DNA of 29,444 nt, from IMG/VR virus record IMGVR_UViG_3300021365_000070, positions 1 through 29,444 of that record; one strand, written 5' to 3'. Positions within the stretch are counted from its first letter, which is position 1. The number at the start of each line of letters is the position of its first letter. The translations under genes and the position numbers were made by a program. Under the pieces are notes generated by a model. It saw only the letters and a program-made list of their open reading frames with translations, searched no databases and was not told the DNA's origin. This DNA is from a virus. Below are positions 1 to 29,444 of this stretch, in pieces.

Positions 1-1349
1 TTATCAAACTGTCCATATTCAATGTTTCTTCTTTCTGTAGCAGAGAAATCAGTGAACTTATCACCAACCACTCTAGCAACATATCTCGAAGAATTAGGAT
101 TCAAGTTACAGTTTGCGAATCTTTCGACAACCTGGACCTTTCCATCGTTGTCGTTTACTTTGCGGAGAAGAACAGTGAATGTTCCGTAAGGATCTGCATT
201 ATTTGAACTGATTGTGAGATCAGTAATAGAAACCTTGAGGTTATGCATATCCCACTGTCCACTCTTTAAAGCATGGAATTTAAATAGTCTTGGAAGGCTG
301 TACTCGTTAAAGCCAGAAGATTCTCCCAAATCCTGGGCGACAAGCCAGCCAGACTCTGCTGCCTGTGATGAGTGCCGGTGGTTAGACCATTGAACGAATG
401 TGGCTCCGTCTGTTGTCTGCTCAAGTCCCAAAACAAGTCCAAAAGCATCACCTGCTGCGGATCCTGCGCCGACGCCACTGTATGTGATTCCGCCGTCGCC
501 ATTGGCAACAAATCGGTCATAAGTTTCGCCAAGCCAGTATGTTTTTTGATTAGCTGCTGGCGTAACCGCTGTGTTAGTCAAAGTCGGGTTTGTGTTGAAA
601 ACTTTACGAATGTAGTTTTCAGAACTTCGGTCAAAGTTAAATGTAATTTTGTCAGTAACTGTTCCAGAACTGTTCTTAACTTGAGCAACAAATTCGTAGC
701 TTGCGCCGTTTGAACGGAACATAGTGGCGTTTGAAGCAGTTGTCTGTGTAGAAACACTACCAGAGCCACGTACAGCGCCAGAAAGTTCAACTGCGCCTTG
801 GGCGACATAGAAAACCGCTGCCAAAGTACCAGTTTGAGGAGTTTGATCTTTCATTGCCGCTGGAAGGTGACCGGCTGAACCGTTTCCGGCTCCAGTGGAA
901 GAAGAGGCAATTAAGAAAAGCCCATATGCTCCGCCATCAGTGTATGCGGATCCAACTGTTGTTTCAGTTCCTGAACTGTTTTCAGTCATCCACCCGGCAA
1001 GTCCGGTTGGGGATGTGTAATCAGTGTGCTGGTTTCCTAGCAAGCGGATTACGTTGATTGGGGCGTTGTTAGCAAGCCAAGCCTGTGCTGCATAGGCGGC
1101 ATAAGTTGGGGCTAAAACGGCATTATTTCTCCAGACATCATCCGAACCTACGTTACCGGGGTTCGGTGCTCCGAAGATGTCAACAAATTCTGCGAAAGAG
1201 TTGACTTGGACAGGTTTCATACCAGGACCGCGTGTTGTGCGACCGATAACCACAGGTCCTATTCTGTTTGGGGTTTCAGGAAGGGCGGAATTATCAATTT
1301 CGTTAATGAAAACTCCAGGTGAAACGAATTTATATTTTTTGACCGACAT
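1..1349 (-). CDS. gp18: Tail sheath protein (gp18-like), 3' end cut by window
   Basis: Contractile tail sheath subunit; it polymerises around the tail tube and contracts on infection. My own translation from the ATG at 1349 gives about 449 residues with no stop before the window edge, so the C-terminus is missing. The N-terminus reads MSVKKYKFVSPGVFINEID, followed by a VVIGRTTRGPG stretch and an FVDIFG stretch; SPGV..NEID, G....G and F...FG near the N-terminus are hallmarks of phage tail sheath proteins. A good ribosome site (AAGGAGAC) sits 8 bases before the ATG. It is the last gene of the neck/tail group and has its own candidate promoter (ACTATTTA near 1410). The middle part, rich in Ser, Thr, Gly and Ala, is probably the variable outer domain. 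The family assignment is confident; the full length is unknown. Confidence 0.93.
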   Translation of the reverse strand, partial: MSVKKYKFVSPGVFINEIDNSALPETPNRIGPVVIGRTTRGPGMKPVQVNSFAEFVDIFGAPNPGNVGSDDVWRNNAVLAPTYAAYAAQAWLANNAPINVIRLLGNQHTDYTSPTGLAGWMTENSSGTETTVGSAYTDGGAYGLFLIASSSTGAGNGSAGHLPAAMKDQTPQTGTLAAVFYVAQGAVELSGAVRGSGSVSTQTTASNATMFRSNGASYEFVAQVKNSSGTVTDKITFNFDRSSENYIRKVFNTNPTLTNTAVTPAANQKTYWLGETYDRFVANGDGGITYSGVGAGSAAGDAFGLVLGLEQTTDGATFVQWSNHRHSSQAAESGWLVAQDLGESSGFNEYSLPRLFKFHALKSGQWDMHNLKVSITDLTISSNNADPYGTFTVLLRKVNDNDGKVQVVERFANCNLNPNSSRYVARVVGDKFTDFSATERRNIEYGQFD

Positions 1350-1408
1350 CTTGTAAAGTCTCCTTGGTTATACATTTACCTACTAATAAAATGATAGGTA
1401 TTTCCCTT

Positions 1409-1417
1409 ATAAATAGT
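1409..1417 (-). promoter_or_regulatory. Candidate late promoter motif ACTATTTA before tail sheath
   Basis: The coding strand reads ACTATTTATAAGG about 60 bases upstream of the sheath start, in the only non-coding stretch of this region (1350-1448). The same core is found before six other units in the window. An imperfect hairpin (TACCTA/TAGGTA, 1377-1400) lies between it and the gene. Read on the opposite strand the site contains TATAAATA, the T4 late promoter element, but that would point away from the gene. Confidence 0.5.
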
Positions 1418-1448
1418 AAGACAGAGTTCTAAACTCCATAATTCATAA

Positions 1449-2309
1449 CTAATCGCGATATTTAACTTTTTCAGGAGATATGTTCCAAGGTTTGTCACCA
1501 ACAATCACTCTTTCTCTTCCAATTCTTACATCCACCGCATTCTCTCGGTAAACAATCTTGGGCGTATTTTGATTTTTATCGTCTCCGATGAGATATCCTA
1601 AAACCTTGATATTAATCTTTGTTTCATACCTTCTCTCTTCGTCACTCAAGTTTGTAATATTCGTGTCAAGAGAGAAGTCTGATTCAATAAAACCCTCATA
1701 TGTGTGCATGTTTCTTCTAATTGTAAAATAATTGACTGGTCTTCCTATATTCAAGAAAGGAGCTACAATCTCGTTCAGTTGCTGTTGATACTCTGTTCGG
1801 ATACCTATAGTGTAAGATACATCAATGTAGGTTGGAAGCGGGATTGTTGCGGTCTCATAAACAACTTTGTTATTTTTTCGGGGATAATTGTTCTGCTTGT
1901 TTATTCTCTTTGCATCCGCATTGGCAAAATTTCTTGTTTTGTCTTGTTTGATTCGGCGGGCGATGACGATGGAGGAGTCAGTGTTAGCCGTACCGCCATA
2001 GATACCACCCTTTCTTGAAAGGTCCTTGCTAATGCCACCTCTCTCAACAGTCAATACTGGGAGTATTACTGATCCGTTGGCGTCGCGCAACCCTTTGTTG
2101 TTCTTGATTTGGAAGGCTCTCTCTGCCGAGACCCATATAACTGGGACTTTTTCAAAGCCCTTGTTTGTTGTGCAAGACAGGTTTAATTTATTATCGATAT
2201 ACTCGAATAAAGCCATATCGATATTCTCTATCGTCGAGGGCATTAAGATCTCTTCATGAATTACAGAAGGATCTTTTACTCCAGAGTAGTCGTCTTCTTT
2301 ATGTGGCAT
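1449..2309 (-). CDS. gp15: Tail sheath stabiliser / tail completion protein (gp15-like)
   Basis: In T4, gp15 forms the hexameric ring that ends the tail tube and sheath and docks to the neck. This 286-residue protein resembles the family through KVPVIWVSAERAFQIKNNK (T4 has a VPITYAS-type strand), LPVLTVERGGISKD (T4 LPRINL...), and IGIRTEYQQQLNEIVAPFLN (T4 IFTRYEDDMFQIVEQILPYF). The order gp13, gp14, gp15 just upstream matches T4. The start at 2309 overlaps the end of gp14 by 11 bases and has a GAGGGA ribosome site. The C-terminal half, including the DDKNQNTPKIVYRENAVDVRIGRERVIVG region, is less conserved. The assignment is from motif memory and synteny, not from a search. Confidence 0.8.
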   Translation of the reverse strand: MPHKEDDYSGVKDPSVIHEEILMPSTIENIDMALFEYIDNKLNLSCTTNKGFEKVPVIWVSAERAFQIKNNKGLRDANGSVILPVLTVERGGISKDLSRKGGIYGGTANTDSSIVIARRIKQDKTRNFANADAKRINKQNNYPRKNNKVVYETATIPLPTYIDVSYTIGIRTEYQQQLNEIVAPFLNIGRPVNYFTIRRNMHTYEGFIESDFSLDTNITNLSDEERRYETKINIKVLGYLIGDDKNQNTPKIVYRENAVDVRIGRERVIVGDKPWNISPEKVKYRD

Positions 2310-2796
2310 CGAATAATCCCTCTCTTGCTCTTACACACTTTGCTGATATTTCCATTTTATGTTGTATCTGCCCAAAAAGCTGCTTTGGTTCGCTTAAAGT
2401 AACAATCTCATAATAAATATCTCCGTAAGAAACAAAGTCGCCTTCTCGGACGAAAAGGTCTTGATCCTCGGTCAAGCGACGCTTATGAAAGTGAATGATT
2501 ATTGAGCTATTCTTATCTAATCCATAATTGGAAGTAGAAGTCTCAATCCCTTCCCACTCAACCAAAGCGAATACCCTGATGGGAGGCAGAAAAGTTTTCT
2601 TGATTGCTTCGCCGTAAACTGAATGAAAGTTGGTATGCTCTAGACTGATTGGATAATAAGCTACCTGCTGACCGATGACACGTTCAATTAACTCATCGTT
2701 TACCTGCTTAACTAAATTTCTTTCTTTTTGTCCAAGAAATAAAGGTGGCGGTGGTTGTGCTGGTTGTGACCACTTATCCGAATCTGAATTTGACAT
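2299..2796 (-). CDS. gp14: Neck protein (gp14-like, head-tail connector)
   Basis: This 165-residue protein is a neck component that joins the filled head to the tail together with gp13. It is shorter than T4 gp14 (256 residues), but the central order is the same: a YYPI segment, VYGEAIKKTF, a stretch resembling the T4 'F..YEG...F..FG' region (EWEGIETSTSNYGL), then GDFVSYGDIYYEIVTLSEPKQLFGQIQHKMEISAK, which mirrors the T4 'GDLIYFP....FEI..VE....F..LGQ' region. The N-terminus is proline-rich (QPAQPPPP, residues 11-18) and probably flexible. The ATG has an AGAGGA site. It sits 21 bases after gp13 and overlaps gp15, indicating a single gp13-14-15 transcript. Confidence 0.8.
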   Translation of the reverse strand: MSNSDSDKWSQPAQPPPPLFLGQKERNLVKQVNDELIERVIGQQVAYYPISLEHTNFHSVYGEAIKKTFLPPIRVFALVEWEGIETSTSNYGLDKNSSIIIHFHKRRLTEDQDLFVREGDFVSYGDIYYEIVTLSEPKQLFGQIQHKMEISAKCVRAREGLFDAT

Positions 2797-2817
2797 TTCA
2801 CTGGTCCTCTAGTATAT

Positions 2818-4122
2818 CTATCCAACAAAGATGCCAGTTGGCACTTTTTCTAGCGAATCTTTTGAACTTTGCATCATATCTGCTTCTTGTTGGACAAGCT
2901 TTGCATATGTCAATTCATCAAGAATCGTTTTTAATTCTTCTCTTAATGCTGATTGCTCTTCTTTCGCTTGGGTTAATAGCTCACCTGCATTTAAGTTAAC
3001 AGATTCGCCAGGGATTGGAATAGTAGCAAATTTTCCTCGGACCTGTCCAAGCATTTCTTTCGACAACGCTATTCCAAACCTTCTAATCCACTGCTTTCCA
3101 ATAGCGTTAATGTTCGAATATGGAACATTTCCAAACGGCATTGTTCCAAGGTTATTAATTCCCTCTATCTCACGATCAACGCCAGTTGAGCCGCTGATCT
3201 GAGCCCAAGCATCGTTGTCTACTGTGAAGTCAACCCAGAAGTTATCGGGGGAGTTATGTACAGGAGAGGGGAAAATTCTTAAGTTATTGTCTTTAATTTC
3301 GTATGAATAGTGAGAGTTTCTTGTCTTGATAGCATCCTCATAAGCCATAGCTTGGCTTTTGTTTTGCCATACAGGAATTACTTCAAAGGTAGAATCATCC
3401 GAGTACATTCCATATGTGGATAAGTTACCAACGGTATTTAGTCCGCCGTAGTATCCATAGAATCTCCACATCGCTTGAGGTGTCTTATAATAAACTTTTC
3501 TAATTGTTATCTTATTATCGCCAACTTTGTTGTAATAAGGTACTGTCGAATCATTTGCTGATGCTGATTGAATTATTTGAGCTAAATCATAATCTTGCTG
3601 GTCTGTTACCGCTGCAAAGGAAGCAGAATAGAAAGGCTTTGTGCCTCCAAGCCCAGTCTCTGTTGAAACCGCTTGAGCTATTCTCTTTGAATAAGAGAAA
3701 TCAAAACGTGGGTATTTTAAGTTAACATGTGTGCCGTCCAGGCTTGAGGATAGCGTACCAGGGAGTATGTTGCCATGATGGTCGAACGTGCCTGTTGTGT
3801 CGCCAAGGACATTGTGAAGAACATTTTTTCCTTGATGAATGTTTAATATATAAGAATACTCTAATACTGATTCTTCATAAGCTGCATAGATGTTCTCTTC
3901 TGTCAACTCGATGTCAAGTACGTCACCACCAAGCTTTTTGTATGTATATGCGACTTGTTCTAAAGCGCCAGACACAAAGCGTGTGTCGTACATCGCGGAC
4001 GATGTTTTAACATAAATACCAAAAGGATATGACCCAGTTGCCGCCGCCGTTGCAAGTGCTCCAGTGATCGGTAGCCTTATCGCGCTGGTTTGACTTGTAG
4101 GTGTCAGAGTCGGTGCTGCCAT
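2818..4122 (-). CDS. gp13: Neck protein (gp13-like, head completion)
   Basis: Head-completion neck protein of 434 residues, which attaches below the portal after packaging. Family-typical segments are LGGDVLDIELTEENIYAAYE (residues about 65-84), followed by the EESVLEYSYILNIHQGKN helix, the aromatic AMWRFYGYYGG region, and near the C-terminus WIRRFGIALSKEMLGQVRGK followed by FATIPIPGESVNLNAGELL. The last 70 residues form a charged helical region. T4 gp13 is 309 residues, so this protein is longer, as in many marine relatives. The ribosome site AGGAG lies 10 bases before the ATG. It begins the neck-tail unit; no ACTATTTA motif is seen before it, only the terminator of the preceding unit and a second small hairpin (4152-4167). 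Confidence 0.9.
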   Translation of the reverse strand: MAAPTLTPTSQTSAIRLPITGALATAAATGSYPFGIYVKTSSAMYDTRFVSGALEQVAYTYKKLGGDVLDIELTEENIYAAYEESVLEYSYILNIHQGKNVLHNVLGDTTGTFDHHGNILPGTLSSSLDGTHVNLKYPRFDFSYSKRIAQAVSTETGLGGTKPFYSASFAAVTDQQDYDLAQIIQSASANDSTVPYYNKVGDNKITIRKVYYKTPQAMWRFYGYYGGLNTVGNLSTYGMYSDDSTFEVIPVWQNKSQAMAYEDAIKTRNSHYSYEIKDNNLRIFPSPVHNSPDNFWVDFTVDNDAWAQISGSTGVDREIEGINNLGTMPFGNVPYSNINAIGKQWIRRFGIALSKEMLGQVRGKFATIPIPGESVNLNAGELLTQAKEEQSALREELKTILDELTYAKLVQQEADMMQSSKDSLEKVPTGIFVG

Positions 4123-4160
4123 TGTGAAGGTTCTCCTATCAACGTAATTAGTTTCCTATA

Positions 4161-4192
4161 AAGGAAAACCCTTCACGTTTGCACGCAAAGGG
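4161..4192 (-). terminator. Rho-independent terminator after threonine-rich gene
   Basis: On the coding strand a 10-pair stem (CCCTTTGCGT with ACGTGAAGGG, including two G-U pairs) closes a GCAA tetraloop and runs into TTTTCCTT. It lies between the end of the threonine-rich gene (4238) and the start of gp13 (4122), so it should end the upstream unit. A second 6-pair hairpin (TTTCCT/AGGAAA, 4152-4167) overlaps its T-rich tail. Confidence 0.7.
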
Positions 4193-4237
4193 CTTGAAAC
4201 CTATTAATATAGATTTAGGGGGGAGGAAACGGTATAT

Positions 4238-4768
4238 TTATTTTTTTCTAGTAGTAGGCTTTTTTGTTTTAGTCTTCTTCGTATTTTTAGTATTTGTGCC
4301 AGTGGTTTTCTTCGTGGCGGTTGTAGTAGTGCCAGTAGTATTGTTTGTGGCGGTTGTAGTAGTGCCAGTGTCATTTGTAGTAGTGTCAGTAACATTGCTT
4401 GTGGTGGTTGTAGTACCAGTAGCGTTGTTCGTTGTGACAGTGTTATCTGTAGTGGTGGCAGTATTTGTCGTAGTATCTTCAAGAACAGTTGTATTGTTTG
4501 TGGCTGTTCCAGTAATTGTGGTCGTACTAGTAGTATCGCCAGTGGTGGTGCCAGTTGTTGTATTGGCAGTATCAGCAGTTGTGGTGCCAGTTGTCGTGCT
4601 GGTGGTATCAGTAGTGGTAGCACCAGTCGTGATTCCGGTGGTTGTCGTACTATTAGTAGTCGTATCCGTATTCGTTGTGTTTGTAGTGGTTGTTTTGGTA
4701 TTTCCTAGCCTGCTAAGACGGTGATCTGCAAACTTTGGACTGTACATAAATCTCTTTTTCTTACCCAT
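4238..4768 (-). CDS. Threonine-rich low-complexity protein with basic ends
   Basis: This 176-residue protein has three parts. Residues 1-25 are basic and ordinary (MGKKKRFMYSPKFADHRL...). Residues about 26-150 consist almost wholly of Thr with Asn, Asp, Gly, Ala, Ser and Val (TTTTG, TTTDTT and TTTGTT type blocks). The last 25 residues are Lys/Thr-rich (KKTKTKKPTTRKK). There is no signal peptide and no membrane segment. The gene has its own upstream motif (ACTATTTA, 4789-4796), an AAGGAG site and a terminator, so it is expressed as a single-gene unit among virion genes. The reading frame is intact despite the repetitive DNA, and the ordinary N-terminus and stop codon support coding. A flexible, mucin-like virion or DNA-binding protein is possible; the function is unknown. 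I recall similar short basic N-termini in marine phage hypotheticals but cannot confirm it. Confidence 0.72.
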   Translation of the reverse strand: MGKKKRFMYSPKFADHRLSRLGNTKTTTTNTTNTDTTTNSTTTTGITTGATTTDTTSTTTGTTTADTANTTTGTTTGDTTSTTTITGTATNNTTVLEDTTTNTATTTDNTVTTNNATGTTTTTSNVTDTTTNDTGTTTTATNNTTGTTTTATKKTTGTNTKNTKKTKTKKPTTRKK

Positions 4769-4788
4769 GGTAAACTCCTTGTATAAGG

Positions 4789-4796
4789 TAAATAGT
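4789..4796 (-). promoter_or_regulatory. Candidate late promoter motif ACTATTTA before threonine-rich gene
   Basis: The coding strand reads AACTATTTACCTTATACAAGGAG, 20 bases before the ATG at 4768. If it is a -10-like element, the transcript would start just before the ribosome site (AAGGAG), giving a very short leader. It sits between the UUCG terminator of the preceding gene and this gene, where a promoter is expected. Confidence 0.5.
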
Positions 4797-4812
4797 TGTT
4801 AATAAAGCAAAA

Positions 4813-4844
4813 AAACAAAAAAAACCCCCTTCCGAAGAAGGGGG
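4813..4844 (-). terminator. Strong rho-independent terminator with UUCG tetraloop
   Basis: On the coding strand an 8-pair perfect stem (CCCCCTTC / GAAGGGGG, 4825-4844) closes a TTCG loop, the very stable cUUCGg tetraloop, and is followed by eight T residues and GTTTTTTT. It lies 27 bases after the stop of the 182-residue structural gene. This is the clearest terminator in the window. Confidence 0.92.
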
Positions 4845-4870
4845 CAAAATAGATATATATTTTTTGTTAC

Positions 4871-5419
4871 TTATCCAAGACGATAGATCGTAACAGCAGT
4901 TGCGCCAGTTCTACGAACTCTGAATGTTGCCGAACCGGATGTATCCTCTCCATCAACCCTTGGGTTGATCAGCGGGCTTCCGAGCAAGGTTATACCTGTT
5001 CCAGCAGTCAACGTAACGATGTACGATGCTGTCGTGGCCAGGTTAATGAAGCTAAAGTCAAATGAGTCGCCATCAGCGCTCAGTCCGAGTCCTGAAACAA
5101 AGTTGGCGGCTGTATCAGTGGCTTTTGCGCGTGCAGCACCTGGTGTGCATTTCACAATACCAGCCAATACGTTTGCAGCAGTAACTACTGAGGTGTCATC
5201 AGCACTAGTGGCTTCAGCACCCTGATATCTAATAACTCCACCTGTTCCACGCAAATGCGTAGTACCAGCAGTAACAGTTAATCCACCAGTAGTAGCTGTA
5301 ACTCCCTCTGCTGCTGTCAGTGTTTTAACAGACAATGTGCTATCGCCCATTGCTAATTGTCTTTTTAAATTCTCTAATAAAGCTTGCGTTCTCGCCAAGC
5401 CAATCCTTTTTGATCCCAT
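4871..5419 (-). CDS. Predicted virion structural protein, unknown role
   Basis: A 182-residue protein I cannot assign to a named family. It begins with a basic helix (MGSKRIGLARTQALLENLKRQL, residues 1-22), then switches to a Thr/Ala/Gly/Val-rich beta-type sequence with no Cys or Trp until the basic C-terminus FRVRRTGATAVTIYRLG. The beta-rich tail, with SYIVTLTAGTGITLLG and a final strand rich in Thr and Arg, is the kind of fold seen in head decoration or fibril proteins. It is a single-gene unit with a promoter motif (CCTATTTAAA) and a leader hairpin upstream, a very strong ribosome site (GGGAGGA) and a strong terminator, directly after the major capsid gene. This suggests a high-copy structural protein. 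A capsid decoration protein is an inference only. Confidence 0.75.
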   Translation of the reverse strand: MGSKRIGLARTQALLENLKRQLAMGDSTLSVKTLTAAEGVTATTGGLTVTAGTTHLRGTGGVIRYQGAEATSADDTSVVTAANVLAGIVKCTPGAARAKATDTAANFVSGLGLSADGDSFDFSFINLATTASYIVTLTAGTGITLLGSPLINPRVDGEDTSGSATFRVRRTGATAVTIYRLG

Positions 5420-5475
5420 AGTTTAAAATCCTCCCTTGGTTTTACCATTTATAATCATATCAAAAACTATATGGT

Positions 5476-5501
5476 GTGGGTTTCCCCACCCTTTAAATAG
5501 G
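5476..5501 (-). promoter_or_regulatory. Candidate late promoter CCTATTTAAA with GAAA-loop leader hairpin
   Basis: The coding strand reads CCTATTTAAAGG (motif at 5494-5501), then GTGGG-GAAA-CCCAC, a 5-pair stem with a GNRA tetraloop (5476-5489). The hairpin would sit at the very 5' end of the transcript for the 182-residue structural gene, about 55 bases before its ATG. The same arrangement occurs before the large fiber gene. Confidence 0.5.
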
Positions 5502-5508
5502 GTTCTGA

Positions 5509-5546
5509 TAAACAAAAACCCCGGCTGAATTAACAACCGGGGTTTT
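5509..5546 (-). terminator. Rho-independent terminator after major capsid gene
   Basis: On the coding strand a 10-pair perfect stem (AAAACCCCGG / CCGGGGTTTT, 5515-5546) with a 12-base loop is followed by TGTTTAT. It lies 21 bases after the stop codon of the major capsid gene and before the promoter motif of the next unit. Confidence 0.88.
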
Positions 5547-5567
5547 ATTTTTTACGCTATTGCCTTA

Positions 5568-7301
5568 TTAAGCAGTTGCGCCAGCCTCACCAAGGAGACC
5601 ACGAACAACAACAAGACCGTACATATCAGGACGAACCATCTTCTTCGCGTAACGAGTCATCACGCCCTTACGAGGCACGAAGTCTTCAGTTCCGAAGATA
5701 GTAGGAGTAACCTGAAGAGGTACATAAGGAGCATAGACATATCCACTTTCGAGGAAGCTATTACCCTTACGTCCAACAAGAATGATGTTACGCATGAAGT
5801 ATGGATCAACATAAACATCGAATTTCTTGGAAAGGTTACCAGTCTTAACAGCACCGATAGTACCGCGATCCTCATCAGCAGTCACAGAGCCACGGAAGCC
5901 CGATGTGAACTCAAGGATGTTAGCAACTTCTGGTCCACAAACTACGAAGTTTGCGCCACCACGAAGTGTCTTACGGTGAATCTGAGCACTTACGTCATTG
6001 ATTGTCTCAATAAGAGTCTCATACCATTCGCTAACTGTACCAGTGAAGTCAGGAGCAGCGGAGCTAGCACCAATTTCAACACCAGTTGTACGATTAACGA
6101 AAAGACCAGGGGAACGCGACCAGTAGAATGTACCAGCAGTTGCGCCTTTAACGAGGTCTTCGAGGATCTCTTGGTCGATCTCAAGAGCGATTTGCTCAGA
6201 AAGAATGCTTGTAAGCTCAACTTCAGCGTCGAGGTTATGGTAAGCATTCAAGTCTTGACCGAGTTCTGGAGTCCACTTAGCTTTGAGCTTCTTGGTCATC
6301 GCTGTGACTGCAATGGAGTCAACTTTGATGTCGATCTCTTTGATAAGATCTTTCGAAGCTTCACCAGCACCAGCCGCTGCGTTGTTTGCTTCTTCAAGTC
6401 CCCAGGGATCGGCACCGACAACGGAACCAACTGGAGTACCAGCACTAAAAGTATCGACAAGCGGATAATCAATTCCGAAGCTTTTGCTGTCGTCAGTCAA
6501 CTGCGTGAACTCTGTTGTGGCGTGAAGAACAACTTCAATCTTATTGGAAGAACTACCGGATGGACGACTTGTCAAACGACGAATCATCTTGAGCGACGTA
6601 TGGCTAGCGCCACCGATTGAGCCAGTAGCTTTAATAGCAACAAGGTTGTCATAGTTAAGACGAGGACCGTGGGTTGAACCAAGGTCAAGCTCGATAACCT
6701 GCGCGAACGAACCAGAAGCCAAGTCTGGATCAAAACGAACCAATTTAGCGATGGTTGGATCGGCAACGTCAACAACACCACCGTCTGCATAGTCAACGTG
6801 GTGGATTGGCGCGTGAAAAGAACCAGTAGGCGAAGCATAACCGTTGTTGAGGTTATAGAATCCACCACCTTCTTCTGTAATGTCAGTGACACCAGTTTGG
6901 ATGTCTTTACCGACAACTCCACCACCGTAAATCGAATCAGCAGCAGTAAGCCCTAGTCCAGTATTGGTAGCTTGGAAGTCCAAGAAGAAGATGAGTCCAC
7001 TTGGAAGGCTCATTGGTTGAACCGAGACTACATCTTGGGCGACGAGTCCGCCGAATACACGACGAACGAGTGGGAAAGCAACCGAAGCAAAACCTTCAAC
7101 ATCACCTGCGGACATCGAAGAGCTTTCTTTGAGAAGCTGTGCGGCTTGGTTTTCTAGTAGGCGAGCCATGCCATTTTTTTGAACGTCATTCGTAAGTCCC
7201 TCAAGAAGTCCGGTAGCCTCCCACTTTTCGATAAGTGCGGCTCCTTCTTGCTTAAGCGATCTTGCTTGAATGCCTTCAGTCAATTTTTGTAGAACAGACA
7301 T
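5568..7301 (-). CDS. gp23: Major capsid protein precursor (gp23-like)
   Basis: Major head subunit with the HK97 fold, 577 residues (T4 gp23 has 521). Diagnostic segments are LLENQAAQLLKES (residues 48-60), the FASVAFPLVRRVFGGLVAQDVVSVQPMSLPSGLIF run (71-105) matching T4 'VRRA.P.LIAFDI.GVQPM..P.G..FALR', WTPELGQDLNAYHNLDAEVELTSILSEQI in the middle, and the KKFDVYVDPYF / ILVGRKG / FVPRKGVMTRYAKKMVRP C-terminal part. T4 gp23 loses its first 65 residues to gp21, which cuts after (L/I)-x-E. Here LKE at residues 57-59 is at the matching place, with LLE at 48-50 as an alternative. A strong AAGGAG site precedes the ATG. It follows the scaffold by 16 bases and ends at a strong terminator. Confidence 0.97.
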   Translation of the reverse strand: MSVLQKLTEGIQARSLKQEGAALIEKWEATGLLEGLTNDVQKNGMARLLENQAAQLLKESSSMSAGDVEGFASVAFPLVRRVFGGLVAQDVVSVQPMSLPSGLIFFLDFQATNTGLGLTAADSIYGGGVVGKDIQTGVTDITEEGGGFYNLNNGYASPTGSFHAPIHHVDYADGGVVDVADPTIAKLVRFDPDLASGSFAQVIELDLGSTHGPRLNYDNLVAIKATGSIGGASHTSLKMIRRLTSRPSGSSSNKIEVVLHATTEFTQLTDDSKSFGIDYPLVDTFSAGTPVGSVVGADPWGLEEANNAAAGAGEASKDLIKEIDIKVDSIAVTAMTKKLKAKWTPELGQDLNAYHNLDAEVELTSILSEQIALEIDQEILEDLVKGATAGTFYWSRSPGLFVNRTTGVEIGASSAAPDFTGTVSEWYETLIETINDVSAQIHRKTLRGGANFVVCGPEVANILEFTSGFRGSVTADEDRGTIGAVKTGNLSKKFDVYVDPYFMRNIILVGRKGNSFLESGYVYAPYVPLQVTPTIFGTEDFVPRKGVMTRYAKKMVRPDMYGLVVVRGLLGEAGATA

Positions 7302-7317
7302 ATTAAAATCTCCTTAA

Positions 7318-8514
7318 TTATTTTTTATTTAGTCCTGCTAATATCCTCCACCTTTCAGTGGAAGGATCATACTTCTTATCTTCCTTTTTACGGGAAAGAA
7401 GCAGTGTTGAAGTAGTCTTATTGACAGCTTCGCTTAGTGATTTTGGTTGCTTTTTAGGAGCAGAACCCACCGTGCTTAAAAGCGTTTCATAAACAACTTT
7501 AGCTTCTTCAACGGAATCAGCTTTGGAAATGGACTCGACAAGTTTATCTTTTTGTCGCTCATTCAAGGAGGCGTCACCCAAAACTTTATTTGTATAAAGG
7601 AGCTTTGCATTCATCACGGATGTTTCTGCAATGTTCTCCTTTAAAGAACCAAAGATTCCAGTAACCTCATTTAATTTAGTTTTGAGGGCTGTATTCTTTA
7701 GTTGTAGTGTCTTTTTATCTTCTTGTAGGCTTTTAACTGCCTTTCTCATTGCTGCAAGCTCTTCTTTGACTTCGGTGTCTTGGTTAAGAGCGAGCAATTC
7801 TTTTTCAGCGAATTCGTATTCTGTTGGGGAGGGATCTCCTGCCCATCCACTTTTTTGTGGTACGATATCTACAGTTAGTTTTTCAACTATTGCCTCTAAA
7901 TCGAGGTCTTCAAGGTTTAATTCTTCATTTGCTGCATCGCGCTCTTTCTTTGCACGGTCAACTTTCTTTTTGGCGCTGGTCGGTTCGCCAACGTCGCCGT
8001 CCGCCGATGAGGTGCTGAACATCTCTAAATTTAAAACAGCCTCTTCGTCAATTGTTTCTTCTTTTTTTAGAAAAGCAGGGACTTCATCGTCAGTTTTGCC
8101 GTCGTTATCGAGGTCATCTTTCGTGTCCGGTATCATAGGCTTCTTTTTTTCTTCAAGCGCCATCATTTCTTCTGCGGCTTCTTCGGAAGTTTCAAGAGGG
8201 GATACCTCTTCCTCTTCATCTCCCATATCTTTTCGCAACTCATCAAAGTCGATAGTTACTTCAACTTCTTCGTCTTGGTCGGGGCAGGGGCAAGCGTTCT
8301 CACCGTCTGTTGCGGCAAGAGGGATTTGATCTGCTACCTCTATAGAGATGGCTTCTTGTTGTGTTTCCAAGCCTTCATCTTGTTCAAGCAGTGTTTCGAC
8401 TGCTTCTTTAATTTTATCTGAATATTTCTCTAAAATTGTGGCTTCGGCATTTTTAAGAGCTACCTCTTTTAATGCTTCGGCATCAACGATTGCTTGTTCT
8501 AAAATTGTAGACAT
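7318..8514 (-). CDS. gp22: Prohead core scaffolding protein (gp22-like)
   Basis: Internal scaffold around which the head assembles and which gp21 later degrades. I place the start at the ATG at 8514 (MSTILEQAIVDAEALK; 398 residues) because a GGGAG site lies 8 bases upstream; a longer frame would need a TTG at 8529 inside that site. Composition is very acidic in the middle (EEVEVTIDFDELRKDMGDEEEE) with long helices. A C-terminal helical part contains NAKLLYTNKVLGDASLNERQ and the SISKADSVEEAKVVYETLLS stretch, as I recall from gp22 proteins of marine T4-like phages. A DTKDDLDNDGKTDDEVPAF stretch resembles a calcium-binding loop. The position directly before the major capsid gene matches T4. T4 gp22 is 269 residues, so this one is larger. 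Confidence 0.88.
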   Translation of the reverse strand: MSTILEQAIVDAEALKEVALKNAEATILEKYSDKIKEAVETLLEQDEGLETQQEAISIEVADQIPLAATDGENACPCPDQDEEVEVTIDFDELRKDMGDEEEEVSPLETSEEAAEEMMALEEKKKPMIPDTKDDLDNDGKTDDEVPAFLKKEETIDEEAVLNLEMFSTSSADGDVGEPTSAKKKVDRAKKERDAANEELNLEDLDLEAIVEKLTVDIVPQKSGWAGDPSPTEYEFAEKELLALNQDTEVKEELAAMRKAVKSLQEDKKTLQLKNTALKTKLNEVTGIFGSLKENIAETSVMNAKLLYTNKVLGDASLNERQKDKLVESISKADSVEEAKVVYETLLSTVGSAPKKQPKSLSEAVNKTTSTLLLSRKKEDKKYDPSTERWRILAGLNKK

Positions 8515-8541
8515 GATCAAAACTCCCAAATTTGTCTAATA

Positions 8542-8551
8542 CTAAATAGTA
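8542..8551 (-). promoter_or_regulatory. Candidate late promoter motif ACTATTTA before scaffold-capsid unit
   Basis: The coding strand reads AATAGTTTACTATTTAGTATTAG, ending about 29 bases before the scaffold ATG. The motif lies in the short gap between the end of the packaging/head operon and the scaffold gene. It would drive scaffold and major capsid protein as a separate two-gene unit. A weak 7-pair inverted repeat (8559-8588) without a T-run lies just upstream. Confidence 0.5.
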
Positions 8552-8589
8552 AACTATTGTCTAAAAAGGAAAAATTACCGCTTTAGACT

Positions 8590-9084
8590 CTATCCTACGC
8601 CAGACGAACCGGACCAGTTTAAACCAGCAGAGGCCGAAAGGTTGTGCCCGATGTGTGTTAATCCAGCCGAAACTTGAAAGTGGCAAGGCTGCTGGGCATG
8701 GTTCGATCGAAGGTAGACCTTCCTTACTTTATAAGCTAGCTGTCCTGTCGTATTCCAAGAACCTGTTGCGCTTTGAACCAGGTTAAATTGTCCACCAAAA
8801 GAAGCGGATGCGGCTGAACCGAATTCTGAAAAGCTGACGCGAAGTTCGTGAAGGTGGTCTAGGTTGTCAATCTTAACCCAAGAAGTAACAGAAGGAAAAT
8901 GAATTTCTGTTGCCGGGGCGATTGGTGATCCTGCGCCGCCATCGAACCCTGGTGCTTGTAGGTTACCAGTCAAAAATGGAATAGCACTTACCTGGTATGA
9001 AGTTGCGTTGTGGAGTCCAGGTCCGCGTTGGAATCCTGGGTAAATTAATTGTCCCGTTTTTGGGTCTGTTACGTCATCTGCCAT
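8590..9084 (-). CDS. Predicted virion protein between bS21 and scaffold, unknown role
   Basis: This 164-residue protein is not one I can assign to a named family. It has no signal peptide or membrane segment. The first third is Gly/Pro-rich (DPKTGQLIYPGFQRGPGLHN, residues 7-26), followed by beta-type sequence (VTSWVKIDNLDHLHELRVSF; SWNTTGQLAYKVRKVYLRSN) and a Gly/Ser/Ala-rich tail (LSASAGLNWSGSSGVG). Histidines cluster in DHLHELR and HIGHN. Its start overlaps the bS21 stop codon by one base (TAATG), so the two are translationally coupled. Placement in the head operon and the beta-rich composition suggest a minor capsid or decoration protein; this is an inference. Confidence 0.75.
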   Translation of the reverse strand: MADDVTDPKTGQLIYPGFQRGPGLHNATSYQVSAIPFLTGNLQAPGFDGGAGSPIAPATEIHFPSVTSWVKIDNLDHLHELRVSFSEFGSAASASFGGQFNLVQSATGSWNTTGQLAYKVRKVYLRSNHAQQPCHFQVSAGLTHIGHNLSASAGLNWSGSSGVG

Positions 9085-9299
9085 TATTTAGCTCCTGTTG
9101 TATTCTTTTGTGCTGCGCGAATTGCACGGCGTTTTGCTTTTCTACGCTTATCGGAAGGTTTTTCGAAAAAACGCCTTTCCCTATAAGTATCTATAATTTT
9201 TTCTTTTTTTACCTTTTTTATGAATCTTTTAAGCATCCGATTAAAATCGCCTTTTGTATCAGATAACTTTACTTGTACATTAACACACTTGCTTCCCAT
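9084..9299 (-). CDS. rpsU: Ribosomal protein bS21 homolog
   Basis: A 71-residue basic protein of the usual bS21 length. It shows the family layout: an N-terminal strand (VNVQVKLSD), an FNRMLKRFIKKVKKEKII helix matching 'FD.ALRRFKR..E.AG', then the diagnostic YRERRFFEKPSDKRRKAKRRA, matching the bacterial 'E.RRREFYEKPT..RKR'. bS21 binds the 30S subunit close to the 3' end of 16S rRNA and helps translation initiation. A phage copy could join host ribosomes and favour phage messages; phage-encoded bS21 has been reported from marine viruses. It is placed inside the late head operon, between the gp21-side genes and a virion protein, with an AAAGGA ribosome site, so it would be made late with structural proteins. 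Confidence 0.9.
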   Translation of the reverse strand: MGSKCVNVQVKLSDTKGDFNRMLKRFIKKVKKEKIIDTYRERRFFEKPSDKRRKAKRRAIRAAQKNTTGAK

Positions 9300-9309
9300 C
9301 TTAAATCCT

Positions 9310-9693
9310 TTATACTAAATGCTTCCACTTCTTACCAGCTAGCCCTACAATACCAGTGATATCTACACCGGAATCGCCGGGGCTTACTCCTTGCAAGGGG
9401 GAGGCTTGATTCGTTTCAGCAATTTCTTTGGTTCCCTCGAAGACATTTACATTTCCAATCCTTGTGGATTCGTTGAGCTTTTTGATTCGCTCCTGTCTTT
9501 GTCTTTCGAGTTCTTCAGCTTTCGCTTCCAAATCCTCTTGAGCTTTATTTTTTGTTTCTGTGACAATATTCCCTTGGAGACCCCTTGCCACTTCCGAAAC
9601 AACATTAGAAAGAATGCCTTCTTCTAGAATCACCTCCTTAATACATTCTTTAATAAGAGGTTTAATTACTTTTTTAAATTCTGAAACTTTCAT
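9310..9693 (-). CDS. Small helical protein, candidate prohead core component
   Basis: This 127-residue protein is mostly alpha-helical and charged. The first 45 residues form an amphipathic helix (MKVSEFKKVIKPLIKECIKE then VILEEGILSNVVSEVARGLQ), followed by a Glu/Lys/Arg/Gln coiled-coil stretch (residues about 47-75) and a Gly-rich tail (GVDITGIVGLAGKKWKHLV). It overlaps the gp21 stop by four bases (ATGA), so the two are co-translated. In T4 the small core proteins gp67 and gp68 lie next to gp21. The N-terminus contains (I/L)-x-E sites (IKE at 18-20, ILE at 22-24), the cleavage type of the gp21 protease. A role in the prohead core is inferred from position and composition, not from recognised homology. 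Confidence 0.78.
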   Translation of the reverse strand: MKVSEFKKVIKPLIKECIKEVILEEGILSNVVSEVARGLQGNIVTETKNKAQEDLEAKAEELERQRQERIKKLNESTRIGNVNVFEGTKEIAETNQASPLQGVSPGDSGVDITGIVGLAGKKWKHLV

Positions 9694-10334
9694 ACCAAGC
9701 CTTTTAGTGCATCATCCATAGCAGAATGAATTTTATTTTCTTTTGTTAGTGGTTGCTTCTCTTTGTTTTCAGACATCGCGATGGTTACTCCTGTCATCCC
9801 TCCTGCTTGTGGAGAAAGATAAGCTCCAGGGGTAGAAGGTTCTGACACCATATCGAAGCAAATAAGTTGGAAATCATCTTCAACTGTTAAAGAGTTCATT
9901 GATTCTTTTACTGATCCCATGCCTCTTGAGGAGATGCCTAGCTTGACCCCAGACTTGAGGAGGTCTTTTAAGATTCTTCCAGAAGGCGTATCGAGAACCT
10001 CAATCTTACCCATCACGTTATTACCTTCCCACCACATTTTAGTGACTAGGTGCGAGGAGTTTTTAAGATTGATCACTGAATCGTCTGGATGATCTAATTC
10101 CCCTAATGCTCGTCTTTCACGAATGGAGTTTTGATAATTCTCTACTTCTCGCTCTAAGACTGACTTGGGGTATACACGACCATTACCATTTTTTGTTCCG
10201 GCTTTTTGACAGACGCCTACTAGGAATACAGATCCCTCTTGGAGCCGTCGTTTCTCGTTCTCTGTTAGAACGTCGATTACACAATTGCCATCAGGACAAA
10301 GCTCAAAAAATTCTCTTAAAAGTTGTTTTGCCAT
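9690..10334 (-). CDS. gp21: Prohead core protease (gp21-like, peptidase S77)
   Basis: Serine protease that digests the scaffold and trims head proteins during maturation. The 214 residues carry NGRVYPKSVLEREVENY (52-68), GELDHPDD (78-85) with the likely catalytic His82, and KLGISSRGMGSV (131-142) with the catalytic Ser at 135 or 136, all typical of the gp21 family. The length matches T4 gp21 (212 residues). The ATG at 10334 has only a weak, distant AAGG. Upstream in the same frame lies a 21-residue open frame closed by a TGA, with just eleven further codons before this ATG. It is followed by an ATGA overlap with the next small gene. Targets in this window probably include the major capsid protein and the scaffold. 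Confidence 0.93.
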   Translation of the reverse strand: MAKQLLREFFELCPDGNCVIDVLTENEKRRLQEGSVFLVGVCQKAGTKNGNGRVYPKSVLEREVENYQNSIRERRALGELDHPDDSVINLKNSSHLVTKMWWEGNNVMGKIEVLDTPSGRILKDLLKSGVKLGISSRGMGSVKESMNSLTVEDDFQLICFDMVSEPSTPGAYLSPQAGGMTGVTIAMSENKEKQPLTKENKIHSAMDDALKGLV

Positions 10335-10360
10335 ATTATTTAGGACCTTATAAATTGTTT

Positions 10361-10377
10361 GCAGGACTCACTCCTGC
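10361..10377 (-). promoter_or_regulatory. Perfect hairpin with an in-frame UGA in its loop, before gp21
   Basis: On the coding strand GCAGGA-GTGAG-TCCTGC forms a 6-pair GC-rich stem with a 5-base loop. The loop holds the TGA that ends the small frame starting at 10433. A second small hairpin (CGCT-GCTGT-AGCG, 10391-10403) lies just upstream. There is no T-run, so it is not a standard terminator. It could control access to the gp21 start or affect stop-codon behaviour; both are inferences. Confidence 0.4.
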
Positions 10378-10433
10378 ACGGTTATACTTCCGCTACAGCA
10401 GCGTCTAACTTCTGGTATATTGTTTCTTTTCAT
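10368..10433 (-). CDS. Tiny 21-residue ORF upstream of and in frame with gp21
   Basis: The frame MKRNNIPEVRRCCSGSITVQE starts at an ATG that overlaps the stop of the preceding membrane-protein gene (ATGA) and has an AGAGG site 9 bases upstream, so it should be translated. It ends in TGA. Reading on, eleven codons (VLQTIYKVLNN) lead in the same frame to the gp21 ATG at 10334. It may be a leader peptide that couples translation to gp21, or the remnant of, or a recoded extension to, the protease. Its short length keeps confidence low. Confidence 0.4.
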   Translation of the reverse strand: MKRNNIPEVRRCCSGSITVQE

Positions 10434-10750
10434 TTTTCTACCTCTTTAGAAAGCTTAATTTTAAAACCGAAATCATTAACGAGAGTGCTAATAAAATAAG
10501 TTGTGCCGGATGATAAACATCCTAATATAAGCGCATTTGCTATATTATAATCAAAACTAAATAGTTCTGTTAAGTCATTAATTCCAAAAAGAAAAATCCC
10601 GACCCAGAAGCCCATACACATTGGACAATGGAATAATTTACCAAATCCAGAAAGCCATTCTTTTGCGGGACGCATTGAATTAAATATTGAACCAAAGATT
10701 ATAATTTGTGTCATACCATATGAGCACAAGATAAAGTACAGTAAATCCAT
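10430..10750 (-). CDS. Small membrane protein with CPxC motif (DUF1360-like)
   Basis: I choose the ATG at 10750 (MDLLYFILCSYGMTQIIIFG; 106 residues) because an AGAGG site lies 7 bases before it. A longer frame from 10828 would overlap the upstream gene by 71 bases. There are three likely membrane segments: LLYFILCSYGMTQIIIFGSIF, GFWVGIFLFGIN, and ANALILGCLSSGTTYFISTLV. Between the first two lies FHCPMCMGFWVGIF, the Cys-x-x-Cys-x-x-x-Trp pattern of DUF1360-type phage and bacterial membrane proteins. The function is not known. It lies between a conserved hypothetical gene and the protease and may act in the membrane during head assembly or lysis; neither is shown. Confidence 0.75.
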   Translation of the reverse strand: MDLLYFILCSYGMTQIIIFGSIFNSMRPAKEWLSGFGKLFHCPMCMGFWVGIFLFGINDLTELFSFDYNIANALILGCLSSGTTYFISTLVNDFGFKIKLSKEVEK

Positions 10751-10757
10751 TAATCCT

Positions 10758-11285
10758 CTAGAGTCTATAAACGCCAGAAATTCCGTAACCAACACCCGTG
10801 TTAGGTACGCTTCCTTGTCTGGTATCATGGAACTTTTCAGGATCCCAGTCTGTTGAATCTTCTGGTCCAGGATCTGTTAAGCGCTTCTCTTCTTCATCGT
10901 TCCACGCTTTTTCGAATTCAGCCAAAGGACGTTCTTCGTTTATAAATTTGCTAATCATAAGCAACGTTGTGTCGTAAGGATTGACTTCGCTTGATTCTAA
11001 AATGATAGCTTCCATTGAGGAATAAACGTTTCCTCCTTGGACAGAATCAAATTGAATTACTCCCTTGTCACATAGGAATTTAAAAAGCCTATCTTGGGCT
11101 CCGTATACCTCTTCGTTTAGTTCATCTTTAGCAAAGGCTACAACCTTGTTTTTGTTGGGCATGAGGACGATATCAATTTCTTTATGATCGAATATCATTA
11201 CGCTGTTGTCTAAAGCTCTCCTTGCGTTTAAAGTAAACGTGGTAGTCGAGTCTGGAGCTTCTTTAACTGTAAACCTAATCGTCAT
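10758..11285 (-). CDS. Conserved hypothetical head-operon protein
   Basis: A 175-residue soluble protein I do not recognise by function. The N-terminal two thirds look like a compact alpha/beta fold (MTIRFTVKEAPDSTTTFTLN, VMIFDHKEIDIVLMPNKNKV, EEVYGAQDRLFKFLCDKGVI). An acidic region follows (WNDEEEKRLTDPGPEDSTDW), then a Gly-rich tail (NTGVGYGISGVYRL). The start overlaps the upstream gene by 11 bases and has an AGGAG site. Genes of this type between portal and protease recur, to my memory, in marine T4-like phages, so a head assembly role is plausible but unproven. Confidence 0.78.
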   Translation of the reverse strand: MTIRFTVKEAPDSTTTFTLNARRALDNSVMIFDHKEIDIVLMPNKNKVVAFAKDELNEEVYGAQDRLFKFLCDKGVIQFDSVQGGNVYSSMEAIILESSEVNPYDTTLLMISKFINEERPLAEFEKAWNDEEEKRLTDPGPEDSTDWDPEKFHDTRQGSVPNTGVGYGISGVYRL

Positions 11286-12090
11286 TGTTTTTGATCTCTC
11301 CTGCTAGCTGTTGTAAGTGCAAGATCTTTTTAATTGATGAGGCGTCGAGCTTGGTTTCTTTAAATCGGTTAATAGCCTCAAAAATCTTATTAGCTTTGCC
11401 TTTAAAGGAGCTTTCATCCTTGATAAGGGTCAGTACCTCTTTTATTCTTCCTAGCTCCTCATTGACGAATACTTTAAGCTCTAGCTCATTCTCATCGAAG
11501 GAGGAGATAATGTATCGGTTAAGAAGCTCTTTTTGTTCATTTAAAAGAGAATTACCGTATTGTTTGTTAAACCCTTCAATAAACTTTTTGAATACCAAGT
11601 TGTTATGGACTGGTACTTCCATATCTTTTGTCTCTTGTGATTGTGTCATTAAATCTATAACTTTTTCCTCTAGAATGACCTTCTTCTTTGGTGAAGAATC
11701 CATATTGAAGAGTTGGTAGATTGTAGCAAGACTTTTGTATTGAGGTACAAAGTTTGAAAAGATGTCTGCATTGATAGTAGAGTTGATCTCTTTTATCAAT
11801 TTTGTTTGTTGCTTAAAGACTTCTTCTTTGTTAAGTGATTCGAATTGCTTTTTAGACTCGGACAGAATCTTTTCTGCTAATGTTTTTGTTATAAGAGCAG
11901 GTTCGGAAATCGATTTGTAAATCGATAGTTCTTTTGCAAGAACAGAATCTTTTTGAAAAAACTCTTTTAGAATAGAAATAATTTTCTTTTTTGTATTGAG
12001 GTCCTCTTTAAGAACACACCTTGTTAGTTCTTTAACAAGATACTCATACAAAAGGGCTGTATTTCTCTTTTTATTATGTTTGAATTTCAT
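11275..12090 (-). CDS. Conserved all-helical protein next to portal
   Basis: This 271-residue Lys/Glu-rich, helical protein begins MKFKHNKKRNTALLYEYLVKELT and lacks signal or membrane segments. Repeated amphipathic helices fill the sequence (KIISILKEFFQKDSVLAKEL, FKKFIEGFNKQYGNSLLNEQ, ASSIKKILHLQQLAGEIKNN). It overlaps the portal gene end by 17 bases and the next gene by 11, so it is tightly coupled to portal expression. I recall a similar N-terminus next to gp20 in marine T4-like phages, but no function is known. A portal partner or core protein is a reasonable guess. Confidence 0.8.
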   Translation of the reverse strand: MKFKHNKKRNTALLYEYLVKELTRCVLKEDLNTKKKIISILKEFFQKDSVLAKELSIYKSISEPALITKTLAEKILSESKKQFESLNKEEVFKQQTKLIKEINSTINADIFSNFVPQYKSLATIYQLFNMDSSPKKKVILEEKVIDLMTQSQETKDMEVPVHNNLVFKKFIEGFNKQYGNSLLNEQKELLNRYIISSFDENELELKVFVNEELGRIKEVLTLIKDESSFKGKANKIFEAINRFKETKLDASSIKKILHLQQLAGEIKNNDD

Positions 12091-14029
12091 TCTTTTTGGA
12101 CTCCATCTCTTCTATAAGCATCTTTAGATCACGATTAAGGCGCAGTAGATCGCGCTCCTCGTTGATATAATTAGAATCTTGTTCCGTAAATACCCCGCTA
12201 CCAAGGCGAGATAAGTTTTGATAGCCGGCTCCTTTGACATTCCTGTCAGAGCCACTGGCTGTTTCGGCACCGTATAGGGATTTATAGCTTTTGCTTTTCT
12301 GGTCTCTTCGCTTATCCCAATCTTTAGGAATGTACCATCTACCATTGGCGTCGGCGCTTGTAGTTTTAACAACTCCTGTTACTGGGTCTTTCACAGTAGT
12401 TTTTCCTGTCGAGTCTACATCCCTGTGCCCAGGTTCAGCCAATAAGACTTCATCCTCGGCGGCGTCTGCGTCAGCTTCTGCGGCGTCCAAATCTGCTTCT
12501 AGATCGTCTCCTTCATCGGTTGGAGCTTCTCCAAACTCTGCTTCAAGACCTCCGCCAGCGGCACCTGGGTCATCACTTACACCTTGCTCAACAGCACCTT
12601 CAAGAGCAGCAAGATGCTTTTTATCAAAGAACATTTCTCTTTGCATGCGCACAATCTCTTCTTCGGGCAGGTTAAACAGGTTTTTTGAAATCCATCTCTT
12701 ACTAAAGAACCCTTCAGTTGCTGCTGACGCTACATCGAACTTGGTTCTCCAAGACTCTAACTCTTGTAGCTCTGCTAGCTTTGATGGGTTGTTAAGAGAT
12801 AGGTCAAATGAAACCAGATCTTTTCCACGGTATCCAAGAGTAAACAGGTGAATAATACCAACCTTTTCTAATTCAGCGATAACTGATCGCTGTAGTCTGT
12901 GGATTGTTCTTGCGAAACGAATGTCTTTTTGAGCAAGAGTGGTTTTATCTTCATCGCCGCCTTCAGTTTGTGCGAGATATGAGGCAGGGATTTTTAAAGC
13001 TGAAAACAACTTATCTCTTAAGTATTTTACATCGTCAATATCTCCAGTGTAAGTTCCACCAGGAAGAGTTTCGACACGAGTTGATTGATTCCCTCTTTGC
13101 GGAATAAAATAATCTTCCTCTACACTCATTGGATTATAGCGAAGATCGACTCGTCCGGTGTCTGAATCAACGATTTGATTACGCTTCATCTGCGTCATAA
13201 CCTTCTGCATGTATTGTTCAACATCCTCTGGAGGTATATTACCTACATCCACGTAGAATACGCGGCGCTCTGGGGATCTAACGATACGATAAGACATCAT
13301 AGCATCTTCTAAGAGTGTAAGTTGTCGCCAAATTCTGCGGGCTGAATCGAGAGTAGAAGTGCCGTAAGGAGCGTATTTATCATTTCCAAGGATACGGAAG
13401 TGCCCCACTTGCCAGTTCTCGAAAGTAATGCCTCCCGAATTCCACTGGTAAGTTACATAATTTGGGTTGGTCTTATCCTGACCTTCCATTCTTTCAACTT
13501 CATTCGATGGGAGCCCTACGGCGTACTTTATCCCTTCGGTATCGTCGATATCAAGATACAAGAAAAAATCACCATACTTACACATTGTTCGGCACCAGCC
13601 AAAAAGATTAAAATCTAAATTCAAGATCTCATGGTATAGGTGTTGAAGGACAAGCTTGATTTCTTCATTGCGACACTTGATTGTCAAAAGAGGGTTGATC
13701 GTTGTCGATGTTGTCATTTCATCTGCATAAATATCCAAAGCAGAAGCGATTTCAGGAGTGTATTCCATCTGATCGAAATCAGCATACCTTTCGGCACGGT
13801 TTTGATTAGACATGAAATTGGCAGTTAAAAATTCATAAGGATTGTATTGCCCTCTCTTAAAGGATTGTCCACTTGAAGATTTAAAATTGTATTTGTTTAA
13901 CTGTCTTCTTTTTAGTTTTGTTGGCTGTTGCTGCCTATAGTCAGCCAGGGGTCCCGATAGAAGACGGGTTAGCTTACGATATAAGCTATTATCGGGATTT
14001 CTGGGATTGTGATTTTTCTTTTTTACCAT
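12074..14029 (-). CDS. gp20: Portal vertex protein (gp20-like)
   Basis: Dodecameric portal through which DNA enters the head, 651 residues (T4 gp20 has 524). The N-terminal half matches the family: FMSNQNRAERYADFDQMEYT followed by PEIASALDIYADEMTT (residues about 72-107), then GWCRTMCKYGDFFLYLDID and LEDAMMSYRIVRSPERRVFY. The C-terminal part has LRDKLFSALKIPASYLAQTE and FARTIHRLQRSVIAELEK. Residues about 500-651 form an extension beyond T4: a strongly acidic low-complexity linker (DDLEADLDAAEADADAAEDE), then a basic stretch and a final coiled-coil helix (RDLLRLNRDLKMLIEEMESK). The start is 5 bases after the terminase stop, with an AAGGG site. Portal and terminase are thus expressed together. 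Confidence 0.96.
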   Translation of the reverse strand: MVKKKNHNPRNPDNSLYRKLTRLLSGPLADYRQQQPTKLKRRQLNKYNFKSSSGQSFKRGQYNPYEFLTANFMSNQNRAERYADFDQMEYTPEIASALDIYADEMTTSTTINPLLTIKCRNEEIKLVLQHLYHEILNLDFNLFGWCRTMCKYGDFFLYLDIDDTEGIKYAVGLPSNEVERMEGQDKTNPNYVTYQWNSGGITFENWQVGHFRILGNDKYAPYGTSTLDSARRIWRQLTLLEDAMMSYRIVRSPERRVFYVDVGNIPPEDVEQYMQKVMTQMKRNQIVDSDTGRVDLRYNPMSVEEDYFIPQRGNQSTRVETLPGGTYTGDIDDVKYLRDKLFSALKIPASYLAQTEGGDEDKTTLAQKDIRFARTIHRLQRSVIAELEKVGIIHLFTLGYRGKDLVSFDLSLNNPSKLAELQELESWRTKFDVASAATEGFFSKRWISKNLFNLPEEEIVRMQREMFFDKKHLAALEGAVEQGVSDDPGAAGGGLEAEFGEAPTDEGDDLEADLDAAEADADAAEDEVLLAEPGHRDVDSTGKTTVKDPVTGVVKTTSADANGRWYIPKDWDKRRDQKSKSYKSLYGAETASGSDRNVKGAGYQNLSRLGSGVFTEQDSNYINEERDLLRLNRDLKMLIEEMESKKNEIQT

Positions 14030-14034
14030 TTATT

Positions 14035-15609
14035 CTAACCCTTGAGAAGCCAAAGAAATTCTTTTGTTTTTTCAATCTCTTGGCTTTTTTTATTTATTTT
14101 GTATCCTACCATACCTGGTATGCTGGTGTTTAGTTGAGAATTTGATTTTGTCATTGTAGAGAGAAACGCTTTGTTGTATTCTGCGGCTCTTTGATTAGTT
14201 GTATATACTGTGTCTTTGACCCAACATCCGATTGCAAAAGCCATAATCAAATCATCATTATACTTTTTCATAGCTTGTGGCTTACCATTGTGCCAAATAA
14301 AAGTCTCCATTTCATTGAGTAATCGTTTAGAATACACTGTAACTAGTTTATTTCTAACGAATTCTTCTAATTTTGCAACAACTAATGGTCTTGTCTTGGT
14401 AGTCATCGAAAAACCCATAACAGTATTGTTTTTTGTTTCAGCAGTTAAGGGATCTACATAATCGTGAGATGACTTATAAGAATAGAATAAATTTGGATAT
14501 GCCGATTCTTGTAATTTATCAAGAACTGTCCAACCGATGGTATTATTTTCCACAACTAACATACAGTTACCATACTGCTTGCCGACATCTAAAAGCATAC
14601 GGGCGAACATATCAGGAGTGAGTTTTCCTTGATACTCTCCCACCACCTCCATTGTCTCAATTTTAAAAATATGGAATGTGGAATAATCTTTTCCGTCACC
14701 TCTAGCGACATCGGCAGATACCATGTAGGTAAAGCCCTCTTGGTATTCTTCCCATATCCAAAAATTTCTATCGAAGCCGGTTCTATATTTGGGCTCACAA
14801 ACATTTTCTCTTAATATCTGCATATCTCCTGGATGGAATACAGTTTCGCCAGACATATTAAAATTGCATTCAAGTTCTTGGGCAATTTGTGTTCGTGACA
14901 TATTCTTTGTTTCTTTTTCAAACCAGGCTTGGTCGCGGTCAGGATGGATATCCCAAGGCAGGCGAGTTTGATAAAAGTCGTTGCGGTCCTCTTCAGAGTC
15001 AATGTAGGTTTGATGAAACCAGTTACCGCAGCCGTTTGGAGTAGAGAGAGCGATACAGCGTCCACCTGTTGATAGGGTGGGATACAGACCAGTCCATAAC
15101 TCATCGAGTCCATCAACGTGTGCAGCCTCGTCAATAACAAGGAGAGAAAGCGCTTCTGAACGACCGGCGTCTGCGCTAGTGGAGGACGCTTTAATCTGCG
15201 AGCCATTTGAAAGCTCAAACGAAGTTCTATTATCGATAGAGATCCTAGCGATTCGCATCCAGTCTGGAAGGTTCCTGTGGATTGCTTTAACTTTCTTTAC
15301 AAGGTTAGCTGCCGTGCCGAACTTCGTTGCGATGACAAGAACGTTCTTATCTCGGTGAAACATCATCATCCATGCAATATAAGCCGCAGAAACAGTTGAG
15401 ATGCCAAGCTGACGGGCTTTTAGTATGATGTTAAAGCGGTGGTCATTGAAATCATTTACAAGAGTTTCCTGGAAAGGGTACATTTTAAATGGTATTAGAC
15501 CTCTCAATGGGTGTGAAATCTTGGCATAATTATTAATAAAGTACGCCGGGTTCTTACCACATTTAACAAGCTCTTTTAAAACTTCTTCTCTTGTTAAGCT
15601 GTACGCCAT
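14035..15609 (-). CDS. gp17: Large terminase subunit (gp17-like packaging ATPase/nuclease)
   Basis: Packaging motor of 524 residues. ATPase part: adenine-type FKMYPFQETLV (41-51), Walker A at 64-72 (KARQLGIST), Walker B LLVIDEAA (157-163; Asp160, Glu161) and the coupling motif ALSTPNG (187-193). RNase-H-like nuclease part: SADVARGDG with Asp300, VVENN with Glu354, and NDDLIMAFAI with Asp452/453. The Walker A has Ile-Ser in place of the Gly-Lys-Thr ending of T4 (SRQLGKTT), so the usual P-loop lysine is missing at that place and Arg66 or Lys64 may serve. The ATG follows the upstream stop by 2 bases with no clear ribosome site, so translation is probably coupled. No small terminase subunit was identified. 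Confidence 0.97.
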   Translation of the reverse strand: MAYSLTREEVLKELVKCGKNPAYFINNYAKISHPLRGLIPFKMYPFQETLVNDFNDHRFNIILKARQLGISTVSAAYIAWMMMFHRDKNVLVIATKFGTAANLVKKVKAIHRNLPDWMRIARISIDNRTSFELSNGSQIKASSTSADAGRSEALSLLVIDEAAHVDGLDELWTGLYPTLSTGGRCIALSTPNGCGNWFHQTYIDSEEDRNDFYQTRLPWDIHPDRDQAWFEKETKNMSRTQIAQELECNFNMSGETVFHPGDMQILRENVCEPKYRTGFDRNFWIWEEYQEGFTYMVSADVARGDGKDYSTFHIFKIETMEVVGEYQGKLTPDMFARMLLDVGKQYGNCMLVVENNTIGWTVLDKLQESAYPNLFYSYKSSHDYVDPLTAETKNNTVMGFSMTTKTRPLVVAKLEEFVRNKLVTVYSKRLLNEMETFIWHNGKPQAMKKYNDDLIMAFAIGCWVKDTVYTTNQRAAEYNKAFLSTMTKSNSQLNTSIPGMVGYKINKKSQEIEKTKEFLWLLKG

Positions 15610-15611
15610 AG

Positions 15612-16103
15612 TTATAGGTTAAGGAACGTTCTAAACTTTGATTCGAGTCTTTCTTTTAAGTTCTTTTGAGAATCTTTAACATCAGCGATTCCACCGATGT
15701 CATAGTTTTTATGGGCAGTAACGAAGACTCTTACTCTGGATGTCTCTTGCACAAGGATATCTGCGTCGCCGCGTGCCTTAAGACTGCAAGGGTTCCCTGT
15801 AATCTTTTTGTATTCTTTTTTGATATGCTTCACGATGTCGCGAAAGGTAGTTTCAATATCAGCCTCAAACGTACCGCCATAAACTTCTTTAAGCTTAATG
15901 TCTGATTGGTAAGTTACAATCATTACTGGTCCGTCAAAGCGCACTTTGAAACCATCAACGTTGCGACTATCTGTGATTGGGTTACCTTCTTCTCTCTTTA
16001 ATCCAAGAGTAATTGGCTCTCCATCTTTATCTAACGCTCCATCATAGGAACTTGCAGCAGCTTGCGCTAGCCCTCTAATAACTTCTAGTGTTTTCTCTGA
16101 CAT
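15612..16103 (-). CDS. Conserved hypothetical protein upstream of terminase
   Basis: A 163-residue alpha/beta protein without signal or membrane segments. It contains VDGFKVRFDGPVMIVTYQSD and VYGGTFEADIETTFRDIVKH, then the long basic helix IKKEYKKITGN, and a strand pair around RVRVFVTAHKNYDIGGI, ending with LKERLESKFRTFLNL. I do not recognise the fold. It lies between a short helical protein and the terminase, with an AAAGGA site, so it belongs to the packaging operon. A small-terminase role (gp16 position in T4) is possible by location alone; the sequence shows no obvious helix-turn-helix. Confidence 0.75.
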   Translation of the reverse strand: MSEKTLEVIRGLAQAAASSYDGALDKDGEPITLGLKREEGNPITDSRNVDGFKVRFDGPVMIVTYQSDIKLKEVYGGTFEADIETTFRDIVKHIKKEYKKITGNPCSLKARGDADILVQETSRVRVFVTAHKNYDIGGIADVKDSQKNLKERLESKFRTFLNL

Positions 16104-16106
16104 TGT

Positions 16107-16403
16107 TTAGTTTCCTTTTGCGGCAGCTATGCTGGCCATAAGACCTTCTGCCATTGGTGTTAAAGCATCCATCAAATCTTGTTCAAACTCATGCTCGATG
16201 TCTTGGACTGTTGATGCTAGTCTGTCTTGACTGACTTTTCCTTTTAGCTCTCTAATGGCGATCTTTCTCATTGCATCTCTTACTGCGTTCTGGATTTCGT
16301 CACGAAGAAGAGCCGTAGGTTCAGGAAGACCTTCGTCGCCCCATGTTAAGCCACCTAGTTCTTCTTTAATGATCTGTTTAAGTCTTGATTTTTTAATTTT
16401 CAT
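16107..16403 (-). CDS. Short helical protein with MKxKKSxL-type N-terminus
   Basis: This 98-residue protein starts MKIKKSRLKQIIKEELGG, nearly the same N-terminal peptide as the gene at 25951-26496, and continues with a helical acidic/basic body (ALLRDEIQNAVRDAMRKIAI, TVQDIEHEFEQDLMDALTPM) to a small hydrophobic C-terminus. The N-terminal helix contains IKE at residues 12-14, a gp21-type cleavage site. It overlaps the preceding gene by 11 bases and has a GGAGG ribosome site. The function is unknown. The peptide could be a capsid-targeting signal as in T4 internal proteins. Confidence 0.75.
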   Translation of the reverse strand: MKIKKSRLKQIIKEELGGLTWGDEGLPEPTALLRDEIQNAVRDAMRKIAIRELKGKVSQDRLASTVQDIEHEFEQDLMDALTPMAEGLMASIAAAKGN

Positions 16404-16782
16404 TGTTGGGCCTCCAGCCAGTTAACCATCTTTCTTCTCTATCTTCGACATACTGGATGAAGCAGCCTTCGCAACACTCATGCTTTGCCATATAGATATC
16501 GTCTTTAATTGTTTTTAAGTAACCGTCACAAACCGGACAGTTTTTATCCTTATCTCTATTAAGTAGTTTTTTAGGAACTAAAAACCCATCAACTTCAATC
16601 ATTTCTTGCTGTTGCTCGATAATGATATCCCTTTGGGCTATTTTTTTAAGTTGCTCTAGATATTCTTTTTCTTTTATATCGTCCCAGCTAGAGTGAGGAT
16701 TCCCAACGGCTTCCTTGCCGTACTTCTCCTCTATCGCCTTTTCTAGCTTGACTACATAGTTCCAATCGACTTCTTCACTCAT
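16393..16782 (-). CDS. Zinc-ribbon protein at head of packaging operon
   Basis: This 129-residue protein begins MSEEVDWNYVVKLEKAIEEK, has a helical first half, and carries in its second half a two-pair cysteine motif (CPVC at about residues 82-85, then CCEGC about 20 residues later), as expected for a small zinc ribbon. It ends YVEDREERWLTGWRPNN. I recall close relatives as hypotheticals in marine T4-like phages. It is the first gene of the 8-kb packaging/head operon. The start codon has no clear ribosome site; TATTTATA on the coding strand lies only 2 bases before the ATG. A DNA- or protein-binding role is inferred from the zinc motif only. Confidence 0.78.
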   Translation of the reverse strand: MSEEVDWNYVVKLEKAIEEKYGKEAVGNPHSSWDDIKEKEYLEQLKKIAQRDIIIEQQQEMIEVDGFLVPKKLLNRDKDKNCPVCDGYLKTIKDDIYMAKHECCEGCFIQYVEDREERWLTGWRPNNEN

Positions 16783-16814
16783 ACTATAAATATACCATTA
16801 ATCAGTCTTTGTGT

Positions 16815-16851
16815 TAAAGAAAAGCCGCCCCTCCTAAAAAGAAGGGACGGC
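16815..16851 (-). terminator. Rho-independent terminator after large fiber gene
   Basis: On the coding strand an 11-pair stem (GCCGTCCCTTC / GGAGGGGCGGC, with two G-U pairs, 16824-16851) closes a 6-base T/A loop and is followed by TTTTCTTT. It lies 26 bases after the stop codon of the 914-residue fiber gene. Confidence 0.88.
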
Positions 16852-16876
16852 CAAAAAAGACCTAAAAGGTTATTTT

Positions 16877-19621
16877 TTACTTGTTGAGCTTGTTAGAAAG
16901 CTCTTCGATTTGAACCTGTTGTGCTTTGATAGCTTCAACAAGAACCGAAGTCAAGCGACCGTAGTCAAGACCAGCAGCGGAACCGTCTTCTTTGAAAGAG
17001 ACGACTTCTGGTACAACTTGAGCGACTTCATCAGCAATGAATCCAACTTCTTGCTTTCCACCGTTCTTAAGATCATAGGTAACACCTTGCATCTTTTTAA
17101 CTGTGTCGATAGCGTTGTTCATTGGTTGAATATTAGTCTTGAGGCTTCTTTCCGAGTAAGTGATCCAAGCGCGAGCTTTGGCGTCTTTACCGGATGGAAG
17201 TGCAAGAGCGATGTCACCACTGACCGTTCCACCAGCAACAGCAAGAGTAGTTGCAGCAGCAGTAGTGAAACTACCGGCAGCAGCAGAAGCAGCACCAATA
17301 ATAACACCGTCCACTGCTCCACTGTTGATGTCAACGTTAGTGATAGCTACGTTGTTTGCATCAAGTGCAGAACCTAACTGATCAATGTGTCCAACGTCAA
17401 CGTGAGCAGCAGACCACTGAAGCGAAGCACTACCAAGAGCGCGAGCACTGTCAGTAGAAGGCACGAGGTCAGAATCGAAACGACCTGTAGCAGTAATGGT
17501 ATCGCTTGTAGCGTCACCGAGGTCAACGTCGCCACCAGCAACGAGGCTTGTGACTGTAGCAGCAGCAGCGCTTGCAGCACCGATAACTGTTCCGTCAATT
17601 GCACCCGAGTCAACATTGATGTTTGTAATAGCTTGGCTATTTGCATCAAGAGCTTGACCAAGTGAGTCAGCGTGAAGTGCATTAATATGTCCTTCCGAGT
17701 AACGCAAAGAAGCGCCACCAAGGGAGATTGCATTATCCGAACCAGGAACAAATGCTTTATTTGTCATGATTGCCTCAGAACCATTAGCTGTGCTGAATGC
17801 CAAGTAGACCGTCGAGCCTTCTTTGATTTCAAGAGCAGCGGACTGGTTATCAGTCAACTCAATGTCCATCGAGGTCCCGTCAGCGCTGATGCTGTCAAGA
17901 GCGATGTCGCCAACGTTAGTGATGTTACCATCAGAAACGCTCAAACTTGTTGCAACTACGGCAGCAAACGAACCAGCAGCAGCCGAAGCAGCACCGATTA
18001 TTGTTCCGTCGATTGCACCACTGTCGATGTTGACATTGGTCATTGCTTCGTCGGAGAAGTCAACAGCGCCTGCTTGCTCGTAAGCACCAAGCTTGGTTAC
18101 TGTCAAAGTGTCACCACTGAAAGTCATGTCGCTATCATCCGATAGAACACCATTGGCTCCAGCGAAGACAAGACGAGTAGCAGTAAGCGAAGTATCTTGA
18201 AGCTGACTTGAACTAAGAGCGGTGAAGTAACCTAGTCCACCTTCAACACTTAGCGAACCAGAAACCTGGTTGGCTTGGAATGCAGCAACTTGTGTAATGT
18301 TCTGCGAGTTACCGTTAAGAGCCTGACCGAGAGTATCAGCGTGAAGTTCTGCAACGTGTGCTTGAGCGTAACGAAGTGCAGCGGCACCAAGGTCACGAGC
18401 GTTGTCGGTGCTTGGTACAAGATCCGAATCAAAACGACCAGTAGCCGTAATAGTATCGGAAGTAGCGTCACCAAGATCAACGTTTCCACCAGCAACAAGT
18501 GTGGTGAATGAGCCAGCAGCAGCAGATGCAGCACCGATAACAGTACCATCAATCGCACCAGAATCAATATCGACGTTAGTCATATTTTCATCGGAGAAGT
18601 CGATTGCTCCAGCAGCTTCGAAAGCACCTAGCTTTGTTACTGTTAGAGTGTCACCACTGAAAGTCATGTCACTATCATCGGAGAGGACGCCGTTAGCGCC
18701 AGCGAAAACAACACGAGTAGCTGTAAGCGCGTCGGCTGTTAAAGTTTGTCCGCGAACATCAAATGCACCAAAGTCTTGGTTAGCATTGTTGTTAGCGACT
18801 CCGCGTGTCAAAGAAGCTAAGTCTTGAGCAGCGGAAGTTGTCAACGTACCGGCAGATACGTCAAGAGTTTTACCAGATCCAACAGTAACGTTAGCACCAT
18901 CGATGGCACCAGAGTCAACATTGATGTTGGTGATAGCTACGTTGTTTGCATCAAGTGCAGAACCTAGCTGATCGATGTGTGCAGCATCGACGTGGAGTTC
19001 AGCCCACTGAAGTGCCGACGTACCCAAGTCACGAGCACTATCCGTAGAAGGCACGAGGTCAGAGTCGAAACGACCAGTTGCGGTAATTGTGTCACTTGTA
19101 GCGTCACCAAGATCAACATCTCCTGTAGCAGAAAGTGTTGTAGTAGTCATACCAGCGCCGAAAGCAGCGACAGCACTACCGAGGTAGTTAGCACGAGTCA
19201 TTTTGCGGTGAGCAGTTGCCGATGCATCGTAAACGAGCATCTCATCTGCGTCAGCAGCAGTAGCCTCGGCGGTTTCACCGTTAATGTTAACGTTGAATGT
19301 AACAGTATCAGTTGCAGATGCAACAGAATCAAGAGCAGTACCACCTGCTAAAGTTAATTGATTACCATCAGTAATCTGTTGTGCGGCTCCAGAGTCGCCA
19401 GCGACGGCGAAGTTGAATTCGCCTGTGGTGGCAACGATTCCTGCGGAACCAGTACCATTCACTAAGTAAAGTTTTGTATCAGCAGCTTGTCCTGTGGACG
19501 AAGATGCGAAAAGGAATGCTAGTGCTCTAGACGAACCAGTTGGTGCGCTTGAACCCGCGTTCTCATATTGTGAGTATTGCCCGTAAATGCTTACGTTACT
19601 CGTATCAAAAGGTGCAGCCAT
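16877..19621 (-). CDS. Tail fiber protein with repeated modules and S74 chaperone domain
   Basis: A 914-residue fiber, probably the host-binding part of the virion. The body is Ala/Ser/Thr/Asp/Gly-rich beta repeat. LGDATSDTITATGRF and the following FDSDLVPSTD(S/N)AR occur at residues 171, 383 and 701. RVVFAGANGVLSDDSDMTF with the following SGDTLTVTK occurs at 303 and 483, exactly 180 residues apart. NIDSGAIDGT-IGAASAAAGSF type repeats occur several more times. Residues about 822-914 form an S74 intramolecular chaperone (YSERSLKTNIQP at 822-833; VGFIADEVAQVVPEVV; LDYGRLTSVLVEAIKAQ; final coiled coil). In this family the domain helps trimer folding and cuts itself off before the Ser of the S-x-R motif. 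The gene has its own promoter motif, a GGGGG ribosome site and a terminator. Confidence 0.93.
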   Translation of the reverse strand: MAAPFDTSNVSIYGQYSQYENAGSSAPTGSSRALAFLFASSSTGQAADTKLYLVNGTGSAGIVATTGEFNFAVAGDSGAAQQITDGNQLTLAGGTALDSVASATDTVTFNVNINGETAEATAADADEMLVYDASATAHRKMTRANYLGSAVAAFGAGMTTTTLSATGDVDLGDATSDTITATGRFDSDLVPSTDSARDLGTSALQWAELHVDAAHIDQLGSALDANNVAITNINVDSGAIDGANVTVGSGKTLDVSAGTLTTSAAQDLASLTRGVANNNANQDFGAFDVRGQTLTADALTATRVVFAGANGVLSDDSDMTFSGDTLTVTKLGAFEAAGAIDFSDENMTNVDIDSGAIDGTVIGAASAAAGSFTTLVAGGNVDLGDATSDTITATGRFDSDLVPSTDNARDLGAAALRYAQAHVAELHADTLGQALNGNSQNITQVAAFQANQVSGSLSVEGGLGYFTALSSSQLQDTSLTATRLVFAGANGVLSDDSDMTFSGDTLTVTKLGAYEQAGAVDFSDEAMTNVNIDSGAIDGTIIGAASAAAGSFAAVVATSLSVSDGNITNVGDIALDSISADGTSMDIELTDNQSAALEIKEGSTVYLAFSTANGSEAIMTNKAFVPGSDNAISLGGASLRYSEGHINALHADSLGQALDANSQAITNINVDSGAIDGTVIGAASAAAATVTSLVAGGDVDLGDATSDTITATGRFDSDLVPSTDSARALGSASLQWSAAHVDVGHIDQLGSALDANNVAITNVDINSGAVDGVIIGAASAAAGSFTTAAATTLAVAGGTVSGDIALALPSGKDAKARAWITYSERSLKTNIQPMNNAIDTVKKMQGVTYDLKNGGKQEVGFIADEVAQVVPEVVSFKEDGSAAGLDYGRLTSVLVEAIKAQQVQIEELSNKLNK
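17432..17521 (-). repeat. Fiber module repeat, copy 3 (LGDATSDTIT...)
   Basis: Codes residues 701-730 of the fiber. It is nearly the same 30 residues as the copies at 18386-18475 and 19022-19111, with only a D/A change near the end. The DNA is also highly similar. The repeats are in frame and offer targets for homologous recombination that would lengthen or shorten the fiber. Confidence 0.85.
18083..18175 (-). repeat. Second fiber repeat family, copy 2
   Basis: Codes residues 483-513 (RLVFAGANGVLSDDSDMTFS, then GDTLTVTKLGA). The matching copy is at 18623-18715, a period of exactly 540 bases (180 residues). Confidence 0.85.
18386..18475 (-). repeat. Fiber module repeat, copy 2
   Basis: Codes residues 383-412; matches copies 1 and 3 except for one S/N change (STDNARDLG). 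Confidence 0.85.
18623..18715 (-). repeat. Second fiber repeat family, copy 1
   Basis: Codes residues 303-333 and matches the copy at 18083-18175 with a single V/L change in the protein. Confidence 0.85.
19022..19111 (-). repeat. Fiber module repeat, copy 1
   Basis: Codes residues 171-200 (LGDATSDTITATGRFDSDLV, then PSTDSARDLG). It is the first of three copies in the fiber shaft. Confidence 0.85.
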
Positions 19622-19660
19622 AATATTTTCCCCCTATAATTATTGAAAATTTAATGTGCA

Positions 19661-19690
19661 GACAGGCTTTCGCCCGTCCATTTAAATAGG
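19661..19690 (-). promoter_or_regulatory. Candidate late promoter CCTATTTAAA with GAAA-loop leader hairpin
   Basis: The coding strand reads CCTATTTAAATG (motif at 19683-19690), then GACGGGC-GAAA-GCCTGTC, a 7-pair stem (one G-U) with a GNRA tetraloop (19661-19678). A 40-base AT-rich leader then runs to the ribosome site GGGGG and the fiber ATG. The layout copies that before the gene at 4871-5419. Confidence 0.52.
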
Positions 19691-19734
19691 GAGACGGCTA
19701 CCATTTTACTGATTGGAAGTTACAAAATATTTTA

Positions 19735-20805
19735 TTATTTCTTAATTGCTTCTTTATACAAGTGTTTTTCTAAAAAATTAATTTTTTCTTTTTGGTTTTT
19801 AATTTCTGTTTGCTGTTCTTTTACGCATTGTAATAAGAAAGAAGTCATCTTTGCATAGTCCATAGAAGAGGGAGTACCGTTATCATATCCGATTACTTCT
19901 GGCAGTTCTTCGATGATCTCTTCAACAATAAATCCTATGTCATTCTTTCCAGTATCTTTCCAATCAAAAGTCACGGCTCGAAGGTTGTCTAGCTTATCTA
20001 GCGCTTGCTCCATTGGTTTAATATTCTTCTTATACTTTCGCGAACTGTATGTCAAATAAGCAGTTGCTTTTATCATGCCACTATTGTCAGCAGTTGTATC
20101 TGGCAGCGTGATACCGTGAGTGATACCAGCGCCCAAGTTTATGCCTACCCCTAAGTACCCATCTACTTTAACATTGGACCCTGATAATACAATACCATTC
20201 GAAGATCCAGAAATATCTAAATACATACCGGCGGCGTTTTTAAACATGATACAGCTATTGTTATTGCTTCCAAGAAAGATACACTGATCATCTCTAATTT
20301 TTAATGCAACAGGGTCACTACCTACCATCTGAATACCGTTACCAAGCTTCAAAGGAGAGCCGCCGTATAAAGTTCCAGAAATAACCATATCACCTGTAAC
20401 GTCTATGTGCCCGTGCAATCCAACTGACCCTGTTACAACTAGTTTATTTGAAGTACTGAAGGTGAGGTTGCTAGAAGCAGAAAATTCTCCACCGTTATTA
20501 AACTGAATTCCTCCTGTCGAACCGGCTGGGCGGTCTGCTTGCAGTTGGGAAAGTGTAACTCTCTTTACGTTGTTTGAATCATTAACATCAGCTATTAAAA
20601 GAAGGTCGTTGTCTGAAACTGTTATCCCTGTACCGTCTGTTGCGGTTGCGATATCGACTGCCAATGTGACAGCACCGGAATCTCCTCCGCCAGCTATGCC
20701 GTTGCCAGCGGTCACACCAGTAATGTCGCCTGCACCGGCACCGCTTTTAATCAGATGATCAAGTTTAGCTCTACTGTACTTGCCAATTGTATTATTTCTG
20801 CCCAC
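19735..20805 (-). CDS. Second fiber-like protein with S74 chaperone domain
   Basis: A 356-residue protein with a GTG start (one-base overlap with the previous stop, TAGTG; GGAG upstream). It opens with a short basic stretch (MGRNNTIGKYSRAKLDHLIK), followed by Gly/Thr-rich fiber sequence (DITGVTAGNGIAGGGDSGAV; GSTGGIQFNNGGEF, a sequence type common in phage fiber shafts), beta-helix-like repeats, and from about residue 262 an S74 domain (YSSRKYKKNIKPMEQALDKL, NDIGFIVEEIIEELPEVIGY, MDYAKMTSFLLQCVKEQQ, C-terminal coiled coil). It is half as long as the next fiber and not repetitive. It is expressed with the putative lysis genes upstream. It could be a short tail fiber, a fiber tip or a whisker-like protein. 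Confidence 0.88.
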   Translation of the reverse strand: MGRNNTIGKYSRAKLDHLIKSGAGAGDITGVTAGNGIAGGGDSGAVTLAVDIATATDGTGITVSDNDLLLIADVNDSNNVKRVTLSQLQADRPAGSTGGIQFNNGGEFSASSNLTFSTSNKLVVTGSVGLHGHIDVTGDMVISGTLYGGSPLKLGNGIQMVGSDPVALKIRDDQCIFLGSNNNSCIMFKNAAGMYLDISGSSNGIVLSGSNVKVDGYLGVGINLGAGITHGITLPDTTADNSGMIKATAYLTYSSRKYKKNIKPMEQALDKLDNLRAVTFDWKDTGKNDIGFIVEEIIEELPEVIGYDNGTPSSMDYAKMTSFLLQCVKEQQTEIKNQKEKINFLEKHLYKEAIKK

Positions 20806-21284
20806 TACTCTTTAATCTCCACTGCCGCATAGAAGATCCCAATAGATAGTAAAACGCCAACGAGGACGCCACCGGCAAAAAACCAGTTATTATAATCGTT
20901 CGGATCTTCTTTAACTAGCTCTTGTAGACGATTTATCTCATCGTTTTTTATCACCAGCAGGGCATCCGTCTTGCTTTTGAGAGTATCGTGCTGAATTTTT
21001 AAAGTGTCTAGCTTTAATGTGAGGTCGGCGGAAATCTTTTTCTTTTCAAAATCCAATTGAAGTTCAAACTTCTTTTGAGTAAACTCTCTATCAAGCTTTA
21101 ACTTTGTTGCTGCCTGAATGTCGAAAAGGATTCCTTGGTACGGAGCTTTTTCTCCTTGCCCCAAGGCAGTTACCTTGCCGTTGATGTTTAAAGAGTCATC
21201 AGGGTCAGCTTCTCCTGCATAAGCAGCATAAGGCATGAATACTAAAAGATAAATTAGAAAGGTTACTACAGACTTACTCCACAT
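20805..21284 (-). CDS. Exported coiled-coil protein with C-terminal membrane anchor, lysis candidate
   Basis: I choose the ATG at 21284 (MWSKSVVTFLIYLLVFMPYA; 159 residues). A GTG at 21305 would add seven residues before a clean signal peptide. Residues 1-23 look like a signal sequence ending AYA|GEAD. A GQGEKAPYQGILFDIQAATK motif follows, then about 70 residues of Lys/Glu/Leu coiled coil, then a membrane segment (WFFAGGVLVGVLLSIGIFYA) near the C-terminus. I know the 'APY.GILF' plus coiled coil plus C-terminal anchor layout from phage proteins near holins; its biochemical role is unclear to me. It lies downstream of a holin-like gene and a spanin-like gene, with an 11-base overlap. Confidence 0.78.
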   Translation of the reverse strand: MWSKSVVTFLIYLLVFMPYAAYAGEADPDDSLNINGKVTALGQGEKAPYQGILFDIQAATKLKLDREFTQKKFELQLDFEKKKISADLTLKLDTLKIQHDTLKSKTDALLVIKNDEINRLQELVKEDPNDYNNWFFAGGVLVGVLLSIGIFYAAVEIKE

Positions 21285-21672
21285 AATCAGCCCCGAACAT
21301 GTCACTTAATTCCTTGGCTAGTTCGTCTGGTGTTCCTTTGTACTTCTTGACTAGTGTGTCTAGTTTTTTCTTCTTGTTTTCTTCGAGAGCATCCATATCG
21401 ACATTGTGTTCTGTAGACAGGTTCTTCATCGTCTCGACATACTTTGCATAAAGCTCGTCTTTCTTTTTTTCTTTTTCCTCTTGAGCCTTGTTGATAGCAT
21501 CAACTTCTTTTTTGTAGCTATCCTTGCTTGCTTTAAACATCTTAAACAGCTTATTATCGTTTGTAGCACACAAAGGGCACAAAATAATTGCCAAGAGTAT
21601 AAAGATTGCGAGCGCAGGAACATACCAGCACTTCTTAATCCATGCCCATACTTTCTTTAGCTTAAGATTCAT
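21274..21672 (-). CDS. Membrane-anchored coiled-coil protein, i-spanin-like
   Basis: This 132-residue protein has a short basic cytoplasmic end (MNLKLKKVWAWIKKCW), one membrane helix (VPALAIFILLAIILCPLCA, about residues 18-36) and then a highly charged coiled coil (KMFKASKDSYKKEVDAINKA, EEKEKKKDELYAKYVETMKN). This N-in/C-out layout is that of Rz-type inner-membrane spanins, which link inner to outer membrane at the last step of lysis. No separate o-spanin lipoprotein is seen here, though the next gene may be a partner. It starts one base after the holin-like stop codon, so translation is coupled. The function is inferred from layout and neighbours. Confidence 0.7.
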   Translation of the reverse strand: MNLKLKKVWAWIKKCWYVPALAIFILLAIILCPLCATNDNKLFKMFKASKDSYKKEVDAINKAQEEKEKKKDELYAKYVETMKNLSTEHNVDMDALEENKKKKLDTLVKKYKGTPDELAKELSDMFGADYVE

Positions 21673-21673
21673 A

Positions 21674-21868
21674 TCAGCTACCGTGTTTCCACTGTGTCGC
21701 TAGATCGACAAGGGCTTGTGATCCGATATACATGACTGTAACGGCTACCCAATCTTCAGACGCTAATGTACCATAAGCGGCGAGTCCAGTCGCTGTTAAC
21801 CAAGCAAGAAACTTGCGGCTAATAACTTTCTCCGTTAGGGTATCTAAATATGCTTTGACCTTTTCCAT
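21674..21868 (-). CDS. Small membrane protein, holin-like
   Basis: This 64-residue protein has two likely membrane segments (FLAWLTATGLAAYGTLA and WVAVTVMYIGSQALVDLA) on either side of a short SEDW turn and a basic C-terminus (TQWKHGS). The pattern 'SRKFLAWLTATGL..YG....DWV.VT..YIG.Q...D' is, to my memory, shared with small phage holin-family proteins. Holins open the inner membrane to start lysis. The promoter motif ACTATTTAC lies 20 bases upstream with a GGAG site in between, so this gene opens a unit: holin-like, spanin-like, exported coiled-coil protein, fiber. Confidence 0.68.
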   Translation of the reverse strand: MEKVKAYLDTLTEKVISRKFLAWLTATGLAAYGTLASEDWVAVTVMYIGSQALVDLATQWKHGS

Positions 21869-21885
21869 TTTAAAAATCTCCGTAC

Positions 21886-21898
21886 TGTAAATAGTACT
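21886..21898 (-). promoter_or_regulatory. Candidate late promoter motif ACTATTTA before holin-like gene
   Basis: The coding strand reads AAAGTACTATTTACAGTACGGAG, where GTACT/AGTAC arms flank the motif. The ATG is 20 bases further on. It overlaps the last codons and stop of the preceding dehydrogenase gene. Confidence 0.5.
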
Positions 21899-22735
21899 TT
21901 AATCTTTTTCGGATACGGCTCGACCTTTAAGTTTTTCCCAATCACGGGATGGTCTTACTTCTAAATTCTTTTTCCAAACCGATGATAGTACAGTCGGCTC
22001 GAAGCCCAAGCTTCTTGCAAAATGAATTAAAGCATTGATATCTTTAGGGAAACAGCTACCTCCGAATCCCTGTTGTCCATCAGGACCTGGGACTGACAAG
22101 TGAGTTCCTCCGATTCTAGTATCATATAGTGAGTAACCTAGTACCTTATCGTAATCGATATTAATATTTGCACACACCTTTCTCATCTCATTAGCAAAGC
22201 TGACTTTAGTGGCAAGAAAAGTATTCGTAAAATACTTAACCATTTCTGCTACTGTCGGCTCTGTCTTAACAATCAAGACATTTGGGAATGCTTTTTTAAA
22301 CATATCTGCTACTTTTGTTGATGGATCCTGATGTCCACCAATGATTATTCTATTTTGATTCTTGAAGTCATCAATGTAATTTGCCTCTGTTAAGAACTCT
22401 GGGCTGAATACCACTGATAGGTTTTTTGTTTCCGCGTTCAATCTTTCTGTCGTCGTTGGCAATATCGTTGATTTAATAATCGCAATGTGCCCATTAGAAT
22501 GCTTGTCTGCCTCTTGGATAACCTCCTCAATTATGGAAAGATCGCAAGAACCGTCCAAACGCATTGGGGTAGGCAAACACACAAAAAACATCTTTGTTTT
22601 TGTCATTAACTCTTCAAGAGTGGAACATGATGAGTCTTTGAACTTATCATATGTCTCAATATCAAACTTGCTTTTTAGTCCTTCACGGATTGCTGTTCCA
22701 ACAAATCCTTGACCAATAATTCCAATTGCTTTCAT
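21899..22735 (-). CDS. Short UDP-glucose/GDP-mannose dehydrogenase-like protein
   Basis: Family enzymes oxidise UDP-sugars to uronic acids using NAD. The 278 residues hold the NAD-binding domain (GQGFVG, with Gly8/Gly10/Gly13), the FVCLPTPMR strand (51-59), the IIKSTILPTTT segment (86-96), VVFSPEFLTEAN with Glu113, the central helix TFLATKVSFANEMRK with Lys177, and the catalytic-cysteine motif GFGGSCFPKD (Cys228, Lys231). It ends soon after, so the usual C-terminal UDP-binding domain of about 120-150 residues is absent. The frame is intact with a normal stop, and such short forms are, to my memory, common in T4-like cyanophages. The stop of the recombination gene is directly followed by its ATG (TAAATG). 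A role in glycan or nucleotide-sugar change during infection is inferred. Confidence 0.85.
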   Translation of the reverse strand: MKAIGIIGQGFVGTAIREGLKSKFDIETYDKFKDSSCSTLEELMTKTKMFFVCLPTPMRLDGSCDLSIIEEVIQEADKHSNGHIAIIKSTILPTTTERLNAETKNLSVVFSPEFLTEANYIDDFKNQNRIIIGGHQDPSTKVADMFKKAFPNVLIVKTEPTVAEMVKYFTNTFLATKVSFANEMRKVCANINIDYDKVLGYSLYDTRIGGTHLSVPGPDGQQGFGGSCFPKDINALIHFARSLGFEPTVLSSVWKKNLEVRPSRDWEKLKGRAVSEKD

Positions 22736-25700
22736 TTATACCTCATATACTTTTGCGAATCCGTCTTCTTTCTCAATAATAATTTGCTTATCTACGATGT
22801 CTTTTAGAGTATCGAGGTGAGAGATAAGAAGAACAGTTTTAAATTGTGATTTGATCATCTCCAAAATCCTGACAAAACCTTCCATATTCTCTTCGTCAAG
22901 AGCAGTGCCGGGTTCATCAAGGACGAAGATGTCACCCTTGGGCATTGTTGTTACGTTCAGGAGAGCAAGACGGATTGCCATTGCAGCAATGGTCTTTTCT
23001 GCTCCCGAGCCTAGCTCAATCGGGCGTGGATCGTATGACGGGTGCTGAATTAGAATGTCCAGCTTTCTGTCGTCGTTTACGAACATAACTTGGAAGTTAA
23101 CAATGCTTGTTAAGATCTTTGAGATCTCTTCGTTAATAAGAGGAAGTCTCTTTTTGATAATGTCATAAGAGATCCCATTGGAATGCATGCAGGTCATTAG
23201 CAAGTGATAAGCAGAATACTGTTTTTGCATTTGCTCCTTTTCTTGCTCTTCTGCTTTGATTTGAGCTAGCTTCTGTTCAAGAGACCCGTTCGTCTTGTAA
23301 AATTCAAGTGTCTCCTTCTTGCAGCACTCATGCTCCTCATTCTTAAGGGTAATCTTCTTATCAATTGATTTAAACTCTTTGCTTAATTGTTCGTAGTTTT
23401 CAATTGCCTCTTTATTCTCGTTATAAAGAGACCTTTTGTCTTCCAAGAAATCAATGGTATTTTTCATCTTAATTGATAAAGTTTTGTTCTTCTCTAGTGA
23501 AAGCAATAGATCATTCACTTCTTTCGAAATAACATTGTTTTTTTCTAGTAGTTGTAGATATTTTTCGTACCTTTCCTCAATTTTAGTGCCTTCTAGTTGA
23601 TCAAGTTCACGTTGGACCTTGTTTCTTGAAATTTGTAAGTCCTCAACACTCTTCTTTGTAACATCAACTATGTTTGAAGCGGAGTATGCATCTTTAATAA
23701 ATTTACAATGGGAGTACTCTTCGCCGCAAGGTACTTCGTTGAGTAAGCCGGTCTTCTTCTCTTGCTGCTTAAGCTTAAGTAGAAGAAGGTCAAGATCTGT
23801 CTCAAGTTGGTTTAGCTTGTCTTCGTTATCAGCGACCTTGTTTCTTGCGTTTTGAATATTATCAATGGGAAAGTTTTCAATAAAGGTTTTAATTTTATTG
23901 TTCATTTCTTGCTTTTCAGCTAGAAGTCCTTTCTTTTTCTCGCTTTCTTTAGCAGTGGATATGAACTTCTCCTTATTGAGCTTTATCTCCTCAAGGACTT
24001 GGTTGATATCGATAATCTCTTCGGGGATCGAAGAGAGAGAGGACTCCAGACTTTTCTTTTTAGACTCAAGCTCCTCTACTTCAATTTTTATTTCTTTGCA
24101 CATTCTTTCTTTGTGCTCAATTGCTGTTTCGTTTCTTGCTAACTCTGTATTCAGATCTGTAAGATCTTGATCAAAATCTCTTGCGTCAAACCTTTTAAGG
24201 GCAGACCTTAAGTCCGATGCGTCTTCTTTCGCTTTTTTAAACTTCTTTTCAAAAATCTCCAAGTCAAGGAATTTTGCCAAAATCTCTTTTCGCTTTGTTG
24301 ACCCTTCGTTGATATAATTTAGAGAACCCAGTTGAGAAGCCATCGAGGTCAATAAGAAATCGTCAAGACTGCCAAAGACAGAGCGGATATTCTTATCGGT
24401 GCTTGACCGCTTATCGCCTGTTAGAACCACTTCCTCGTTTGTATCTTGATCGAAGCGTGTGAACTCAACATTAGTCTTTGCTTCTTGCGATGTATTACCT
24501 TTTAAAGTTCGTTCATACTTTATACTTTCCCGATCAATCTTATATACTGAATGTCCAACTGCGACTTCAACAGAGGCTTTAGCTGCTTCGCGGTTCTGGT
24601 TAATGATATTAAGGTTCTTTCTTTCATTCTTTGATGTAGAATTGAAAAGGGTATAAAGAAAGCTATCAATGATAGAACTCTTGCCACTAAAATTCTTACC
24701 AAGAATACCGACGACGCCTTGCATTTTTTCAAAGTCAATGACGTTATCTTCGCCATAATTAAATAAGTTGTCCCACTTAAGCGAGAGAAGTTTCCAGTTA
24801 ATGTTTCTTTTAACCTCCTCTTCTTCTTCAGCAAGGACGTTGTACTTATGATTTAAATGGAAAATACGCTGGAGAGTTTCGGGATCGACTTGATATTCAC
24901 TTAAGTACTCGTCAATAAGCTCTTGTTGGACTTCTATATCTCGAAGGTCGTCATTACCGATTCCTTCGATGATTTCGTCAGGGGACCCGCTTGAACCGTT
25001 GGCTCGGCAAACATAAGTAACGGACTCCGCTTTAAACTTGGTTTTAACCAGTTCAATACCGCGACGTATTACATCCAATGGTAAGGTGTTCTCTGATACA
25101 AGTCTAACGCGGGCATTGTCTTTGATTTTAAGCTTTTTTGGAAGACGCCCTTGCCTTGTTAAATCAACTGTAATGAAAGGTTTTGGGTTCTCAAGAACGA
25201 CATGCTCAACAGTAAAATCATCTTTGTCTTTTATATCCCAAAGTAGAAACCCTTTATCCGGCGTTTCACCAAAGTTTTGCTGAATAAGCGAGCCAGGATA
25301 GCGCATCTTTCCTTTCTTATCGACTTTCTGATTTGTCTTGTGGATATCTCCAAGCAAGACGTAATCATAACCCAGGAGTTCAGATAAACTAATGTCGCCG
25401 TGGCTTAATACGAATCCGGCGTCTGTAGATACGCCAGAGACACAACCATGATAGAGAGCAATATTGATCTTGCTTTCGTCCTCTGGTGGCGTCCAGTTCT
25501 CTGGATCAATGATAGATAAGACGTTTAAAACACAATCTTGTCCAACATCCACTTGTGCAGTGTTCTTATGCAAGAACAAGTTAGGGTGCCCAAGAGCTTC
25601 AACAATTGGTGTGATGGCATCAATTCTTGATAGGTTTCTTAAGTTTAGATCGTGGTTACCCAAGATGACATGATAAGGAGCGATGTCTGCTAAATTCTTA

Positions 25701-25891
25701 AACATCTTCGCTGTCATATCGAAATAAGACGGACTTAAATTTAATTTAGTATGAGCAGTATCGCCCGTATTAACAATAATATCGGGCTTTAGTTCTCTTA
25801 ACTTCTCGTAAAGCTGGTCGAATACCTGTTGGTATTCTTTATGGTATCGATAGTTTCTGACGTGTATGTCACTTACGTGTGCTATCTTCAA
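22736..25891 (-). CDS. gp47-gp46: Fused SbcD/Mre11 (gp47) - SbcC/Rad50 (gp46) recombination nuclease-ATPase
   Basis: One unbroken 1051-residue frame contains both halves of the T4 gp46/gp47 complex. Residues 1-240 are a Mre11-type metallo-nuclease: VSDIH (Asp8, His10), NTGDTAH (Asp44), LGNHD (Asn79, His80), YHGCVSG (His148), LGDIH (Asp182, His184), YPGSL. A capping region follows, then the linker AEEEEEVK near 354-361. From 365 onward is the Rad50 part: ILGKNFSGKSS Walker A (Gly398, Lys404), a Q-loop-side region around SQLGSLNYINEG, long coiled coils (545-895) with PCGEEYSHC (Cys722, Cys729) at the turn, the signature IELGSGAEKT (958-967) and Walker B DIFVLDEPG (987-995). It processes DNA ends for recombination-dependent replication. 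It has its own sigma70-like promoter and a GGAGG site. Confidence 0.95.
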   Translation of the reverse strand: MKIAHVSDIHVRNYRYHKEYQQVFDQLYEKLRELKPDIIVNTGDTAHTKLNLSPSYFDMTAKMFKNLADIAPYHVILGNHDLNLRNLSRIDAITPIVEALGHPNLFLHKNTAQVDVGQDCVLNVLSIIDPENWTPPEDESKINIALYHGCVSGVSTDAGFVLSHGDISLSELLGYDYVLLGDIHKTNQKVDKKGKMRYPGSLIQQNFGETPDKGFLLWDIKDKDDFTVEHVVLENPKPFITVDLTRQGRLPKKLKIKDNARVRLVSENTLPLDVIRRGIELVKTKFKAESVTYVCRANGSSGSPDEIIEGIGNDDLRDIEVQQELIDEYLSEYQVDPETLQRIFHLNHKYNVLAEEEEEVKRNINWKLLSLKWDNLFNYGEDNVIDFEKMQGVVGILGKNFSGKSSIIDSFLYTLFNSTSKNERKNLNIINQNREAAKASVEVAVGHSVYKIDRESIKYERTLKGNTSQEAKTNVEFTRFDQDTNEEVVLTGDKRSSTDKNIRSVFGSLDDFLLTSMASQLGSLNYINEGSTKRKEILAKFLDLEIFEKKFKKAKEDASDLRSALKRFDARDFDQDLTDLNTELARNETAIEHKERMCKEIKIEVEELESKKKSLESSLSSIPEEIIDINQVLEEIKLNKEKFISTAKESEKKKGLLAEKQEMNNKIKTFIENFPIDNIQNARNKVADNEDKLNQLETDLDLLLLKLKQQEKKTGLLNEVPCGEEYSHCKFIKDAYSASNIVDVTKKSVEDLQISRNKVQRELDQLEGTKIEERYEKYLQLLEKNNVISKEVNDLLLSLEKNKTLSIKMKNTIDFLEDKRSLYNENKEAIENYEQLSKEFKSIDKKITLKNEEHECCKKETLEFYKTNGSLEQKLAQIKAEEQEKEQMQKQYSAYHLLMTCMHSNGISYDIIKKRLPLINEEISKILTSIVNFQVMFVNDDRKLDILIQHPSYDPRPIELGSGAEKTIAAMAIRLALLNVTTMPKGDIFVLDEPGTALDEENMEGFVRILEMIKSQFKTVLLISHLDTLKDIVDKQIIIEKEDGFAKVYEV

Positions 25892-25917
25892 GCGTACCTC
25901 CGCACTGTTCTACCTAT

Positions 25918-25945
25918 AGTATAGTAAATTTTAAGAGGAAGTCAA
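25918..25945 (-). promoter_or_regulatory. Sigma70-like promoter before recombination gene
   Basis: On the coding strand TTGACT (25945-25940), a 16-base spacer and TATACT (25923-25918) match the -35 and -10 hexamers well (5 of 6 each). The site lies about 27 bases before the start codon of the gp47-gp46 fusion, in a gap of 59 bases. It lacks the ACTATTTA motif seen before late genes, fitting expression by unmodified host polymerase early in infection. Confidence 0.7.
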
Positions 25946-25950
25946 GGTGT

Positions 25951-26496
25951 TTATTTTTCTTCAACCAAGGGGTTGGTCATCACATCAATACTGTCTCTTA
26001 GCATTTTGGCTGCGTAAGTAACTTGCTCTGGTAGATCGGATAGAGGTAAGTCTTCCAAGATCCTTGAAGCAATTTGGATATTATTAAACCAGTCATCTTC
26101 GCTAGCTTCTGGAGCATGAGGATCCATCAAACCCATAGAGTCAGCGGGGGCATAACTACCACCAGTCCCAAAAGCTACATCAGATGGTTGCATTGGTCCT
26201 TCCAGGAGTGATTCCTTTTGCAGGTGATTAGCAACCGATTGCAAATAATCAGAAGCCTTTGTAATTTTAGCTTGAACCCAACCATCAAGTTGTTGGTCGT
26301 CTGTCATTGAGGAAGCGAGCATCTGTGCATTTTCTGCTGATCTCTCTAGTTGAGACTTAGCCATTTTGCCTTCTGGATCTGTTTCTCCATCAAGGTTTTC
26401 TTTAAGGGCGACAAACCTCTTAACATCGCTTTCCATAATAACGCGAACCAGTTCTTCATTAATGATCTTTCTTAATTTTGATTTCTTGAGTTTCAT
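25951..26496 (-). CDS. Candidate internal head protein with MKxKKSxL N-terminus
   Basis: This 181-residue soluble protein starts MKLKKSKLRKIINEELVR, like the gene at 16107-16403. After a charged helical stretch it has MAKSQLERSAENAQMLASSM followed by DDQQLDGWVQAKITKASDYLQSVANHL (residues about 66-93), a pattern I remember from many marine T4-like phage proteins of unknown role. Then comes a Gly/Pro/Asp-rich linker and a final helix. INE at residues 12-14 is a possible gp21-type cut. It has its own promoter motif of the late type and an AGAGGA site. An internal capsid protein injected with DNA is a reasonable hypothesis; nothing proves it. Confidence 0.75.
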   Translation of the reverse strand: MKLKKSKLRKIINEELVRVIMESDVKRFVALKENLDGETDPEGKMAKSQLERSAENAQMLASSMTDDQQLDGWVQAKITKASDYLQSVANHLQKESLLEGPMQPSDVAFGTGGSYAPADSMGLMDPHAPEASEDDWFNNIQIASRILEDLPLSDLPEQVTYAAKMLRDSIDVMTNPLVEEK

Positions 26497-26518
26497 TTAG
26501 GAGTCCTCTTGCAACACA

Positions 26519-26528
26519 ATAAATAGTC
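26519..26528 (-). promoter_or_regulatory. Candidate late promoter motif ACTATTTA before internal-protein gene
   Basis: The coding strand reads TTACGACTATTTATTGTG, ending 24 bases before the ATG at 26496, in the 59-base gap after the primase gene. The motif would allow late expression of this gene although it lies among replication genes. Confidence 0.5.
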
Positions 26529-26555
26529 GTAAATACAAGTAAAATCTATTTTTAA

Positions 26556-27497
26556 TCAAATAGCCATAAGGGCTTTCGTTAACATATAAGTATCTTCTTC
26601 AATATAGACTGCTTGGCTTTTTCGAAACTTAAATTCTTCTTTTGTCATCTCGCCAACATCGTTGAAAGGCGAGATATCAACTTTATGCACCTGAACACCA
26701 TACCTCAACAACTTCCTTATCAGGCTATCTTCTTTTTTTGATGCGTCTGGATCAAGGGCAACATAAACCGGCGTATCGTTTCTAACGATCTTTTGGAAGA
26801 GTTGAGAAGTATCTTTAAGTGTTGATCCAAGAAGAGGGGCAGAGTTTGGACCTGCGACGATGGCGTCAAAGACACCCTCGACTAAAACCAAATCTGAATC
26901 AAAATCTAAATAAAGATCATTGAAAATAATATCTTTACTTGCTGTCGGGTTTAAATACTTCTTCCAGTCTCCAATGTACGTTCGTGTCACAAAGTAATTA
27001 CAATAGCCATCTTCGCTGAACGAAGGAATAAGGATGCGACCATCGTATTGTCCGCCTTCGCAATATCCAATTTTCCAATAGATAACATCTTTTTTCGTAA
27101 GACCTCTATCCTTGAGGTATATTTGGGCGTTTTGGGAAGTGAGGGGTAAATTCTTATTTGCCAATGACTTAAATTCGGTCGGTATGCTCAATCTTTGATC
27201 TAGATCGACTTCTTTCGTCGCGAACAGATCATCAGAGAATAAAGTTAGATCTACCTCATCAGTAAGTTCTGACCACCTAGAAAGGTGATTGTAGTCCCCA
27301 TACTTTCGGATAAGACGACGGAGGGAAGTTCCCACATAATCGCAGATCCAACACTTAAAAGCATTCTTATCTAAATTAACTGAAAGCTTCTTTTTGTGGT
27401 GATTGCACTTGGGACAGTAAAAAAGATACTCCTCACCTGAATTAAAACAATTCCCTAAGACTTCTTTGAGGATTTGGAGCTTTTTTCCCTCTGACAT
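26556..27497 (-). CDS. gp61: DnaG-type primase (gp61-like)
   Basis: This 313-residue primase makes RNA primers on the lagging strand. The N-terminal zinc-binding domain has YCPKCNHHKK (Cys28, Cys31) and FKCWICDYVG (Cys49, Cys52). The TOPRIM catalytic domain has LVLVEGVFDAI (Glu207) and VALDPDAS (Asp249, Asp251). Between them, residues about 120-190 resemble the RNA-polymerase-like basic domain of DnaG (DRGLTKKDVIYWKIGY, DGRILIPSF, TRTYIGDWKKYLN). No helicase domain is attached. The start overlaps the RuvC-like gene by 43 bases, a long overlap. T4 gp61 is of similar size (342). Confidence in DnaG/TOPRIM family membership is high; equivalence to gp61 is inferred from the phage type. Confidence 0.88.
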   Translation of the reverse strand: MSEGKKLQILKEVLGNCFNSGEEYLFYCPKCNHHKKKLSVNLDKNAFKCWICDYVGTSLRRLIRKYGDYNHLSRWSELTDEVDLTLFSDDLFATKEVDLDQRLSIPTEFKSLANKNLPLTSQNAQIYLKDRGLTKKDVIYWKIGYCEGGQYDGRILIPSFSEDGYCNYFVTRTYIGDWKKYLNPTASKDIIFNDLYLDFDSDLVLVEGVFDAIVAGPNSAPLLGSTLKDTSQLFQKIVRNDTPVYVALDPDASKKEDSLIRKLLRYGVQVHKVDISPFNDVGEMTKEEFKFRKSQAVYIEEDTYMLTKALMAI

Positions 27498-28003
27498 AGA
27501 GTGTGACCTGCCTTGGCAATTACCCAGCTATCAGCTTTATCGTAGCATTCAGGTTTTGGATTATTAAACTTTGTGTATTGTATCGTGACGCCTGGTACTT
27601 TGTCAAGTACATATTGTATAACAACACCTTTTGCCTTTACGCCTCTTGGTATTCTTATTCCACAAAGCTTACGAGCGGAGGTTGCTGCTATATATTCTGG
27701 TTCTGTCTGCAATACTCGATATACAAGCCATGACACAATCCCATTAAAACGAGAGAGAGTTGACAAAGTTTTTGCGGAGGAGAATCCAGACCTGAAAGTT
27801 TGGAGAGATTGTTCGATAAATACTTTTTCGAATCCTCCGTAAAGTTTATTAAGGTGTACAATTTTTTCCTCAATATATGCCGCCTTGACAAAGAAGTTTT
27901 TAAATTTTCTTGTGTCCCAGGCTTCATTGTAGAGAACCTCTCCTTCCTTGTCAAGTATTGTTGCGCCAGTAATACTCGTACTGACATCTAGTCCTAAAAT
28001 CAT
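27455..28003 (-). CDS. RuvC-like Holliday junction nuclease
   Basis: This 182-residue RNase-H-fold protein starts MILGLDVSTSITGATILD (Asp6, first catalytic acid). It has VFIEQSLQTF (Glu64, second) and ECYDKADSWVIAKAG (Asp155/Asp158, last acids), the order found in RuvC-type resolvases. T4 itself resolves junctions with an unrelated enzyme (gp49); RuvC-like proteins are used in many cyanophages and other phages. The start overlaps the upstream virion gene (ATGA) and the end overlaps the primase by 43 bases. It likely removes branched DNA before packaging or during recombination, acting together with the gp47-gp46 fusion protein. Confidence 0.85.
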   Translation of the reverse strand: MILGLDVSTSITGATILDKEGEVLYNEAWDTRKFKNFFVKAAYIEEKIVHLNKLYGGFEKVFIEQSLQTFRSGFSSAKTLSTLSRFNGIVSWLVYRVLQTEPEYIAATSARKLCGIRIPRGVKAKGVVIQYVLDKVPGVTIQYTKFNNPKPECYDKADSWVIAKAGHTLCQREKSSKSSKKS

Positions 28004-29139
28004 ATATCCAATTTTAATTTAAATGTGAAATCTTCCGATTCTAATTTCCTAACTGGATTGGCAAGCTTTGCGACAGCAATAAGATTCCTGTCCTTGTCAT
28101 ATACTCCAATTGAAGAAATATAAGTCACATTGTTGAAGGACTCATTATAATCAGAAAATGAGCTACTGTTAATATTTTTTATTGGCGTGGGCGATTCAAA
28201 GTACCCTAGCTTGCCTGTCGATAAAGAACTTGTTATTTGGTCTTTAGATCTGAACGTTGGGTTATTAGAGTGGTTTAGTTCGCCTTGAGGAGCTTTCGCG
28301 AACATGGTCATTGTTGGAGTATAGGTTGTGCCTTCGAACGCCATAGAAAATACATTTCTATTACTTGTAGGTGTGCCAAAGTATGTCCATCTAGGTCCAT
28401 CAACTTGCGTTCCTTCGTAGAGGTCTGTATATTCTCCAGCAGATAAATCAGTTAATCCGTTAAGGAGAAGAACTCCTTCGCCATATAAGGCTACTCCGAC
28501 TGTACTCCCACTGCCTGGACTGTCTACCGGCAATGTTTGAATAAGATTGCCGTTGCGGTTGATATCTTGTGCTCGACCTACGAGTGTACCAGTAATAAAA
28601 AACTTTAAATCAACAGTCCCTTTTTTAATCTCTGAGCCGTAGAAGATAGAAGGAATTGAAATAAGATTCAATGAACCTGTTGAGTAGTCTCCAAACGAAC
28701 TGGAAACTCTATAGTTGGGACTTAGTGGAGTATAAGACTTCATTGCAGTCTTGATCGAATCAAGCCTTACTCGCTTCTCATCAACAGCGTAATACCTTCG
28801 GTGATAAGAAGAGGACAGCGGATAGCTACTAGAGATTTCGTCTCCATAATTAAAGTTCTGATTGAACTCATCTAGCGAGACCGTGTTAAATGCAGAGAGC
28901 CCGCTTTCTTTTGTCAAGAAGGGATATATAAGTCCGCCAGAGCGGCGGTCTACATTCATCTCATATAAGCTAACGTGTCCAGTTGGGATATGCCCGACGT
29001 TGGCAACATGAGTGCCGCTTATCTTTGGAACGCTATTGTAATACCTAGTTCCACTAATGTAAGTAATGAACTCTGTTCGTGGATGTGCCTTTACTTGATT
29101 ATAAAGAAGATCATTAGGTCCAAATTTGTAATACGGCAT
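28000..29139 (-). CDS. Virion structural protein (tail/baseplate-associated), paralog of upstream gene
   Basis: A 379-residue protein beginning MPYYKFGPNDLLYNQVKAHP. It is rich in Tyr, Ser, Gly and Thr, with SSSY and GTRYYN-type stretches typical of phage structural proteins. It has no enzyme motif or membrane segment. Its last 45 residues (TYISSIGVYDKDRNLIAVAK followed by LANPVRKLESEDFTFKLKLDI) closely match the end of the neighbouring partial gene (29169-29444). That ending recurs, to my memory, in structural proteins of marine T4-like phages. The ribosome site GTGGAG is good. It is probably a baseplate or fiber-attachment protein; the exact role is not identified. Confidence 0.8.
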   Translation of the reverse strand: MPYYKFGPNDLLYNQVKAHPRTEFITYISGTRYYNSVPKISGTHVANVGHIPTGHVSLYEMNVDRRSGGLIYPFLTKESGLSAFNTVSLDEFNQNFNYGDEISSSYPLSSSYHRRYYAVDEKRVRLDSIKTAMKSYTPLSPNYRVSSSFGDYSTGSLNLISIPSIFYGSEIKKGTVDLKFFITGTLVGRAQDINRNGNLIQTLPVDSPGSGSTVGVALYGEGVLLLNGLTDLSAGEYTDLYEGTQVDGPRWTYFGTPTSNRNVFSMAFEGTTYTPTMTMFAKAPQGELNHSNNPTFRSKDQITSSLSTGKLGYFESPTPIKNINSSSFSDYNESFNNVTYISSIGVYDKDRNLIAVAKLANPVRKLESEDFTFKLKLDI

Positions 29140-29168
29140 TTCTAAACTCCACTATGCTTATCAGTACT

Positions 29169-29444
29169 TTAATAGTCTAGGCGCACGCGGAATGTTAGCT
29201 CGTTTGTCGGATCCTTCTTAATAGGCTCTGAAAGTTTCGCTACAGCAAGTAATTCGTTGTCAGCAGAGTATAATCCAATCGTTGTAGCATATGCCACTGG
29301 ATTGTCTAGTGTATTATTCTTGACAACAATTTTACTGCTCGATACATATGTTGGGTTCGTGCTGTAATTAAAGTCTGTATTATTGGCTCTACAGAAATAG
29401 ATAGTAGAATTTAATTCAGTTGTGTTATTAAAGCTGATATTGTT
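29169..29444 (-). CDS. Partial virion structural protein, paralog, 5' part beyond window
   Basis: My translation of the last 276 bases gives 91 residues and a TAA stop, open at the window edge. The end reads NPVAYATTIGLYSADNELLA, then VAKLSEPIKKDPTNELTFRV and RLDY. It aligns residue by residue with the end of the next gene (IGVYDKDRNLIAVAKLANPV..., FTFKLKLDI). This supports tandem duplication of a structural gene. Function is as for the neighbour: unknown virion component. Confidence 0.82.
   Translation of the reverse strand, partial: NNISFNNTTELNSTIYFCRANNTDFNYSTNPTYVSSSKIVVKNNTLDNPVAYATTIGLYSADNELLAVAKLSEPIKKDPTNELTFRVRLDY

Follow-up and report, generated by a model that had tools for sequence, protein, structure and literature searches.

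Background

Natural fusions of Mre11 and Rad50 have been known since 2011, when Yoshida, Claverie and Ogata described them in Mimivirus (R555), Bacillus phage 0305phi8-36, plasmids, five bacteria, six eukaryotes, and marine metagenomes, argued that the fused architecture is compatible with the known complex, and proposed that fusion occurred repeatedly (PMC3175470). The marine fusions, abundant in viral DNA and seen at that time on only a few long metagenome scaffolds, were inferred by these authors to belong in many cases to small viruses or phages (PMC3175470). In the nuclease half of R555, two motif changes were reported, namely, the replacement of the third Asp by His and that of His206 by Asp, and the hook of the Rad50 half goes unmentioned (PMC3175470). 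We found no literature on natural Mre11-Rad50 fusions beyond this paper, with most subscription journals lying outside the coverage of the search. Among isolated phages, Xanthomonas phage XacN1, Rhizobium phage RHph_Y65, Yersinia phage GN1, and Thermus phage phiLo encode a nuclease followed by an ATPase in one ORF, and the annotations given to fusions of this kind include "recombination endonuclease subunit." In bacteriophage T4, the same two activities reside in gp47 (SbcD-like) and gp46 (SbcC-like), the products of two genes with 46.1 and 46.2 between them.

Here, we describe a fusion gene encoded in a 29,444-nucleotide stretch of viral DNA (IMG/VR record IMGVR_UViG_3300021365_000070, hereafter, the window) and compare it with 66 related loci identified by a scan of IMG/VR. 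Because fusions of this type were already on record in 2011, the gene is a new member of a published architecture (PMC3175470) and not the novelty implied by an earlier note on this sequence. The fusion is a genuine, conserved, functional-looking single-chain enzyme of a marine lineage of T4-like phages that most likely acts as gp46/gp47 do in T4. The Mre11-Rad50 fusion is now placed in T4-like tailed phages, where it shares a conserved block with the genes for a primase, a RuvC-like resolvase, the terminase, and the portal, and some 56 complete sequences allow precise alignment of the linker and the hook; for specialists, the features of note are the conserved C-x6-C hook and a linker of near-constant length.

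Results

An uninterrupted fusion gene in the window and its relatives

The window encodes a T4-type major head protein, a head maturation protease, portal, large terminase, and tail proteins; the terminase is most similar to those of Flavobacterium phage immuto (46%), phage LR756508 (43%), and Microcystis phage Mel-JY01 (41%). The fusion gene occupies positions 22736..25891 on the minus strand, as do all the features described below. It runs from a TTG start at 25891, 5 nt after a ribosome-binding site, GGAGG (25897..25901), to a stop codon that ends at 22736, and encodes 1051 amino acids with zero internal stops; the coordinates and the length are those given in the earlier note. The order of nuclease and then ATPase within a single chain, also read from the sequence in that note, is borne out by the Pfam matches, both above cut-off, of Metallophos (calcineurin-like phosphoesterase) to residues 1-185 (E 1.7e-12) and AAA_23 (SMC-type ATPase) to residues 371-611 (E 3.2e-9). 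PHROGs assigns the protein to the SbcC-like phrog_77, with the match beginning at residue 182. An N-terminal Mre11-like and a C-terminal Rad50-like domain are joined in one frame, and the two separate genes of the T4-type two-subunit system are not what the window encodes.

A fused frame could also arise from an assembly or sequencing error joining two genes, an outcome that the earlier note had flagged together with the existence of two-gene close relatives, and that would accord with the two-gene organization in T4, cyanophages, and Herelleviridae and with a frame break in one relative. However, single-chain homologues with the same domain order were found in 55 of the 56 other complete IMG/VR copies and in the complete isolate genome of Microcystis phage Mel-JY01, and the linker between the halves has a fixed length, with invariant R362 and W366. 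Partial copies at contig ends are likewise single frames over the part present, and none of the 66 IMG/VR loci is a close relative with two genes, the one frame break apart. Because these independent relatives are single-frame, we regard the assembly-error reading as refuted and the probability of an artefact as negligible. The resulting single-frame alignment comprises 56 complete copies including that of the window, 45 of them distinct at 95% identity; counts out of 58 below refer to the alignment of 58 sequences.

The only frame-shifted complete IMG/VR copy (L068:5974-9097) has its break in the capping region, at around residue 265-277, which is probably a sequencing error or decay. In the 484-kb phage LR756508 (L003:2944-7166), the fused gene is interrupted inside the nuclease, past the GDIH motif, by a 305-residue ORF in which a TnsA-like endonuclease domain (PF08722) accompanies CxxC motifs resembling zinc fingers, and the three ORFs abut or overlap. 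A group I intron was considered and rejected because no Rfam intron match was obtained; the insert is better read as an endonuclease ORF, apparently a mobile one by which the gene was split.

Outside this set, the search for plasmid homologues yielded a weak metallophosphatase match only, and a pattern scan of bacterial genomes detected no relative at its sensitivity, so that distant fusions may exist there. In Flavobacterium phage immuto, the source of the closest named terminase, a profile search run without a positive control produced no homologue.

The nuclease half

Residues 1-222 (25226..25891) comprise the Mre11/SbcD-type metallophosphoesterase core, with the ligands D8, H10, D44, N79, H80, H148, D182, and H184, and residues 223-297 (25001..25225) correspond to the Mre11 capping-domain region, as judged from the secondary structure in an AlphaFold2 model and the match to SbcD structures containing nuclease and capping domains. 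Structural comparison of the model using VIA-align gave mainly matches to the Rad50 half, and the nuclease half was identified by sequence together with Foldseek, which matched it to Staphylococcus aureus SbcD (7dog) and Thermotoga maritima Mre11 (4o43). All eight ligands are invariant in 58/58 sequences, along with K404, S962, G963, D992, E993, and H1025 of the ATPase half.

The claim of the earlier note that all the Mre11 metal-ligand motifs are present holds for D8, H10, D44, N79, H148, and H184 and fails for the first His of the last motif, which is Asp182 (GDIH), at the position of Pyrococcus His206. Because one metal ligand is changed from His to Asp in every member of the family, the nuclease rate or the choice of metal may differ. 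The fusion also contains the sequence GDTAH, in which the third Asp of the nuclease motif is replaced by His, and thus carries both changes reported for R555. The GD.H motif is not exclusive to the clade of R555 and the marine metagenomic (GOS) homologues, given that it is shared by phiLo, RHph_Y65, and one Vibrio phage with two genes.

The junction between the halves

The AlphaFold2 model of the fusion, built from a 36-row alignment, has a mean pLDDT of 81 and a pTM of 0.48, and because of this low pTM, the model is no reliable guide to how the nuclease and ATPase halves are positioned with respect to each other. Past the capping region, the chain continues into a flexible loop of variable sequence (residues 298-318, 24938..25000; pLDDT < 50 for 298-312) and then into two modelled helices (319-333 and 337-357) that form a putative Rad50-binding helix-loop-helix (residues 319-357, 24821..24937), in the position where this element would be expected in Mre11. 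Residues 364-366 of the model align with residue 1 of the native SbcC and Rad50 chains. With the helices at 319-357 on one side and residue 366 matching the native start on the other, the linker proper is limited to about residues 358-365 (EEVKRNIN, 24797..24820). The acidic linker of residues 340-365 proposed in the earlier note was placed ~15-20 residues too early and consists mostly of the second helix (337-357).

The linker is 8 residues long in 56/58 homologues and forms part of an R-N-x-x-W motif in which R362 and W366 are invariant and N363 is present in 55/58; the distance from R317 to Walker A is 81 residues in 55/58 sequences. A segment for the capping domain and the putative helix-loop-helix followed by a short linker ahead of Rad50, the organization of the fusion proteins, is what we observe here, and the 8 residues are near the 9-12 estimated to be enough to span a gap of ~28 A in the complex of T. 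maritima (PMC3175470).

This conservation also bears on whether the fused chain could be cut or re-initiated in vivo, yielding separate Mre11 and Rad50. The two-piece arrangement in LR756508 suggests that two pieces may be tolerated, but the break in that phage lies inside the nuclease, away from the junction, and the family strictly maintains both the length of the linker and its R-N-x-x-W motif, so we consider separate products to be highly improbable. As a single chain, with its fixed 8-residue linker, the protein offers a convenient construct for testing the movement of Mre11 relative to Rad50.

The Rad50 half and its hook

The Rad50 half consists of the N-terminal lobe of the ATPase head (residues 366-544, 24260..24796), an outgoing coiled coil (545-718, 23738..24259), a hook turn (719-730, 23702..23737), a returning coiled coil (about 731-900, 23192..23701), and the C-terminal lobe of the head (901-1051, 22739..23191). 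Walker A (GKNFSGKS, 398-405), the signature (SGAEK, 962-966), Walker B extending to E993, and His1025 are all present and vary little or not at all; the earlier note had likewise read Walker A, coiled coils, signature, and Walker B in this part of the chain. From residues 364-366 to 1051, the model aligns with native chains from residue 1 to their ends; for Escherichia coli SbcC (7yzo) and archaeal Rad50 (3av0), Z is 29.4, with an rmsd of 3.9-4.1 over 356-359 aligned residues. The Rad50/SbcC features, namely, Walker A, signature, Walker B, D-loop, H-loop, and the Rad50 fold, are all present.

The hook turn of the window protein is C722-x6-C729, as the earlier note had recognized, and not the CxxC of the zinc hook, which is absent; Pfam Rad50_zn_hook gives no match to this protein. 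The C-x6-C form is the norm for the family (50/58 sequences), with C-x7-C in 4 and CxxC in 4, and the C729 column is Cys in all. Because CxxC varies within the family, its absence is still compatible with a Rad50 homologue. We tentatively propose that, in the hook of this lineage, CxxC has given way to a conserved C-x6/7-C turn (PCGxx[FY]xxCxFI), and that this turn might still join two molecules, through a metal or by another kind of contact that is possibly redox-sensitive. If so, this turn and the classical CxxC of two members of the clade would be naturally occurring hook types that can replace each other while the rest of the single-chain enzyme stays constant. These two members, L016 and L021, have a DPxCxxC hook (at window residues 715-740) of the type found in Mel-JY01 (L002) inside the C-x6-C clade (L016 was placed there by the tree), which suggests reversion or recombination of the hook segment.

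Relationships to other fused and two-gene forms

The nearest named relatives of the window protein (34% identity) are full-length fused homologues, with a primase upstream, in Mel-JY01 (WWT39521, annotated as "AAA domain containing protein") and LR756508. In a tree that covers fused and two-gene forms, the window clade groups with these two phages and LR756501 (support 99). Mel-JY01 and LR756508 differ from the window protein in their classical DPxCxxC-type hook and, in LR756508, in the inserted endonuclease ORF that breaks the gene. XacN1 groups with an Erwinia phage that has two genes (support 100), and phiLo, RHph_Y65, and GN1 form a separate group, a pattern that fits repeated fusion; given the large distances, the deep part of the tree is only a guide.

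In BFVD, the best structural matches come from Tupanvirus, Harvfovirus, and Yasminevirus, relatives of Mimivirus whose proteins are likewise fused, with 24% identity to the best. The fusions of R555, the GOS metagenomes, and 0305phi8-36 resemble that of the window in domain order, in the GDTAH and GDIH changes (R555), and in a short extra segment between the halves, and the GOS homologues share with it a marine viral origin and primases on the same scaffolds. In contrast, R555 is 1351 amino acids long compared to 1051 in the window, and the window fusion belongs to a T4-like myophage lineage with mostly C-x6-C hooks. The T4 proteins share the two activities and, by inference, the role in recombination-dependent replication, but differ in their two-gene organization, the GHFH motif, the CPTC hook, and shorter coils.

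Genomic setting and proposed role

Upstream of the fusion lie a DNA primase gene (phrog_47, 26556..27497), conserved in 42/43 loci with over 3.5 kb of upstream sequence, and a gene for a RuvC-like Holliday-junction resolvase (27455..28003), conserved in 38/43 loci with enough upstream sequence; the large terminase subunit and portal genes are located downstream in most of the longer loci. A search of 9 contigs (101-203 kb) for AAA_23 genes detected none outside the fusion (one contig had no AAA_23 match at all), and a second nuclease of SbcD size was not detected either, the other metallophosphoesterases being 233-240 amino acids only and confined to two contigs. The window is a fragment of its phage's genome, and a second gp46/gp47-like pair may lie in the remainder.

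Our preferred reading, to which we assign a probability of roughly 80%, is that of a single-chain Mre11-Rad50 (SbcD-SbcC) enzyme that forms an M2R2-like homodimer and performs ATP-driven end processing for recombination-dependent replication, like T4 gp46/gp47; the dimer arrangement, enzymatic activity, and replication role are what we infer for it. In ordinary Mre11-Rad50 complexes, the helix-loop-helix is anchored on the Rad50 coil root. Two fused chains would pair through their ATPase heads, around ATP, and through their nuclease halves, producing the equivalent of M2R2 with fixed stoichiometry, and each nuclease half would dock, by its helix-loop-helix, at the root of a Rad50 coiled coil, with the hooks at the coil tips able to join. 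With this anchoring already in place, the 8-residue link need not restrain the nuclease and would merely span the distance from the Mre11 C-terminus to the Rad50 N-terminus; the movable hinge of the nuclease is probably the loop 298-318. ATP binding and hydrolysis would open and close the heads and move the nuclease over DNA ends, regulating access, and the ends would be trimmed or resected to feed recombination-dependent replication, much as gp46/gp47 serve this process in T4.

Alternatively, the fusion could be a specialized Rad50-type complex involved in host-genome degradation or counter-defence. T4 gp46/gp47 are annotated as needed for host-DNA degradation, and in cells with both forms, the fused version may act differently (PMC3175470). 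Nevertheless, the primase and RuvC-like resolvase are conserved neighbours, and the fusion is the sole Rad50-like gene seen in the large contigs, so that we consider a specialized function unlikely compared with a replication-recombination enzyme.

Directly downstream of the fusion, the window carries a UDP-glucose dehydrogenase-like gene (21899-22735) that, among the flanks of the relatives, is found only in L007 (80% identical) and is therefore probably a recent auxiliary acquisition. Upstream of the RuvC-like gene, two adjacent unknown genes (28000-29444) both match one 859-amino-acid ORF in another locus (L067:1001-3577), and the L007 homologue of the outer one shows a weak match to an Ig-like domain, slightly below cut-off.
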